64,000 nt of DNA from an uncultured bacterium (GTDB lineage: Bacteria > Chloroflexota > Anaerolineae > J036 > Brachytrichaceae): the NCBI GenBank assembly GCA_903921365.1, contig CAIXPS010000603.1:1-64000 (forward strand), given 5' to 3'. The translations under genes were made by a program, and so were the position numbers. Positions 1 to 64,000 of this stretch are shown one piece after another. The notes below the pieces were generated by a model that was not told the DNA's origin, did no database searches, and saw only the letters and a program-made list of their open reading frames with translations. Every line of letters begins with the position of its first letter. Position 1 is the first letter of the stretch.

Positions 1-29
1 CATTGCTGTGGTCGCCGGTCGCACTGTGC

Positions 30-398
30 CTAATAGGAATGCAGCCCGACGCGGTTGCCTTCGCTGTCGAGGATGATGGCGATGGAACCGAAGCCGATGT
101 CGGTTTTTGGCATCAACACCTTACCGCCCGCGCCTTCGACACGCGATAGCACGGCGTCCAGAACACCAGTCGCGTTGATATAAGGAACCACGCCATTGGC
201 AGCGGGTTTGAAGAAGGGGTTGTGCACTACAGCGCCCCCAACAATACTATGGTCGTTGGCGCTGGAACTGAAGACGGCGTTGGGAATGCCGCCGAACACT
301 TCAACCCGCAGCGTCACATCCAGGATGGTGTTGTAGAACGCCGTTGCGCGCGCAAAGTCAGTTGACGGAATTTCAAACCAGTTAATCGCGTTTTTCAT
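30..398 (-). CDS. VOC family (glyoxalase/bleomycin-resistance fold) protein
   Basis: A 122-residue single-domain VOC protein. The N-terminus (NWFEIPSTDFARATAFY) and the C-terminal DSEGNRVGLHS segment are the usual first and last strands of the paired beta-alpha-beta-beta-beta fold. Such proteins bind a metal or small ligand, but the substrate cannot be read from sequence. A longer reading frame runs to 461; the ATG at 398 is chosen because a GGAG lies 9 nt before it and homologous proteins start at this point. It lies downstream of the WYL regulator on the same strand, with about 90 nt between them. Confidence 0.85.
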   Translation of the reverse strand: MKNAINWFEIPSTDFARATAFYNTILDVTLRVEVFGGIPNAVFSSSANDHSIVGGAVVHNPFFKPAANGVVPYINATGVLDAVLSRVEGAGGKVLMPKTDIGFGSIAIILDSEGNRVGLHSY

Positions 399-488
399 TT
401 CTAAATACTCCATATACCCAATAATCGATTCTGGCTTGATCATAGAGAACACGAGTGACAACCCTATGTCAGTAGCTCTTTGCTAATG

Positions 489-1439
489 TCAGGTATTGTT
501 TTGCATGACGGCCTCTGCCTCGATGCGCAGACGGTCTCGCAGACTCGCCGGTTCGAGCACCCGCACATTGTGTCCCCATCCCAGCAGCCAATGCAACAGT
601 TCATCCTCGTGCCGAATCGTGAACGTAACGAGCAAGCCATTTTCCGTGTTGTGTTCACTCACCGCGAAATACGACTGTGATTCCTTCACCCAGCGCGCGG
701 CGCTTTTGTTGAAGAGCGCCTTAACAACCAGCGTGCGCTGGTCGCTGCCTTTATTCTGCAATGCATTCAATGCGTCGAACGGCGGTCGGGTAAACGCGAC
801 ATCACTGACCGTCAGGTCTTCCATGCGATCCAGCCGGAAGACGCGCACCTCGCCGTGTTTGTGGTCAAACGCACTCGTGTACCAGACCTGCGCCACGTTT
901 GAGAGTCGGTAGGGGTCGGCCTCGCGCCACTCATGTTTGCCTTTCGCTTCGTCCGCATAACGCGCGAAATAGCGAAACCGCACGCGCCGGCATTCCAGAA
1001 TGGCACCGCGCAATAGTTGCAGGCGCATCTGCACCTGCGGATTGGTCGTCTGTGAAGTGATGAAACACAAGCTCGCTTTGATTGCGCGCACATCCTCGCG
1101 CAGCTTGTCCTTCAATACCCCTTCGATCTTCGCGCCAGCGCTACGAGCGGCCCGGCCGTATTGCGCGTCGAAGTGCTGTTGCATGATATCGGCGCCGAGT
1201 AACAGCATTGTGGCTTCGTCGATGTCGAACGACAGCGGCGGGAGAAAATACCCTTCGACCAGCGAGTAGCCCTGCCCGGTCACCGACACGACGGGCACGC
1301 CAGACTCACACAGTGCTTCCACGTCGCGATAAATGGTGCGTTTGTTGACCTCAAATGTGGCCGCCAGGTCCTCGGCGCGCAGTTTGCCATGGCGTTGCAG
1401 CTCAAGCACGATGGCGAGTAGACGATCTGTGCGGTTCAT
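489..1439 (-). CDS. YafY/WYL-domain transcriptional regulator
   Basis: A DeoR-like winged-helix regulator of 316 residues. The N-terminal HTH (MNRTDRLLAIVLELQ...ATFEVNKRTIYRDVEALCESGVPV) is followed by a WYL domain, with the typical DPYRLSNVAQVWYTSAF segment and a C-terminal WCX-like extension. WYL domains sense ligands, often nucleotides, and the family mostly represses nearby genes or controls stress responses. The ATG at 1439 is preferred over the frame extension to 1574 because it begins exactly at the HTH. The VOC gene just downstream is a plausible co-transcribed target. Confidence 0.9.
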   Translation of the reverse strand: MNRTDRLLAIVLELQRHGKLRAEDLAATFEVNKRTIYRDVEALCESGVPVVSVTGQGYSLVEGYFLPPLSFDIDEATMLLLGADIMQQHFDAQYGRAARSAGAKIEGVLKDKLREDVRAIKASLCFITSQTTNPQVQMRLQLLRGAILECRRVRFRYFARYADEAKGKHEWREADPYRLSNVAQVWYTSAFDHKHGEVRVFRLDRMEDLTVSDVAFTRPPFDALNALQNKGSDQRTLVVKALFNKSAARWVKESQSYFAVSEHNTENGLLVTFTIRHEDELLHWLLGWGHNVRVLEPASLRDRLRIEAEAVMQNNT

Positions 1440-1461
1440 GCCACGAATGATAGACGATGGG

Positions 1462-2232
1462 TTACCACTTGCGCAGGGCGTCGAGCCGAAACTGTTGCAG
1501 CACAGGCGCCGCCGGATCGGGCTTGGGGTTGGCGAGGATGAACCGCGCGGCGCGCGCCAGCACACGCCAGCCATCGCACACCATCATTAGCGCTGGGTCG
1601 GCGCCACGCCGACGGGCGCGCAGTATCTGGCGCAACTCCCTGCCTGTGACAGCCGCAGCAGCCTCGCCACGTAACGATGCCACAAACGCTTGGGCGCTCG
1701 CGGGCAGCACCACCTCAAGGGCATTCAGAGCGCCTTCTGTTGGCGAGAGCGTGACCGGTACACCCGCGGGTACACCCGCGTAATCGGCGCGCGCGATGAT
1801 TACGCCGGCGACGCGCGACCATGCGCCTTGCGGGCCCGGTTTCGGCATGGTGAAGCACTCCGGCGGGCGGTCGAGGTCGATGTCGCGGATGAACAGCACC
1901 GGGTCGTCGCCGAGCGGCGTCAGCCCGAAGATTTCGGCGCGTGGTTCGAGGATGGCATTGTCCTCGATCCACCCAAACACCGAGAGCTGATCCAGGCGCG
2001 TGTTGCGCTCGGTCATCAGGCTGTTGACAAGGATCGGATAGGGCAGTGTGCGCACCGGCAGCCCGAACAACACCCGCGCCGCCCCGCTCGCGCGGGTGAG
2101 ATTGCCGGCTGCGGCCAGTTGCGCCGCGAGCGCAGCAGCGCCGTCGCCAATGATCAGCAGGCAGGCGGTCGCGCCGCTCACCATTTCGCAGCCGCCCGGG
2201 GTATCGATTGAGAGCAGGTCGGAGAAGTTCAT
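1462..2232 (-). CDS. Hypothetical protein
   Basis: A 256-residue protein that I do not recognise. It has an alanine-rich N-terminal half with a hydrophobic stretch (ACLLIIGDGAAALAAQLAAAG) that looks more like a buried core than a membrane helix, a proline-rich centre (DLDRPPECFTMPKPGPQG) and a basic C-terminal part (RQILRARRRGADP). It is the last gene of a minus-strand run tpiA - M50-like - this gene, with only 12 nt to the preceding gene, so it is probably co-transcribed. No catalytic motif is evident. Confidence 0.6.
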   Translation of the reverse strand: MNFSDLLSIDTPGGCEMVSGATACLLIIGDGAAALAAQLAAAGNLTRASGAARVLFGLPVRTLPYPILVNSLMTERNTRLDQLSVFGWIEDNAILEPRAEIFGLTPLGDDPVLFIRDIDLDRPPECFTMPKPGPQGAWSRVAGVIIARADYAGVPAGVPVTLSPTEGALNALEVVLPASAQAFVASLRGEAAAAVTGRELRQILRARRRGADPALMMVCDGWRVLARAARFILANPKPDPAAPVLQQFRLDALRKW

Positions 2233-2244
2233 GCGGACGTTGTC

Positions 2245-3000
2245 CTAGTTCTTGTATGTGATGCGCCGGTTGCTGATCCGTTCGATCAGGCGCGCGAGCA
2301 GCCACAGTGCGGCGATGACGAGCACGTCGACAAACGCCGTAATCGCGAGTGACGCCGCCAGCCAGCGCAGGGTGATTGTCACAGGCGCCTTGAGCGTCTG
2401 CACCAGGTCGGCGCCACCGAGTAGCAATGCGACAACGGCGATCACTACGAGCAGGCCGATCACGGGCGGCCAGGCTTGCGTGTCGGAGGCCGAAGGCATC
2501 ATGCTGTTGGCGACGGCGAAGATGATGTAGAACCATAGCAGCGCATCGGTGGCGCGTGTGGTCGCAAGCAGTAGCGACGCCAACGCGGCGATGTCGCCGC
2601 GCTCCAGCGCGCCGGTCACGCCCGCGCCGTTGAATGTCTGCCAGCCGATCAGCCCCAGCACGATCAAGCCCACCAGCAGCGGCGCGCCGCCGATCAAGCT
2701 GGCGCGAATACTGTCGGACTTGAGCACCTCGACCGCGCCAAGGCGAACTGTGCCGCCCTTCTGGCGTTTCGGGATGAGGGTAAAGCTGCGCACCGGCACG
2801 CGCAACAGGCGCGCCATCACGGCGTGGCTCAGTTCGTGCAGCGCCACGCCGGGAAGGAGCGGGATGGAATAGAGAAAGATCGCGGACTCGGTATGACCCG
2901 TCACCAGCAGCGCCACTTCCTGCAGCATGCGATGCGCGTAACGCTCTAGCGCCAGCAACGCACCGAATGCAGCGAGGAAGGCGAGCAGGCTCGGCAGCAT
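2245..3000 (-). CDS. M50-like membrane metalloprotease (putative)
   Basis: A polytopic membrane protein of 251 residues. An HExxH zinc motif (ALHELSHAVMARLLRV) follows the first membrane helix, and a second conserved segment (NSMMPSASD) lies in a later helix, where site-2 proteases carry their third ligand, an Asp. This arrangement fits the M50 family of intramembrane proteases, although the usual NxxPxPxLDG motif is altered. Its start codon directly follows the tpiA stop codon, so the two are likely translated from one message. The substrate is unknown. Confidence 0.72.
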   Translation of the reverse strand: MLPSLLAFLAAFGALLALERYAHRMLQEVALLVTGHTESAIFLYSIPLLPGVALHELSHAVMARLLRVPVRSFTLIPKRQKGGTVRLGAVEVLKSDSIRASLIGGAPLLVGLIVLGLIGWQTFNGAGVTGALERGDIAALASLLLATTRATDALLWFYIIFAVANSMMPSASDTQAWPPVIGLLVVIAVVALLLGGADLVQTLKAPVTITLRWLAASLAITAFVDVLVIAALWLLARLIERISNRRITYKN

Positions 3001-3762
3001 CTACTGTGCCGCTACAGCTTTCACGATCGCGCTAAAGTCGCCTGCTTTCAGGCTGGCGCCGCCGACGAGGGCGCCGTCGATGTCGGGTTTGGCGAGCAAC
3101 TCCTTCGCGTTAGCGGGGGTAACGCTGCCGCCGTACTGGATGCGCACCTGGTCGGCCAGGTCGCCATACTTCAGGCGCACCTGCGCGCGCACGAAGGCGC
3201 AGCGGTTCTGCGCGTCGTCGGATGTTGCGGCGCGACCGGTGCCGATGGCCCAGATGGGCTCGTAGGCGATGGTGACTTTGGCGATGTCGGCAGGGCTGAC
3301 GTTGACCAGGCCGTCGCGCGTCTGGCGTTCGAGCACGGCTTCGGTCTGGCCGGCTTCGTTTTCCGCGAGCGTCTCGCCGATGCACATGATCGGCAGCAGA
3401 CCCGCGGCGATGACGGCCAGCACTTTCTTGTTGACCAGCGCGTCGGTCTCGCCAAAGATCTGGCGGCGCTCGGAGTGGCCGATGATGATGTAGTCGACGA
3501 TGCCGGTGAGCATGCCGATGGACACTTCGCCAGTGTACGCGCCCTTTGGCTCGTAATAGGCGTTCTGCGCGCCAAGCTTGATGCTGCTGCCAGCAAGAGC
3601 GGGTTTGACGCTGGTGAGCGCCACGAAGGCGGGGCATACGGCGATGTCGACACTACTTGCGGGGACGCCGGATAGTGCGGCTTTGAGTTCGTCAACCAGG
3701 ACCACGGCCTCGCTGACGGTTTTATTCATCTTCCAGTTTCCGGCTATAAATGGGGTTCGCAT
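3001..3762 (-). CDS. tpiA: Triosephosphate isomerase
   Basis: Interconverts dihydroxyacetone phosphate and glyceraldehyde 3-phosphate in glycolysis. It has the normal length for the family (253 aa). Visible are the N-terminal GNWKMNK with the substrate-binding Asn and Lys, the catalytic His in IIGHSERR, the catalytic Glu in AYEPIWAIGTG and the phosphate-binding loop at YGGSV and GALVGGASL. It leads a minus-strand group with the membrane protease and a hypothetical gene. The 104-bp divergent gap to the kinase gene on the right must hold its promoter. Confidence 0.98.
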   Translation of the reverse strand: MRTPFIAGNWKMNKTVSEAVVLVDELKAALSGVPASSVDIAVCPAFVALTSVKPALAGSSIKLGAQNAYYEPKGAYTGEVSIGMLTGIVDYIIIGHSERRQIFGETDALVNKKVLAVIAAGLLPIMCIGETLAENEAGQTEAVLERQTRDGLVNVSPADIAKVTIAYEPIWAIGTGRAATSDDAQNRCAFVRAQVRLKYGDLADQVRIQYGGSVTPANAKELLAKPDIDGALVGGASLKAGDFSAIVKAVAAQ

Positions 3763-3866
3763 TGTTTTATTCCTTCAATCTATGTATCACTGTGCGCGAT
3801 TACGTTTGCGCGCAAAGCATGTAAATTCTACAGCGTTCAAGAAAGAAAGCTTAAAATGTCAGCATC

Positions 3867-4820
3867 ATGACTTCACAGCAACTACTACTCGGTGTTGACA
3901 GCGGTGGATCGAAAACGCGCGTTGTGCTCGCGGACGCAGACGGGCATGTTCTGGGCGCCGGTCATGCCGCCTGTTCCAATTATCAGTATGTGGGCGAGGC
4001 AGCCGCAGTCGTCGAGATTGAGGCTGGCATTGAGGCAGCGTTTGCGCAGGCCGGGATCATGCGGCGCAGAGTCGATGCAGCCTGCTTTGGCATCGGCGGC
4101 GCGGATACTCCCGAGGACATTGCGAAGGCGCGCAAGTGGGTGGACGATAACCATTGGGCTATGCGCTGCCTGGCGGTGAACGATGGCATGCTGCCGTTGT
4201 ATGCCGCGTGCCCCGATGGGCAGGGCGTGAGCGTCATCGCCGGCACCGGGGCGATCATGTGGGCGCAGTCGCTGGATGGTCGCATTGCGCGCGCGAGCGG
4301 ATGGGGGTATCTACTCGGTGATGAGGGCGGCGGCTGGCAACTGGGTCATGAGGCGTTGCGGCATGTGGCGCGCGCCGACGATGGCCGCGGGCCGGCGACG
4401 CTGCTGACGCCGCGGGTGCTGGCGCATTGGAATCTGACGTCGCCTTATGGTTTAATCACGCGCTTGTATCATGCCGATGTGACGCCGGCCGATGTTGCGT
4501 CGCTGGCCAAGGTCGTGATCGACTGCGCTGCCGAGGGTGATGAACTGGCGTTGCAGATCGCGCGCGCGGGCGCGGATGAACTGGCGCTGGCAGCGAAGAC
4601 AGTCATGAACAGGATCGACTTGCATCTGCCGCTCACGCTGGCGTACTCAGGCAGCCTGCTGATCAAGGGACTGTTCTACCGCCAGTTGTTTACCGACGCC
4701 TGCCGCCGGATGATTGGCGATATCGCACTCGCGCCAGTCGAGGATCCGGTGACGGGCGCCGTCGCAGCGGCTAAGCTTCTACTGTTTAATCTCGCCGGAA
4801 CTCAAGCAAAGGTGTCGTGA
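3867..4820 (+). CDS. BadF/BadG/BcrA/BcrD-type ATPase (N-acetylglucosamine kinase-like)
   Basis: A sugar-kinase-fold ATPase of 317 residues. The phosphate-1 loop LGVDSGGSKTRVVLAD opens the protein; the adenosine and phosphate-2 elements are seen around VIAGTGAIMWA and GWGYLLGDEGGGWQLG. The latter (GDEGSG-like) motif is typical of the N-acetylglucosamine/glucosamine kinase branch rather than of the benzoyl-CoA reductase activators, which carry Fe-S cysteines absent here. It probably phosphorylates an amino sugar, perhaps from cell-wall turnover. Its 3' end overlaps the convergent thiN gene by 19 bp. Confidence 0.88.
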   Translation: MTSQQLLLGVDSGGSKTRVVLADADGHVLGAGHAACSNYQYVGEAAAVVEIEAGIEAAFAQAGIMRRRVDAACFGIGGADTPEDIAKARKWVDDNHWAMRCLAVNDGMLPLYAACPDGQGVSVIAGTGAIMWAQSLDGRIARASGWGYLLGDEGGGWQLGHEALRHVARADDGRGPATLLTPRVLAHWNLTSPYGLITRLYHADVTPADVASLAKVVIDCAAEGDELALQIARAGADELALAAKTVMNRIDLHLPLTLAYSGSLLIKGLFYRQLFTDACRRMIGDIALAPVEDPVTGAVAAAKLLLFNLAGTQAKVS

Positions 4821-5473
4821 GTTGCTGGTGATTGTGTCGCTTGCACGCACAGCAACAGTCCCTGACGGAAAGAGATCGTCGCTCGGTCGCCTAGCATGAC
4901 GTTGCTGACGCCGCGCGCCGGCCCGATGAAGAGCGATTCATTGCGCAGCGGGTATTCCAGTCCGTCGGTGACGATGCCGTGCGCGTCGCCGCCAAACGGG
5001 ATCAGCGAGACGACGTCGCCCGCACCGCCGCGCAACTCGAAAGGCGCGCCTGGGCGGATCAGGAAGGATTGCTCGTCGCCTGAGGCGATCATCACGCGGC
5101 AGTCGCGCAGGGCGGGCATCGCCAGCAGCATGACGTTCGCGATGGTCTGATCCAGCCGCCCGCCCAGCCCGCCGAGGATGGTGATCTCGCCGGATGGATC
5201 GGTTCTTGCGGCATACAACAGCGCTAGTTCAAGGTCGGTCTCGTCTTTATGCGCCGGGTGACGTTCCAGATGAACCCCGTCTTGTTCGAGCGCTTGCAAC
5301 TCCTCGGTGGTCAGCGAGTCAAAATCGCCGATGACGCGGGCAGGATGAAGGCCAAAACGTAATGCGGCGCGCGCGCCGCCATCGGCGCAGAGTAGACGGT
5401 CGCCCTCGCGCAGGTGGCGGGCAATGTCAGCGGGTGTCGGTGGGTCGCCGTTGGCGATGATGATTGTGCGCAT
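4802..5473 (-). CDS. thiN: Thiamine diphosphokinase
   Basis: Transfers pyrophosphate from ATP to thiamine to make thiamine diphosphate. The 223-residue length is normal. Motifs include IANGDPP, the conserved CADGGARAAL, GDFDSL and HKDETDLELAL (pyrophosphate and metal binding) and GGRLDQTIANV, followed by the C-terminal beta-sandwich that binds thiamine. No other thiamine gene and no TPP riboswitch is visible nearby, which suits a salvage role. It lies tail to tail with the sugar kinase gene, with a 19-bp overlap. Confidence 0.95.
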   Translation of the reverse strand: MRTIIIANGDPPTPADIARHLREGDRLLCADGGARAALRFGLHPARVIGDFDSLTTEELQALEQDGVHLERHPAHKDETDLELALLYAARTDPSGEITILGGLGGRLDQTIANVMLLAMPALRDCRVMIASGDEQSFLIRPGAPFELRGGAGDVVSLIPFGGDAHGIVTDGLEYPLRNESLFIGPARGVSNVMLGDRATISFRQGLLLCVQATQSPATHDTFA

Positions 5474-5494
5474 GGGTGTGTGTGAAGACGCAAG

Positions 5495-5531
5495 AACACC
5501 TTACGCAGATGAGACCTCGGCGTAAGGTGTT
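5495..5531 (-). terminator. Perfect hairpin between rubrerythrin and thiN genes
   Basis: Two exact 12-bp arms (AACACCTTACGC and its complement) flank a 13-nt loop. The hairpin lies about 46 nt after the rubrerythrin stop codon and 21 nt before the thiN start, both on the minus strand. It probably ends or protects the rubrerythrin message. No strong U-run follows, so intrinsic termination is not certain. Confidence 0.5.
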
Positions 5532-5577
5532 GCTTTCCGATCTTCAGTTGTGGATTCTAGCACTCAGCGCGAAAGGG

Positions 5578-6087
5578 TCAACTGATGCGCTCGAAGCGGC
5601 TGCCCAGCGCTCCGCACACGGGGCACTTGTCCGGCGCGTTGCGCTCATGGGTGTAACCGCACACTGGGCAGATGTAGTAGTCGTACAACCCTTCGGCCTG
5701 CGGCTCCTTCAGCGTGGCCAGCGCCTTGGTGTAGAGCGCCTCGTGCACCTTCTCGACTTCCCATGCATCCTGGAAGGAGGCCAGTCCCTTCTTGGCGCTG
5801 GCGCCTTCGGCTTCAGCTTCCTTAATGAAGTCCGGGTACATAGTCACAACTTCGTAGTGCTCGCCAGCGATGGCTGCCTTCAGGTTCTCTTCGGTTGACT
5901 TGACCTCGCCCAGCGCGCGGAAGTGGCTGAGTGCGTGGACGGTCTCGGCGGCGGCGGCGCCGCGAAACAGCTTGGCGACCTGCTTGTAGCCATCCTGGTC
6001 GGCGCGGCGGGCAAACGCCGTGTACTTGCGGTTGGCCTGGGATTCACCGGCAAATGCTGCCCATAGGTTCTTGGTCGTATTTTCCAT
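5578..6087 (-). CDS. Rubrerythrin
   Basis: A non-haem di-iron peroxidase that detoxifies hydrogen peroxide in anaerobes and microaerophiles. The N-terminal four-helix domain has the two iron-binding Glu/His motifs (FAGESQANRKY, AAAETVHALSH, AGEHYE, EVEKVHEALY); the C-terminal rubredoxin-like domain has both CxxC pairs (CPVCGYTHERNAPDKCPVCG). It is 169 residues with the ATG at 6087, chosen because AAGGAGG lies 6 nt before it. It has its own strong promoter and no operon partner, which is usual for peroxide-induced rubrerythrins. Confidence 0.97.
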   Translation of the reverse strand: MENTTKNLWAAFAGESQANRKYTAFARRADQDGYKQVAKLFRGAAAAETVHALSHFRALGEVKSTEENLKAAIAGEHYEVVTMYPDFIKEAEAEGASAKKGLASFQDAWEVEKVHEALYTKALATLKEPQAEGLYDYYICPVCGYTHERNAPDKCPVCGALGSRFERIS

Positions 6088-6154
6088 GTAATGCCTCCTT
6101 GGCATTTCGAGTAAATAGTCTTAGGGGATGTGCATGCGCGAAACCCCTATATAA

Positions 6155-6183
6155 GATTTACTCCCGCAGCGGTAAGTTGTCAA
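6155..6183 (-). promoter_or_regulatory. Promoter of the rubrerythrin gene
   Basis: On the minus strand a perfect -35 hexamer TTGACA (6178-6183) is followed after 17 nt by a weaker -10 TAAATC (6155-6160). Just downstream lies an inverted pair TAGGGG/CCCCTA (about 6122-6150). Just upstream of the -35 lies CTCATG-7nt-CATGAG (about 6192-6211). Either pair could bind a peroxide or iron-responsive repressor; that part is inference. Confidence 0.55.
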
Positions 6184-6225
6184 ATGGCATTACTCATGAC
6201 TTTGCCATGAGCTATGACATTGTGG

Positions 6226-6244
6226 CAGCATCCTGTTGATGCTG
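6226..6244 (-). terminator. Hairpin after galK
   Basis: A 7-bp stem (CAGCATC and its complement) with a 5-nt loop begins 5 nt after the galK stop codon on the minus strand. Its position fits a transcription terminator or 3' stabiliser, although it lacks a clear U-tract. Confidence 0.4.
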
Positions 6245-6249
6245 ACAAT

Positions 6250-7407
6250 CTAAATCTCTTGCCAACTCGCGCCGTCGGAAGCAACGCACGCATACACCTT
6301 GGGCGTCCGGCCGGTGCGGCGGGGATACTCGTCCTGCACTTTCAATGCCAGCGCCGTGGCATGCTCATCGGCGACGAGCGCGATGGCGCATCCGCCGAAG
6401 CCGGCGCCGGTCATGCGCGCGCCAAATACACCGGGTTCGCCGCGCGCGATGTCCACGACCGCGTCAAGTTCCTTGCTGCTCACCTCGTAAAGGTCGCGCA
6501 GACTATCATGCGACTGGTTCATCAGTGCGCCGAACGCGGCGATGTCGTTGGACTGCAACGCGGCGACGGCGTCGAGAACCCGCTGGCTCTCGTGCACCAC
6601 GTGGGCGCACCGTTTTGCGATGACCGGCGGTAGTTCACCCGCGTGGTGATCAAACTCCGCAGCGGTGATATCGCGCAGGCTGGCGACGCCGAGCAGGCGC
6701 GCCCCTTCTTCGCACTCGGCGCGGCGCTGGTTGTAGGCGCTGCCTGCCAGAGTGCGCGGCGCAGTCGTGTCGACGACGAGCACTGTCGCGCCCGTGGGCA
6801 CTGGCACGAGTTTGTAATCGAGGCTGCGGCAGTCGATCATTAGCGCGTGATTGCGCCGGCCAAGCGACGAAATGAACTGATCCATGATGCCGCAGTTCAC
6901 ACCGACGAACTGGTTTTCGGCTTTTTGTGAGACCTGTGCGGCGCTAACGCCATCGATTTGCAGTGGCGAGGGGGATCCGGCGGCGGCGGCTGTAAAAGCC
7001 ATGACGGTGGCCATTTCAGTGGCGGCGGAGGATGACAACCCACTGGCGATGGGCACATCGCCCTGCATCACGGCGTCGAATCCGCCAAGCGTATAGCCGG
7101 CTTTTTGCAACACGTCGGCAACGCCTCGGATGTAGTTGTTCCAATCGTGGGCTGTGTCATGGTCGATGTGATCCAGCGAAAACTCGGCGATCTGATCAAA
7201 GTTAATTGAATACACGCGCGCGATGCGGTCGGCGCGCGGCGCGCCAACCAGTGTCACCTCGCGGTCGATGGCGATGGGCAGCACGAAGCCGTTGTTGTAG
7301 TCCGTATGCTCGCCGATCAGGTTGACGCGTCCGGGCGCGCGCGCGATAAAGCTGGGCGCGCGCCCATACAAAGCTGTAAATTGGGTTTTGTACTGTGAGG
7401 TGTCCAT
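6250..7407 (-). CDS. galK: Galactokinase
   Basis: Phosphorylates alpha-D-galactose to galactose 1-phosphate, the entry step of the Leloir pathway. It is 385 residues, normal for the family. Three GHMP-kinase motifs are present: the galactokinase signature (APGRVNLIGEHTDYNNGFVLP), the ATP-binding GDVPIASGLSSSAATEMA and the C-terminal GARMTGAGFGGCAIAL. The catalytic Asp lies in NCGIMDQF. No galT or galE is in the window. A small membrane protein gene ends or starts 7 nt upstream and is probably in the same transcript. Confidence 0.97.
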   Translation of the reverse strand: MDTSQYKTQFTALYGRAPSFIARAPGRVNLIGEHTDYNNGFVLPIAIDREVTLVGAPRADRIARVYSINFDQIAEFSLDHIDHDTAHDWNNYIRGVADVLQKAGYTLGGFDAVMQGDVPIASGLSSSAATEMATVMAFTAAAAGSPSPLQIDGVSAAQVSQKAENQFVGVNCGIMDQFISSLGRRNHALMIDCRSLDYKLVPVPTGATVLVVDTTAPRTLAGSAYNQRRAECEEGARLLGVASLRDITAAEFDHHAGELPPVIAKRCAHVVHESQRVLDAVAALQSNDIAAFGALMNQSHDSLRDLYEVSSKELDAVVDIARGEPGVFGARMTGAGFGGCAIALVADEHATALALKVQDEYPRRTGRTPKVYACVASDGASWQEI

Positions 7408-7414
7408 AAGTTAA

Positions 7415-7645
7415 TCAGTTGCGCGAGAGGTTTAGCACAAGGTAAGCAATCACCATCCCTAACACCACCATCGCGACGCCATAAATGCGATACACGCGCA
7501 GGGTCACCACCTCGCCGCGGCGTTCCAGGATGCGTTTACCGATCGGGTCGCGCTCGACAAGCGCCTGCAATGGCCGGCGCAATGCGGCGAAACCGTTGAT
7601 CATGATCAGCATGGCACAAATGAGACCGACGATTACTTGAATCAT
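7415..7645 (-). CDS. Small two-helix membrane protein
   Basis: A 76-residue protein with hydrophobic segments at about residues 3-20 and 53-72, separated by a charged loop (RRPLQALVERDPIGKRILERRGE). No family is recognised. It sits 7 nt upstream of galK on the same strand. A TATAAT-like element lies about 10 nt before its ATG, so it may head the galK transcript with a very short leader. Confidence 0.65.
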   Translation of the reverse strand: MIQVIVGLICAMLIMINGFAALRRPLQALVERDPIGKRILERRGEVVTLRVYRIYGVAMVVLGMVIAYLVLNLSRN

Positions 7646-7674
7646 TCTGCTTCTATTATATTATGTCGAAACAT

Positions 7675-7703
7675 TTGCCTTGCGACTGAATATAAGGTAG
7701 TAT
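7675..7703 (+). promoter_or_regulatory. Candidate promoter for the MBL-fold gene
   Basis: TTGCCT (7675-7680) and TAGTAT (7698-7703) are separated by exactly 17 nt and end 33 nt before the ATG at 7737. Both hexamers match the sigma-70 consensus at four of six positions. The gap is shared with the divergent small membrane gene. Confidence 0.45.
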
Positions 7704-7736
7704 GCAGAATAATTCACACCAAAGTGCGCGAAATGT

Positions 7737-8762
7737 ATGCATTGGGAAAGACTTTCCGAAGACGTTTATATATTTACTAGCGACCGTTATGCGCAGGTAA
7801 CTGCAAGCTTGGTCGTCTCCGGCACGATTGGAGTTGTGATCGACACACTCCCGTTTCCGCAGGAGACAAGCCAGATTGCATTGTTTGCGCGCCGCCGTTG
7901 CCCGGATGGCGTGCGTTATGTTATTTATACGCAGCACCAGGCCGATCATACCTATGGGGCATTCCTGTTCCCCAGGGCAGAAATTATCTCGCACAGGCTC
8001 TGTCGCGACATTCTCATTGAGAGAGGCTTTAAGGCGCTCGAACTGGCCAAAAAACTCAATCGTGAACTGGAGTTAGTCCGGCTGCGCATTCCAAATCTGA
8101 CGTTCGAAAGTGGAACGTTCACACTGCGATTGCCCGGCAAGACGCTCGATATCTTTCCGACGCCCGGCCACACCCCGGATGCTGTATCTGTCATCCTTCA
8201 AGAGGAGAAGATCCTCTTTGCTGGCGACACGATTATGGCGATTCCAACGATTGGCGACGGCGATCTGGATCAGTTGCGCGCCTCGACCGAGGCGATTGCC
8301 GCTATACCGCTGGAAAGCATCGTCCAGGGCCATGGCGAGATCATCCTGCGCGGCGAGATTAAGGACAATATCAAGCGTAGCCTTACGTATCTGGATCACC
8401 TGAACACCAGGATACGCAAACTGGTCGATACCAACGGCACGCTTGAAGAGGCTCGCAAGATCACGCTGGAGTCGTGCGGGTTGCAGCGGGTGCTGCTGAA
8501 CGGCATGGTGACCCCCTTGCACACGGCGAATGTGACGGCGTTGTACAACCGCTTCATGGCGGAGCGCGGTTCCTCCAGGTTGCCACCTCTGATTCTCAAG
8601 GCGCCGGAATCCCCTGTCGAAGCAGAGGTTGTTGAGAAGGAAGCGCCCAAGCGGAGACGCGCCGCGGCCAAGAAAACGGCTGCGCGTAAGAAGCCCGCGG
8701 CTGCAAAGAAAAACGGGCAGACGAAAACCGCCGAAAAAGCGAGGGTGACGAAAAGGCGTTAG
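7737..8762 (+). CDS. MBL-fold hydrolase-like protein with altered metal motif and basic tail
   Basis: A metallo-beta-lactamase-fold protein of 341 residues. The glyoxalase-II/cyclase-like core is clear: PTPGHTPD with His145, FAGD with Asp164 and QGHGE with His199. The primary metal motif is not the canonical THxHxDH: residues 65-71 read TQHQADH, so both first zinc His positions are Gln while the Asp and last His remain. The last 45 residues are a Lys/Ala/Arg-rich, histone H1-like tail that may bind nucleic acid. It abuts the PTS-like permease gene with a 2-nt gap, so the two are probably co-expressed. The substrate is unknown. Confidence 0.82.
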   Translation: MHWERLSEDVYIFTSDRYAQVTASLVVSGTIGVVIDTLPFPQETSQIALFARRRCPDGVRYVIYTQHQADHTYGAFLFPRAEIISHRLCRDILIERGFKALELAKKLNRELELVRLRIPNLTFESGTFTLRLPGKTLDIFPTPGHTPDAVSVILQEEKILFAGDTIMAIPTIGDGDLDQLRASTEAIAAIPLESIVQGHGEIILRGEIKDNIKRSLTYLDHLNTRIRKLVDTNGTLEEARKITLESCGLQRVLLNGMVTPLHTANVTALYNRFMAERGSSRLPPLILKAPESPVEAEVVEKEAPKRRRAAAKKTAARKKPAAAKKNGQTKTAEKARVTKRR

Positions 8763-8764
8763 GC

Positions 8765-10399
8765 ATGAGCGTATTCCAGGCCGCCTTTATCGCGCTGTTC
8801 TACACGTTTGCGCGCTCCGCGTTTAACGCCGGACTAGGCGGCTACATCCTTTCCCAACCCCTGGTGGCGGGCACGATTGCCGGTCTGTTACTCGGCGACC
8901 CCATAGCAGGCGCAGCGCTTGGCGGCTTCATCAATCTGGGCACGCTGGCATTGAGCAACCTGCGACTGCGCGTTGGCCCGGATATCGCACTGATCGGCTA
9001 TGTTGGCGTGAGCGTGTTGTTGCTGGCAGGCGTGAAAGCCGACAGCCCGAATGTGGCGACGATCTTCGCTGCGCTGGCCGCGCTTGGGATTGTCATCAAC
9101 TTCATGCGCGGCGTGGTCAATAGCGTCCTGGCGCACTGGGCTGACTACTTTGCCGAGCGGGGCAACGCCAACACTGTCGCGTTTGTCAACATCGTCCCGA
9201 CACAGGCGTGGCTGTTTTTGATCACTTTCTTTCCGGCGTTTCTTATTCTGCGCATCGATGTCAAGACGCTGCTCGATATCACGGCCGCCATTCCTCACTG
9301 GGTGCAGAGTGCGTTGAACCTGAGCCAGTACCTGCTGGCTGCCATGGGCATCGCTCTCAGCCTGCGGCTGATCATGCATGGCAGCAGCATCGCTTACTTC
9401 ATTCTGGGCTGGCTGGGCGCACAACTCTTCGGCCTGGCGCCAGTGACGCTGCTCGGCGCGAGTGTGGCGATGATCCATGCTTTCCTGGCGCGTAAACGCA
9501 TGGAGTCAGTTCACGAGACGTTGATTACCGATCTTTTGCCATCCGATCAGTCCAGCGGCATGAACCCGGACGCGCCTCGCCTGACGAGCAATGATCTGCG
9601 CCTGTCGCTGTTGTTATGGGTGTTTTTCCATGACGCCGGGCTGAACTACGAGCGCGCCCAGAACATGGGATTCGCGACTGCTATGGCGCCGATCGCAAAG
9701 CGACTATATGCTGACGTGACTGAACGCGCGGCCTGTCTGCGCCGGCACCTGACAATGTTTGCGACCGAGTTTTCAGTCGGCGCGTTGCTGGTCGGGGCGA
9801 CCGCCGCGATGGAGGAGCGCCGCGCCGCCGGCGATGTCATCAGCGACGCGGAGTTTGTGGGCGCCAAGACCGGGTTGATGGCCGGACTGGGCGTGACGGG
9901 AGATGCGCTGGTTGTTGGCGCAATTACCGCGCTCGGTATCGCCGTCGGCGTTGGGCTGGCGCTCCAGCAGACGTTGCTCGGCCCATTTCTATTCATCGTG
10001 TTCGAGGCTGCGACGGTGCTCGGTATCGCCTGGGCCAGCTTTACCATCGGTTACCGCACCTTCCTGAATCTGGAGGCATGGGCGCGCGCGAATGACTGGC
10101 TGCGCGCCATGCTTTTCGGCGCAGTGCGGCTGGGCGCGTTTGCGCTGGGCGCGCTGGTCATCAGCTTCGTCCCGGTGCATCTGCCTGCGGGCGCTGTGAT
10201 CCAGATCGACTTGGCGCGCATTCCGCTGCAGGCGGCCTTGCTCGATAGCGTCATGCCGCGCATGGTCCCGCTCGCTATCACGATCGGGTTGTGGTGGCTG
10301 CTGCGGTATCGCAATACCAACCCGATGGTGTTGCTTGGCGCGATCATCCTGGTGTCCGTGGTTGCCTGCGGCCTGCTGCGCCTGATCGGCTGGCTGTAG
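8765..10399 (+). CDS. Fused PTS mannose-type IIC-IID permease
   Basis: An integral membrane protein of 544 residues that joins two normally separate subunits of the mannose/fructose/sorbose phosphotransferase family. Residues 1 to about 250 resemble IIC (PLVAGTIAGLLLGDPIAGA, GGFINLGTLAL). From about residue 273 the sequence is IID-like: LTSNDLRLSLLLW, NYERAQNMGFATAMAPI, RRHLTMF, GATAAMEE and LMAGLGVTGDALVVG. The usual IID motif GIGDS is GVTGD here. No IIA, IIB, HPr or EI gene lies in the window. It is flanked by the MBL-like gene (2-nt gap) and the DUF6062 gene (1-nt gap), suggesting a three-gene operon. Confidence 0.85.
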   Translation: MSVFQAAFIALFYTFARSAFNAGLGGYILSQPLVAGTIAGLLLGDPIAGAALGGFINLGTLALSNLRLRVGPDIALIGYVGVSVLLLAGVKADSPNVATIFAALAALGIVINFMRGVVNSVLAHWADYFAERGNANTVAFVNIVPTQAWLFLITFFPAFLILRIDVKTLLDITAAIPHWVQSALNLSQYLLAAMGIALSLRLIMHGSSIAYFILGWLGAQLFGLAPVTLLGASVAMIHAFLARKRMESVHETLITDLLPSDQSSGMNPDAPRLTSNDLRLSLLLWVFFHDAGLNYERAQNMGFATAMAPIAKRLYADVTERAACLRRHLTMFATEFSVGALLVGATAAMEERRAAGDVISDAEFVGAKTGLMAGLGVTGDALVVGAITALGIAVGVGLALQQTLLGPFLFIVFEAATVLGIAWASFTIGYRTFLNLEAWARANDWLRAMLFGAVRLGAFALGALVISFVPVHLPAGAVIQIDLARIPLQAALLDSVMPRMVPLAITIGLWWLLRYRNTNPMVLLGAIILVSVVACGLLRLIGWL

Positions 10400-10400
10400 G

Positions 10401-11147
10401 GTGTTTGATATTTTCCAGCGCCGTATGGATATCGCGATTCAGAAGTACAGCCGCACTTATTTCGACTTGATCGAAGCGTTCAAGCAGCCAGATTGCGCCG
10501 TATGCCGGTTGACAGACGCCGCCGTGTGCCAATACATCGACATTTTTATCTACGAGAACATCACGAATGTGGCGCGGCGCCAGGAGATTCGCGAGGCGCG
10601 ACTGTTCTGTTCGCTGCACACCACCAAATTCCTGAGCGGGTATGGGCGGTTGCTCAGCCTGGCGACGCTGGAGCAGGATGTGCTGAATGACGTGCTGCGC
10701 TCGACCAACCGCGTCATCAAGCACCCGCTGTCCCGGCCTGGCAAGATCGGCGCGCTGTTTCAAAACGCGGCGCGGGCCATCCGAGACGCGATCCGGCCTG
10801 CCCGCAACTGCACGTTGTGCGACTACGAGCGCAGCCAGGAGCGCGTCATGCTCGGCACGCTGATTCAGTTTATCGAGGAGCCGGACATACGCGAGGCATT
10901 TGAGGCTTCGAACGCGTTGTGTCTCCCGCATTACTACATGGGGCTGGGCATGCCAGGCCGGCATGAGCGCATCATCAAGGTGCAGCAGGCTGTACTGGCA
11001 AAGACCAAGGCCGACATCGATGAGTACGTGCACAAGCGCAACCCGTTGTATCACGATCAGGAGATGAACGAGGACGAGATTGAGTCTCCGACCCGCGCCG
11101 CCAAGCTGATATCGGGGCGCATCATCCACATGGACGGCCGCTGGTAA
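10401..11147 (+). CDS. DUF6062-like cysteine-rich protein
   Basis: A 248-residue soluble protein with two CxxC pairs (DCAVCRLT near residue 33; NCTLCDYE near residue 135), each followed by a CxLH-type segment (LFCSLHTTKF, ALCLPHYYMG). This repeated CxxC...CxxH pattern suggests two similar metal-binding halves. I match it to DUF6062, a Chloroflexota-rich family of unknown function. The frame opens with GTG at 10401, one nucleotide after the permease stop; an ATG at 10425 is an alternative start. It is likely translationally coupled to the permease. Confidence 0.75.
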   Translation: MFDIFQRRMDIAIQKYSRTYFDLIEAFKQPDCAVCRLTDAAVCQYIDIFIYENITNVARRQEIREARLFCSLHTTKFLSGYGRLLSLATLEQDVLNDVLRSTNRVIKHPLSRPGKIGALFQNAARAIRDAIRPARNCTLCDYERSQERVMLGTLIQFIEEPDIREAFEASNALCLPHYYMGLGMPGRHERIIKVQQAVLAKTKADIDEYVHKRNPLYHDQEMNEDEIESPTRAAKLISGRIIHMDGRW

Positions 11148-11180
11148 TCCTCTCTCACCTGCTTCTCATCGATTATCCCC

Positions 11181-11207
11181 TTGAGGGTTAAGCAACGCTG
11201 CTACAAT
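11181..11207 (+). promoter_or_regulatory. Candidate promoter before the FtsH-like gene
   Basis: The 203-nt gap before the protease gene holds TTGAGG (11181-11186) and an extended -10 TGCTACAAT ending at 11207. The 15-nt spacing is short but tolerable with an extended -10. Nothing else is recognised in this gap. Confidence 0.3.
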
Positions 11208-11356
11208 TTCGCAATGGTGGACGGCTTAAAAGCACTGAAACCATTGAGGCGATCATTGTCGTTATAGCATGGATACGGCATGCGCCTCTTTTTGCATTTA
11301 TTTGGCATGATAGCTGGGTGTACAGGCGTCGATCTTTGAAGGAGTGATTGTTGATT

Positions 11357-13495
<2,139 letters not shown>

Positions 13496-13549
13496 GCGCT
13501 GCGCGCGCGTCCTCATGACGGTGCGATGGTAACATTAGCCTGATGCCTT

Positions 13550-14452
13550 ATGGTTGTGTTTAATACAAATTGGCGCCCGGCGGTTACCGTTGGCATCGCC
13601 ACCATGCTTGCCTTGCTGATCGGCATCGGGATCGCCTTCGGTTTGGCGATGAAGCTTCCGGTCTCGTTGATCACCCATGTGTTGATTACACTCTCACTCG
13701 TGATGCTGGGGATCATCGTGTGGCTGGCTTATAACACGGTCGCGTTGTCCAGGATCAGTTATCTACTCGACCGCAATGCGTTTGTGATCCACTGGGGCGC
13801 CATTCGTGAAATTGTCCCGATGGGCGATGTGCAACGCGTCATTGCTGCGTCGGACGTGATAACCGATCTGAAGTTCAGCGGTCTGCCCTTGCCCAACTGG
13901 TGGATAGGAGATGGTTTTCACCCGGCGCTTGGTCAGGTGCGCTTTTGTTCCAATGCGCCGCTCAGAAAACAGCTTATCATCGTCACGCCGGGGATGAACT
14001 ACGCTATCTCCCCTGCTGATGTGGAGGGGTTTGTCGAAGCCTTCCGTGTGCGCTTCGAGATGGGGCCGACTCAGGTTGTGCCGCCGGCGCGATTGATGCC
14101 CGCCATCATGCACTGGGCGTTCTGGGGCGATCATCTGGCGCATCTGCTGGTGTTGTTCGCCATCGGGCTGAACGCACTCCTGTTCGCCGTTGGCTTCGCC
14201 CGCTATCCAGCGCTGCCTGCGCAACTGGTGTTGCACTTCGATGCCGCTGGTTCTCCCGATCGTTTCGGCCCGCCCAGCCAGGTGTTTGGCCCTGCTATCA
14301 TCGCGTTCCAACTCTTCGTGATTAACTTCCTGATCGCACTGGGTGTGTATTCGCGCGGGGAGAAGCTGGCGGCCTATCTCGCATGGGGCGGCAGCGCCAT
14401 GGTTCAGTTGTTCTTCCTCATCGCTATGATTACTGTGGCGTTCAATGTCTGA
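13550..14452 (+). CDS. Membrane protein with PH-like and DUF1648 segments
   Basis: A 300-residue membrane protein. Two N-terminal helices (about residues 8-31 and 38-60) are followed by a bacterial PH-like region (YLLDRNAFVIHWGAIREIVPMGDVQRVI). The C-terminal half has helices and a DUF1648 motif (LPAQLVLHFDAAGSPDRFGPPS), seen in membrane proteins of SdpI type. The function is unknown. It lies alone between the FtsH-like gene and the NmrA-like gene. Confidence 0.72.
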   Translation: MVVFNTNWRPAVTVGIATMLALLIGIGIAFGLAMKLPVSLITHVLITLSLVMLGIIVWLAYNTVALSRISYLLDRNAFVIHWGAIREIVPMGDVQRVIAASDVITDLKFSGLPLPNWWIGDGFHPALGQVRFCSNAPLRKQLIIVTPGMNYAISPADVEGFVEAFRVRFEMGPTQVVPPARLMPAIMHWAFWGDHLAHLLVLFAIGLNALLFAVGFARYPALPAQLVLHFDAAGSPDRFGPPSQVFGPAIIAFQLFVINFLIALGVYSRGEKLAAYLAWGGSAMVQLFFLIAMITVAFNV

Positions 14453-14581
14453 ACACGCGGACGCCCCTATCCTGACATAGTGAGACAATGACACGGTCAA
14501 TCCACACACCGTTTGCCGTTAGGTGGCATATTTCGCGCCATTCTGCCAACGGGCTTAGAATTAACTTATAGCGTAAGAAAT

Positions 14582-15496
14582 ATGATCCTTATTACTGGAC
14601 CTACCGGATGTATTGGCAAGGCAGTCGTTGAACGATTGACCTCGTCCGGTCATTCGGTAAAGTTGCTATGGCACTGGGGTCACGAGCATCTCGCCCCGCG
14701 GCGCGTGTCCATTGTCGGCGGCGACGTGCACAACGTGCAATCGCTGGTGGACGCGATGGAGGATGTGGATACAGTGCTCCATCTGGCCTCATTGCGGCGC
14801 GATGTGGGCGCCGAACGAGTCGAGGAAGTCAATGGCGGTGGCACACGCAACATTATCGATGCCGCTAGGCGCGCCAAAGTATCCCGTCTGATCACAGTCG
14901 GCTGCCTCGGCGCAGAGGCGCGCTCGGCCTATCCCTATTTGCGCAGCATGGGCAAAGCCGAGGAAATGGTGCGCTCCAGCGGGCTCAACTTCACGGTGCT
15001 TAAATCGGCGGTTGTGTATGGCGAGGGCGATTGGTTGACCGCGTGGCTCGCCGGCATTGCGACTGGCATGCCCTTGATCATGCCGCTGCCGCATCGGGGC
15101 GAGACCCGCCTGCAACCGATCTGGGTCGGCGACCTTGCTGCATGCATCGAACGCTGCCTGAATACCCGCTCTACCTTCCGACAGGTCGTGCCGATTGGCG
15201 GCCCGCAGTCCCTCACGCTAGCCGAGATCGCGCAGATCACGCTTGGCGCCGCTAAGTCCAACCGCCGCTTTGTGCGCATCCCCACCAGCATGACCCATCA
15301 GTTAGCGCGATTTCTGGCGCATTGTCGCGGAGCATTGACCGAGTTGGAAATCGACGCGCTATCGTATAACCGCACAACCGAAATCGGGAGTGTGCACCGC
15401 ATGTTTGGCTTTGCGCCCGCCAAGATGCGCACCAAACTCTCGCACCTCAGGATGGATCGCGAGCAGGCGCCGCTGCCAGTGCGGTTTTCACGTTGA
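14582..15496 (+). CDS. NAD(P)-binding NmrA/atypical SDR protein
   Basis: A Rossmann-fold protein of 304 residues. The dinucleotide loop is ITGPTGCIGKAVV at residues 4-16, followed by DVDTVLHLASLRRDVGAERVEEVN, typical of atypical extended SDR proteins related to NmrA and the complex I subunit NDUFA9. The catalytic YxxxK is not obvious, so it may act as a sensor or chaperone rather than a dehydrogenase. The start at 14582 puts the GxxGxxG loop at its usual distance from the N-terminus; the frame extends open to 14513. Confidence 0.82.
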   Translation: MILITGPTGCIGKAVVERLTSSGHSVKLLWHWGHEHLAPRRVSIVGGDVHNVQSLVDAMEDVDTVLHLASLRRDVGAERVEEVNGGGTRNIIDAARRAKVSRLITVGCLGAEARSAYPYLRSMGKAEEMVRSSGLNFTVLKSAVVYGEGDWLTAWLAGIATGMPLIMPLPHRGETRLQPIWVGDLAACIERCLNTRSTFRQVVPIGGPQSLTLAEIAQITLGAAKSNRRFVRIPTSMTHQLARFLAHCRGALTELEIDALSYNRTTEIGSVHRMFGFAPAKMRTKLSHLRMDREQAPLPVRFSR

Positions 15497-15509
15497 AAGA
15501 TAAGGAACT

Positions 15510-16307
15510 CTAGCGCCTGCGATTCCAGACGTCGTTCCCGTAGCGCGTAGCGCGCAAGTCGTTGGCGCAATTAACCTCGTCGTCGGACATGCTGCCCACA
15601 GTAAACGCGATGTCGAGGATATCTGTGAACGCCGCGCGCCACGCTTCCGCGGTTTCCTCGTAGCTTACGGCTCGCCCAACAATCTCCGACAATGTCCCGG
15701 CATGCATACGAACGCGTTCCGGTTCCGGGGCGCCCACCAGATACTTGCACACACGCCCGATGTCGCCATACAACGGCAGGCTGCCATGCTGCAACACGCC
15801 GTCCACGCGGCGCCATTGCGCGCTGCCGACGAGTTTCTTCTCGCCGCCAACAACTTCGTAGTCGCTGGGGGCTTCGAAGCACACCGGCCCCTTGGCCTTA
15901 TCTTCCTTCGCAACGGTATTGGCGCTGGCATCGCTGACCCCCAGCCGTTTGAGCGTCTCGATGATCGCGTTGGCGATGCGGCGGTATGAAGTCATCACGT
16001 CGCCTTCGGCAAGCGGGTGATTGATGGGCAGCGAAATGCTGTAGGTGAACTCATCCGTGTGCAGGATAGCCAGCCCGCCGGTGGCGCGTCGCACCACGTC
16101 CACACCGTCGGCGCGGCACGCGGTTTCATCGACCGTGCGGATGCGCTGCGACTGACCAAGGCTGATCGACGCCGGCATCCAGCCGTAAAACCGAAGGGTG
16201 GGCGGCTGCCCACCCGAACTGACCGCGCGCGAAATGGCCTCATCGCGCGCCATGTTGGTCGCGCCGTCGTGATAGCCATCGTAAATGAGACGAAATTCAA
16301 AGGACAT
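15510..16307 (-). CDS. lipM: Octanoyl-[GcvH]:protein N-octanoyltransferase (LipM type)
   Basis: A lipoate/biotin-ligase-fold protein of 265 residues. The conserved RRATGGLAILH loop and KKLVGSAQWRR...GVLQHGSLPL define the lipoate-protein ligase superfamily. A Cys in the GPVCFEAPSDYEVV segment sits at the position of the catalytic Cys of LipM, which suggests an octanoyl transferase rather than an ATP-dependent LplA. It would load octanoate onto GcvH or E2 domains for lipoyl synthesis. No lipA is in the window. It is convergent with the NmrA-like gene. Confidence 0.82.
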   Translation of the reverse strand: MSFEFRLIYDGYHDGATNMARDEAISRAVSSGGQPPTLRFYGWMPASISLGQSQRIRTVDETACRADGVDVVRRATGGLAILHTDEFTYSISLPINHPLAEGDVMTSYRRIANAIIETLKRLGVSDASANTVAKEDKAKGPVCFEAPSDYEVVGGEKKLVGSAQWRRVDGVLQHGSLPLYGDIGRVCKYLVGAPEPERVRMHAGTLSEIVGRAVSYEETAEAWRAAFTDILDIAFTVGSMSDDEVNCANDLRATRYGNDVWNRRR

Positions 16308-16425
16308 GCAAGCGAGTATAAACCCGCGTCAGGCAGGGCTCAGCTTACCTTCATAATCGCCATTTACAATGCGCGAACTTGAACCTCGATTTGCGATGGT
16401 TGTATGGTTGTAATGGAGCTGTGTG

Positions 16426-18033
16426 ATGAATAGAATGCGCTATGGCCTGTTGTTTGCAACGATCGTACTGCCGTTAGCGGTGGGCGCCTGTGCCCCTGCG
16501 CCCAGCAACGTGCGTATTGAGCTTCCGCAGCAATACCGTATGCCGCAAGCCAGCCTTGTCACGACTTTCGAACGCCGCTCAGGACGCATCGCGTTGATCG
16601 ATGACAGTGGCAACCTTGTAGTCATGGATCAAACTGGCGGCGGCGTAGTGAAGATTACCAGGGATGCGACAGAGAAAGCAACTTCGGCGCCGACAAGCGG
16701 TCAGACAACCAGCGCGACGCGTAGCAAGGTCGCCACCGGCTATCACTGGCCGGTGTGGTCGCCGGATGCATCACAGATCGCGTTCGTCGAGCTGGTGGCC
16801 GAGCGCGTAAGCGCCACGCGCATCATCGAAACGGGCGTCGATGCCGTGACAGTGCAGCGTGGGCCGAACAGCACGACGATCCAGCAGAGCGAGGATGGAA
16901 CGGCGTCGCAGCGATCGCCCAACACGACAAGCGTGCTGCATCAGCCCAGCCGCGTGATCATCGAGAGTGATCCCACGGGCAACATCCTTTCCAACGCCAT
17001 CTACATTGCACACATCGACGGCAAGAGCCCGTTGCAGGAAGTGTACGCGTCGGAACAGTATGCAGTGGGGTATCTGGACTGGTCGCCGGACAACTCACAA
17101 ATCGCGTTCCTTGCGCAGACGGGCGACACCGAAGTGTCCCTGCACCTGGCGCGCGCCGGCAATGACCCGGGCAAACCGCGCAAGGTGGCAACCGGCGTGA
17201 ATGCGACGTGGAACTGGCATCCTGACGGCAAGACGCTAGTAGCGAAGGTTGAGGGGTCGATGACTGACAATACCGCCGACCTGTCGCTGCTGGACGCGCA
17301 GTCCGACGCTACCGTTTCCACGATTATCAAGAAAACGGATATTCCTATTGGTTCGCCCGCCTTTTCATCTGATGGCAATGCGATGCTGGTGACCACCAGG
17401 AAAGACGGGCAGGAATACCTGGCGCTGGCGGATCGACAGGGCAATATTTTGCGCAACCTGGTCGCGATCAATGGACAGGTGAGCTTCAGTTGGTCACCAG
17501 CGGCTGCCAAGGTGGCCTATATTGTGAAACAGGATTCCGGCTCTGCGCCGGTTGCTGGAGCACCCGCATCCTCCGGCGGCGCGCTGCACTTGCTGGATGT
17601 GAACAGCGGCGAAGACAGGGTCTTGTCGCAGATGCCCGTGCTGGCATTCTTCTGGTCGCCCGACGGCGAACGTTTGGCGACCTTCAGTCCGGTTCGGTTA
17701 TCGGACATGTCAAAGGATTTCGCCGGAGTGGATTTGACATCGAATCAACCGAGCGGCGTCATGACGTTGCAGACAATCGACGTGAACACGCGAACATTTC
17801 GCCAGTTGTTCTACCTGGAGCCGACCACTGAATTTCGCCGCCTGCTGAATCAGTTTGACCGCTTCAATCGCTCGCTGAACATTTGGTCGCCGGACAGCCG
17901 CAGCCTCGTGTTTTCCATTTATAACAGCGACTTGACGAATAACCCCAACTTGATCGTGGAGACCGAAGCCACCGGCAGTATTCAGCCCCGCTTTATCGCG
18001 CAAGGCACTGTGGCTGTGTGGTCGCCGAGGTGA
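16426..18033 (+). CDS. PD40/TolB-like beta-propeller lipoprotein
   Basis: A secreted, lipid-anchored protein of 535 residues. The signal peptide ends in a lipobox (LPLAVGAC), with Cys at about residue 22. Several WD40-like beta-propeller (PD40) repeats follow, marked by WSPDASQIAF, WSPDNSQIAF, WHPDGKTLVA, FSSDGNAMLV, WSPDGERLAT and WSPDSRSLVF. Two Ser/Thr/Gln-rich insertions interrupt the first blades. It probably binds a ligand or partner at the outer face of the membrane. Its TGA stop lies in a purine-rich repeat shared with the convergent neighbour. Confidence 0.85.
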   Translation: MNRMRYGLLFATIVLPLAVGACAPAPSNVRIELPQQYRMPQASLVTTFERRSGRIALIDDSGNLVVMDQTGGGVVKITRDATEKATSAPTSGQTTSATRSKVATGYHWPVWSPDASQIAFVELVAERVSATRIIETGVDAVTVQRGPNSTTIQQSEDGTASQRSPNTTSVLHQPSRVIIESDPTGNILSNAIYIAHIDGKSPLQEVYASEQYAVGYLDWSPDNSQIAFLAQTGDTEVSLHLARAGNDPGKPRKVATGVNATWNWHPDGKTLVAKVEGSMTDNTADLSLLDAQSDATVSTIIKKTDIPIGSPAFSSDGNAMLVTTRKDGQEYLALADRQGNILRNLVAINGQVSFSWSPAAAKVAYIVKQDSGSAPVAGAPASSGGALHLLDVNSGEDRVLSQMPVLAFFWSPDGERLATFSPVRLSDMSKDFAGVDLTSNQPSGVMTLQTIDVNTRTFRQLFYLEPTTEFRRLLNQFDRFNRSLNIWSPDSRSLVFSIYNSDLTNNPNLIVETEATGSIQPRFIAQGTVAVWSPR

Positions 18034-18130
18034 GGAGGAGAAGAGGTGAGGAGGTGAAGGGGGGAAGAGGTGATAGCGTTCTCCTCCTTTCCCCGGCTCC
18101 TCCTCTCCTTTTCACCTCTGCTCCTTTTCA
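18024..18130. repeat. Purine/pyrimidine inverted low-complexity element
   Basis: A G/A-rich stretch built on GAGGTGA and GGAG units (about 18026-18072) is followed by a C/T-rich stretch that is roughly its complement (about 18079-18127). It could form a long imperfect hairpin. The TGA stops of both convergent neighbours (18031-18033 on plus, 18128-18130 on minus) fall inside or at the edge of it. It resembles the heptamer elements elsewhere in the window but uses a different unit. Confidence 0.6.
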
Positions 18131-18964
18131 CTGCTGCCAGCGGTAGCTGACGATCTCGCAACCGTGGAGTGCCCCGTTGAGCATGAGTTCCTGTTTCTGT
18201 ACGATGTCGCGCTGGTCGCACCAGAAGGTGGTCAGCATGTCCGGTGATCCTGTTTCGGTGATGATGTACCGTCGCAGGGGCGCTTGCGTGATGTCAGGGC
18301 CGGGCGGCTCGTCGGCATCGTAGCGATAAGTCTGGCGGATGTTGAGCGGTTCGAGCGACGGCAACGTGACCACCACAGAACTGAATGGCGCCGCCGTGCC
18401 GGGGGTGAGCCCAAGTCGTTTCAGCACCACGTAATTAAACATCGCAGAGGCGAAGTCGATGTGAGTGCCGGGCTCGAATATAAGCTGATGCTGCACTACT
18501 TTCTTGCGCGGCGCCATGATCGGCGAGGCGCTCAGGCGGGGCGGGATCGGGTTCAGCGCGTTGACATCGCTGCGCAGACGCCACTTGCCGCTGCGCTGAT
18601 CTTCATCGCTGATTGCCAGATCAGTGAGTTCAACATTGAGGCGGTTGCCGCTGGGAATATAGGCCGCCACACGCCGGACGCCGCTGATATCGATCTGCGC
18701 CCACAGGCCGAGTATATTCCAGCGGTCGTCCACATCGAGCTGGACGCGTTGCTCGTTACGCGTGGGCCATTGCAGGTCGATTTCGGTCATGACCCTGTAC
18801 CCACCGTTGAGAAGTGCCAGCAGGGTCCAGGCTTCTTCGCCTACCTCCTGCCCCGCATGAGTGATGCGGTAAACGCCATGCGCCATCCGCCGCGCAATGC
18901 GTGCTGACTGGTCCGTCGTGTAGTCGAAATCTCCGGCGGATTGACCTACCAGTGGCCGCTTCAT
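18128..18964 (-). CDS. Hypothetical protein
   Basis: A 278-residue soluble protein that I cannot place with confidence. Its layout (YRITHAGQEVGEEAWTLLALLNGGYRVMTEIDL...QRVQLDVDDRWNILGLWAQID) alternates strands and recalls glycolipid-binding or DUF3108-like beta-barrel proteins, but no diagnostic motif is seen. It starts 20 nt after the rho stop codon on the same strand and is probably read from the rho transcript. Confidence 0.62.
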   Translation of the reverse strand: MKRPLVGQSAGDFDYTTDQSARIARRMAHGVYRITHAGQEVGEEAWTLLALLNGGYRVMTEIDLQWPTRNEQRVQLDVDDRWNILGLWAQIDISGVRRVAAYIPSGNRLNVELTDLAISDEDQRSGKWRLRSDVNALNPIPPRLSASPIMAPRKKVVQHQLIFEPGTHIDFASAMFNYVVLKRLGLTPGTAAPFSSVVVTLPSLEPLNIRQTYRYDADEPPGPDITQAPLRRYIITETGSPDMLTTFWCDQRDIVQKQELMLNGALHGCEIVSYRWQQ

Positions 18965-18984
18965 AGGGGTTAACTGTTTGGGTT

Positions 18985-20448
18985 TTAGTCGTCCTTGCCG
19001 AGCGATTGCAGGAAGTCGTCGTTGTTCTTGGTCTTGGAAAAGCGTGACAGGAAAGCTTCCATCGCATTCGTGATTTCGTAGCCGGCGCCTTGCGGTTGCG
19101 GGGTGGTCAACTGGCTCAACATACGGCGCATGAGATAAGTGCGTTGTACTGCCTTTTCGCCCAGCAGCAACTCGTCGCGACGCGTGCCGCTGCGTTCGAT
19201 GTCGATGGCAGGGAAGATGCGACGGTCGGCCAGCTTGCGCAACAGGTGCAGTTCCATGTTGCCGGTGCCTTTGAACTCTTCGTAGATGATGTCGTCCATG
19301 CGGCTGCCGGTATCGACCAGCACTGTGGCGATGATCGTCAGGCTGCCGCCTTCTTCGATGTTGCGGGCTGCGCCGAAGAAAGCCTTGGGCGGGTACAGGG
19401 CGGCCGGGTCAATACCGCCGGAGAGGGTGCGCCCGCTGGAGGTCACGGTCAGGTTGTAGGCGCGGCTGAGGCGGGTGAGTGAGTCAAGCAGGATGACCAC
19501 ATCGCGTCCGCATTCGACCAGGCGCTTGGCGCGCGCCAGCACCATTTCGGCCACGCGCACGTGGTTTTGCACGGGCTCGTCGAAGGTGCTTGATACTACT
19601 TCGGCGTCCACCGAGCGATCCATGTCGGTGGCTTCTTCGGGGCGCTCGGCGATGAGCGCGACCATAAGGTGCGCCTCGCGATAGCGGGCGCTGATGCCGT
19701 TGGCGATGTCCTTAATGATGGTGGTTTTACCCACCTTGGGAGGCGCCACGATCAGACCGCGCTGGCCTTTGCCGATTGGCGCCACAAGGTTAAGCAGGCG
19801 CGTGCTGAGTTTGTTGTTGCCGCTTTCGAGGTTATAGAGCGTTTCGGGGAAAATGGGGGTGAGTTTCTCGAAATGCGGGCGGTTCTTGGCTGCTTCGGGG
19901 TCCTGACCATTGACAGCCTCGACGCGCAACAGGCTGAAATACTTCTCGCCGTCCTTGGGTGGGCGCACCTGGCCGATGACCATGTCACCGGTGCGCAGGC
20001 CGAAGCGCTTGATCTGCGAGGGCGAGACATAGATGTCGTCCGGGCCGGGCAGATAGTGCTCCGCGCGCAGGAAACCGATGTTGTCGTCGACCACATCAAG
20101 CACGCCGCCGCGGAGTTCCAACCCCTGCTTCTCGGCCTGAGCCTGCAACAGACGGATGATCAGGTCATCCTTCTTCAGGCGGCTGTAACCCGATACTGCC
20201 ATTTCTTTGGCGCGCTCGCGCAGATCACTCAATAACTCGGCATCCAACTGCGCCATGTCGATATTGTTGCGACGCGACTGGCGCTGGTTCTGGGGCGCTA
20301 GCGGCGGCGCCTGTTGCGGCGCCGGGGCCTGAGCGGCGCTTTCTTCGGCAACTGAAGTGATTTGGCTGTTATCGGGCGTGAGGGCAGGTCGGTCGCCAAT
20401 AAGACTGGTCATGTCGGCAGGCTCTTCGGTTATTCGTCTTGGGCTCAT
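18985..20448 (-). CDS. rho: Transcription termination factor Rho
   Basis: A hexameric RNA-dependent ATPase that ends transcription at Rho-dependent sites (487 aa). After a Gln/Pro/Ala-rich extension of about 60 residues come the Rho N-domain ([22 protein letters not shown]), the cold-shock-type RNA-binding domain ([31 protein letters not shown]) and the ATPase core with PPKVGKTT as Walker [12 protein letters not shown] as Walker B and the R-loop [19 protein letters not shown] second Met 12 codons in (MTSLIGD) is an alternative start. Its upstream region carries a 17-bp-period palindrome array. Confidence 0.98.
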
Positions 20449-20535
20449 AGTCTTTATATCTGAAATTAATGAACGCGCGCTCTTTCCCCATACGTATGTC
20501 TGCTGTGTTTCAGCAACCGCGGTATGTCACAACTG

Positions 20536-20580
20536 CCGCCAAGTGGTTTTTCCCACCTAGTGGTTTCTACCACTCAGTGG
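20536..20580. repeat. Three 17-bp direct repeats, each with an 11-bp palindrome, upstream of rho
   Basis: CCGCCAAGTGG (20536-20546), CCACCTAGTGG (20553-20563) and CCACTCAGTGG (20570-20580) recur at exactly 17-bp steps with T-rich 6-bp spacers between them. The common form is CCRC-N3-GTGG. The array ends about 88 nt upstream of the rho start codon, where an operator or leader RNA element would be expected. Confidence 0.7.
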
Positions 20581-20740
20581 CTTTTTCGATTGTGTCAGTT
20601 ATTAGAGGAGACAATCAAGTTTCTTGACCTTGATACAGCAACACGTTAATATCTATATCCCTGTGATGCTGCTGGAGCTTATCGTAGATAACGCGGCACA
20701 CATAGTATAAATGCGTTACGCGTGTGAGTCAAGTGCACAG

Positions 20741-20814
20741 TCGGGGAACCGGGATTTGAACCCGGGACCTCACGGTCCCAAACCGTGCGCGCTACCGTAC
20801 TGCGCTATTCCCCG
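20741..20814 (-). tRNA. tRNA-Pro (anticodon TGG)
   Basis: A complete cloverleaf on the minus strand: a 7-bp acceptor stem (CGGGGAA/TTCCCCG) with discriminator A, a D-stem GCGC/GCGC, an anticodon stem CACGG/CCGTG around TTTGGGA (anticodon TGG) and a T-arm CCGGG-TTCAAAT-CCCGG. The 3' CCA is not encoded. It lies between rho and the PHP gene. Confidence 0.95.
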
Positions 20815-20847
20815 AAGCACTTCCATTATACATGGTTCTATGACAGA

Positions 20848-20922
20848 GAGATTAGAGATTAGAGATTGGAAAATAGCGATTGGACGTAGAGGCGCAATCT
20901 CCAATCTCTAGTCTCCAATCTC
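20848..20922. repeat. Heptamer-built inverted repeat at the 3' end of the PHP gene
   Basis: The left arm (20848-20869) reads GAGATTA, GAGATTA, GAGATTGG. The right arm (20901-20922) is its complement, with 20 of 22 positions matching; a 31-nt loop lies between. The TAG stop of the PHP gene (20908-20910) lies inside the right arm, and its last residues come from the repeat. Confidence 0.85.
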
Positions 20923-21717
20923 AATCTGCTCCGGGATGCGGCATTCGTAGATCGTAATGCGGGTGAAGCCGGCTGCCTGGGCCATGTGGCGGGCGACAGT
21001 GATGTCGGAGCCTATGTCGCGGGCGAGGTGAGCGTCGGAGCCAAGTGTGAGGAGTGTGCCGCCCATCTCGTGATACCACTGGAGCACCGCCTGGGGCGGG
21101 CACGTGGTCGGCAGGCGTTTGCGCAGCGAGGCGGTGTTGATCTCGATGCCCTTGCCGCGCGTGATCAGCATGGCGAGAACCGCGCGGATATCCGTCTCGT
21201 AGTCGCGAATGTCATAGGCATCGCCGAAGTAGGGTCTGCCATAGCGCGCCGGGTAGTCCATGTGCGCCAGAATGTCGAAATCGCCGTCGCGCGCCAGGGC
21301 GAGCATTTCGGTAAAGTACGCATGGAACCCGCCGCGCCAGTCGCCATAGCGCGTGAAGAACTCGCGCGAGTTGGTGTTTGTTTCGGCGTCGAGCCAGTGC
21401 AGCGATCCGAGCACGAAGTCCCACGGGTAGCCAGCGAGCACGCGGGCGGTTTCTACCGCATAGCGATGCGGTTCGCTGATCTCGATACCCGCGCGGAGGG
21501 TCAGATCGGCGCTGAAACGCGCCCGGCACAGCGTCAGTTCTTCGAAGTAGGCAGGGTGGTCAAATGAGTAGGGCAGCTGCTCGCGGGGGTTGTTTTCCTC
21601 GTGTTCGGTGAAGGCGATCTGATGAATGCCGGCGGCGATGGCCGCTTTGCACTGCTCATGCATCGGGACGTTGCAGTCGTTCGAGAACTCAGTGTGGACG
21701 TGATAATCACAGCGCAT
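20908..21717 (-). CDS. PHP-domain phosphatase (histidinol-phosphatase-like)
   Basis: A PHP-superfamily metal-dependent phosphoesterase of 269 residues. Metal ligands are visible in YHVHTEFS (HxH), IAFTEHEENN, AGIEISEP, VLGSLHWL, ILAHMDYPARYG and TLGSDAHLARDIG. This order matches HisJ-type histidinol phosphatases, although no other his gene is near. The Met at 21717 is preferred because it places the HxH motif at residues 5-7; an upstream Met at 21738 is possible. The stop codon and last residues (IEIGD) come from a heptamer repeat. Confidence 0.85.
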   Translation of the reverse strand: MRCDYHVHTEFSNDCNVPMHEQCKAAIAAGIHQIAFTEHEENNPREQLPYSFDHPAYFEELTLCRARFSADLTLRAGIEISEPHRYAVETARVLAGYPWDFVLGSLHWLDAETNTNSREFFTRYGDWRGGFHAYFTEMLALARDGDFDILAHMDYPARYGRPYFGDAYDIRDYETDIRAVLAMLITRGKGIEINTASLRKRLPTTCPPQAVLQWYHEMGGTLLTLGSDAHLARDIGSDITVARHMAQAAGFTRITIYECRIPEQIEIGD

Positions 21718-21802
21718 GCGGCATAGATCATACCGCATGCGGGGTAGTGGTTTGGGACTATACTCATTATCAGGTCATCGCAGTTGACGAAGGAGATTAC
21801 AA

Positions 21803-23191
21803 ATGAATGAGCTAATTCGAACTGCACTCGCCGCAAGCGGCAACTCGATTGAGATCGATGCCGATACCGGACGTGTGCGCGTGCGTGACGAAGCGCTTCT
21901 GCGTTCGCACGGTATCGATGCACTGATCTACCTCGCCGTGTTTGGTCTTCCGCAACGCCAGGCTGTGGCGCGCTGGCTGATCTGGGAGACAGCTCAGTCG
22001 CTGTCTATCCGTCCGGCCTCGATTCACGAGTTGTACGACGGGCGCGGACACGATCGCCTGCCGCACACGTTCACCACGCCCGCAATGAACCTGCGCGCGA
22101 TGAGCTATGAGATTGCGCGCGCCGCGTTCAGCGCCGCGATCAAGGGCAAGGTCGGCGCGTTCATCTTTGAGTTGTCGCGCAGCGAGATAACATATACTGA
22201 TCAGCGTCCTGCCGAGTACGCGACAGCCATCCTCGCCGCCGCGATCAAAGAGGGCTATCGCGGCCCGGTGTTCCTGCAAGGCGATCATCTTCAGGTCAAT
22301 GCGAAGAATTACGTCGCCAACACCGATGCAGAACTGAACGGTCTGCGCCGCCTGATCGACGAGTGCATTCATGCTGGTTTCTATAACATCGAGTTGGACA
22401 CCTCGACGCTGACCAACATGAGCAAGTCAATGCCAGAGGAGCAGCAGCACCCGAATGTTGAGATGTGCGCTCTGTTGAGCGACTATGTGCGCACGCACCA
22501 GCCCCCGAACGTGGTCATCTCAATCGGCGGGGAAATTGGCGAGATGAACAGTCACAACAGCGACGTGCATGACTTGCATGCCTTCATGGACTATTTCAAA
22601 CACCGCATCCACCACCATCCGGGGTTGAGCAAGTTGTCGGTGCGCGCCGGCACGTCGCCCGGCGGCGTGGTCATGCCTGATGGCAGCGTGGCGCTCATGA
22701 CGGTTGACTTCGAAACGCTGTATGAGTTGTCCACCGCGGCACGCCGCGAGTACGCGATGGGCGGCGTGACACAGCATGGCGCAAGCACGCTGCCGCTGGA
22801 GGTGCTGCACCGGTTTGTGAGCGCTGGCGCGATTGAGGTGCACCTGGCCACGGCGTTCCAGAATATGCTGTTCGAGCAATTGCCCGGGGCGTTGGTGGCT
22901 GAGATGTACGATTGGCTGTTTAAGCATGCCGCTGCCGAACGCAAGCCGACCGACACGGACAGACAGTTCATCTACAAGACGCGCCGCCTGGCGACCGGGC
23001 CGTTCAAGAAGTTGATGTGGAATATCACCGACTTCGAGAAAGCCGAGATCCGCCGCGAGTTCGAGAGTTATTTCACGCGACTATTCGAGGGGTTGGGCGT
23101 GTTGAACACCACCGACACGGTTGCAAGCGTTGTTTCCACGCATCCCATCCAACGTCACATGTCTGACTTCTCCGAGAAGTCAGACATGTGA
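21803..23191 (+). CDS. Class II fructose-bisphosphate aldolase-like protein
   Basis: A 462-residue protein with class II aldolase features: a metal-region HLQVN after PVFLQGD, a conserved Glu-rich loop SIGGEIGEMNSH and a C-terminal catalytic loop MGGVTQHGASTLP. It is longer than standard FbaA because of about 80 extra N-terminal residues and a C-terminal helical tail. The exact substrate (fructose- or tagatose-bisphosphate, or another phosphorylated sugar) cannot be told. GAAGGAG precedes the ATG by 9 nt. The final residues (MSDFSEKSDM) and TGA stop are encoded by a palindromic repeat. Confidence 0.75.
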   Translation: MNELIRTALAASGNSIEIDADTGRVRVRDEALLRSHGIDALIYLAVFGLPQRQAVARWLIWETAQSLSIRPASIHELYDGRGHDRLPHTFTTPAMNLRAMSYEIARAAFSAAIKGKVGAFIFELSRSEITYTDQRPAEYATAILAAAIKEGYRGPVFLQGDHLQVNAKNYVANTDAELNGLRRLIDECIHAGFYNIELDTSTLTNMSKSMPEEQQHPNVEMCALLSDYVRTHQPPNVVISIGGEIGEMNSHNSDVHDLHAFMDYFKHRIHHHPGLSKLSVRAGTSPGGVVMPDGSVALMTVDFETLYELSTAARREYAMGGVTQHGASTLPLEVLHRFVSAGAIEVHLATAFQNMLFEQLPGALVAEMYDWLFKHAAAERKPTDTDRQFIYKTRRLATGPFKKLMWNITDFEKAEIRREFESYFTRLFEGLGVLNTTDTVASVVSTHPIQRHMSDFSEKSDM

Positions 23192-23193
23192 CG
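23153..23193. repeat. 20-bp-arm palindrome, copy 1 (between convergent genes)
   Basis: The left arm CGTCACATGTCTGACTTCTC (23153-23172) and its exact complement (23174-23193) are separated by one base. It overlaps the aldolase-like stop codon and ends 4 nt before the stop of the convergent URO-D-like gene, where a two-way terminator would act. The core recurs at 47367-47409. Confidence 0.9.
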
Positions 23194-23197
23194 CGCC

Positions 23198-24277
23198 TTA
23201 CGTCGCGACATGCGTCGCGCGCAGTTCATCGAGGAACGCCTGTCCTTCCTCGACCGTCAACGTTTCGTTGATTATGTGATAGATGAATCCCTTGCCGCCA
23301 GTGGCGCGTTGCACAGCAAGGGCCGCCTTGCAGTCAACATAGATCTGGCATAGCTTGCCGCCGTCGCGGATGCGTTTAAGCAACGCTAGCCAGCCGTCGG
23401 CGAGGGGCTGACCATCGCCCGGCTGCCATTGGATGCCGCGCAACCGCTCGATGGCCAGCAGGTGGTCAAGGTGTGGAATCTCGCCCTTGCCGTCAAGGTG
23501 GTAGAACCCGTAATCAAGGTGGTTGCAACACTTTGTCAGGTCTGGCACGATGTAGCGCTTGAACATGCGCGGCGAAATCATGTACGAGAAGTCGCACTGC
23601 AGCATGTATCCCTTGCCCGGCGACCAGCACGGCCCCCAGCAGGCGTTGCCGCGCCCGCCCTTGCTGGTGAGCGCGTATAGTTCATCGTAATAGCGTATCC
23701 ATAGCGCCGTAATCTCGTTGACCAGTCGGTCGATCTCGTCAGGATCGTCGGTCAGGTCGAGAAGCAGCTTTTCGGAGGTGCGCAGGCTGGCCAGGATATC
23801 AAGGTTGCCGCCGATATCGGCGATGCCCACCAGCACCTGATCGCCCCACCGTTCTACGGCGCGCGCCGTCATCTGTTGCACACGCAACCACCACGGATTC
23901 TGCGCATCATACGACAGGTGGATGTCGGAGAGTGAGTTCACGCCTTCCAGCGGCCAGAACCACGTGGTGTCGGGCGTCCACGACAGGCGCGATCCGAGAA
24001 ATGCAGCACTCGTGCCGGGGCCGTAGTTCACCCACCACTTCGGGTAAGCGTCACCCAGCCAGTGGGTGGCTTCGAGGAGGCGCTCCCAGTTATCGATCAC
24101 CGCATCGGCTGGCGTGTCCAGCCCCCATTTGCTGAGTTGTGAGGTGTTCGCGCCAGGCACGGGGTCGCTTACTTCCAGCACCACGATCGGGCGGTCGAGT
24201 TCGCCAGCCCACCAGTCGTTCCAGTCGCGCGTGATGCGTTGCCAGTCTGCGTCGGTAAAGTTGATGTTGATTGCCAT
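23198..24277 (-). CDS. URO-D superfamily protein (uroporphyrinogen decarboxylase-like)
   Basis: A 359-residue TIM-barrel protein of the uroporphyrinogen decarboxylase/cobalamin methyltransferase superfamily. The central DIGGNLDILASLRTSEKLLLDLTDDPDEIDRLV and C-terminal YHLDGKGEIPHLDHLLAIERLRGIQWQPG segments match the uncharacterised URO-D-like group common in sugar-degrading environmental bacteria. The haem-pathway signature (RxPVWxMRQAG) is absent, so haem synthesis is unlikely. A second relative lies at 51625-52755. Confidence 0.78.
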   Translation of the reverse strand: MAININFTDADWQRITRDWNDWWAGELDRPIVVLEVSDPVPGANTSQLSKWGLDTPADAVIDNWERLLEATHWLGDAYPKWWVNYGPGTSAAFLGSRLSWTPDTTWFWPLEGVNSLSDIHLSYDAQNPWWLRVQQMTARAVERWGDQVLVGIADIGGNLDILASLRTSEKLLLDLTDDPDEIDRLVNEITALWIRYYDELYALTSKGGRGNACWGPCWSPGKGYMLQCDFSYMISPRMFKRYIVPDLTKCCNHLDYGFYHLDGKGEIPHLDHLLAIERLRGIQWQPGDGQPLADGWLALLKRIRDGGKLCQIYVDCKAALAVQRATGGKGFIYHIINETLTVEEGQAFLDELRATHVAT

Positions 24278-24440
24278 AGGGAGATGTTGTACAGCCGAAT
24301 CGCCATAGGCACAACTCAGCAGGCGCCCATTTTTCTCCCTATTTTTCTCTCCCTTTTGGATACTGTCAGATCGTCCGCGATATTGTTAAATCAGCACATC
24401 CTATTCATTTTTCGATTGCAATTTCCCGGAGGTAAATTAA

Positions 24441-25181
24441 ATGCCAGATGTAAACGGATTGATTGGTCAGGCGCTTATCAGAACACTCGTTCCCATTGTT
24501 ATTGTCACCGTCGTTGTCGCGGTGGTAATCACAGTGCTCGTCCGGAACTTGAGCGGGAACTCGGCTGCGGATAAGGCTATTAAGCAGAACGGACAGACCG
24601 CACAGGCCGTGATTCTCAGCATATGGGATACGGGTGTGACCATTAACAACAACCCACGCATTGGGATCAAACTGGAAGTGCGCCCGCCAAATGGCGCGCC
24701 GTTCCAGGCCGAAGTCAAGCAGGTGATTTCATTTCTGGAGACGTCGCAGTATCAGCCAGGCCAAATGCTGGAAGTGAAGTATGCCCCGGCCAACCCGCAG
24801 AAGGTTGTGATAACGGCTATACTGGCCGGCGGCGCAATAGGCGGCTTTGGCGGTGTGCCGCAGGCGCCATCACCTGCGGCAACAGCGCAGTTGCAGGCCA
24901 CCTTGCAGCAGCAGGATGCGCTGAATCAGCAGATCATCTCAACAGGTGAAGCGGCCAAGGCTACTGTGCTTGGCATAACGCCGACGGGCATTACGGTGAA
25001 TGGGAACAACCCGTATGTGTCGCTGAACCTGCAGGTCATACCCGCCAGCCGCGCGCCCTTCATCGCGCAGACGCAGGCGGTCATCGCGGCGCAGTCGGTG
25101 CAGAAATATCAGCCGGGCGCAGTCATCGCTGTGCGATACGACCCGAGGGACACTACGCGCGTAGCGGTTGAGCATTCGTAG
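24441..25181 (+). CDS. Membrane-anchored protein with two tandem repeats
   Basis: A 246-residue protein with one N-terminal membrane helix (about residues 16-38) and two similar domains of about 75 residues. Both share the pattern QAVILSIWDTGVTINNNPRI...QYQPGQMLEVKYAPANPQKVVI, repeated as KATVLGITPTGITVNGNNPY...KYQPGAVIAVRYDPRDTTRVAV. A Gln/Ala/Pro-rich linker joins them. The pattern resembles DUF3592-like extracytoplasmic domains. CGGAGG lies about 8 nt before the ATG. The function is unknown. Confidence 0.72.
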   Translation: MPDVNGLIGQALIRTLVPIVIVTVVVAVVITVLVRNLSGNSAADKAIKQNGQTAQAVILSIWDTGVTINNNPRIGIKLEVRPPNGAPFQAEVKQVISFLETSQYQPGQMLEVKYAPANPQKVVITAILAGGAIGGFGGVPQAPSPAATAQLQATLQQQDALNQQIISTGEAAKATVLGITPTGITVNGNNPYVSLNLQVIPASRAPFIAQTQAVIAAQSVQKYQPGAVIAVRYDPRDTTRVAVEHS

Positions 25182-25189
25182 AAACACGA

Positions 25190-25226
25190 GCACACTCCCG
25201 GAATTTGCGTAATTCCGGGAGTGTGC
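25190..25226. terminator. Bidirectional terminator-like hairpin
   Basis: Perfect 16-bp arms (GCACACTCCCGGAATT and its complement) with a 5-nt loop lie in the 52-bp gap between two convergent genes, the tandem-repeat protein and the alcohol dehydrogenase. Confidence 0.7.
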
Positions 25227-25233
25227 GTGCGGC

Positions 25234-26331
25234 CTACGGCGTCAGCGTGACCTTGATCGACTGGTTGCCGGCCTCGACCAGGTCGATGCCCTTCTGGAAC
25301 TGCGCCAGCGGCAATTGGTGCGTGACGATGCGATCCATCGGCAACAACCCCTTCGCGATCATGTCGATGGCGATTGGGTAACAGTACGGCCCCAGGTGTG
25401 CGCCATGGATGTTGAGTTCCTTGGTGTCGCCGATCACCGTCCAGTCGGTGGTCACGGGTTCGCGCATCACGCTGAACTCGACGAACGTGCCAAGTTTGCG
25501 GATCATGCGCAGCCCCTGTTCCACCGCCGCCGGGTGGCCGGTCGCCTCGATGTAGACATCGCAGCCGTAGCCGTCGGTCATTTTGAGCACTTCGTCAACC
25601 ACGTCGACCTTGCGCGGGTTGAGCAGCACATCCGCCCCGCACGCCTTCGCCACGTCAAGCCGCTTGTCGTCCATGTCGAGTACCACAAGGGTATGCGGGT
25701 GTTTGAGATGCGCGGCGGCGATCATTCCCAGCCCCAGCGGGCCAGCGCCGGCAATCACCACCGTATCCTCAAATTGAATATTGCCGCGGTCGACCGCGTG
25801 AATCCCGCAGGCCAGCGGCTCGATGTAGGCGGCGTGGTGCAACGGGATCGACGCCGGCACCTTGTAGTTCAGCGCGGCGGCGGGGAATAGCATGTACTCG
25901 GCCATCGCGCCAAAGGCGTTCTGACGGAAGCCGTAGACCGAGCCATTCTGACACATCCAGTACTGTCCGCGCTTGCAGAAGCGGCAGTTCCAGCACGGCA
26001 CGATCTGTTCAGAAATGGCCATATCGCCCAGCGCCAGCCCGTACTTGTCGCCGGCGCCCGCGCCAAGCGCAACCACCTGCCCGACGAATTCATGTCCGGG
26101 GATGACCGGCGGCTGGCAATAGCCGACGCGATGGTCGTCGCCCCAGAACAGGGCAGCGCCGAGATAGCACTTCAAATCGCTGGCGCAGATGCCGACCGAT
26201 TTGACGCGCACGACCACTTCGCCGGGGCCGGGCTGTGGCGCCGCCCATTCTTCCAGCCGATAGTCATGCGGCCCGCGACATACGATGGCCTGCATCATTG
26301 CCGGTAACGGGGTTTCACTTTGATACTGCAT
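25234..26331 (-). CDS. Zinc-dependent alcohol/polyol dehydrogenase
   Basis: A medium-chain dehydrogenase of 365 residues. The catalytic zinc site (GICASDLK, PVIPGHEFVG) and four structural zinc Cys (PCWNCRFCKRGQYWMC) precede a Rossmann fold with AGAGPLGLGM. The residues after it (VLDMDDKRLD) favour NAD. The overall sequence resembles threitol/erythritol, sorbitol or L-threonine dehydrogenases; the natural alcohol cannot be decided. The ATG at 26331 is chosen because AGGAGG lies 8 nt before it. Confidence 0.88.
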   Translation of the reverse strand: MQYQSETPLPAMMQAIVCRGPHDYRLEEWAAPQPGPGEVVVRVKSVGICASDLKCYLGAALFWGDDHRVGYCQPPVIPGHEFVGQVVALGAGAGDKYGLALGDMAISEQIVPCWNCRFCKRGQYWMCQNGSVYGFRQNAFGAMAEYMLFPAAALNYKVPASIPLHHAAYIEPLACGIHAVDRGNIQFEDTVVIAGAGPLGLGMIAAAHLKHPHTLVVLDMDDKRLDVAKACGADVLLNPRKVDVVDEVLKMTDGYGCDVYIEATGHPAAVEQGLRMIRKLGTFVEFSVMREPVTTDWTVIGDTKELNIHGAHLGPYCYPIAIDMIAKGLLPMDRIVTHQLPLAQFQKGIDLVEAGNQSIKVTLTP

Positions 26332-26399
26332 GCGATTCGCCTCCTGGGACTTGCTTAACATACCTCTCATTCTATCTATAACTGGGCCTGGATCAATTC

Positions 26400-26748
26400 G
26401 GCCAACCGCTCAGCCCGCAACCGACGTTCAGTTGGTCCGACAGTGGTGGCGGCACGATTAGCACCTCAGGCTTGTTCACTGAGGTGCGACACCGCGCTGA
26501 GCTTCTGGTACAACGTGACATGCCCCGACACCGTGACCTACGACTGGGCCACCGCGACGCTGCGCGACGTCACCAGCGGCACGAACAGGACGATCCTGGC
26601 AAGGACCTGCACCAACGGCGCCGGTTGGAAGCAGGTCACCGCGACGTTGACCGTGGGCCATAAGTACACGCTGACACTCACCAACCGCGACGACAACTAC
26701 CCCGGTGACCCGACGTACACCCTTTACGACGACGTCCTGGTGCAATAA
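26400..26748 (+). pseudogene. Remnant of a surface or secreted protein gene
   Basis: Two pieces in different frames. First comes an Ig-like (Big_2-type) fragment PTFSWSDSGGGTISTSGLFT (about 26421-26480). Then a C-terminal beta-sandwich fragment reads LSFWYNVTCPDTVTYDWATA...GHKYTLTLTNRDDNYPGDPTYTLYDD and ends at a TAA at 26746-26748. This second type of module is common at the C-terminus of secreted peptidases of high-GC Gram-positives. There is no signal peptide, start or intact body. Codon use is richer in GAC/ACC/GTG than in the neighbours. Confidence 0.6.
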
Positions 26749-26826
26749 GCTCTGGCGATCTGATCGATCTGATTCACATCGACGGCGACCCTCAGGAACA
26801 GGAACTGCGGGGTCGCCGTCGTGACT

Positions 26827-28176
26827 TCAGCCGTTAGATATATCCTTACCCAACGGTGATAGGGGTTGCGTATCAAATGACCTATTAGGCTTGTTATGTG
26901 TTTTCGCGCTCATAAGTGAATCGTTGCGGTCGCGGCCGACCATGAGTCCGAGCCAAGCCAATACGCTCAGCCAGGCTGGGAGCGAGAGTATACGCAGGAT
27001 TGTCCGCGCGTCGCCAAGGGGCTGGAGAACAAGCAAGGGCTGGTACATCTCGAAGTAGTAGGTTGCGATCAGGAATGGCAGGCAGGCCAACAGATACCAG
27101 CGCAGGCGATGGACGTGATCCAGCAGCAGAACAAGCGGGAGAAGCCAGAGCAGATACGTGACGCTAAAGCCGGCTGTGAAGGCAAAGAGAGCAAGGATGA
27201 TCAGGGTCATTCCCTGCAGCAGGGGACGGCGGAGAGCAAGCCACCATGCGACGAGGATGGCTGCGAGGGTGAGCCAGCGGCCGAATAAATAGGCAAGGAT
27301 GGCGGCGATGGCGAACCAGAGGCCGTAGGAGAAGTCGAGGAACCTCACGGCCAGCAGCAGGCCGGCCGAGTAGCCCCAATTGCCATACACGGAGCCGTAG
27401 CCGAGGGTGTTCGTGACCATGGCCATGAATGCACCGGGCCGCAGCGAAAGGTAGATGCACATCGCGGTGAGAGGAACGACACCGCAACTGAGCAGCAGGA
27501 GCAGCCGCTCCCGCCACCGCGGGATCGCCAGGAGCAGCACCGGCAGGAACAAGGCGGGCCAGGATTTGACAAGGATGCCGAGCCCGAGCGCGGCGCCTGC
27601 CAGAATGGGATTCTTCTGGCGATCGACGAGTCGCCATGCGATGAGTGATAGAAGCAGGGGCAGGCTGTCAAACTGGCCGCCATAGGCGACGACGAGCAGC
27701 GAGATGGGGTTGAGGGCGTAGACGAGAGCAGCCTGGTTTGCCCGGCCTTCGCCCCAGCGATCGAGCACAACTCGGTACACGAAGAATACGATCAGCGCAT
27801 CGGCGATGACCCCGGGGAGTTTCACCAGCACCACGAAGGGAATGTTGAGACTGAGTTCAGCCAGGCGGGAAAGAGCGAGCCAGTACATCCAGAATGGCAG
27901 GTAGGGATGCCGTATGCCGGCGACCGGATCGCCGTAGACGTCTCTACCAGACAGGAATGTATCGGCGACCAGCCGGTAGGAGTCGATATCGTACTTGGCG
28001 CCGAGTGGCAACAGCAGCGCCGGAAGAAGGCGAACGGACAACGCCAACACGACCAGCGCGATGGGTCCAAGCGACCACATGGGAACGTGAGACAGGAGTA
28101 CGGCCCCAAGGGCCAGTACTACGACGGCAAAGTAGATCAGCGCAAATGGAAGTTCAATATCGAGCACCCACGCCAC
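26827..28176 (-). CDS. Polytopic membrane glycosyltransferase (GT87/DUF2029-like)
   Basis: An integral membrane protein of 449 residues with about ten or more helices. An acidic loop (KYDIDSYRLVADTFLSGRDVYGD) after the second helix and HPYLPFWMYWLAL are typical of GT-C fold glycosyltransferases using polyprenyl-phosphate sugars (DUF2029/GT87). Other conserved points are ALNPISLLVVAYGGQFDSLPLL and KSWPALFLPVLLL. It probably adds mannose or another hexose to an envelope glycolipid. It is the only intact gene in the decayed 26.4-29 kb stretch. Confidence 0.8.
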   Translation of the reverse strand: MAWVLDIELPFALIYFAVVVLALGAVLLSHVPMWSLGPIALVVLALSVRLLPALLLPLGAKYDIDSYRLVADTFLSGRDVYGDPVAGIRHPYLPFWMYWLALSRLAELSLNIPFVVLVKLPGVIADALIVFFVYRVVLDRWGEGRANQAALVYALNPISLLVVAYGGQFDSLPLLLSLIAWRLVDRQKNPILAGAALGLGILVKSWPALFLPVLLLAIPRWRERLLLLLSCGVVPLTAMCIYLSLRPGAFMAMVTNTLGYGSVYGNWGYSAGLLLAVRFLDFSYGLWFAIAAILAYLFGRWLTLAAILVAWWLALRRPLLQGMTLIILALFAFTAGFSVTYLLWLLPLVLLLDHVHRLRWYLLACLPFLIATYYFEMYQPLLVLQPLGDARTILRILSLPAWLSVLAWLGLMVGRDRNDSLMSAKTHNKPNRSFDTQPLSPLGKDISNG

Positions 28177-28179
28177 CTC

Positions 28180-28440
28180 CGGATGACCAGCCAGCAGTTT
28201 ACCATTACATGGAACATGGAGGGTTCGGAGCTTGTCAGGAAGTTCGCGTGTGAGGCCATACGGTGACGGATACCGTCAGTATTGCCCAGCCGCTGTATGG
28301 AGTGAGTTGCACGTCCGCGACGTTCTGCAAGGCGGTTGGCAGCGACGCTGTCGTCCAGTCCTGGAACAGCGCACAATCAAAGTGGGGCATGGTTCAAATG
28401 GTTAGAGGCGCTCGAAAACACCTTGAACCACGCGAGCGCG
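28180..28440 (+). pseudogene. Fragment of a repetitive Cys-motif surface protein
   Basis: About 40 codons near 28290-28400 (YGVSCTSATFCKAVGS, then VVQSWNSAQSKW) match one blade of the repetitive SCxSxxFCxAVG proteins frequent in actinobacteria and some Chloroflexota. The stretch lacks a proper start and ends shortly afterwards, so it is a remnant. From about 28457 to 28745 I see no gene, only AT-richer sequence. Confidence 0.5.
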
Positions 28441-28740
28441 CCCTTTCTGCACGTTAATCGCGAAATTGCGTGTCATCAGGCCGGCTTCAGGTCCCAGTAA
28501 ACGAATTAAGCCCAACGCATTCGGTACTGCACTGCTGTTCGGTACGGCGCTCTGACGCATCTGAAACCATGTCGAATTCTCCGATTCGGAACATAGTGGT
28601 TCTTCCTAGAAAAGGATGCGAGGAGTATATAGTTTGACGCCACGTCAATGTCAATAGACCTATACAGACATACAGACAATCGTTGCACTAGCATAAAACA
28701 CCACCTCGTTACAAACCAATGTACACCAGGAGCACCCATA

Positions 28741-28951
28741 GTTCTTCCCGAGCGCGTGACTCCGGAGCGGATCGTCGGTCGTATTGCGGGCCATGGGCTT
28801 CGAGACGGCTAATGTGCATCTGGGCAGCAAGGCAGCGGTCGCCGCGATCCTGCAGGACCTCGATCAGCGTCCGGCCCGTTGGCTGCAGAAGGCAGCAAAG
28901 GCCATGGCGGAGGCCACGCATGAAGACTTCGAAACCTGGGAAAAGGGGTGA
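28741..28951 (+). pseudogene. C-terminal gene fragment, frameshifted
   Basis: A first frame (VLPERVTPERIVGRIAGHG) breaks near 28800. A second frame then continues as GFETANVHLGSKAAVAAI, followed by a helical segment ending WEKG and TGA at 28951. The two parts read like one protein end split by a frameshift. The family is not recognised. Confidence 0.45.
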
Positions 28952-29027
28952 TTTACTGCATCCTGCTGGAGGATTCAAGCAGGAACCGCATCCCGCGCTA
29001 AAATGCGAGTGAGGTAGATGTGACAAC

Positions 29028-30074
29028 ATGAAAATGCATCCCTTACTTGTGGATCCTGAAGCTGTCGCCGTCATCCTGCAACCCGTACCGGACGCTCCTG
29101 CTTGGCCGGACTTCGCGCGCAGCGCATGCGTTGCGCTGGAAGCGCTTCAGGTGGTGTTATCCGGCGAGAAAGTGGTGCTCAAACCCAACGTCACCTCCGG
29201 CGAACACTTCCACAATCCGGAGAACGGCATCGGCACGCACCCGGCCTTTATCGGCGGTATGGTGGACTATCTACGCGGGCATGGCGCCAGGGCCGGTGGT
29301 GTCTATGTGGTCGAGGACCCGCGCGACAGCGACGACAACCATCCCCGTCACTGGCAGGGCACTGGCTACCTCGAAATGGCTGCACAAACTGGCGCCAAAC
29401 TGCGTTGCCCGACTGCCTTCACCTGCGTGCGCAAACCCGTGCCACACCCCCTCGTGCACGCGTCGCGCAACGTCAGCCGCCCTGCCGTTGCCGCGGACAC
29501 CGTGCTGATTAACGTGCCCAAGCTCAAGACCCACAACCTGGCCATCACCACCCTGTGCATGAAGAACCTGATGGGACTCGACAATGTCTTTGACCGCCAC
29601 TACTGCGCCCAGGCCATCAAGGATCTGCCTCCCGAATGGCAGATTACCGACCGCCCCCACAAGGATTGGATGACGTCCGACGTCCACGAACTCTGGCAGT
29701 TCGGCCTGGCGCGCCGGCTGGTCGACCTGGCTCAGGTGCTCAAACCGCACCTGAATGTCGTCGAAGGCATCGTGGGCCGCGATGGCACGGGCTTTAACCG
29801 GGGCAGCAACCGGACGCTGGGCATAGTCGTAGCCGGCATCAACGTCGTGGCTGTTGACAGCATCGCCAGCTACCTCATGGGCCATGATCCGCGCGAGTTG
29901 ATCTATCTTAAGCTGGCCGCGTCCGCCGGCCTGGGACAGAACGACCCTGCGCGCCTGCGCGTGTATGTGGCTGACACCCGCGATGGCGGGGCGGCAGAAC
30001 TTGCGCCCTGCCACGACTTGGCAGCGTTGCGCTGCGACCCACCGTTCAAAGTCCTTCGCGATATCAAGGAATAG
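29028..30074 (+). CDS. DUF362 domain protein
   Basis: A 348-residue protein of the DUF362 family. KVVLKPNVT...GIGTHPAFIGGMVDYL, INVPKLKTHNLAITTLCMKNLMG and GRDGTGFNRG with VVAGINVVAVDSIASYLMGHDP are the family's conserved blocks. Some relatives carry ferredoxin clusters; this one has no CxxCxxC set. The biochemical role is unknown. It follows the pseudogene patch and precedes a short DUF1905 gene on the other strand. Confidence 0.82.
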   Translation: MKMHPLLVDPEAVAVILQPVPDAPAWPDFARSACVALEALQVVLSGEKVVLKPNVTSGEHFHNPENGIGTHPAFIGGMVDYLRGHGARAGGVYVVEDPRDSDDNHPRHWQGTGYLEMAAQTGAKLRCPTAFTCVRKPVPHPLVHASRNVSRPAVAADTVLINVPKLKTHNLAITTLCMKNLMGLDNVFDRHYCAQAIKDLPPEWQITDRPHKDWMTSDVHELWQFGLARRLVDLAQVLKPHLNVVEGIVGRDGTGFNRGSNRTLGIVVAGINVVAVDSIASYLMGHDPRELIYLKLAASAGLGQNDPARLRVYVADTRDGGAAELAPCHDLAALRCDPPFKVLRDIKE

Positions 30075-30127
30075 GCAGACCAATCCGCGCCATGTGCGTA
30101 TACGTTCGCGCCGATGATTCCATTTTT

Positions 30128-30415
30128 CTAAAGACGCACTTCGAGCCGTATCGTCACGGCGTCGCCTTCCTCAAGTTTTTCTGCTTTGCGGATTTTGTCT
30201 TTGATGGGCACGATGTAGCTGCCATCTTTGGGGAACAAGGACGTCTGCCACTTGGTTTTGCCAATCCGCACATGCACCGGAATCATGCCCCAGCCATAGG
30301 TCACGATGCCCGATATCACCTTCAGGTCGCGGCTTTGCTCCGCCGGAACGGTCACGAAGTAGAACGGCGCAGGTCCCTTCCAGTGCCAGATGATGCCGTC
30401 GAACTCGAAATCCAT
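30128..30415 (-). CDS. DUF1905 domain protein
   Basis: A 95-residue single-domain beta-barrel protein. FDGIIWHWKGPAPFYFVTVPAEQSRDL, WGMIPVHVRIGKTKWQTSLFPKDGSYIVPIKDKIRKAE and DAVTIRLEV cover the complete DUF1905 domain. The function is unknown; relatives often occur fused to YdeI-like domains. It is transcribed away from the DUF3592-like gene, with a 16-nt gap between starts. Confidence 0.88.
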   Translation of the reverse strand: MDFEFDGIIWHWKGPAPFYFVTVPAEQSRDLKVISGIVTYGWGMIPVHVRIGKTKWQTSLFPKDGSYIVPIKDKIRKAEKLEEGDAVTIRLEVRL

Positions 30416-30431
30416 GGGGAGACTATATCAG

Positions 30432-31391
30432 ATGGTAATATTCGCATTTCACAACGCGATGTTCACCTCAATTGTTATTTATCTCTTCCTGCTCCTGGTC
30501 ACGACGGGACTCGGTCTGGTCTTGCTCTGGTTCGGACGGAAGTTCATGCGATTATCCTCTATTGCCAGACAGGACGAGATCGATCTGTATGAGTACGGTG
30601 TCACAACCCCGGCGCGGGTCACCGGCCACCGTTCGGTGACTCGCCGGACGAGTAGTTATTACATCACTTACCAGTATCTGGCGACAGCCGCCGACGGGAC
30701 GACCGAGACCCTCACCAAAGAGAAGGCCATTTATGGCAGCGACTACCGCAACCTGAACATCGGTGACAGCATCACGGTGCGGTATTTGCCTGATAAGACC
30801 AGGACGGAGCGGATCGAAGCAGGCGCGCGCGAGACCTATAGTCCGGCATCGTGGCGAGTCAGCGGCTTGATCGCCATCGTTCTGGGCGTCTTCCTCGCGG
30901 TTTTCGGGGTGGTGATTGTCGGGTATGGCGTCAAGTATGACGCCCAGAAAGCCGCACAGGAGACGGCAACCGCCAACGCGCCACTGGCGACGCCCAACCC
31001 GTCACAGCAGACGGCGACCGTTGTCGCCATCGAGGCGACGCGCAGCGCCGATGGGGCGATGGTCACGATCCTGCGTGACAAACTGGCGCCCCGCATTGCG
31101 GTATGGAAGCGCGTGACGGATCACACCATGCATCGCGTGCCGGGCTATGACCCGGAACTTAGCCTGGGCGAACGCGAGATCGATTACGGGTATTGCGATA
31201 GCGGTGAGTTCTACACCTATGTGTGGTTTGGCTTCACCTCGTTTGACGGTTATGCCTTTGTCGACGAAGACGGCCGGCCCGAGAAGTGCAAACCGCAGGA
31301 ATTTAGCCAGATATGGCTGCGCAACAGCGGCAGCCTGGGCAACTCCTGGTATGCCGTGTCAGCAGCTTCAATGGTGAAAACATCGCCGTAA
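30432..31391 (+). CDS. DUF3592-like membrane protein
   Basis: A 319-residue protein. Two membrane helices (about residues 12-35 and 143-168) enclose a DUF3592 domain (EYGVTTPARVTGHRS...YYITYQYLATAADGTTETLTKEKAI...GDSITVRYLPDKTRTERIE). The C-terminal 130 residues after a Thr/Ala/Pro-rich linker form a separate outward-facing domain without a recognised match. The start at 30432 has GGAG 10 nt upstream and avoids overlap with the divergent DUF1905 gene; the frame is open to 30390. Confidence 0.75.
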   Translation: MVIFAFHNAMFTSIVIYLFLLLVTTGLGLVLLWFGRKFMRLSSIARQDEIDLYEYGVTTPARVTGHRSVTRRTSSYYITYQYLATAADGTTETLTKEKAIYGSDYRNLNIGDSITVRYLPDKTRTERIEAGARETYSPASWRVSGLIAIVLGVFLAVFGVVIVGYGVKYDAQKAAQETATANAPLATPNPSQQTATVVAIEATRSADGAMVTILRDKLAPRIAVWKRVTDHTMHRVPGYDPELSLGEREIDYGYCDSGEFYTYVWFGFTSFDGYAFVDEDGRPEKCKPQEFSQIWLRNSGSLGNSWYAVSAASMVKTSP

Positions 31392-31439
31392 GCAGCGGTT
31401 CTCAATCTGAAATCTGTATTAAACAGACCTCGGACACAA

Positions 31440-31640
31440 TCATAGAAGCGCGCGATCGCCGTCAGCGGGCGAAGGCGCGAAATGGATTGTCGCAGGTGAT
31501 GCGCTTCCGATGGCGTCGTATTCAAGCCACGCGCCGCGGCGCGCCGTCTCCAGATGCAGGCCAAAGTCAGGCTCGGCCTGCGTATGAATCCAGATGAAGC
31601 GGCAGGGTGTATGGCCTGCCTTCTTCTTCGCGTTCTTCGC
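31440..31640 (-). pseudogene. Remnant of a phosphotriesterase-family gene
   Basis: In one minus-strand frame about 55 codons read as the middle of a phosphotriesterase-like amidohydrolase: RFIWIHTQAEPDFGLHLE and then TARRGAWLEYDAIGSASP, ending at a TGA at 31440-31442. No start and no other part of the barrel is present. The stretch lies in the 267-nt gap between the DUF3592-like gene and the SDR gene and explains most of it. Confidence 0.5.
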
Positions 31641-31658
31641 GGTGAGATTCTGACTATG

Positions 31659-32498
31659 CTATATCTTACCCGCAGCCCGATCCTTCGCGACGCCAGCAAT
31701 GATCGAATCCATGTATCCGTTCATGATGGGTTCGACCAGGCTGGACAACCGTTTGAGCAGGTGCATCTCCATGTTTGAACTGATGGCGAACTGATTGCGG
31801 CGGATGCCATCGACAATCGCCTTTGCCACGACGGCAGGGGACTGCGGCGCTGCTGTTCCCGAGATGCGTTTGGTCTCTTCGGGCTTGGTTTTGTTCTCCT
31901 CGGCCAGTTGCGGGGTGTCTACATCCGATGGGTAGACGATTGAAACGCGCACGCCGGACGGCTTGACCTCGCAGCGCAATGCCTGCGCCAGCCCGCGCAA
32001 TGCGAACTTGGTCGGGCAGTACGAGGTATAGCCGTAAATGCCCAGCACGCCTGCCCCCGACGCGATCATCACAATATGGCCGCGCTTGCATGCCAGCATG
32101 CTCGATAACGCGGCCTTGATGGTATATACGGTGCCGAGGTAGTTTAGTTGCATCGTCTGCTCATACAGTTCGACGGCCTGATCCTGAAAAAGACCCGGCT
32201 GCACCATGCCGGCGGAGGTGATCAGAATGTCCGGCGCGCCGTTTTCGGCGATTGCGGCGGCGACTGCGCGTTGCACCTCGGCATTGACCGAGACATCCGC
32301 CGAGTAGGTGCTGACGCGTTGAGTGGTTGCGGCGCGCGCCTGCTCAATCTCTGCTTTTGCGGCGCTCAACTTGGCGAGGTTGCGCGCGATGATTGAAATG
32401 TGTGCGCCCTCAGACGCGAGCAGCAACGCCGTTGCCTTGCCGATGCCGCTCGATCCGCCGGTGATGATCACGTGCTGGTTGTTAAACAATTGTGACAT
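31659..32498 (-). CDS. Short-chain dehydrogenase (3-ketodihydrosphingosine reductase-like)
   Basis: A classical SDR of 279 residues. TGGSSGIGKA binds the cofactor, RNLAKL after the second strand favours NADP, and catalytic residues occur in LITSAGMV, MIASGAG and YCPTKFALRG (YxxxK). The C-terminal extension with EMHLLKRLSSLVEP resembles the membrane-associating end of KDSR-type reductases, which reduce 3-ketosphinganine. No serine palmitoyltransferase gene is in the window, so a sphingolipid role is only a suggestion. Confidence 0.82.
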   Translation of the reverse strand: MSQLFNNQHVIITGGSSGIGKATALLLASEGAHISIIARNLAKLSAAKAEIEQARAATTQRVSTYSADVSVNAEVQRAVAAAIAENGAPDILITSAGMVQPGLFQDQAVELYEQTMQLNYLGTVYTIKAALSSMLACKRGHIVMIASGAGVLGIYGYTSYCPTKFALRGLAQALRCEVKPSGVRVSIVYPSDVDTPQLAEENKTKPEETKRISGTAAPQSPAVVAKAIVDGIRRNQFAISSNMEMHLLKRLSSLVEPIMNGYMDSIIAGVAKDRAAGKI

Positions 32499-32558
32499 GT
32501 CAATTCCTTTGAGAATGCCCTGCCGCAGACAGGCTGCGGGTGTCTAAGAATGCCTGAC

Positions 32559-33512
32559 TTACACGGTTATCACGCCGTCGCTGATCAGCCGGGTAACCGA
32601 CTCCTGCGCGGCGCTGAGTGAACTATACCGCGGACGGTACTCCAGCAGGCGCTCTGCCTTGGCGATACTTCCGTTCGGGCTGTGCGCGATGTGATCCCAC
32701 GTCGCGGCGGCCTCCTGTGCGGTCACGCCCTTGCGCCATTCGTCCCACGGGGCAAATGCGAGGCGCGCCGGCTGCCCGAACCATGCATACATCGCCTCGG
32801 CATACCCGCGCAACGATAGCGCCTGCGGCGACACAACGTGGAAGCTCTCGCCGACGGCACAACTCCAGTGCGCAATTGCCTGCATGAAACTCTGCGCCAC
32901 ATCGTCGGCGTGGACGTGGTGCACTGTCTCCTGTCCGAGGTTCGGCAGGATCAGCTCCTCGCCGCGCGCGATTTGGGCGAACACCTGCGGGTTGAAGTGG
33001 CCGGCGGGGTTGAGCGGCGCCCAGCCCGGCCCGACGATATGACCGGGGTGCAATGCCGTGGCGGGAAACCCGGACGCGCGCGCCTCGCGCAACAGATAGG
33101 CCTCGATCGCAGCCTTCTGGATGCCGTACTCGCCAAACGGCTTGCGCGGTTGCGTCTCGGTCGTCGGGACTTGCGCGCTGGGCCCATGCACCCACATCGT
33201 CCCACAGTGCAGGAAGTGTTGCACCTGCCCGCGCAACGCCTCGACCAGTTGTTGTGCGCTCGCAAGCGTGAAGCAGATCATGTCGATCACGATGTCCGGT
33301 TTGAGGTCGCGCACGCGCGCGCCAAAGGCGCCGGCGGCTTCCTCCGCCGCGCGATCCAGTTGGATCTGCTGCACGTGTTTCCATGCAGCGTGTGACAGGT
33401 AAGGTTCGCGCTGACCGCGCGTGATGCAGAGCACCTCGTGCCCGGCTTCGACCAGCCGCGGCGTCAGGTATGTCCCGACATGTCCTTTCCCACCGATAAT
33501 CACAGTGCGCAT
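32559..33512 (-). CDS. NAD-dependent epimerase/dehydratase
   Basis: An extended SDR of 317 residues. The cofactor loop is VIIGGKGHVGTYL. A YGIQKA segment stands where YxxxK catalysts have Tyr and Lys, and HPGHIVGPGW is typical of UDP-sugar epimerase relatives. The start lies 43 nt after the mtnP stop and the SDR gene follows 60 nt after its end, so the three minus-strand genes may share a transcript. The substrate is unknown. Confidence 0.85.
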   Translation of the reverse strand: MRTVIIGGKGHVGTYLTPRLVEAGHEVLCITRGQREPYLSHAAWKHVQQIQLDRAAEEAAGAFGARVRDLKPDIVIDMICFTLASAQQLVEALRGQVQHFLHCGTMWVHGPSAQVPTTETQPRKPFGEYGIQKAAIEAYLLREARASGFPATALHPGHIVGPGWAPLNPAGHFNPQVFAQIARGEELILPNLGQETVHHVHADDVAQSFMQAIAHWSCAVGESFHVVSPQALSLRGYAEAMYAWFGQPARLAFAPWDEWRKGVTAQEAAATWDHIAHSPNGSIAKAERLLEYRPRYSSLSAAQESVTRLISDGVITV

Positions 33513-33555
33513 GAGTTCCTCCGAACTTGCGAATCCGCCTTTGCGTAAGCGGTGT

Positions 33556-34422
33556 TTACAGGTACTTATCGACGAGCAGGCTGACCCGTTCGCGCGCTTC
33601 CGGCGTGATGCGGTCGCGCGCTGTCATGACTGCGCTGCTCATTGCCCCGTCACTCTCATGTGGGAGCGTCGGTATGACTGGCGCGAGGTCGCTGATCACC
33701 TGTTGCGCCAGCGCCAGATTGGCATTCAGGCGTTCGATCACGATCGCCACCGTGACCGCCTCTTCCGACTCGTGCCATACGTCGTAGTCGGTGACATGCG
33801 CCATGATGGCGAAGTCGATCTCGGCCTCGCGCGCCAGAAAGGCCTCTGGGCAGGCGGTCATGCCGATGATGTCGCAACCCCACGCGCGGAACGCCTTGCT
33901 CTCGGCTTTAGTGCTGAAGCGTGGGCCTTCAATCGTGATCAACGCGCCGCCCGCGTGCACGCGTCCGCCTGCATCGCGCACCGCTTGTGCGAGCGCCTTG
34001 CTCAAAGAAGCGGAGAATGGCTCCGCGATACCAACGTGTCCCACGATGCCTTTGTCAAAGAATGAGGCCGGTCGCAGTCCCTTGGTGAAGTCGAATAGCT
34101 GGTCGGGCACGACGATGTCGCGCGGTTGCAACTCCTCGCGCAAGCTGCCGCAAGCGCTCACGCTGATGATGTGCTTCACGCCCAGTGATTTCAACGCGTA
34201 AATGTTGGCGCGCGAGGGCACCTCACTCGGGTTCAAGCGATGGCCGCGCCCATGTCGCGGCAGGAATGCCACGCGCGCGCCGCGCAACGTGCCAACGACA
34301 ACCCCATCGGATGGATCGCCAAACGGCGTGCTGATGCGATGTTCGACGACATCGCTCAACCCCGGCATGCTGTATAACCCGCTGCCGCCAATGACCGCAA
34401 ACGCTATGTTACTTTCACCCAT
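33556..34422 (-). CDS. mtnP: S-methyl-5'-thioadenosine phosphorylase
   Basis: Cleaves methylthioadenosine with phosphate to adenine and methylthioribose 1-phosphate, in the methionine salvage pathway. It has 288 residues, normal for the trimeric family. Motifs are GGSGLYSMPG at the N-terminus, LPRHGRGHRLNPSEV, ISVSACGSL, ITIEGPRFSTKAESKAFRAWG and the base-binding VTDYDVW. The usual NMTxxPEA motif reads GMTACPEA, so selectivity may differ from the standard enzyme. No other salvage gene (mtnA, mtnB) is adjacent. Confidence 0.92.
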   Translation of the reverse strand: MGESNIAFAVIGGSGLYSMPGLSDVVEHRISTPFGDPSDGVVVGTLRGARVAFLPRHGRGHRLNPSEVPSRANIYALKSLGVKHIISVSACGSLREELQPRDIVVPDQLFDFTKGLRPASFFDKGIVGHVGIAEPFSASLSKALAQAVRDAGGRVHAGGALITIEGPRFSTKAESKAFRAWGCDIIGMTACPEAFLAREAEIDFAIMAHVTDYDVWHESEEAVTVAIVIERLNANLALAQQVISDLAPVIPTLPHESDGAMSSAVMTARDRITPEARERVSLLVDKYL

Positions 34423-34443
34423 GTCACTCCTCCAATCCGAAGA

Positions 34444-34513
34444 GAGATTAGAGACTAGAGATTAGAAATTCCCAGAAGAGTTTTTAATCTCCAATCTCCA
34501 ATCTCCAATCTCC
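34444..34513. repeat. Heptamer-built inverted repeat between the tlpA-like and mtnP genes
   Basis: The left arm (34444-34470) is GAGATTA, GAGACTA, GAGATTA, GAAATT. The right arm (34486-34513) is four copies of AATCTCC. The arms pair except mainly at every seventh base. In the direction of transcription (minus strand) it starts 3 nt after the tlpA-like stop codon. Confidence 0.85.
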
Positions 34514-34515
34514 CT

Positions 34516-35088
34516 CTATCCAAGCTTCTTCATTTCCGTCACCACCTGGTCTGTGGTGACCGGCCCGCTGAACACCTTGCGCACGATGCCGTTGCTGTCG
34601 ACGAGGATCGTCATCGGGAGGCCAAGCACGCTGTAGGAATCGCCAGCGGTCCCTTTGGGGTCTTCGACGATCAGATAGGGCACACTGTTGTCCTTGGCAA
34701 ATTTCGCCAGCTTGTCGGTGTCGTCCTGTGTGCCGATGCCTATAAACGTCACTTTGTCCTGGCCGAGTTCCTTATACGCAGCGACGAGGTCGGGGGTTTC
34801 CTGCAGGCAGGGCGGGCACCACGACGCCCAGAAGTTGATCAGGACCGGCTTGCCGCGCAGTTCCTTGAGCGCGACCGGTTTGCCATCGAGCGTATTCAAC
34901 GTAAAGTCGGGCGCGGGAACATCGACCCCCAATCGGCGAACGCTCACGGTGGGAAGCACGACGATTGGGTTGTCCTGTTGCGGCCCGCGGCTGCTGACGA
35001 TGATTGCCGCGGTCACAAGCCCGAATACTGTGGCGATGACGGCAATAACGATGATGCTGACGGGTAATTGGCGTTTCTGTTCTGTCAT
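34516..35088 (-). CDS. TlpA/ResA-like membrane-tethered thioredoxin
   Basis: An extracytoplasmic thiol-disulfide oxidoreductase of 190 residues. An N-terminal membrane helix (about 12-32) anchors a thioredoxin fold with active site FWASWCPPC and the cis-Pro in SVLGLPMTILVD. Such proteins reduce or transfer disulfides during cytochrome maturation or envelope protein folding. It lies 25 nt after the DUF2085 gene on the same strand, which suggests one operon. Confidence 0.93.
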   Translation of the reverse strand: MTEQKRQLPVSIIVIAVIATVFGLVTAAIIVSSRGPQQDNPIVVLPTVSVRRLGVDVPAPDFTLNTLDGKPVALKELRGKPVLINFWASWCPPCLQETPDLVAAYKELGQDKVTFIGIGTQDDTDKLAKFAKDNSVPYLIVEDPKGTAGDSYSVLGLPMTILVDSNGIVRKVFSGPVTTDQVVTEMKKLG

Positions 35089-35113
35089 ACAGACCTTACT
35101 ATACGGGCTTGTG

Positions 35114-35821
35114 TCAGCGTTTAGTCACGAAGGCTCCGCTGAATGTCTCTTCGATGAGCGGGAAGACCAGCCAGGTAACGCTGATCCCGAACAGGCTGCC
35201 GGTAATCAGGCGCAGCCACCAGGTGCTCTCGCGAAATGGGATCAGGCTGAGGGGATACTGGCTGAAGAGTTGCGAGAAGCCATCCAGCCCGATCGGGACG
35301 ATGCCAATCAGGATGAACCATATCCACGGCAGCGGGCGGGCGCGGTTGCGCACAAACGCGAACGCGATGCCGTTAAACGCAATGGAGAGATAAATGGCGA
35401 TGTCGCGCTGGCACAAGGCGACTTTATACCCCACCTTTTCATTGCCCTGAAAATCACGCGCCTGGAGCAATCCCTGCGGCGTCAACGTGATGCCCGTGGC
35501 TTGCTGGAATTCTCCATCGCTTTCGCCGCGCGCGTAAACCATCTGTTCGCCAAACAGGAAGAACGACCGAAAGGCATAGGTGTGACACACCAGTTTGTAG
35601 GGCTGGTAGATCAGTTGCGCGGCGCTTGTGTCGCCAATTTTCATCAGCACCGGCGCGGCAAATGGCAGCAGCGAATACACCAGCATGATGCCAACGATCA
35701 GCGCCAGCCAGTGGCGCGAGAACCACTCGGCGAAGCGGTTCAACCCGCGCGTCAATGCAGATGACGGGACCGAGGCCGGGATGCCGCCGGGCAGCGGAGG
35801 TTTTGGAGGTTTGTCAGACAC
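35114..35821 (-). CDS. DUF2085 membrane protein
   Basis: A 235-residue integral membrane protein. The core DUF2085 features are a conserved Cys/His cluster (YKLVCHTYAFRSFFLFGEQ), then ALCQRDIAIYLS and a Pro/Asp-rich last part (PIGLDGFSQLFSQYP). The two Cys may bind metal or form a disulfide, which would fit with the thioredoxin gene next to it; that link is inference. GTG at 35821 is taken as the start; the open frame continues upstream to 36412 only as antisense of the next gene. Confidence 0.83.
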   Translation of the reverse strand: MSDKPPKPPLPGGIPASVPSSALTRGLNRFAEWFSRHWLALIVGIMLVYSLLPFAAPVLMKIGDTSAAQLIYQPYKLVCHTYAFRSFFLFGEQMVYARGESDGEFQQATGITLTPQGLLQARDFQGNEKVGYKVALCQRDIAIYLSIAFNGIAFAFVRNRARPLPWIWFILIGIVPIGLDGFSQLFSQYPLSLIPFRESTWWLRLITGSLFGISVTWLVFPLIEETFSGAFVTKR

Positions 35822-35867
35822 GCACGCGATTATAGCCTTACTACAGTACCGGGATACAATCAGCCCC

Positions 35868-36908
35868 GTGCCTATTGTTCCGGCGGCGGCGACGCTGCTC
35901 ATCGCGTTTGCACTATCGTTAGCGCTCACACGCCTGGCGATCTGGCTCGGCCCGCGCGTAGGTATTGTGGCGTCGCCAGGCGGACGGCGCAGACACTCGC
36001 GCATCACGTCGCGGCTGGGCGCATTGCCATTGTGGGGCGGATTCACCGGCGCAGTGCTCCTCAGCCAGTTGTTCAGCGTGCCGACGCTCGATCCCAGCGA
36101 ACCCAAACGACTGCTTGGATTATTGCTGGGTGGCGCGTTCATCTTTGTCGTCGGGCTGGTAGACGATAAGTTCGAGTTGTCCTCGCGGCCGCAATTCATC
36201 GCGCAGGCCATTGCAGCGGGGATCGCAATCGCGTTCACGGTGTTTATCGAGCGTTTCACCGACCCGTTCACGCGCGCCGAAGTGGTGCTCCCCGGCGTCA
36301 TCGTCGTCGTCATCAGTGTCCTCTGGTTTATGGGCATGACCAATACCGTGAACTTTCTCGACGGTATAGACGGGCTGGCGACGAGTGTGGCCGTGGTTGC
36401 TGCAACCGTCACGGCGATTCACATGTTGCGTGAAGGTCAGTACAGCGTAGCGCTGCTGCCAATCGCTTTGGTGGGCACGCTGCTCGGGTTTCTGGTCTTT
36501 AACCTCCCACCGGCGCGCATCTTCCTCGGCGGCGGCGCGCTCTTTCTCGGTTTCACGCTGGCCTGCGTTGGAATTGTGGCAGGCGCCAAGGTGGCGTTGC
36601 TGCTGCTGGTGATGGGACTGCCCATCGCCGACGTGGCGTGGCAAATCTTTGACCGCGCGCGGCATGGGCGCAGCCCCGTCCATGGTGATCGCGGCCACTT
36701 GCACTTCAGGCTGGCCGATCGTGGCTGGAGCGCGCGCCGGATCGTATTACTGTATGTTGGCACGTGCGCCGCATTCGGCGTCGCCGCGCTGGTGTCACAG
36801 CCGCCGCTGTTCAAGCTGATCACGCTGATCGTCCTGGCCGTCGCCGTCATAGTGACACTCTTCCTTCTCTCCAACAGAAAAGAGTCTTCCACGAATCCAC
36901 ACGAATGA
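35868..36908 (+). CDS. Polyprenyl-phosphate sugar-1-phosphate transferase (WecA/TagO-like)
   Basis: A membrane enzyme of the MraY/WecA family (346 aa, about ten helices) that moves a sugar phosphate from a UDP-sugar to undecaprenyl phosphate, starting envelope polysaccharide synthesis. Family motifs are GLVDDKFEL (DD metal site), NTVNFLDGIDGLA and HGDRGHLHFRLADRGWS. It begins at a GTG at 35868, 46 nt from the divergent DUF2085 start; no clear ribosome site is seen. The last residues (STNPHE) and TGA stop are encoded by an inverted repeat. Confidence 0.88.
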   Translation: MPIVPAAATLLIAFALSLALTRLAIWLGPRVGIVASPGGRRRHSRITSRLGALPLWGGFTGAVLLSQLFSVPTLDPSEPKRLLGLLLGGAFIFVVGLVDDKFELSSRPQFIAQAIAAGIAIAFTVFIERFTDPFTRAEVVLPGVIVVVISVLWFMGMTNTVNFLDGIDGLATSVAVVAATVTAIHMLREGQYSVALLPIALVGTLLGFLVFNLPPARIFLGGGALFLGFTLACVGIVAGAKVALLLLVMGLPIADVAWQIFDRARHGRSPVHGDRGHLHFRLADRGWSARRIVLLYVGTCAAFGVAALVSQPPLFKLITLIVLAVAVIVTLFLLSNRKESSTNPHE

Positions 36909-36934
36909 CAGAGCGAATTCGCGTGGATTCGTGG
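36889..36934. repeat. 18-bp-arm inverted repeat at the end of the WecA-like gene
   Basis: Arms at 36889-36906 (CCACGAATCCACACGAAT) and 36917-36934 are complementary at 17 of 18 positions with a 10-nt loop. The TGA stop at 36906-36908 overlaps the left arm. It probably also acts as a terminator. Confidence 0.8.
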
Positions 36935-36989
36935 AGAAATCTGTTCTTACCGCAGGCGGTGATAATAAAACTCATGCGCATGATAAATA

Positions 36990-37018
36990 TTGACTTTATC
37001 CGTCTTGAAGACTATACT
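36990..37018 (+). promoter_or_regulatory. Promoter of the suf operon
   Basis: TTGACT (36990-36995), a 17-nt spacer and TATACT (37013-37018): each hexamer differs from the sigma-70 consensus at one position. The expected transcript has a leader of about 80 nt before sufC. No clear IscR or SufR site was identified in it. Confidence 0.72.
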
Positions 37019-37107
37019 TCACCTATAGAAAGACAATAACAAGGTGCGTAATAATCACCTTTGCTGGATAATTTACGGAACGACAAAGACACAAAGCGAG
37101 GATCAGA

Positions 37108-37914
37108 GTGGAAACACCAAAGTGGTTTGAAGTTCGAGATTTACATGTCAATATTGCCGGGAAGCCCATCCTGAAAGGGCTGAACCTGAGCATGAATGCG
37201 GGCGAGATACACGCCATCATGGGGCCCAATGGTTCCGGCAAGAGCACCCTGGCGTATACGATCAGCGGTCACCCGGCTTATGAAGTGACCAGCGGCGATA
37301 TTCTGTTCAAGGGCGAAAGCATCCTGGGGATGAAGGCCGATGAGCGCAGCCGTGCGGGCATCTTCCTCGCATTTCAGTATCCTGTGGCGATTCCCGGCGT
37401 CACGGTGGCGAACTTCCTGCGCACAGCGGTGAACGCGCGCATCAAGGCCGATGCTGCCGCAAAGAACGGCGGCGTGCTGCCCCCGTCGATTAAAGGCATC
37501 ACGATCGCCGATTTCCGCAAATCCCTGCGCGAATCGATGAGGGTGCTCAAGGTGGACGACTCGTTCGCCGGCCGCTATCTGAACGACGGCTTCAGCGGCG
37601 GCGAGAAGAAGCGCGCCGAGATACTGCAGATGGCGATGCTCAGGCCGCAACTGGCTGTGCTGGACGAGACGGATTCCGGCCTCGACATCGACGCGTTGCG
37701 CGTCGTCAGCGAAGGCGTCAACAGCCTGCATGCCCGCGACCAGAGCATGGCGGTGCTGGTAATCACACACTATCAGCGTCTGCTGAATTACATCAAACCG
37801 CAGTTCGTGCACGTGCTCATCAACGGCCAGATGGTCGAAGAGGGCGGGCCGGAACTGGCGTTGGAACTGGAAGAGCGCGGCTATGACTGGCTGCGCGACC
37901 CCGAATCGGTATAG
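37108..37914 (+). CDS. sufC: Fe-S cluster assembly ATPase SufC
   Basis: The ABC-type ATPase of the SufBCD scaffold, which builds Fe-S clusters in the cytoplasm (268 aa). It has Walker [10 protein letters not shown] at about 39-47, the Q-loop [11 protein letters not shown], signature [11 protein letters not shown], Walker [15 protein letters not shown] and a switch His in VITHYQRLL. It starts with GTG at 37108. A heptamer hairpin starts 4 nt after its stop and sufB follows 88 nt after it. Confidence 0.97.
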
Positions 37915-37917
37915 ATA

Positions 37918-37988
37918 AGAGAGATTAGAGAGTAGAGATACGGGATACAGCGAGTGTAAATCTCGTATCTCCACTCTCGAATCTCTCT
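37918..37988. repeat. Heptamer-built inverted repeat between sufC and sufB
   Basis: Arms at 37918-37942 and 37964-37988 match at 23 of 25 positions. The left arm is AGAGAGATT, AGAGAGT, AGAGATACG, a different set of heptamers from the other copies, but the right arm has changed in parallel. The two mismatches fall 7 bp apart, at heptamer junctions. Confidence 0.88.
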
Positions 37989-38002
37989 GTCCGAGGTGAG
38001 TA

Positions 38003-39424
38003 ATGGCTGAAAATAGATCACAGGTTGATGTCAACGATTCCTATGCTGAGAAGTATGGTTTCCATGATGCTGAAAACTATACGTTCAAGAGCCGCCGAGG
38101 TATTGACGCCGAAATAGTGGCCGAGATATCGCACATGAAGGGTGAGCCGGAGTGGATGACCAGTTTCCGCCTGCGCTCGTTAAAGTCCTTCGAGTCAAAG
38201 CCCATGCCCAACTGGGGCGGCGTCGCGGCGTTGAACAGCATCAAGTTCGAAGATATTTTCTATTACATCAAGCCCACCGACAATGATCGCAACGATTCGT
38301 GGGAGGATGTGTCGCCGGAAATCAAGCGCACCTTCGACAAACTGGGCATCCCCGAGGCGGAACAGAAGTATCTGTCAGGCGTGGGCGCTCAGTACGATTC
38401 CGAGGTCGTATATCACAATATCGCCAAGGATCTTGAGCAAAAGGGTGTGCTTTTCCTCAGCACCGATATTGCCCTGAAGGAGCACCCCGAGATTTTCCGG
38501 CAGTATTTTGGAACAGTCATCCCGCCTGAGGATAACAAGTTCTCTGCGCTCAACAGCGCCGTATGGTCGGGCGGGTCGTTTATCTATGTGCCCCCGGGCG
38601 TCAAGGTGGACCTGCCCTTGCAGGCCTACTTCCGGATCAATGCCAAGAACGTCGGGCAGTTCGAGCGCACGTTGATCATCGTCGACGAGGGTGCCTATGT
38701 CCACTATGTGGAAGGTTGCACCGCGCCGATTTACTCTTCCGACTCGCTGCATAGCGCGGTCGTCGAGATCATCGTCAAGAAGGGCGGGCGCTGCCGCTAC
38801 ACTACCATCCAGAACTGGTCGACCAATGTGTATAACCTGGTGACCAAGCGCGCCGTGGCTTATCAGGACGCGACAATGGAATGGGTGGACGGCAACCTGG
38901 GTTCCAAGCTCACGATGAAGTATCCGGCGGTGTATCTGATGGAGCCCGGCGCGCATGGCGAGATTTTGTCGATTGCCTTCGCGGGCAAGGGGCAGCATCA
39001 GGACGCCGGCGGCAAAGTGGTGCATGTTGCGCCGAACACGACCAGCAAGATCGTCAGCAAGTCGATCAGCAAGGACGGCGGGCGCACTGCGTATCGCGGC
39101 CTGGTCAAGGTCTATAAGGATGCCACGGGCAGCCGCAGCAATGTGGTGTGCGATGCGCTGTTGCTCGACGAGCACAGCCGCAGCGACACATACCCGTATA
39201 TCGAAGTCGATAACGACGAGGTCAGCATCGGTCACGAGGCATCGGTGAGCAAGATCGGCGAAGAGCAGTTGTTCTACGCGATGAGCCGCGGCCTGAGCGA
39301 AGAAGAAGCCTCAACGATGGTCGTCTCCGGCTTCATCGAACCTCTCGTCAAGGAACTCCCGATGGAGTACGCCGTCGAAATGAACCGGCTGATCGCGCTG
39401 CAAATGGAAGGCACCGTAGGATGA
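38003..39424 (+). CDS. sufB: Fe-S cluster scaffold SufB
   Basis: The main scaffold subunit of SufBC2D (473 aa). It has the typical opening [33 protein letters not shown], a beta-helix core with [27 protein letters not shown] (conserved Cys) and [23 protein letters not shown], and the C-terminal [26 protein letters not shown] with the His and Glu needed for cluster formation. It sits between sufC and sufD, each gap occupied by a heptamer hairpin. Confidence 0.97.
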
Positions 39425-39429
39425 GAACT

Positions 39430-39477
39430 GAGATTAGAGATAGGAGATTAAGTCTCCAATCTCCAATCTCTAGTCTC
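39430..39477. repeat. Heptamer-built inverted repeat between sufB and sufD
   Basis: Arms at 39430-39449 (GAGATTA, GAGATAG, GAGATT) and 39458-39477 pair at 18 of 20 positions with an 8-nt loop. It begins 6 nt after the sufB stop and ends about 13 nt before the sufD ATG, so it occupies the spot where a ribosome site for sufD would be. Confidence 0.85.
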
Positions 39478-39490
39478 TCTGTAGATAACA

Positions 39491-40849
39491 ATGGCAATCG
39501 TAAATCTCAAACCTGTCCCGCTGGTTAAGAGTGGGGAATTGACGCGTGAATTTGTGGAGGCTTACTCGGCCTCGCTGAACGATCCCGAATGGCTGGCGGC
39601 GCGCCGGCTGGAGGCGTTGCGGGTGTTCCGCGACACGCCCGCGCCGCAGCGCACCAACGAACTGTGGCGGCGTGTGGATCTCAGCGCCTTTAAACTAGAC
39701 CAGGTGATTCCCGCGATTTCTGCGGGCGTCTCTGTTGCGCCCGGCGCATTCGACGATTTGGTGACGAGCCTATCTGCATCGAATTCGCCCGGATGGGTGT
39801 TGCATGTGGATGGCGGCCACGTGCAACACTCGCTTGCTCCCGAACTCGCCGCGCAGGGCGTGATCTTCGCCGATCTGGCAACGGCTGCTCGTGAGCATGC
39901 CGAGTTGCTTGAGAAGCATTTCATGACCAGTTGCGTCAAGCTGACGGATTCATATTTCGCCGCGCTGCATGGCATATTCGCCCGAGGCGGCGTCGTGCTG
40001 GTTGTGCCAAAGGGCGTGCAGATCACTGCGCCGCTGCGCGCGCTCACACGCATGACGGCAGGTCGCCGCGCCGACTTCAACCACACGCTGGTGATTCTGG
40101 AAGAAGGCGCGAGGGCGACGCTGATCGAGGAGTTCGCGTCTCTGGGCGACCTCGCAACGAGCAGTGCGTTGCCGCAGTCTATGTATAACGGCGCCGTCGA
40201 GATCATTCTTGGCAAGAACAGCCAACTGGATTATGTGAGCATTCAGGACTGGGGCCGTAACATCTATAACTTCACCACTGAGCGCGCACACATGGGCGAG
40301 GGTTCGACGCTGCATTGGGTCGTGGGCGGCATGGGCGGCAAGTTTACCAAAACGCTGCTCGAGGCCGACATGCTGGGCGCCGGCGGCACTGCGCTGTTAT
40401 CCGGGGTGTTCTTCACCGACGGCAAACAGCAGATGCACATCGATACGCAGCAGAACCATATCGCGCCTGGCTGCAAGAGCGACCTGCTGTATAAGAACGC
40501 ATTGCGCGACGACTCGCACACGGTGTGGCGCGGCAACATCCGCGTGTTTCCCGGCGCGCAAAAGACGGACGGCTACCAGGCCAACCGCAATCTCCAACTG
40601 TCGCCCCGCTCACGCGCCGACTCGATCCCCGGACTTGAAATCGAGGCTGACGATGTGCGTTGCACGCATGGCGCGACCGTGGGGCAGATCGAGCAAGAGC
40701 CGATGTTCTACATGGCGACGCGCGGCGTGCCCGAAGTGGAGGCGCGCCGGCTGGTGGTGCAAGGCTTCTTCGCGCCGGTCATCGACCGCATCCCGCTTGA
40801 AGAGACGCGCGACCGGCTGGTTGAGGAAATCAGCAGAAAGATCGGGTAG
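39491..40849 (+). CDS. sufD: Fe-S cluster assembly protein SufD
   Basis: Partner of SufB and SufC (452 aa). The N-terminal helical part (PEWLAARRLEALRVFRDTP) leads into the SufBD beta-helix with NHTLVILEEGARATLIEEFAS, QLDYVSIQDWGRNIYNFTTERA and the C-terminal ADDVRCTHGATVGQIEQEPMFYMATRGVPEVEARRLVVQGFF, where the conserved His lies. sufS and a SufU/SufT scaffold are not downstream; the next gene is on the other strand. Confidence 0.96.
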   Translation: MAIVNLKPVPLVKSGELTREFVEAYSASLNDPEWLAARRLEALRVFRDTPAPQRTNELWRRVDLSAFKLDQVIPAISAGVSVAPGAFDDLVTSLSASNSPGWVLHVDGGHVQHSLAPELAAQGVIFADLATAAREHAELLEKHFMTSCVKLTDSYFAALHGIFARGGVVLVVPKGVQITAPLRALTRMTAGRRADFNHTLVILEEGARATLIEEFASLGDLATSSALPQSMYNGAVEIILGKNSQLDYVSIQDWGRNIYNFTTERAHMGEGSTLHWVVGGMGGKFTKTLLEADMLGAGGTALLSGVFFTDGKQQMHIDTQQNHIAPGCKSDLLYKNALRDDSHTVWRGNIRVFPGAQKTDGYQANRNLQLSPRSRADSIPGLEIEADDVRCTHGATVGQIEQEPMFYMATRGVPEVEARRLVVQGFFAPVIDRIPLEETRDRLVEEISRKIG

Positions 40850-40855
40850 TGCAAT

Positions 40856-41281
40856 CTACGCCTCTTCTTCCTCCGGTGGGTGTGCAATCTCACGGCCAGC
40901 AATGGTGGCGGAGATGATGCTGACCGAAAAGCTGACCAGCATGAGCACAACAGTGAGGCCGAGCCTGATATCGGTGTGATAGGCGGCATTGGCAAAGCCA
41001 TGAAAGGCGAGTTGTCCAAGCGCCGATCCCAGGCCGGCCCAAACGCCGACCGCGCCGCCGGCGATGCGTCCCTGTCGTGGCTCTTCGTAGATCGACGCTA
41101 CTTTGCGCCCTGCGAGGATCGCCACGACGGACGCAACCGCCAGATTCGTCCACCAGCCGGCCACGTAGGCGGCGCCAGCCAGTCCAGGCAACAGCGAGAC
41201 GATTAACCCGCCCGCCGCAATCGCAGTAACGGCGGTAGCAACAACCGAGAGTAGAAAATAGCGCAGATGCTGACGGTTCAT
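40856..41281 (-). CDS. Membrane protein of unknown function
   Basis: A 141-residue protein with four predicted helices (about residues 8-32, 40-58, 74-92 and 101-127) and an acidic end (PPEEEEA). The loop RKVASIYEEPRQGRIAGGAVG recalls DUF5518-like small membrane proteins. Its ATG overlaps the era stop codon by 4 nt, so it is translationally coupled to era. Confidence 0.7.
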   Translation of the reverse strand: MNRQHLRYFLLSVVATAVTAIAAGGLIVSLLPGLAGAAYVAGWWTNLAVASVVAILAGRKVASIYEEPRQGRIAGGAVGVWAGLGSALGQLAFHGFANAAYHTDIRLGLTVVLMLVSFSVSIISATIAGREIAHPPEEEEA

Positions 41282-42195
41282 TCAGTAATTCCAAGCAACT
41301 CGTTGACGGCGCCCTCATCGCGTCGCCACGCAGGACGCACCTTCACCCATAGTTCGAGGTACACCTTCGAACCAAGCGCTTTCTCAACTTCGCGACGCGC
41401 TTCACTCCCGATGCGCTTCAGCATCGCTCCACCCTTGCCGATCAGGATGCCCTTCTGCGAATCGCGCTCGACGAAGATCGTTGCGCCGATAAACAGCGTG
41501 TGGTTCGGGCGCGCGGCGAACTGATCGACCGACACAGCGATGGCGTGCGGCACCTCTTGTTCAAGGAAGCGCAACGCCTGTTCGCGAATTAACTCCGCAG
41601 CCAGCACCTTCTCAGGTTGATCGGTGTACTGATCTGGTGGGTAGAGTTCCGGCCCGGCGGGGAGATGCGCGATCAACATCTGCAGCAACTCGTTCATGTT
41701 CTCGTCCCGGATGTCCACACCGGATGTATAGACCGTGTTCTGGCTGCCGAGAATGCCCTGGTACATCGCGGTAAATTCAGCCAACCTGCCGGCATCGGCA
41801 ATGTCGGCCTTGTTGAGCGCCATCACCACCGGTTGATTCATCTTCTTGATGCGGTCAGCAACCGTCACGTCGGCAATGTCTGGCGCTGTGGTGAGGTCCA
41901 CGACGAACAGGATTGCGTCGCAATCAGACAGCGCGTTCTCAACCTCGCGCATCATGTACTGGTTGAGCGCGGACTTGGGGTCGTGAAAACCGGGCGTATC
42001 GACGAAGATGACCTGCGCGTCGTCGCGCGTCAAAATGCCCATGATGCGGCGGCGCGTGGTTTGCGGCTTAGGCGACGTGATCGCCACTTTATGACCTACT
42101 AAAGCGTTTACGAGCGTAGACTTGCCCACGTTGGGTTTGCCCACAACGGCCACATAGCCGGAGCGGTGGCCGGAAGGAAAATTCATTTGATCCAT
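41278..42195 (-). CDS. era: GTPase Era
   Basis: An essential GTPase that binds the 16S rRNA 3' end and helps 30S subunit maturation (305 aa). G1 GKPNVGKST, G3 DTPGFHD, G4 NKAD and the C-terminal KH domain (GKGGAMLKRIGSEARREVEKALGSKVYLELWVKVRPAWR) are all present. The stop codon overlaps the start of the small membrane protein gene. Confidence 0.97.
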   Translation of the reverse strand: MDQMNFPSGHRSGYVAVVGKPNVGKSTLVNALVGHKVAITSPKPQTTRRRIMGILTRDDAQVIFVDTPGFHDPKSALNQYMMREVENALSDCDAILFVVDLTTAPDIADVTVADRIKKMNQPVVMALNKADIADAGRLAEFTAMYQGILGSQNTVYTSGVDIRDENMNELLQMLIAHLPAGPELYPPDQYTDQPEKVLAAELIREQALRFLEQEVPHAIAVSVDQFAARPNHTLFIGATIFVERDSQKGILIGKGGAMLKRIGSEARREVEKALGSKVYLELWVKVRPAWRRDEGAVNELLGITE

Positions 42196-42201
42196 TACAC
42201 A

Positions 42202-43686
42202 CTACTTACTTGTTATCGTTGAAATGTTCGTTATAGTCGTCCCGATCCCGGCGGCCTTGCGGAAGGCGCTCAGAATCTTGTAGTATCCCGTGCAGCGGCA
42301 CAGGTTGCCGCTGATGCTCTCTTTGATCTGCGCCTCGCTAGGATGCGGATTTTCGAGAAACAGCGCTGCGCCCGACATGATAAAGCCCGGCGCACAATAT
42401 CCGCACTGCACAGCGCCCTCATCGATGAAGGCCTGTTGCAGCGGATGCAGGCGCCCTTCATGTGCCAGCCCTTCAATCGTGATCACCGATGCGCCATGCG
42501 CGCGCGGCGCCGGAACCAGGCACGACATCACGCCTTTGCCATCCATAATCACCGTGCAGGCGCCGCACTCTCCTTCAGCGCATCCTTCCTTTGTGCCGAC
42601 CAGCCCGCAGTCTTCGCGCAGCAACCTTAGAAGAGTCTTGTCATGCGCCTCTGGATTGTCGATCACGTGCTCGTGGCCGTTGACGGTCAGCCGGATGGGC
42701 AGACGCGCGTTTGCGAGCGGCGCCGGGCGCGCAGCGTCGGGCGTCACAAGCAACGCGGGCGCGTCGTTCCAATCGGCGCGCTCGTCACCGTTCATCAATT
42801 GTGTCAGCGCGCGCGCCACAAGCACACCCACCATATCGCGGCGATACGCGGCGGAGGCGCGAATATCATCGATGGGTTTGGCGGCAGTTTGCGCGAGCGT
42901 GGCAGTCTGCGCGATGATCTCCTGACTCAATGGTTGGCCGATCAGCGTCTGCTCGGCTTCGCCCGCATGAATGATCGTCGGGGCGACGGCGCCGAGTGTT
43001 ATATGCGCAGAAGAGATTAGAGATGTGTGATTAGACGCTTCGCGTCGAGATTGAGTTGTGAGAACGACGGCGCAGTTGACGATGCTGATGGCCTGCGCGC
43101 GACGCAGCCCAAGTTTGATAAACGTGCCATGCGAAGCATCATCCAGCGCGGGGAAGGCGATGTCGGTCAACAGTTCGTCACGCGCCATAACTGTGCGGCG
43201 CACGCCAGTATAAAAGTCAGCGAGCGCAACAACACGCTGTCCACGCGCTGAGCGCAACGTCACGCGCGCGCCAAGCGCCATCAGCGGCGTGATCGTGTCG
43301 TTGGCAGGGGATGCGGTGATCAGGTTGCCCGCGAGGGTGGCGCGGTTGCGAATCTGCGGCGCGCCCACTTCGCGACACGCGCGAGCGAGCGGGAAGGCGC
43401 GTTGAACGCACAGCGCCGACGCTGTCACATCGTTATGCGTGACGAGCGGCCCCAAGTGGATCCAGCCGGCGCCATCAAGGCTGATCTGATCCAGCCCCGG
43501 AATGCGCGAAATATCAATGAGCGTTTCCACCTGCCGCGCGCCGCGATCCAGTTCGATGACAAGGTCGGTGCCGCCGGCGATGATGCGCGCTTCGCCCGCA
43601 CTCACCGCGCGTGCACTCATCGCGCGCGCAAGCAGCGCGACGGCTTCGTCCAGCGTGGCCGGCGTATAGTATTCATTCCACATCAC
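42202..43686 (-). CDS. FAD-binding/2Fe-2S fusion subunit of a molybdenum hydroxylase-like enzyme
   Basis: A 494-residue fusion. Residues 1 to about 300 are a CoxM/XdhB-type FAD domain (RIIAGGTDLVIEL, NRATLAGNLITASPANDT, ITLGAVAPT). From about residue 331 a CoxS-type ferredoxin carries both clusters (GTKEGCAEGECGACTV; QCGYCAPGF and CRCTGYYKI). In standard xanthine dehydrogenase XdhA the ferredoxin precedes the FAD domain, so the order is reversed here. The molybdopterin-binding large subunit is not in the window. About residues 208-226 are encoded by a heptamer repeat inserted in frame. Confidence 0.88.
   Translation of the reverse strand: MMWNEYYTPATLDEAVALLARAMSARAVSAGEARIIAGGTDLVIELDRGARQVETLIDISRIPGLDQISLDGAGWIHLGPLVTHNDVTASALCVQRAFPLARACREVGAPQIRNRATLAGNLITASPANDTITPLMALGARVTLRSARGQRVVALADFYTGVRRTVMARDELLTDIAFPALDDASHGTFIKLGLRRAQAISIVNCAVVLTTQSRREASNHTSLISSAHITLGAVAPTIIHAGEAEQTLIGQPLSQEIIAQTATLAQTAAKPIDDIRASAAYRRDMVGVLVARALTQLMNGDERADWNDAPALLVTPDAARPAPLANARLPIRLTVNGHEHVIDNPEAHDKTLLRLLREDCGLVGTKEGCAEGECGACTVIMDGKGVMSCLVPAPRAHGASVITIEGLAHEGRLHPLQQAFIDEGAVQCGYCAPGFIMSGAALFLENPHPSEAQIKESISGNLCRCTGYYKILSAFRKAAGIGTTITNISTITSK
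43010..43070. repeat. Heptamer-like element inside the FAD/2Fe-2S coding region
   Basis: GAGATTA, GAGATGT and GTGATTA units (about 43013-43034) are followed by a small GACGC-TTC-GCGTC hairpin and GAGATTG. Only one full arm is present. The element stays in frame and adds a Ser/Thr/Asn-rich loop to the protein. Confidence 0.65.
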
Positions 43687-43719
43687 CCCACATTATAGGC
43701 GGTGATAGGCGACGCACGG

Positions 43720-44700
43720 TTATGCCAGGGCGCCAATATCGAGCGGAATGGTATTTAACAGATCGTTCAGAACCGCCATTGCAGTGCGATTGCGCAATTC
43801 CGCCTCAGGTTTGACGATCAGGCGGTGCGCCAGCGTGAACGGCGCGAGATATTTGATGTCGTCGGGGATGACGTGGTCGCGCCCGCGCAACACGGCCAGC
43901 GCCTGCGCGGTTTTGTATAGCGCGAGGGTGGCGCGCGGGCTGGCGCCAAGGGCGAGGTCTGGATGGCCGCGGGTCGCGCCGACCAGCCGCACGATGTAGT
44001 CCTGCAGCGAGTCATCGACATGGATTTCCCACACCTGCCGTTGCAGTGCGGGCAACTGCGTCACATCGGCGACCTGCTTCAGGTGCGTCACGGGATGTTC
44101 GCGTTGCAGGTTGGTCATCAACTGGCGCTCTTCGACCGGCGTCGGGTAGCCCATCCCCAGCCGCATCAGGAAACGGTCGAGTTGCGCTTCGGGCAGCGGG
44201 AAGGTGCCTTCATATTCAATCGGGTTTTGCGTCGCCAGCACGAGAAATGGATTTGGCAGCGGACGGCTGACCCCATCAACGCTCACCTGCTGCTCCGACA
44301 TCGCTTCGAGCAACGCCGATTGCGTGCGCGGTGTGGCGCGGTTGATCTCGTCGGCGAGAAACACATTCACGAAAATCGGGCCGGGGCGAAACTCAAACTC
44401 GCTGTTCTGCTGATTGAAGATCGACACGCCAGTGACATCGTTGGGCAGCAGGTCAGGGGTGCATTGCAGACGCTTGAACACGCCGCCAAGGCTGATCGCC
44501 AGCGAGCGCGCCAGCATCGTTTTGCCGACGCCGGGCACATCCTCGATCAACACGTGACCCTGGCACAGCAACGCCACCATCAACAACTCGATCACACTGC
44601 GCTTGCCGACGATAACATGCTCAATGTTATCGGTCACTGCCGTTGCAAAAGTCCGAACCTGGTTCGCTTCGTTCATAGGCTTCACATGAAAATCCGTCAT
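43720..44700 (-). CDS. MoxR family AAA+ ATPase
   Basis: A MoxR-type ATPase of 326 residues that usually acts as a chaperone for VWA-domain partners or for cofactor insertion. VIVGKRSVIELLMVALLCQGHVLIEDVPGVGKTMLARS includes Walker A; GPIFVNVFLADEINRATPRTQSALLEAM includes Walker B; TQNPIEYEGTFPLPEAQLDRF is the family signature. The ATG at 44700 is chosen; 44676 is a possible alternative. No DUF58 or VWA gene, its usual partner, is adjacent, but the upstream neighbour on the same strand side is the molybdoenzyme-like fusion. Confidence 0.93.
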   Translation of the reverse strand: MTDFHVKPMNEANQVRTFATAVTDNIEHVIVGKRSVIELLMVALLCQGHVLIEDVPGVGKTMLARSLAISLGGVFKRLQCTPDLLPNDVTGVSIFNQQNSEFEFRPGPIFVNVFLADEINRATPRTQSALLEAMSEQQVSVDGVSRPLPNPFLVLATQNPIEYEGTFPLPEAQLDRFLMRLGMGYPTPVEERQLMTNLQREHPVTHLKQVADVTQLPALQRQVWEIHVDDSLQDYIVRLVGATRGHPDLALGASPRATLALYKTAQALAVLRGRDHVIPDDIKYLAPFTLAHRLIVKPEAELRNRTAMAVLNDLLNTIPLDIGALA

Positions 44701-44893
44701 GGGCACGAGGCACTCCTGTTTACCTGATGCCCATGACGGGGGTGGGGGGAGATATACTCCCCGCCCATTGCCCGGCATTTATAACACGGGCGCAACACTC
44801 CGGCTATCTGGAACGAAAGTGTACACGGAAAACAAGAAACGTGCAGACGGGTTCTGTTTGCCGCAATCGATCAGAAGTGATAGATTCAAGTGT

Positions 44894-46240
44894 ATGAGCA
44901 ACACTCCAAACCTCTATGACGTTGTCGTTGCCGGCGGTGGGCCGAGCGGGATCGGCGCAGCCATTGCCGCATCGCGCGCTGGCAGTCGAGTGGCCTTGAT
45001 CGAGCGCTGGCCGGTGCTTGGCGGGATGGGCACTGTGGCGTTGGTGAACAACTTCTGCCCCGCGCACTTTGACGGTGAGCGTTTCATCATTGGTGGGATA
45101 TTCGGTGAGTTGCGCCAGCGGTTGATCGCGCGCAAAGCAATCTACACCTACCAGCCGCTCGCGACGACGAACCCAATCATTGAGCCATACAACCCCGACG
45201 TGTTCGCTGAAGAAGTTGTCGCAATGTGCTGCGAGGCCGGTGTGGACGTGATGCTCAATACGAAAATCGCCACCGTAACCTTTGAGCGCGCGCAGCCGGC
45301 GACCATCGCACTCGCTGGCGGGTTGACACTCACCGCCCGCGTGGTGGTTGACGCCACCGGCGATGCGCTCATCGCCCATCGCGCGGGCGTGCCATCCACC
45401 TTTGGCAAGGAAGGCACACACGACGTCATGCCGCTGACATTCTGCTACATGCTTGGGCAGATCGACCTGCAAGCAGCAAAAGCCGGGCTGCCCGAGTCGG
45501 TGCGTTACGATAAAGGCACGGGCGAGGAGTTTTACTACTTCTCGGGCTGGCATCCGGTCGTCGATCAATGGGTCAAACAGGCGCGCGAAGACGGCAGCCT
45601 GAGCATCCCGCGTGACCATATCTCAGCGATCCTGAGCGTGCCCGGTAAACCACAATTTGCCACTGTTAACTTCGGGCGCGTGACTATTGCGGATCCGACC
45701 GACCCCGCGCAACTCACAGCAGCCGAGGCCGAGGGGCGTCGCCAGATCGAAGAAGGCATTCGGTTTTTCCGCAAGCACATTCCAGGTCTGGCGAACGTGG
45801 AACTCGTGCAGGCAGCGCGGCAGATCGGTGTGCGCGAGACGCGCCAGATCATCGGTCTGTATACACTCACCGCCGAAGATGTGTTGTCGGGACGTCAGTT
45901 CGATGACGTTATCGCACAGTGCTGCTACCCGATCGACATCCACGAACCCGGCAAGGATACGACGATCATGAAACGGTTGCCGCGTGGCACACACTATGAC
46001 ATCCCGTGGCGCTGCCTGATTCCGCGCAGCGGGCCGGACAACCTGATCGTCGCAGGGCGCAGCGTCAGCGCGACCTCAGACGCGATGAGTTCGTTCCGCG
46101 TCTCGCCGTCGGTCATGGCGATTGGCGAGGCTGCCGGCGTCACGGCGGCGCGCGCGGTCGAATGCCATTGCGCCATCCGCGATGTCAACCCCGCCGACGT
46201 GCAGCATCGCCTAAACGCAACCGGCGCGATCCTGATGTAG
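44894..46240 (+). CDS. FAD-dependent oxidoreductase (FAD_oxidored family)
   Basis: A flavoprotein of 448 residues. The N-terminal dinucleotide fold (YDVVVAGGGPSGIGAAIAASRAG, then LIERWPVLGGMGT) and VVVDATGDALIAHRAGVP are typical of the FAD-dependent oxidoreductase group found next to sugar-degrading genes. The C-terminal LIVAGRSVSATSDAMSSFRVSPSVMAIGEAAGVTAA closes the FAD site. It starts at the ATG at 44894; the longer open frame back to 44699 is not protein-like. The substrate is unknown. Confidence 0.88.
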   Translation: MSNTPNLYDVVVAGGGPSGIGAAIAASRAGSRVALIERWPVLGGMGTVALVNNFCPAHFDGERFIIGGIFGELRQRLIARKAIYTYQPLATTNPIIEPYNPDVFAEEVVAMCCEAGVDVMLNTKIATVTFERAQPATIALAGGLTLTARVVVDATGDALIAHRAGVPSTFGKEGTHDVMPLTFCYMLGQIDLQAAKAGLPESVRYDKGTGEEFYYFSGWHPVVDQWVKQAREDGSLSIPRDHISAILSVPGKPQFATVNFGRVTIADPTDPAQLTAAEAEGRRQIEEGIRFFRKHIPGLANVELVQAARQIGVRETRQIIGLYTLTAEDVLSGRQFDDVIAQCCYPIDIHEPGKDTTIMKRLPRGTHYDIPWRCLIPRSGPDNLIVAGRSVSATSDAMSSFRVSPSVMAIGEAAGVTAARAVECHCAIRDVNPADVQHRLNATGAILM

Positions 46241-46274
46241 GGGTAACCCGTTGCGGTTACCCGTTGCGGTTACC
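46241..46274 (+). terminator. Hairpin with 13-bp tandem repeats
   Basis: GGGTAACC (46241-46248) pairs with GGTTACCC (46255-46262). The loop-plus-arm unit CGTTGCGGTTACC then recurs exactly (46249-46261 and 46262-46274), so two alternative hairpins can form. It starts directly after the flavoprotein stop codon. Confidence 0.55.
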
Positions 46275-46323
46275 CGTTTCCGCCGCGTGGGTTGGTCTTA
46301 ATGGACAAAGCGATAATAGGGGC

Positions 46324-46791
46324 ATGGACAACCGACGTGTTCACTATCAGAAGAATCGCGCGCTGTTGCAGTCAATGGCGCTGATCGTGCTGGCGCTTGC
46401 GCTACTGCCTTCGCTGCTGTTCATCATTGGCATCATCGTGCCGTTCGCTCCCGACCCATTCACCGTGTTCATCCCGCTCGCGGTTGGCATATTCCTGTTC
46501 GTCATGGCGCGCACTCGCGTGGTCACCACGCCGCGCGGCGTCGAGTTTTACCAGTTCGGCTTTAAGGCGCAGACGCTGTGGACCAACATCAGCCGCATCG
46601 GGTTGCCGCCTCCAGGAATTGACACACCTGAAGCCATCTATCTGCTGAGGCCCGTGCTGCAGGAGTTTGAGTTCTTTCCGGGGTGGAAGATAGCGCTGAA
46701 CCTGATCCCCCTGTACCAGTTCGATTACAGCACCATCAGCGAGCTTGGCAAGGAACTGCGACGCTATAAGCCGAACCTGTTCAACGAATAG
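46324..46791 (+). CDS. Small membrane protein with PH-like domain
   Basis: A 155-residue protein. Two membrane helices (about 15-40 and 45-62) are followed by a PH-like stretch (TRVVTTPRGVEFYQFGFKAQTLWTNISRIGLPP) and a short C-terminal domain. The order resembles other bacterial PH membrane proteins such as the gene at 13550 in this window. The function is unknown. The ATG at 46324 is chosen because the open frame before it overlaps the flavoprotein gene in another phase. Confidence 0.68.
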   Translation: MDNRRVHYQKNRALLQSMALIVLALALLPSLLFIIGIIVPFAPDPFTVFIPLAVGIFLFVMARTRVVTTPRGVEFYQFGFKAQTLWTNISRIGLPPPGIDTPEAIYLLRPVLQEFEFFPGWKIALNLIPLYQFDYSTISELGKELRRYKPNLFNE

Positions 46792-46857
46792 ATTTTAGTG
46801 ACGTCGCCATTGGTTCGTCCTGGCGCGTTCTCACTAACCAACAAATGGAGATTTTCA

Positions 46858-47364
46858 ATGGAAGTATTTGAGGCAATTAAGACTGTATTGGCTGTGCGCA
46901 GCTATCAGAGCAAACCCATCCCTGCAGAAGTTACGCGGCGCATCGTCGAAGCTGGCCGGCTGACCGGCAGCGCGATGAACAGCCAGCCATGGCATTTTGT
47001 TGTCGTGGAGAACCCCGACACACTGCGCCAGTTGGGCGCACTGGCGCGCTCCGGTCCCTATACCGCCCAGGCGCCGCTTGCGATTGCGGTGGTGACCGAA
47101 AAGAGTAATTTCGCCCTGTCGGATGCAAGCCGCGCTATTCAATCGATGGTACTCACAGCGTGGGGCGAAGGGATCGGCTCTAACTGGGTGGGATTTCAAG
47201 GCATGGACGAGGTCAAGAAACTACTCGGCGTCCCGGCAGAACTGGACATCCTGGCGCTACTGCCGTTCGGTTACCCCGTTGAGGAGAAAGGCAAGGGCAT
47301 CAAGAAGCGCAAGCCACTCGGCGCAGTAGCCAGCCGTGAGAAGTACGGCCAGGCGTTTGAGTAA
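46858..47364 (+). CDS. Nitroreductase family protein
   Basis: An FMN-dependent oxidoreductase-like protein of 168 residues. The N-terminal VRSYQSKPIPAEVTRRIVEAGRLTGSAMNSQPWHFVVVE is the nitroreductase signature that binds FMN, and GEGIGSNWVG and LPFGYPVEEK are later conserved points. Such proteins reduce nitro, quinone or enone compounds; the physiological substrate is not known. The ATG at 46858 has GGAG 7 nt before it. Confidence 0.9.
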   Translation: MEVFEAIKTVLAVRSYQSKPIPAEVTRRIVEAGRLTGSAMNSQPWHFVVVENPDTLRQLGALARSGPYTAQAPLAIAVVTEKSNFALSDASRAIQSMVLTAWGEGIGSNWVGFQGMDEVKKLLGVPAELDILALLPFGYPVEEKGKGIKKRKPLGAVASREKYGQAFE

Positions 47365-47366
47365 TA

Positions 47367-47409
47367 GCAAAACATGTCTGACTTCTCCAAGAAGTCAGAC
47401 ATGTTTTGC
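47367..47409. repeat. 20-bp-arm palindrome, copy 2 (between convergent genes)
   Basis: Arms GCAAAACATGTCTGACTTCT (47367-47386) and its exact complement (47390-47409) surround a 3-nt loop. The inner 16 bp of each arm equal copy 1 at 23153-23193, while the outer bases differ and still pair. It lies 2 nt after the nitroreductase stop and contains the TGA stop (47395-47397) of the convergent membrane protein gene. Confidence 0.9.
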
Positions 47410-47862
47410 GGAACGGCCCGAGAAGAACAGCCACGCGAATTGCACGCCGAGGGTGATGACGCCGACGTTCACAATCGCCTCGATCATGATTGGCTTGATG
47501 CCAAATAGCGGTGTGGTGACAAACGACAAAATCGCGATCGCAGCGAACAAAACAACGAGTGTGACTTCGATGATGCGCTGGGTGCGCGTCAACAGCGCTG
47601 CGCGCATGGCTGCGAGCCCGGCCACAATGCCAAGCATGCTGCCGATCAATGACCCCAACCTCCAGATCGCAACATCCTCTGCCACGAGCACCGAAATCAG
47701 CGCGATCACCCCGGGCGCGATGAAATGCATCGAGGCGCTATAGGCTGCCAGACGACTCGCAGTGGATGACATGAGCTGATCATATTTGAACTGCACCACC
47801 ACCCACCATAGACCAACGAGCGCAAAACAAATCTGTGCCAGCGTCGCATAAAATGTCTCCAC
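47395..47862 (-). CDS. Integral membrane protein of unknown function
   Basis: A 155-residue protein with four hydrophobic helices (about 5-25, 46-62, 73-94 and 103-145). No motif is recognised. Its final residues (SAKHV) and stop codon come from the palindromic repeat it shares with the convergent nitroreductase gene. Confidence 0.7.
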   Translation of the reverse strand: METFYATLAQICFALVGLWWVVVQFKYDQLMSSTASRLAAYSASMHFIAPGVIALISVLVAEDVAIWRLGSLIGSMLGIVAGLAAMRAALLTRTQRIIEVTLVVLFAAIAILSFVTTPLFGIKPIMIEAIVNVGVITLGVQFAWLFFSGRSAKHV

Positions 47863-48070
47863 GTTTTTCTCCTGTTCAACCAGCCAACCAACCGGCGCCT
47901 TCCGACGTCGTTTACAATATAAGTAAGCGGTGTTGTCCTAGCCCTGTTGCTATAGGACCATTGCGCCATTGTATCTTCAATAGCCCCAATGCCGCTACTG
48001 TATACTGGCAAAACTGTGTGCAGGTTGATTAGAATTGTTGGATTCATCGATTAAAAGTGAGTGTATTGCC

Positions 48071-50365
48071 ATGGATGGACAAACGATATCAAAAGAGCCG
48101 CGCGTTCCTCTGGGCGGCAATTACTGGATGGGCGATGCGACGGCGCCGTTGTGGGGCTTCGCAGACTTGCACGCTCATTTGATGGCTAATTTTGCCTTTG
48201 GCGGGCGCGCCTTCTGGGGCAAAGTGTATGACCCCGATCATAGTGGCGATGAGGCGCTTCAGAATGCGCTGGCGTCATGCGAGCCTATTCATGGCGGCTT
48301 GATCGACCTCAACCCGGAATTCGGGCATCCCGCCGGCGGCGGCTGGCCCGATTTCGATATCTGGCCTCGCTTCACTACGCTGGTGCATCAGCAGGCCTAT
48401 ATCGACTGGCTTTACCGCGCGTATCAAGGTGGACTGCGCCTGATTACAACGCTGGCTGTGAATAATGAGTTGCTGGCTGCCAATAGCGACCCCGAAACCC
48501 AGACCGATGATCGCAGCGCGATCCAGATCCAAATCAGCGCGATGAAGAAGATGGAGGAGTGGATCAACGAACAGGCGGGCGGCCCCGGCAAAGGGTGGCT
48601 GCAAATCGCCTATACACCGGAAGAAGCGCGCGCCATCATTGCCGACAACCGGCTCGCTGTCGTGCTGGGCGTTGAGGTGGATTCGCTAGGCAACTGGCAT
48701 CGCTCCGATGATTTACAGCAGCTCAGCCAGGGAAGTGCGGAACAGGCGCGCGAGCTTATCTCCAACGAGATCGACTGGTTATACAGCCTGGGCGTTCGCC
48801 AGATCACCCCCGTGCACCTGTCAGATAACGCGTTTGGCGGAACCGCCATTTATATGCGCTTTCTCGAGGTATCGAATCGTTTTCTAACTGGCGCCGGCTA
48901 CGATGTCGAGGATGCCTGGGATACCGGCATTCGATATCGCCTCGATAAGGACGGCGTGGATATGGTCGATACGGTGCAACGCGAAGCGACCTCCAAGACG
49001 GTAAAGCCGCTCGCGCATAATAGCCACAACATGAACCACGGCACGTTAGTAGATCATGTGCCCGGCTTGCGTGAAGAATACACCAAAATGGGTCTGGATG
49101 AGCACGCCGGTCATGCCAATCAGCGCTCTTTGAGCGTCTATGGTCAGATGTTGCTGGAAGAGATGATGAAACATGGCATGCTGATCGACATCGACCACAT
49201 GTCGCAGAAGACGCTGGATGCGTCGCTCGATCTGGCAGAAAGCCATGAGTACCCGGTGCTGTCGTCGCACGCCTGGTTCCGCGACCTGGCATTCACAGCC
49301 GATATGGTTTTTGATGCCGAAAGCATTGAGCCCTTTGGCACGGCTAACGTGCACAAAGTGGCGCACGAGATGGGCAAACGGCTTGATCAGATCGAGCGTA
49401 TCGCGAAACTCGGCGGCATCGTCTCGCCCATCCTCAATCAGGGTGATGTGTCTGGTCTAAGCCGCGCCGCTCCTGAACTTGCGAACAAAGTGCCGCGCCC
49501 ATGCGCCGGGTCCAGCACCTCATGGGCGCAAGCCTACTTGTATGTGGTCAAACACATGGGCGGTCGCGGTGTGGCGATGGGCAGCGATATCAACGGCGCG
49601 GCTGCAGCGCCAGGGCCGCGCTTTGGCACGCTGGCCGCATACGGCGCCAGCGATGATCATGTTCGCGCATCACAACGCCGCGCCGAGATCAACGCGCAGA
49701 CCAACGGCGTCGCGTACGATCACCCCATCCGCGACTATCGCTGGTTCCGTTTCCTTGAGAGCGGCCCGGGCGGTTACACCGAGCGCGAACGCGAGATATG
49801 GCAGGCGGTCGCTGCATACAAAGCCGGGTTCAACCCGTGGTCGATGGAACACCCCGACGAAGACTCGCCCAGGGGCAGCCTGCGCAAAACCCTCGAGGCC
49901 GATCAGTGGCCGTGGGTGCGCGAGCATGTCGACAACATGGCGCGCGGCTTGTTCGCCGCCGATGAACCGGGCGGGTATCCGGACGATGAAGTGCGTCATT
50001 GGCCCAAAGAGATGCGCGTCGCCTACATGGCGCGCCTCGGCATGGTCGAACCAGGGGAAGGCCCTGGCAAAGGGGCAGACTGGGAACTGATGGACTTTGT
50101 TGGCGAAGTCAAGGGGGTGCTCGACAAGTGGGACGCTATGGACGGCGACAACGCGCCGCTGCAACGCTGCCTTGCCGGCCCACGCCGCGACTTCGACATC
50201 AACATTGATGGCTTCGCTCACTATGGCATGATGCCCGACTTCCTGCAGGACATGGTCAACAGCGGGTTGTCCTACGACGACCTCGGCCCGTTATTCCGCT
50301 CGGCCTACGACTACGTCGAGATGTGGGGCCGGTGCACGAAACAGGCAGAGTCTGCCCGCGAATGA
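48071..50365 (+). CDS. Large membrane-dipeptidase-like (M19) amidohydrolase
   Basis: A 764-residue metal-dependent hydrolase of the renal dipeptidase (M19) type. Expected metal-binding segments are seen: GFADLHAHLMA, VVLGVEVDSLG, QITPVHLSDNAFGG, MLIDIDHMSQKTLD, EYPVLSSHAWFRDL and RGVAMGSDINGA. Known M19 enzymes are about 350-420 residues, so this protein is nearly double, with large insertions between the motifs and a long C-terminal part of unknown fold. There is no signal peptide. The ATG at 48071 is chosen over an upstream TTG. Confidence 0.8.
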   Translation: MDGQTISKEPRVPLGGNYWMGDATAPLWGFADLHAHLMANFAFGGRAFWGKVYDPDHSGDEALQNALASCEPIHGGLIDLNPEFGHPAGGGWPDFDIWPRFTTLVHQQAYIDWLYRAYQGGLRLITTLAVNNELLAANSDPETQTDDRSAIQIQISAMKKMEEWINEQAGGPGKGWLQIAYTPEEARAIIADNRLAVVLGVEVDSLGNWHRSDDLQQLSQGSAEQARELISNEIDWLYSLGVRQITPVHLSDNAFGGTAIYMRFLEVSNRFLTGAGYDVEDAWDTGIRYRLDKDGVDMVDTVQREATSKTVKPLAHNSHNMNHGTLVDHVPGLREEYTKMGLDEHAGHANQRSLSVYGQMLLEEMMKHGMLIDIDHMSQKTLDASLDLAESHEYPVLSSHAWFRDLAFTADMVFDAESIEPFGTANVHKVAHEMGKRLDQIERIAKLGGIVSPILNQGDVSGLSRAAPELANKVPRPCAGSSTSWAQAYLYVVKHMGGRGVAMGSDINGAAAAPGPRFGTLAAYGASDDHVRASQRRAEINAQTNGVAYDHPIRDYRWFRFLESGPGGYTEREREIWQAVAAYKAGFNPWSMEHPDEDSPRGSLRKTLEADQWPWVREHVDNMARGLFAADEPGGYPDDEVRHWPKEMRVAYMARLGMVEPGEGPGKGADWELMDFVGEVKGVLDKWDAMDGDNAPLQRCLAGPRRDFDINIDGFAHYGMMPDFLQDMVNSGLSYDDLGPLFRSAYDYVEMWGRCTKQAESARE

Positions 50366-50678
50366 GTTTGCCGATGACACCTGCGGGAAACGCGCTTATG
50401 ACTATTAAAAAATAACCCCGCACACTACACCAGGCCGACACACGGGTCGGCCACTACGAATATGATCCACGTAGTGGTGGCCCCATGTGGCCGCCTGATG
50501 TGGCGCATACAGTCTGTATGGTTTATTTGCTTAATCTTCATTAGCGCGTTCCACGCTGTCACTACGTATTCGTAACAAACAGCTTATACCGATCTTCAGC
50601 GCGAATGGAGGCCGATGGCTTTAGCCGGGAGATTCACTCGTGCTCTGCTTCGCTGACAGCAACAGGCGATGAGATCGT
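50366..50678. other. Gene-free gap with REP-like hairpins
   Basis: This 313-nt gap holds no credible gene. At 50433-50452 is a 7-bp stem (GGCCGAC with its complement), next to CCACTACG (50451-50458) pairing with CGTAGTGG (50470-50477) and a GTGGCC/GGCCGC pair. The cluster looks like a REP-type element. Nothing is seen in the remaining 200 nt. Confidence 0.5.
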
Positions 50679-51413
50679 TTAACGGAATGCTGCCAAAACA
50701 GGGCTGTGATCACTCTGATCCGCGCACTCTTGTTTTGTCAAAATGTCACAAGACAAGATGCGGTCGCGCCATGCAGCAGGAACAAAGATGAAGTCGCAAT
50801 GAAACTCCAGGCTCTTTTGTGTGACAGGGTCTCTACCCCACAGTAGCGTTGGTGGTAGTTTCTCCCCTGGGTGGGACAAAGTCCATGCGCTTACGAGACC
50901 AAAATCACGTTCGAGGCTTGTGATGATTGCAGCCTCATCTTCGCGTTCCCTCTCTGATTGTTCCGCATAGTTGAAGCCAATAGTCTTCAGGTTAAAGTCC
51001 CCACCAATGATCAGACTTGTCGCTGGGTTGCGCTTTTGATAAGATGCTAAGGCTTTCAACGCACCGTTTATGGCTTTGACATAGCCTTTGCCAAACTCAG
51101 AGTCAGGGGTTGCATGGATGTTAAACACTGATAATGGCTGACCATCCGGTGTGGACCAGTTTTGACCAGTAAGAGCAGCGCCCACCACCCATCCTTCACA
51201 TTGCGGTATTGTCAACGCGGTGATCGCGCCAGTCTTCGAGTAGATGGCTGTGCCCCATCCCCCAGAGTCTTTTACTTTGCGCCATAGACGAGGTTCCGGT
51301 ATGCCTTTATCATACGTTTCCTGAGCGAGAATAATGTCAGGATCATACTGCCGAATCATTTCGGTCCAGCGTGTTTCTTTCTTGCCATGCATGTTGTATG
51401 TAACGATTTTCAC
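50679..51413 (-). CDS. Endonuclease/exonuclease/phosphatase family protein
   Basis: A Mg-dependent phosphoesterase-fold protein of 244 residues related to exonuclease III and sphingomyelinases. VKIVTYNMHGKKE, DIILAQETY (catalytic Glu), SLIIGGDFNLKTIG and the C-terminal DQSDHSPVLAAF cover all main active-site motifs. The substrate (DNA, phosphoinositide-like or other) is undetermined. The GTG at 51413 is chosen because GGAGG lies 5 nt before it; a longer open frame to 51548 does not look coding. Confidence 0.87.
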   Translation of the reverse strand: MKIVTYNMHGKKETRWTEMIRQYDPDIILAQETYDKGIPEPRLWRKVKDSGGWGTAIYSKTGAITALTIPQCEGWVVGAALTGQNWSTPDGQPLSVFNIHATPDSEFGKGYVKAINGALKALASYQKRNPATSLIIGGDFNLKTIGFNYAEQSEREREDEAAIITSLERDFGLVSAWTLSHPGEKLPPTLLWGRDPVTQKSLEFHCDFIFVPAAWRDRILSCDILTKQECADQSDHSPVLAAFR

Positions 51414-51624
51414 TGATACCTCCACATACGCTGTGTCATCCCCATGATGAAAAACACACAGGTTGGAAATTGCCTCCCGGACATGATCGGAAGGAGTTCT
51501 GGGATGACGACTGCGCCTGAGGTGATTGTATTCAGCAATACGATTCATACCACTGCAAGTTCAGCCCTGCGAAGGGTTCCGAGTCGATTACGATTCGTGC
51601 AAGCTCAACCTTCGCAGGGAGATG

Positions 51625-52755
51625 CTACTCCGGATGCGCCACGCTCCACGGCCACACGCGCGGCTTAGCAGAACCCTGGCGATAGGGTTTTATAGTCTTG
51701 ATGTAACTATAGGCCGCGCGCAGGTTGTCGGGCGGGACTTCGACGCCAGTCACGTTGCTGGTGAACAGAAACATGCCGCGCCCGCCATCGGTGCAATCGA
51801 CGAAGTAGTCGATCTCGTCCGCAATCTCGGCCGGAGAGCCATACGGAAGCGTGCGTGACACGCTCATCCCGGCAAAGAACAGCAGTTCCTCGCCCAGGGC
51901 GCTGCGGCGCGCGCGCAGGTCGCCGATGTCGATGCCCAGCTCGTACTGAAAGCCCTGGAACCCGCTGAACCCAATGGCGATGAAGTCGTCGATCACCGGG
52001 CGCACGTCGCCGTCGCAATGGTGAATCAGCCGCACTCCCGCATCGACGAGTGGCTCGATGATCATCTTCACGTGCGGCAGGTAGTGTTTGCGTAGAAACG
52101 CCGGCGACACCATCGGGCCCTTGTTATTGCACAGGTCTTCGCCGCAGAACATCATTGGCACAAGGTCATACTCGCGGAAGAGCTTCACCAGTATCCAGGC
52201 TCGTTCGCGCGAGTGCAGGCTTTTCACCCACCAGATCTTGCCGACGTGTTCGGGGTAGAGGGCGCAGGCAGTCAGGAACGCGGTGTAGCCAAACTCGGAG
52301 TAGAGCGGGAAGTGCCCGCCGATCTCCCAGAAGTTGGGGAGCGGGACGATGCCCTGCCAGTCAGCCAGGGCAGTTTCGAAGTAGGTCCGGTAATGGCGTT
52401 CTTCGGCGGCATAATCGAAGCTGGCCAACACGTCGACCTCGCGATCGGGCAATGAATCGGCGCGTTCCTGCAATGCCTCGGGCTCGATGCCGGCAAAGTG
52501 GCTCTCGGTCACCGAGCCGGTGCGAATCTCAGCAGCGGTTTGCGGCACAGCCGGTTGCACCATCGCGTCGACGCCCAGTGCGACGTTGGCTTTGACGACG
52601 CCGGCCAGCGGGTCAGCCAGATACTGGTCGAGGCTAATCCCGCCGAGTGATGCCAGGTTCGCCGCGCCATTCATCCAGCCACCGATACTGGGAATCCGGT
52701 CTATGTCCTGTCCGCGCGCCTGGCGAATCAAGCGCTCCTTCGATGTCAGTTGCAT
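51625..52755 (-). CDS. URO-D superfamily protein
   Basis: A 376-residue TIM-barrel protein. The N-terminal LTSKERLIRQARGQDIDRIP is typical of the uroporphyrinogen decarboxylase/methyltransferase superfamily. Later blocks are MVSPAFLRKHYLPHVKMIIEPLVDAGVRLIHHCDGDVRPVIDDFIAIGFSGFQGFQ and FVDCTDGGRGMFLFTSNVTGVEVPPDN. HCDG is where MtaA-like proteins place metal ligands, so a corrinoid methyl-transfer or demethylation role is possible. It is transcribed divergently from the beta-propeller glycosidase gene (89 nt apart). Confidence 0.82.
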   Translation of the reverse strand: MQLTSKERLIRQARGQDIDRIPSIGGWMNGAANLASLGGISLDQYLADPLAGVVKANVALGVDAMVQPAVPQTAAEIRTGSVTESHFAGIEPEALQERADSLPDREVDVLASFDYAAEERHYRTYFETALADWQGIVPLPNFWEIGGHFPLYSEFGYTAFLTACALYPEHVGKIWWVKSLHSRERAWILVKLFREYDLVPMMFCGEDLCNNKGPMVSPAFLRKHYLPHVKMIIEPLVDAGVRLIHHCDGDVRPVIDDFIAIGFSGFQGFQYELGIDIGDLRARRSALGEELLFFAGMSVSRTLPYGSPAEIADEIDYFVDCTDGGRGMFLFTSNVTGVEVPPDNLRAAYSYIKTIKPYRQGSAKPRVWPWSVAHPE

Positions 52756-52844
52756 GATTGTTCCGTTTGTCCTGTTTAAAAAGTGTAAGAATAAGTGTAC
52801 AACCGCAGCCAAAATCCAGGAATCTCACGGGGTATTATTCAAAC

Positions 52845-53813
52845 ATGTCAAAGTTCACGATTTCACATCGCACAACCGAGCCGCTGCTGAGGGCTGAGCG
52901 TCCGCACGAGGACATGTGCCTCAACTTCACGACGGTGTTGCGCGTCGACGATCAGTGGCGCATGTGGTACGCGGCCTACGACCACGGTTATCGCGACGAC
53001 AACGACGCCTACTTATGTTATGCAGCCTCGCCCGATGGCGCACACTGGGATCGCCCGAACCTTGGGATCGTTGCCTATGGCGGGAACACGACTAACAACA
53101 TCCTGATCGACGGGCGCAAGGCCGGCGGGATGCACGGTATGACGGTCTTCCTCGATGAAACCGCGCCAGCGGCGGAGCGATTCAAGATGGTGTTCGCGCG
53201 CGGCGAGACGATCCCCGGCAACGGTTTTGGCTGGTACGTCTATGGCGCAACATCGGTTGACGGAATCGAGTGGCACATCCGCGCGACGCCGCTGCTGCAG
53301 AAGAACAGCGACTCGCAGACGGTTTGTTTTCGCGACGGCGATCTATACCGGCTCTATGTGCGGCAGTGGTCGACTGGCGTCTTCCAAGGCATGCGGATCG
53401 TCGGATACAGCGAATCACCCAGCTTTGACCATTTCCCCGATCCTGTGCAAATCCTCGCGCCCGACGCGCAGGATCCCGCTGACTTGCATTTCTACAACTC
53501 GGCGGCGACGAAACTCCGTGAAGGTTTGTGCGTGATGTTCCCATCCGGCTTCTATACGGGCAACCAGACCGTCCGCCCGCACATGGCTGTCAGCCGCGAT
53601 GGCAGGAACTTCGAGCGCGTCAGCCACGAGGCGGTCGTTCCACTCGGTGCTTCAGGCGCATTCGACAGCAAGTCGATTTACGTGGCGCCCGGCGCACTCC
53701 CCGGTGAAAGTCCCAATACCTGGTGGTTTTACTACGCCGGATACGACACCGGCCACGACGAGACGCGCGCCTATTCCGGCGGATATGGCCGGTTCCTACT
53801 CACGGTTGAGTAA
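52845..53813 (+). CDS. Five-bladed beta-propeller glycosidase-like protein
   Basis: A 322-residue protein with repeats of a GH43/GH32-type propeller: WRMWYAAYDHGYRDDNDAYLCYAASPDGAHWDRPNLG, KMVFARGET, GWYVYGATSVDGIEW, DLYRLYVRQWS and WWFYYAGYDTG. There is no signal peptide, so it would act in the cytoplasm on imported oligosaccharides. The catalytic acids cannot be assigned by eye. It shares a divergent promoter region with the URO-D-like gene and overlaps the convergent HTH-TPR gene by 43 bp. Confidence 0.8.
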   Translation: MSKFTISHRTTEPLLRAERPHEDMCLNFTTVLRVDDQWRMWYAAYDHGYRDDNDAYLCYAASPDGAHWDRPNLGIVAYGGNTTNNILIDGRKAGGMHGMTVFLDETAPAAERFKMVFARGETIPGNGFGWYVYGATSVDGIEWHIRATPLLQKNSDSQTVCFRDGDLYRLYVRQWSTGVFQGMRIVGYSESPSFDHFPDPVQILAPDAQDPADLHFYNSAATKLREGLCVMFPSGFYTGNQTVRPHMAVSRDGRNFERVSHEAVVPLGASGAFDSKSIYVAPGALPGESPNTWWFYYAGYDTGHDETRAYSGGYGRFLLTVE

Positions 53814-55174
53814 CGCGCAAAAACCTGCTGAATATCGTTGCTGCGCTCAGTCGTAACAGAATTGAGGTAATGAAATACGCCCGTCTTTTCATCGGCGCGG
53901 GCGCGCATCTCTTTGAGAAGTTTTGAATAGGCGCTCCGCGACAGACGGCGCCTTACGACAGAATACGCATCGGCGGTCGCCTGTATCAGGGCGGCGCGAT
54001 CGTCGTAGACGCCGTAGGGATTGATGCAGGCAGCGGCAATCGCCATTTCGAGCGCCTGTTCCGAATGACCTTCCTGATGCGCTGCCGATGCCATGATGCG
54101 CATCGAGCGTCCCATCCCGCCAGCATATGAATTGGCAGACCAATCCTCAATCGCACTGGTTGCGAGCTTGACGGCTTGCGCCGTATTGCCATCTTCAAGC
54201 GCCGTCTCAGCCACATGAATATCCACATGGTGTTCGGCCACATTGCCACGCAACAGTCGATGCGCCTCAGCGATATCTGCGTCAGTTTCAACCACTTTCC
54301 CCTGCGCGAATCGCAATTGACCACGGCGCAGGTAGTCCAGCCCGGCGACCCAGTCTTCGACACCCGCCTTCTGATGTCGCGTCATCGTTTGTTGCATCCA
54401 CCGTTCGGCTTCATTGAAGCAAGTCTCCTGTTCACCGCCGGACGCGCTTTTTCCCAATCCAAGCGCAATCATGCTCATGTAGAGATGGCTCTCATCAGCA
54501 AGTGATGGCTGCATGACCGCCTCCGCGATGGTGATGCAGTTCATGTGCCAGTGTCGGGCAAGCAACAAGTTACCCCGGTCATATTCCAGATTGGCGCGCA
54601 CCACGCTGTAGTGCGCCTTTGTCATCGGATCCATGATGCGCTCGTATGTTTCAGCAGCCCGCAGCAAATGGGTTTCGGCCTGTGCCAGGTCGCCCAGGTT
54701 AATCAGGTTCGCCGCTGCGTGACAGGCGCAGTAGGCGGCCATCGTCGAGCCGGGGCCAAACGCGCGTTCGGCCTGCAGGAGAAGGGGGACTGCATCACGC
54801 CATGGCCTGGTCATGCTGGTCCGCATCAATATGACGCCGTCAGTGATTGGGTTAGCAGCTCCACCGCCCAGCGTGTCCGTGCCCGTTACATTTCCTTGTT
54901 TCGTGCCGCGAGCCAGCTCTGCAACTAATCCGCGCAAGCAGGCTGCTTCGAGGAACCTCTCGCTTTGGTTAGGCGCCATGTCATTGCGTATGACATTGTA
55001 GAGACGCAGAATCGATGACGCCTCGATCGGGCGATTTTTCTTCATGAAACGCCACAACACGCTGGGGGTGAGGTTGGCAGTAATCGCCAGCCAATTTAGT
55101 TTGCGTGAGTGGTCATCAAGCCACTGTTGCAGGCAAATCCGAAGATACGATAAATCCAGATTTGTGTCTTCCAT
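53771..55174 (-). CDS. HTH-TPR regulatory protein (putative)
   Basis: A 467-residue protein. The first 70 residues (WLAITANLTPSVLWRFMKKNRPIEASSILRLYNVI) form a small HTH-like domain of Xre type. The rest is a helical repeat region of TPR kind, with repeats such as ANLINLGDLAQAETHLLRAAETYERI and AHYSVVRANLEYDRGNLLLARHW. This layout is known from Rap/PlcR-like and SARP-like regulators that bind a peptide or protein. It may control the surrounding carbohydrate genes. The ATG at 55174 is chosen; the upstream open frame is antisense to the GDPD gene. Confidence 0.72.
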   Translation of the reverse strand: MEDTNLDLSYLRICLQQWLDDHSRKLNWLAITANLTPSVLWRFMKKNRPIEASSILRLYNVIRNDMAPNQSERFLEAACLRGLVAELARGTKQGNVTGTDTLGGGAANPITDGVILMRTSMTRPWRDAVPLLLQAERAFGPGSTMAAYCACHAAANLINLGDLAQAETHLLRAAETYERIMDPMTKAHYSVVRANLEYDRGNLLLARHWHMNCITIAEAVMQPSLADESHLYMSMIALGLGKSASGGEQETCFNEAERWMQQTMTRHQKAGVEDWVAGLDYLRRGQLRFAQGKVVETDADIAEAHRLLRGNVAEHHVDIHVAETALEDGNTAQAVKLATSAIEDWSANSYAGGMGRSMRIMASAAHQEGHSEQALEMAIAAACINPYGVYDDRAALIQATADAYSVVRRRLSRSAYSKLLKEMRARADEKTGVFHYLNSVTTERSNDIQQVFARYSTVSRNRPYPPE

Positions 55175-55291
55175 CTTGGAATACACTCCATGAAAACAAT
55201 ACAAAGGGTTTTTGGTGGTTGTCGGTTGTTGCGGATGATAGCATAGGGTTACAACGCAACACGCGCAGCGTCTCCGTGCTACACTCACCGT

Positions 55292-56173
55292 ATGCCAGTA
55301 CTTCGTTCGCTCCAAGTGGTTCATCACATGGCCGCGCTCGATGGTTCGAGCGCCCCGCCTAACTCTCTCGCGGCGATACGCGCCTGTCTCGCCGCCCGCG
55401 CCGACAGCATCGAGATTGACGTTGTTGCACTCGCACACGACGACTACCTGCTTGTCCACGACATGACGCTGCAGGCCGAAACCAACGGCAGTGGCCCGGT
55501 CGCAACTTGCACGTTCGAGCAGGCGCGCGGGTTAAAGATCGTCGATCACGGCGTCGCGACTGATCACCCGGTCGCACTCCTCAGCGATGTGGCGCGCGCG
55601 TTTGCCGAATTCAGCGGGGCGACGCGCCTGCAAATCGACTACAAGAACATCTACCCGTTTACCGACAACGAACCCCTGCGCCGATTGTTGCAGATCATCG
55701 CTCCACTCGGCGACCGGGTCATCGTCAGTTCGATTGCCGACTGGCAGTTGCGCGCGCTCCATCAACTCGCCCCCAAGTTGGCGCTCGGCTTCGACATCCA
55801 GCTCTACATCGACGCGCGCGCGCCCGAGCCTGACGCCTTCCCGCGCGCACTCGGCGCATATGGCTACTACGACGATCATCCGCTGGCGTCGGCTCGCATC
55901 TGGCGGCCGTCCGATTACCTGCGAGAACGGTGTGTGTCGTTAATCAGTCAGGCGCCCGGAGTGCGCGCCTTCTATGTGCGCCATCAACTGCTCACACAGT
56001 CCTTCGATGACGGCTTTAACTGGGCCGACACGTTGCACGCCGCCGGCGTTGAACTCGATGCGTGGACGATGGACAATGGCAAGACCGACGCGAGCGCGTT
56101 GCGGCTGCGCGCAGCAGGCGTCGATATGTTCACCACAAACACCCCGCTGGCGATGGGTAAGCTGATTCGATAA
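55292..56173 (+). CDS. Glycerophosphodiester phosphodiesterase family protein
   Basis: A TIM-barrel phosphodiesterase of 293 residues. The family blocks are the His start (VVHHMAALDG), PNSLAAIRACLAARADSIEIDVV (metal Glu/Asp) and LLVHDMTL (catalytic His), with VELDAWTMDN and VDMFTTNTP at the end. The first motif, normally HRG, is HHM, which may reduce activity or change specificity. It probably hydrolyses glycerophosphodiesters to supply glycerol phosphate. It is divergent from the HTH-TPR gene. Confidence 0.82.
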   Translation: MPVLRSLQVVHHMAALDGSSAPPNSLAAIRACLAARADSIEIDVVALAHDDYLLVHDMTLQAETNGSGPVATCTFEQARGLKIVDHGVATDHPVALLSDVARAFAEFSGATRLQIDYKNIYPFTDNEPLRRLLQIIAPLGDRVIVSSIADWQLRALHQLAPKLALGFDIQLYIDARAPEPDAFPRALGAYGYYDDHPLASARIWRPSDYLRERCVSLISQAPGVRAFYVRHQLLTQSFDDGFNWADTLHAAGVELDAWTMDNGKTDASALRLRAAGVDMFTTNTPLAMGKLIR

Positions 56174-56200
56174 ATGAAACTCTCTTCCCGCAGGCATGGG

Positions 56201-56270
56201 ATCTCCAATCTCCAATCTCCAATCTCCAATCTCCAATCTCCAATCTCTAATCTCCAATCTCTAATCTCTC
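56201..56270. repeat. Ten-unit heptamer array before the GH172 gene
   Basis: Ten uninterrupted 7-bp units: six ATCTCCA, then ATCTCTA, ATCTCCA, ATCTCTA and ATCTCTC. The complementary arm seen in the other copies is missing. It lies 27 nt after the GDPD stop and ends 8 nt before the AGGAGG site of the GH172 gene. Confidence 0.93.
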
Positions 56271-56289
56271 TTCCTCAGGAGGCAACATC

Positions 56290-57381
56290 ATGATGGGTTT
56301 TAACGGTCTGGGCATGGGTCTCGGCAATCTGGCGCAGTTCGCAAACGCGAAGACGCGCTCGATATCGGCGGAAAACCCGACGGGCGAGAAGGGCAAAGGC
56401 GGCATGTCGACCGATGGCGCCGCCGCCAGTTGCGCCCGCGACCTGGGTCAGGGCTGGAAGGTCGCGCCGTTTGTGCGCATCGCGCCCGGCGAGACATTTA
56501 CCATCGCCGACATCACCGGCCCCGGCGCGATCCAGTCGATGTGGCTCTCCGGCGATGTGGCCGCGCGCGGGCCACAGGCGCGTTACTACATCCTGCGCAT
56601 CTACTGGGACGATCAGGAACAACCATCGGTCGAGTGCCCCGCCGCTGACTTCTTCGCCTCGGGCTGGGGTGTGTATGCGCAGATCAACTCGCTGGCCGTC
56701 TCGGTAAACCCGAACCGTGGGTACAACTGTTTCTGGCCGATGCCATTCCGCACGCATTGCCGCATCACGATCGAGAACCGGCACTGGGAGCCGCTCGTCC
56801 ACTACTATCAAGTGAACTACACGCTCACCGACGTGCCCGACGATGTCGGCTACTTTCACGCCCAGTTCCGCCGCGTCAACCCGTTGCCCTACAAGACGTC
56901 CTATACGATTCTCGACGGCGTCAAAGGGCGCGGCCAGTTTGTCGGCACTGCGCTGGCGTGGGGCGTGAACAACACCGGCTGGTTCGGCGAGGGCGAGATC
57001 AAGTTCTACCTGGACGGCGATGTCGACTTTCCCACGATCTGCGGCACCGGCATCGAGGACTATTTCGGCGGCGCGTACGGCTGGGAAGTGAATGGAAAGT
57101 ACACCTCGTATTCCACTCCGTTCATGGGCATGAACCACATTATCTACCCTGACGGCACCTATAATTCGCAACCGCGCTTCTCGTTGTACCGCTGGCACAT
57201 CATGGATCCGGTGCGCTTCGACGCCGACCTGCGCGTGACGATCCAGGCGCTGGGCTGGCGCAGCCAGGGGCGCTATCTGGCATTACAGGACGACATCGCG
57301 AGCGTGGCGTATTGGTATCAGACGCTGCCGACGGCAACGTTCCCGCAGTTGCCGGATAGGGACTACCTGGAGATTATTTGA
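56290..57381 (+). CDS. DUF2961 / GH172-like glycoside hydrolase
   Basis: A 363-residue protein of the DUF2961 family, whose characterised members (GH172) act on fructofuranosides or arabinofuranosides. It has the conserved opening FANAKTRSISAENPTGEKGKGG, DITGPGAIQSMWLSG, LRIYWDDQEQPSVECPAADFFASGWG, FLDGDVDFPTICGTGIEDYFGGAYGW and the late SLYRWHIMDPVRFD. The Glu in GTGIEDYFGG is the likely catalytic or metal residue. There is no signal peptide. AGGAGG lies 7 nt before the ATG. Confidence 0.88.
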   Translation: MMGFNGLGMGLGNLAQFANAKTRSISAENPTGEKGKGGMSTDGAAASCARDLGQGWKVAPFVRIAPGETFTIADITGPGAIQSMWLSGDVAARGPQARYYILRIYWDDQEQPSVECPAADFFASGWGVYAQINSLAVSVNPNRGYNCFWPMPFRTHCRITIENRHWEPLVHYYQVNYTLTDVPDDVGYFHAQFRRVNPLPYKTSYTILDGVKGRGQFVGTALAWGVNNTGWFGEGEIKFYLDGDVDFPTICGTGIEDYFGGAYGWEVNGKYTSYSTPFMGMNHIIYPDGTYNSQPRFSLYRWHIMDPVRFDADLRVTIQALGWRSQGRYLALQDDIASVAYWYQTLPTATFPQLPDRDYLEII

Positions 57382-57775
57382 GACTATAGTTCTCCCATAT
57401 TCCCGGTGTGCCCACCTCGACCAGGTGACCATCGGGGTCGCGGAAGAACAGGCTCTGGCCGCCCAGATCCCAGGTCTGGTCGCTCTCGATGGGAATGCCA
57501 AACTCGTGCAGACGGTTGCGCCACTTCTCCGACTCGTTCAACCCGATTGAGAAGGCGACGTGGAGGCGCCCGTCGCCGTCATGCGGGGTATTCAGGCTCA
57601 GTGATGCGCGCTTTTTGAACAGCAGCAACACTTGTCCTTCCTTCACCGCGAGTGCGATGATACGGTCGGCTTCGAGTACGGGAGTAAAGCCGAACAACGA
57701 CTGGTAAAACGCTTTGGAACGGTGCAGGTCATCAACGTACAGGGCGGTTTCCAGAATCCCATTTACTTCGGGCAT
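57374..57775 (-). CDS. VOC family protein (glyoxalase-like)
   Basis: A 133-residue VOC protein. ILETALYVDDLHRSKAFYQSLFGF starts the first module and SLFFRDPDGHLVEVGTPGIW ends the second; HVAFSIG and the final Glu match metal-ligand positions of dioxygenase or fosfomycin-resistance relatives. The substrate is unknown. The ATG at 57775 has GAGGAG 9 nt upstream. Its end overlaps the convergent GH172 gene by 8 bp. Confidence 0.87.
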   Translation of the reverse strand: MPEVNGILETALYVDDLHRSKAFYQSLFGFTPVLEADRIIALAVKEGQVLLLFKKRASLSLNTPHDGDGRLHVAFSIGLNESEKWRNRLHEFGIPIESDQTWDLGGQSLFFRDPDGHLVEVGTPGIWENYSLK

Positions 57776-57892
57776 TATTCGCAACTCCTCGTCGGCCAAT
57801 ATCAAACACCTCAGGCGCACGCTCAGACTATAACGCATTTATCATGTATACAGAACACTACGACGCCGGTCATGCAAGATAGTGCAATCCGC

Positions 57893-58969
57893 CTATCGCA
57901 TCGCCAAAGGCATGTAATACCAGTTGAACAGGCCATGCAGCGCAGTCTCGGCAGGATTCCCCAGCACGCTGTAGTAACGCATCTGATTGCACACATCGTA
58001 ATAGCCCGCCATGTTGAAATTCAGATTGAACACAAACATCGCGTCCATCCACGGCCAGTTCGCGCGCGCGTAATTGAACGCACCCACCAGGTTCGTCGCC
58101 TGCTTCTCTGGCGTCACCGACTGCCAGGTGCGGTTGGACCAATCGCCGGCAACCAGGTCTGTGATGCACGCCGAGGGCGGTGTGATTAACCAGCCCATTT
58201 CGGTGGCCCACATTTTCTTGGCGCCCCAGCCGTTATCGTTCATGACATCATAGAGTTTTGCAGCGGATCGGAAGCACAGACCGGTGCCGCAGTTAGTCTC
58301 TGGCGTGCCGCCTGTCGCATCCGGCGTTGCGTCGAAATCGGCGCTGAAGCCAAAGGGGTGATAGCCGACGAAGTCCAGACATGACCCCGCGCCAGCCGTG
58401 ATGAGTTCCTTCAAATACTCGCGCTCGTCCTGGCTGAAGCCGTTGCTTCCCAGATGCCCCCCATAAGTGCCAACCACTCGCCCCGTGTTTGCCAGCCCCG
58501 CTGACACGACAAGCGCCGTTGTAGAGTGGTACTTGATTCTGTCATAGGCGGCGCATAACACTTGTTTGTAATCTGCGGCGACCGGCGAGGCATTCCACCC
58601 AAACGTGGAGCTGAGGTTCACCTCGTTGCCAATCTCGTAAGCATCGATGTTAGCGCCATATTGGGTCATCACGTCGTCCACGCGTTGCTGCACAGCGGAT
58701 AGATTGCCCACATCTGCTGCGGACACCGGGATCAGGTACAACGTCTTCGCGGGCGGTTTAGAGGTTGGCCCGTTGAACACCTTCATCCAGTTAAAGCCCC
58801 AGTTGTGCGGGTTACCTGTTTCGGGACCAGTCATTACAAATCCGTAGCCAAATCCGTTGGCCTGGGTTGCCGCGCGCGAACGAGGCGCATCCGCCGCCCC
58901 CAGCACAAATGACACGATGGCCAATGACGCGATTACGATGCGGGCTGTTGAAAATGTGTATTTAATCAT
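57893..58969 (-). CDS. Secreted GH-A clan-like glycoside hydrolase
   Basis: A 358-residue protein with an N-terminal signal peptide (helix at about 8-28, cleavage likely after AADAPRSRA). The body is a TIM barrel with AYEIGNEVNLSSTFGW, where NE is the acid/base pair typical of clan GH-A, and KMWATEMGWL, where the Glu would be the nucleophile. The nearest families would be GH39, GH5 or GH53-like. It would work outside the cell on a polysaccharide and is the only secreted enzyme in this carbohydrate-related region. Confidence 0.75.
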   Translation of the reverse strand: MIKYTFSTARIVIASLAIVSFVLGAADAPRSRAATQANGFGYGFVMTGPETGNPHNWGFNWMKVFNGPTSKPPAKTLYLIPVSAADVGNLSAVQQRVDDVMTQYGANIDAYEIGNEVNLSSTFGWNASPVAADYKQVLCAAYDRIKYHSTTALVVSAGLANTGRVVGTYGGHLGSNGFSQDEREYLKELITAGAGSCLDFVGYHPFGFSADFDATPDATGGTPETNCGTGLCFRSAAKLYDVMNDNGWGAKKMWATEMGWLITPPSACITDLVAGDWSNRTWQSVTPEKQATNLVGAFNYARANWPWMDAMFVFNLNFNMAGYYDVCNQMRYYSVLGNPAETALHGLFNWYYMPLAMR

Positions 58970-59138
58970 ATCCTCGAATACTGTATGTCAATATCTGGCT
59001 TCAATATCTGGCTTAATGTTCTGCGTTGCCAAGCTTGTTCATTATGCGATGCATCGGTGAACTCGCACAACCCTATTAAACATCACAACCTGTTTGAGCG
59101 TTGCCGATGCCAACATACCGAGGCGCTTTATGAAAGCT

Positions 59139-59167
59139 CCAGGAATCCTGCTCAAACGGATTCCTGG
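59139..59167 (-). terminator. Hairpin after the REC-GGDEF gene
   Basis: A 10-bp stem (CCAGGAATCC with its complement) and a 9-nt loop lie 10 nt after the REC-GGDEF stop codon on the minus strand. It also separates that gene from the secreted glycosidase gene downstream. Confidence 0.6.
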
Positions 59168-59176
59168 AACGTGAGG

Positions 59177-60094
59177 TCATGCAGGCGTGTAGAACCGGAA
59201 GCAGTTCCGCTCGTTCTTGGCCGCATACATTGCAATCTCGGCCGCTTTGAGCAGTTCTTCAACGGTGGTCCCGTGGCTGGGGTAGGTGCTCACGCCGATA
59301 CTCGCCGTCACCTGAACAGTGTGTTCCGCCAGGATAAAGGGGGTTACAAAGATGCCGAGTAACCGTTGCGCGGCAATTTCAATTGCGGCAGAATCGTTCA
59401 GGTCTTCCAGGATCACAATGAACTCATCACCGCCCATCCGGCCGATCGTATCGGCTCTGCGAGTGGCGATTATCAGCCGCTCCGCCACGGCGACCAGCAG
59501 GCGATCCCCCGTCGCGTGGCCGGAGGTGTCATTCACGCTTTTGAAATTGTCGAGGTCGAGTAACATGACGCCGACAATTGCGCCGTCAGGCCCGCCTCGC
59601 GCCGCGCGGACAGCATGGTCGATGGCGTGCGTCAGGCGATCAAGCACCAGGTAACGGTTGGGCAACTGGGTGAGGGAGTCGCGCGTCGCCATGTGGAAGA
59701 TGCGCTCTTCCAGTCGTTTGCGCTCAATGGCATAGCGCAAGGCGCGCCGGATCGCCATCCCGGTATAGCGCTTTTTCACCAGGTAATCCTGCGCGCCCAG
59801 TTGGACTGCCTGCAAAGCCGTGGCGTCATCTTCGATGTCGGTGAGCACCACGATGGGCAGATGCGGCAGGATAAAAGCCATCTCCTGAATCGCCTCCAAC
59901 CCAGCGGCATCGGGCAGCGTGAGATCGAGCAGAACCACATCGAACTGCTCGTTTGCGAGATAATCGAGCGCCGTCTCAAGCCCATCAGCCTGTTGCGGCG
60001 AGTATTCGGTGTTGCCGTCTGCCGCCAGCAACTCAACGATCATCCTTGCGTCGGCAGGATCATTTTCAACGATGAGAACACGTTTTTGCGCCAT
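59177..60094 (-). CDS. Response regulator with GGDEF diguanylate cyclase domain
   Basis: A 305-residue signalling protein. The receiver domain has VLIVENDPADA (acidic pocket), a phosphoacceptor Asp in VVLLDLTLPDAAG and the Lys in YLVKKRY. A short coiled linker leads to a GGDEF domain with an intact active site GRMGGDEFIV and an inhibitory RxxD site (RRAD) five residues before it. It should make cyclic di-GMP when phosphorylated. The sensor kinase is not adjacent. The ATG at 60094 has GGAG 7 nt upstream. Confidence 0.95.
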   Translation of the reverse strand: MAQKRVLIVENDPADARMIVELLAADGNTEYSPQQADGLETALDYLANEQFDVVLLDLTLPDAAGLEAIQEMAFILPHLPIVVLTDIEDDATALQAVQLGAQDYLVKKRYTGMAIRRALRYAIERKRLEERIFHMATRDSLTQLPNRYLVLDRLTHAIDHAVRAARGGPDGAIVGVMLLDLDNFKSVNDTSGHATGDRLLVAVAERLIIATRRADTIGRMGGDEFIVILEDLNDSAAIEIAAQRLLGIFVTPFILAEHTVQVTASIGVSTYPSHGTTVEELLKAAEIAMYAAKNERNCFRFYTPA

Positions 60095-60161
60095 GTTTTT
60101 ACTCCAGCAAGTAACCCCTTCCAAGCTGAGTATATCCCTAACGCAGGATTTGGTTGTTTCT

Positions 60162-62036
60162 CTATCGTCCAGTCGTCAGCATCTCGGTCTGTAATTGCCC
60201 CTTGAACTGGCTGTGATATAAGCGGCTGTAGAAGCCACCCTGCGCCAGCAACGATTCGTGCGTGCCGCGCTCGATAATCTCGCCCCCGTTCACCACAAGC
60301 ACCTGGTTGGCGTCTCGAATCGTGCTCAGGCGATGCGCGATAACGAAACTGGTGCGCCCTTCCATCAATCGCAGCAGCGCATCCTGCACGTGCTTCTCGG
60401 TGCGCGTGTCCACGTTGCTGGTCGCCTCATCCAGGATCAGGATGTCGGGGTCGGCCAGGATCGCGCGCGCAATAGCTATCAACTGGCGCTGGCCGTGGCT
60501 CAGGTTGCTGCCGCGTTCGGTGAGCACGGTCTCGTACCCCTGCGGCAGACGGTGAATAAATTGCTCGGCGTTCGCCAACTGCGCAGCGGCTTTTACCTCG
60601 TCGTCGGTCGCGTCCAACCGCCCGTAGCGGATGTTAGACATTACGGTGTCGGCGAAGAGGAAGTTGTCCTGGAGCACGATGCCCAGTTTGCGGCGCAGGT
60701 CGTCTTTCGGGTACAACCGGATATCGTTGCCGTCGACCTTGATGGCGCCGCTGTCCACGTCGTAGAAACGCGTGAGCAGGTTAATCACGGTCGTTTTACC
60801 GGCGCCGGTCGGCCCGACGAGGGCGATAGTTTCGCCAGGCGCGGCGCGCAGGCTGACATGCTTCAACACTGGCACACCTGGCTCGTAGCCAAAGCTGACA
60901 TCGTCGAGCACCACCTCGCCTGCAATATGGGTCAACGGGCGGGCGTCTGGCGCGTCGGGAAGGTCGGGCGACTCGTCCATCGTCTGAAACACGCGCTCGG
61001 CGCCGGCCAGCGCGGACTGGATGCTGTTGTACAACTGACCGAGCTGGTTCAACGGCCACGCGAAGCGGTCGGAATAGCTGATGAACGCCGCAATCGTGCC
61101 GACGGTCGCCAGCCCCTGCACCGCCAGCAACCCGCCCGTGCACACGACGATGGTGCGCCCGGTATTGCTGATCGCGTTCATCAAGGGCCCGCCGATGCCC
61201 GCGAAGGTCTGCGCGCGCGTCGACGCAACACGCAGCTTCGCATTGGCCTCGTCAAACGCGCGGATGGCTTCATCCTCGCGCCCGTAGGCTTTGACCACAC
61301 GCTGCCCGGTGATCGTTTCTTCGATCAACCCATTGAGGACGCCCAGGTTCTCCTGCTGATCGCGAAAACCCTGGCGGGTGCGCTTGGCCAGCCAGCGCGT
61401 CGCGACGGCGATCATCGGCGTGATAATCATGGCGACCAGCGCCAGCCGCGCGTTGATGATAAACATCATCGTTGCCACAAGGACGAGGCTGAGCACGCTG
61501 CTGATCAGGTTGGTGACGCTGGAGGACAGCACCATGCTGATGTTGTCGACATCGTTGGTGAGGCGGCTCATGATCTCGCCGTGCGTGTGCTGGTCGAAGT
61601 AGCGCAGCGACAGCGTCTGCAACCGCCCGAACAGGTCGGTGCGAATGTCGCGCACCACGCGCTGCGCGATGCCGGCAACGGTGTATTCCTGCAACCAGGT
61701 GCCCAATGACGCCAGCGCGTAGATGCCAATCAACAACTGAAGAATGCGGGCTAACCCAGGCATATCGCCCTTGCCGATGAAGTTATCGATCGCCTGTCCC
61801 ATCAGGTACGGGCCGAGCACACCTAATCCAGTATTGAGCGCCACCAGCACGATGACGCCGATGAGCGTCAGGGTTTGCCGGCGCAGATATGCCCACAAAC
61901 GGCCAAGTGTGCCGCGCGCATTTTTAGCCTTCTCCGGCTTCATCATTCCAGGCGGGCCAAAACCGCGCCCGAATGGCATGTGAGTATCGCCCCGCGACTT
62001 TGTTCCTGCCGCTGACGCTTGTCGTGCGCTATTCAT
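60162..62036 (-). CDS. ABC exporter half-transporter (canonical catalytic Glu, LSHGQ signature)
   Basis: An ABC transporter of 624 residues with a six-helix membrane domain and a nucleotide-binding domain: Walker A GPTGAGKTT, Walker B ILILDEATSNVD with the catalytic Glu, but a signature LSHGQ in place of LSGGQ. The N-terminus has about 55 extra residues rich in Gly, Pro and Met (MPFGRGFGPPGMM). The ATG at 62036 has GGAG 9 nt upstream and overlaps the end of the partner gene by 8 bp, so the two half-transporters are translationally coupled. Confidence 0.93.
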   Translation of the reverse strand: MNSARQASAAGTKSRGDTHMPFGRGFGPPGMMKPEKAKNARGTLGRLWAYLRRQTLTLIGVIVLVALNTGLGVLGPYLMGQAIDNFIGKGDMPGLARILQLLIGIYALASLGTWLQEYTVAGIAQRVVRDIRTDLFGRLQTLSLRYFDQHTHGEIMSRLTNDVDNISMVLSSSVTNLISSVLSLVLVATMMFIINARLALVAMIITPMIAVATRWLAKRTRQGFRDQQENLGVLNGLIEETITGQRVVKAYGREDEAIRAFDEANAKLRVASTRAQTFAGIGGPLMNAISNTGRTIVVCTGGLLAVQGLATVGTIAAFISYSDRFAWPLNQLGQLYNSIQSALAGAERVFQTMDESPDLPDAPDARPLTHIAGEVVLDDVSFGYEPGVPVLKHVSLRAAPGETIALVGPTGAGKTTVINLLTRFYDVDSGAIKVDGNDIRLYPKDDLRRKLGIVLQDNFLFADTVMSNIRYGRLDATDDEVKAAAQLANAEQFIHRLPQGYETVLTERGSNLSHGQRQLIAIARAILADPDILILDEATSNVDTRTEKHVQDALLRLMEGRTSFVIAHRLSTIRDANQVLVVNGGEIIERGTHESLLAQGGFYSRLYHSQFKGQLQTEMLTTGR

Positions 62037-63798
62037 GCCCATTTTCTCCGTTCCCTCCATGATTGCCGCTGCCAAGTTGCGAATCGTAAATATCACGATA
62101 AATCGGGCTGGATACCAGCAGCTCTGCATGGCGGCCCTGGGCAGCAATCTGCCCGTCCTCGATTACCAGTATCTTGTCTGCATTCAGCACAGTGCTGATG
62201 CGTTGCGCAATGACAAAGATGGTTTGGTCGCGCTCGCTCTGCGCCTCGACCAGCGCAGCCTGAATTTCAACTTCGGTCTCCACATCCACGGCGCTGGTGC
62301 TGTCGTCGAGAATCAGCACCGTCGGTTTGATCAGCAACGCCCGCGCAATCGCTATGCGCTGCTTCTGACCGCCCGACAGGTTCACACCGCGCTGGCCCAG
62401 TTGCGTGTCATAGCCATCGGGCATGCCAGTGATGAAGTCGTGCGCCTGCGCCGCCTTGGCCGCGGCGATGACCTCCTCGTCACTCGCACCGGGGTGACCA
62501 TAGCGAATGTTGTCGCGGATGGCGCCCGAGAACAGCACCGTCTCCTGCAAGGCGATGCCGATGTTGCGGTGCAGCACAGTTTGATCGATGTCGCGAACAT
62601 CGACGCCGTCGATCGTCACGCGCCCGCCAGTCACATCGTAGAAACGCGGGATCAGGTGCACCAGGCTGGATTTGCCTGCGCCAGTGGATCCGAGCAGCGC
62701 GACCGTTTGCCCCGGCTCCGCCACAAAGGTGATGTCTTTGAGCACCGGGTCGCCCGCATGTCCGTCGTAACTGAACGTAACGTTCTCGAAGGCCACGCGT
62801 CCGCGCGGGGCAAACTCGCGCAGCGCGGTCGGTTTGTTCTGCACATCCGGAGTGCTGTCCATGACCTTCTCGATGCGCTGGGCAGAGGCTGCGGCGCGCG
62901 ACACCTGCAGAACCAGCATGCTGACCATCAGCAGCGACATGAGCGTTTGCTGCAAATAGTTGACGAACGCGACGATCTGCCCGATGTGCATGACGCCCGC
63001 CAAGGCCTGGTTGCCGCCGAACCACAACACGCCTGCGACGCCGACGTTCATGAGGATCATCATCATGGGCATGGTGACCGCAGTGACGCGCGCGACCTTG
63101 ATCAACTGGTTTGTCAGGTTGACGTTGGCGGCGCCAAAGCGCTCGATTTCCTTGCCTGCGCGCACGAAGGCTTTGACGACGCGCACGCCGGCCAGGTTCT
63201 CCTGCATCACGGTGTTGAGCGAATCCAGCCGGGTCTGCACCTCGCCATACAGGGGGTAGGCGCGGCTGATGATCCACCACACACCGGCCAGCACCAGCGG
63301 GATCAATGCAAATGGGATGAAGGCCAGTTGCGGAGCGGTGAGAATGGCCATGATCAGACTGCCGATCATCAGCAGAGGCGCGCGCACCATGATGCGAAGC
63401 AGCGCGGCGACAGCCTCCTGCATCTGCGTGACATCGTTGGTCAGGCGGGTGACCAGTTGACCGGTGTCGAACTGGTCGAGGTTGCGGAACGACAGCGTCT
63501 GCACCTTGCGAAATAGCCCGGCGCGCAGATCGGCGCCAAAGCCCTGCGAGGCTTTGAAGGTATAAATGGTGCAGCCGATCCCGCCGATTGCGCCGATGAG
63601 CGCGAAGACGATCATCAGGCCGGCGGACATGAGGACGTAGTTCATATCGCGCGCGGCGACGCCGTTGTCGATGATGCGCTGCATCATCTGCGGTTGCGTC
63701 AGATCCATCACCACTTCGACCAGCATTGCGAGGGGCGCGAGAATCGCCCACAGCCAGTAGGGTTTGAGGAAATGTGCTAGTTTTCGGATTGCCTGCAT
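62029..63798 (-). CDS. ABC exporter half-transporter (degenerate Walker B)
   Basis: Partner of the next gene, 589 residues: a membrane domain with six helices and a nucleotide-binding domain with GSTGAGKSS and canonical LSGGQKQRIAIARAL. Walker B reads LILDDSTSAVD, with Asp in place of the catalytic Glu. Together with the altered LSHGQ of the partner this gives one degenerate and one canonical ATP site, as in the heterodimeric exporters TM287/288 and BmrCD. The cargo is probably a drug or lipid. It is the first structural gene after the MarR-like regulator. Confidence 0.93.
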   Translation of the reverse strand: MQAIRKLAHFLKPYWLWAILAPLAMLVEVVMDLTQPQMMQRIIDNGVAARDMNYVLMSAGLMIVFALIGAIGGIGCTIYTFKASQGFGADLRAGLFRKVQTLSFRNLDQFDTGQLVTRLTNDVTQMQEAVAALLRIMVRAPLLMIGSLIMAILTAPQLAFIPFALIPLVLAGVWWIISRAYPLYGEVQTRLDSLNTVMQENLAGVRVVKAFVRAGKEIERFGAANVNLTNQLIKVARVTAVTMPMMMILMNVGVAGVLWFGGNQALAGVMHIGQIVAFVNYLQQTLMSLLMVSMLVLQVSRAAASAQRIEKVMDSTPDVQNKPTALREFAPRGRVAFENVTFSYDGHAGDPVLKDITFVAEPGQTVALLGSTGAGKSSLVHLIPRFYDVTGGRVTIDGVDVRDIDQTVLHRNIGIALQETVLFSGAIRDNIRYGHPGASDEEVIAAAKAAQAHDFITGMPDGYDTQLGQRGVNLSGGQKQRIAIARALLIKPTVLILDDSTSAVDVETEVEIQAALVEAQSERDQTIFVIAQRISTVLNADKILVIEDGQIAAQGRHAELLVSSPIYRDIYDSQLGSGNHGGNGENGHE

Positions 63799-63845
63799 AA
63801 ATGACTCACAGTTGATAATTAGATCAGTAGATAAGGTGATAATGC

Positions 63846-63857
63846 TTAGCTAGCTAA
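63846..63857. promoter_or_regulatory. Palindrome TTAGCTAGCTAA, candidate MarR operator
   Basis: A perfect 12-bp palindrome lies in the 81-nt AT-rich gap between the partial MarR-like gene and the ABC exporter genes. Its position fits an operator for that regulator; binding is inferred. Confidence 0.35.
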
Positions 63858-63879
63858 AGAATAAGGGCAAAAAAAGACG

Positions 63880-64000
63880 TCAGTGCAATACCTCTTCGCC
63901 TACTACGCGGATAAGGTTGGAGCGGATTTGCATGAGAAAGCGGCGCAGCAGCACGCGCTCCTCAAGTGTGAAGTCGGCGAAGGTGTCGGCCTCGGATGTC
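63880..64000 (-). CDS. MarR-family regulator, C-terminal end (cut by the window edge)
   Basis: The last 39 codons of a gene entering from the right edge: FADFTLEERVLLRRFLMQI, then RSNLIRVVGEEVLH and TGA. This amphipathic end resembles the C-terminal dimerisation helix of MarR regulators, which often stand in front of drug-exporter genes. The DNA-binding part is outside the window, so the family call is moderate. Confidence 0.6.
   Translation of the reverse strand, partial: TSEADTFADFTLEERVLLRRFLMQIRSNLIRVVGEEVLH

Follow-up and report, generated by a model that had tools for sequence, protein, structure and literature searches.

A mannose-type IIC-IID permease of uncultured Chloroflexota whose gene is paired with that of an MBL-fold protein and retained in genomes without detectable IIB, HPr and EI

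The window, i.e. the whole 64-kb stretch of DNA that was analysed, encodes a fused IIC-IID permease of the mannose (Man) family of the PTS, which is probably a PTS-derived elevator that has become a PTS-independent carrier of a small solute and acts together with an MBL-like protein. Computationally, this reading is supported by the fusion, by a fixed gene pair, by purifying selection in genomes in which IIB, HPr and EI were not detected, and by the loss of otherwise invariant residues. PTS permeases are generally expected to require phosphoryl transfer. The mismatch that is usually reported is the opposite one, i.e. phosphotransfer proteins without a permease (PMC2405797).

The permease gene (8765..10399, forward strand) is a real coding frame in the open reading frame list of the window, which starts with ATG and specifies 544 aa; Pfam searches, an alignment with ManYZ, an AF2 model and Foldseek agree on its assignment. 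Residues 4-237 (8774..9475) correspond to Pfam EII-Sor/IIC (PF03609, 2.1e-34) and residues 273-535 (9581..10369) to Pfam EIID-AGA/IID (PF03613, 5.6e-55), both far above the curated cut-offs, which confirms the initial annotation in that IIC and IID are fused in one chain. The two halves are joined by a low-confidence linker lying between the Pfam domains (residues 238-272, 9476..9580, pLDDT < 50 at 250-264). The closest relatives with a solved structure are ManZ and ManY of Escherichia coli, which were also the top Foldseek matches (TMt 0.71 and 0.74, respectively) of the confident AF2 model (pLDDT 86.8, pTM 0.86), and the two-domain elevator fold of the ManYZ type is thus predicted to be intact. 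The permease resembles E. coli ManYZ (PDB 6K1H, 7DYR) in both Pfam domains, in the predicted fold and in a homology of nearly full length, but it is a single chain without a IIA or IIB partner gene, it differs in residues that are changed throughout its clade, and permeases of its type persist in genomes without HPr, EI and IIB.

The fusion itself is not a novelty, since 32 of the 38 IIC genes above threshold in 199 genomes of the class are located in open frames of fused length (518-689 aa); an IIC match was present in 35 of these genomes. Outside the clade of the window protein, the fused IIC-IID genes adjoin IIB in nearly all testable cases, contigs that start at the IIC-IID gene being untestable for this adjacency. 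The exception is a second fused IIC-IID gene in a genome of another family (G002, locus L055, 6969-8712), which stands without IIB in the 13 kb that were read. The IIB-linked fusions of the host genome and of other Anaerolineae share the same domain arrangement and about 25-34% identity with the window protein, but they directly follow IIB (often IIA-IIB), keep the invariant residues and belong to a separate clade. The host family comprises uncultured hot-spring and mat Chloroflexota with Thermoflexales and Candidatus Roseilinea as named members, and 24 of its 28 genomes carry a fusion of the window type. In the tree, these fusions form a single clade with a support of 100/100 on a long stem (1.32), and the family's IIB-linked paralogue forms a clade of its own. 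No member of the window-type clade has IIB as a neighbor (0/24); it is the second paralogue that follows IIB.

We compared 23 window-type sequences with 25 IIB-linked sequences, including those of E. coli, in an alignment with 54 columns that are near-invariant in the IIB-linked group. Twenty-nine of these columns persist in 22 or more of the 23 window-type sequences, and eight persist in at most one, a count of clade-specific changes that the long stem branch may inflate and in which conservation is the only guide to residue loss. In the IIC half, Arg31 is replaced by Gln in all 23 sequences (Q31 in the window) and Gly67 is kept in none, being Arg in 22 (R67 in the window). In the IID half, Pro129 (E. 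coli IID numbering) is replaced by Ala or Ser in 23/23, and Asp120 is kept in 11 and lost in 12. The window protein is among those that keep this Asp (D380): the ManZ stretch AGVG-D120-P aligns to GVTG-D380-A, so that the Gly-Asp pair is retained and only the surrounding residues differ (P129 to A389, W/Q124 to V384). The change of a GIGDS motif to GVTGD, which had been proposed from the sequence, hence goes back to a misalignment. Within the window-type clade, conservation is weaker in the IID half than in the IIC half. Judged from the alignment, this pattern would look like an altered function rather than decay, with release from one constraint while function continues.

The MBL-fold gene (7737..8762, forward strand) is located directly upstream of the permease in all of the 24 family genomes with a window-type permease. 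In 23 of them the pair was read on a single contig, and in G207 it spans two contigs, of which C74 ends with the MBL gene and C35 starts with the permease gene; these two ends share about 140 identical bases and thus represent the same junction. Stop and start overlap by 4 bp in many genomes and are otherwise 2-6 bp apart, including the 2-bp gap in the window (8762 to 8765); the gap of 75 bp in G138 reflects a start call affected by a frameshift. The permease frame of this genome (L048, 3432-5062) is split into three pieces, due to either a sequencing error or a real inactivation. The pair is constant, and the genes flanking it vary between genera. In the window, the permease is followed after 1 bp (10399 to 10401) by a gene for a DUF6062 protein (10401..11147, forward strand, 248 aa, PF19538, 8e-15), and because of the tight spacing the three genes are likely to be co-transcribed. 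However, DUF6062 adjoins the pair only in the genera g1, g4 and g7, and we therefore rejected the trio as a unit: of the conserved trio suggested initially, the MBL-permease pair stands (24/24 genomes) and the DUF6062 gene does not. An FtsH-like AAA + M41 protein is encoded further downstream (11348-13495; 227.8 of 600 bits, far below the FtsH cut-off), and genera g1 and g4 have a gene of this kind close to the pair.

The constant partner is a protein of 341 aa with a Pfam match to PF00753 (2.9e-18), and its AF2 model matches MBL structures. Its orthologue occurs once per genome in 28/28 family genomes, including those without the permease, and in 322 of 396 genomes of the class, where it is nearly always single-copy; a permease-specific gene was therefore rejected. 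Among the 15 readable loci outside the family, we saw no conserved neighbor beside the MBL gene, such a permease included. The metal motif of the window protein is altered to TQHQADH (residues 65-71, 7929..7949). All of the 27 family sequences surveyed, three of them from permease-less genomes, have T[Q/G/S]x[Q/E]xDH, and of the 15 sequences compared from outside the family 13 have THxHxDH and the other two TISHADH. Since the change is also found in the three sequences from permease-less genomes, the two-histidine loss is, on the sequences compared, a family trait and not due to the permease alone. Across the window's family, this single-copy MBL-fold gene (7737-8546 in the window, and its orthologues in the class) has lost two motif histidines. 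The Asp and His of the first motif as well as the GH, GDT and QGH motifs are kept, and the remaining metal ligands and the fold are present. These motifs and the fold are shared with the MBL-fold hydrolases 8D2Z (Burkholderia cenocepacia), chlorothalonil dehalogenase (6UXU), PqsE and CphA, from which the window protein differs in that both leading histidines of HxHxDH are replaced (by Q/G/S and Q/E), in a long basic tail and in the pairing of its gene with a permease.

This C-terminal tail (residues 276-341, 8562..8759, net +14) is rich in Lys, Arg and Ala and predicted to be disordered (pLDDT < 50 at 281-341). Tails of about 60-140 residues with a net charge of +14 to +29 are present in 24/24 permease-linked proteins. 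The charge is -8 in G199 and G200, two permease-less members of the genus that also includes the permease-bearing G185 (+24), and +7 in the permease-less G206. Three permease-less genomes allow no more than a hint that the basic tail might be tied to the presence of the permease. The main rival to a carrier starts from the gene pairing: instead of being a transporter, the permease could anchor the MBL protein to the membrane or serve it as a sensor, an alternative that we consider rather unlikely. The invariable pairing with its gene overlaps, the basic tail in all permease genomes against the negative one in two permease-less genomes, the loss of conserved IID residues near the Gly-Asp pair and the weaker conservation of the IID half would all fit such a role. 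It would, however, leave unexplained why a complete two-domain elevator fold is predicted to be intact and why invariant glycines and charged residues are kept in both halves, which goes beyond the needs of an anchor.

As claimed initially, the window contains no gene for IIA, IIB, HPr or EI; genome-wide HMM searches placed all significant matches on other contigs of the host assembly (6.88 Mb, 603 contigs, 97% complete), and the one IIA-like match within the window, at 27379 (E = 1), falls below the threshold. On contig C348, a second fused IIC-IID gene directly follows IIB (PF03830), and contig C588 carries an orphan IIA. The C348 locus (L006, 3912-6707) consists of IIB, the fusion and a 252-aa protein without a Pfam match, a three-gene set conserved across genera g1 and g4. 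In the host genome, HPr and EI were detected solely as parts of an 838-aa DhaM (IIA-HPr-EI), which belongs to a DhaK-DhaL-DhaM locus on contig C193 (L007, 3039-7279). This agrees with the published rule that multiphosphoryl proteins with IIA-Man accompany DHA kinases (PMC2405797). The dihydroxyacetone kinase is a system separate from the permease, and the presence of DhaM does not imply sugar transport by a PTS. Because IIB, IIA and a DhaM-type IIA-HPr-EI are encoded elsewhere in the genome, their absence from 64 kb proves nothing, and we rejected any judgement on uncoupling from the window alone. Taken by themselves, these genes would count against uncoupling and would formally amount, for this genome, to the refutation named at the outset, a conclusion that is reversed by the comparison of the 28 family genomes.

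In these genomes, IIB is restricted to genera g1 and g4 and to G206, where it always precedes the other paralogue, and HMM searches with positive controls did not find it in 16 of the 24 genomes carrying the window-type permease. HPr and EI are present in 16/28 genomes; searches that detected both families in control genomes did not find them in any of the nine g3 genomes, in G185 or in G156. Consequently, IIB, HPr and EI are all undetected in 11 genomes that keep the pair, and HPr and EI, which the host has in the form of DhaM, are absent from genomes with the same permease. This absence is a negative result drawn partly from draft genomes, but it is repeated in 11 genomes, of which one (G212) consists of just one 4,668,611-bp contig (4.67 Mb). 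An ordinary PTS permease that borrows the C348 IIB together with IIA and the HPr-EI of DhaM is improbable in view of these results. Indeed, all of these parts are encoded in the host genome and fused homologues elsewhere are IIB-linked, but borrowing is inapplicable to the 11 genomes as well as to five more without IIB, the window-type permease never adjoins IIB, and Arg31, Gly67, Pro129 and other residues that the IIB-linked paralogue keeps are lost in the window type. Occasional coupling is possible in the host's own genus, which has IIB, IIA, HPr and EI elsewhere, and g1 and g4 are the only genera in which a PTS role with a borrowed IIB would be possible.

In comparisons of close pairs, the permease has dN/dS values of 0.08-0.24 and the MBL gene has values of 0.08-0.28; the PTS-less genus g3 accounts for values of 0.13-0.24 and 0.08-0.28, respectively. 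The permease is therefore under purifying selection, including in g3 with nine of the 11 PTS-less genomes. It is very unlikely that the permease is a remnant in decay after the loss of its PTS, an alternative to which the broken frame of G138 (maybe a sequencing error) and the fact that some relatives have lost the Gly-Asp motif could point. This selection in several genera largely refutes it, and open frames in 23/24 genomes and the confident fold model speak against it. The suggestion that the permease is uncoupled from the PTS gains support from the 11 PTS-less genomes that keep the pair and from the selection in g3, but not from the reasons originally given for it.

We thus favor a fused IIC-IID permease of mannose-family PTS origin that would no longer be driven by PEP-dependent phosphorylation and may work as an uncoupled facilitator or secondary carrier, with transport itself, its direction and its energy source being part of the proposed model. 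The permease and the cytoplasmic MBL-fold protein are probably made from one message and probably act together in a putative functional or physical partnership; the MBL gene occupies the place that IIB holds in true PTS operons. More tentatively, the MBL-fold protein of this family might have replaced IIB as the partner of the permease in a two-gene system that would serve transport or sensing free of phosphoryl transfer, with the basic tail of the MBL-fold protein docking on the permease or the membrane.

In the open-licence literature, we found no report of PTS-less Man permeases or of sugar uptake in Roseilinea. The parts belong to known families. Neither the pairing with an MBL-fold protein nor survival in the absence of EI, HPr and IIB seems to have been described in the literature searched. 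An annotation of these genes as "PTS mannose transporter" calls for caution in PTS-less genomes. A mannose-type IIC-IID that has outlived EI, HPr and IIB in a naturally occurring lineage would make the elevator residues that couple transport to IIB testable, and the MBL-permease pair may offer a way into the function of an MBL protein that is found throughout the class.
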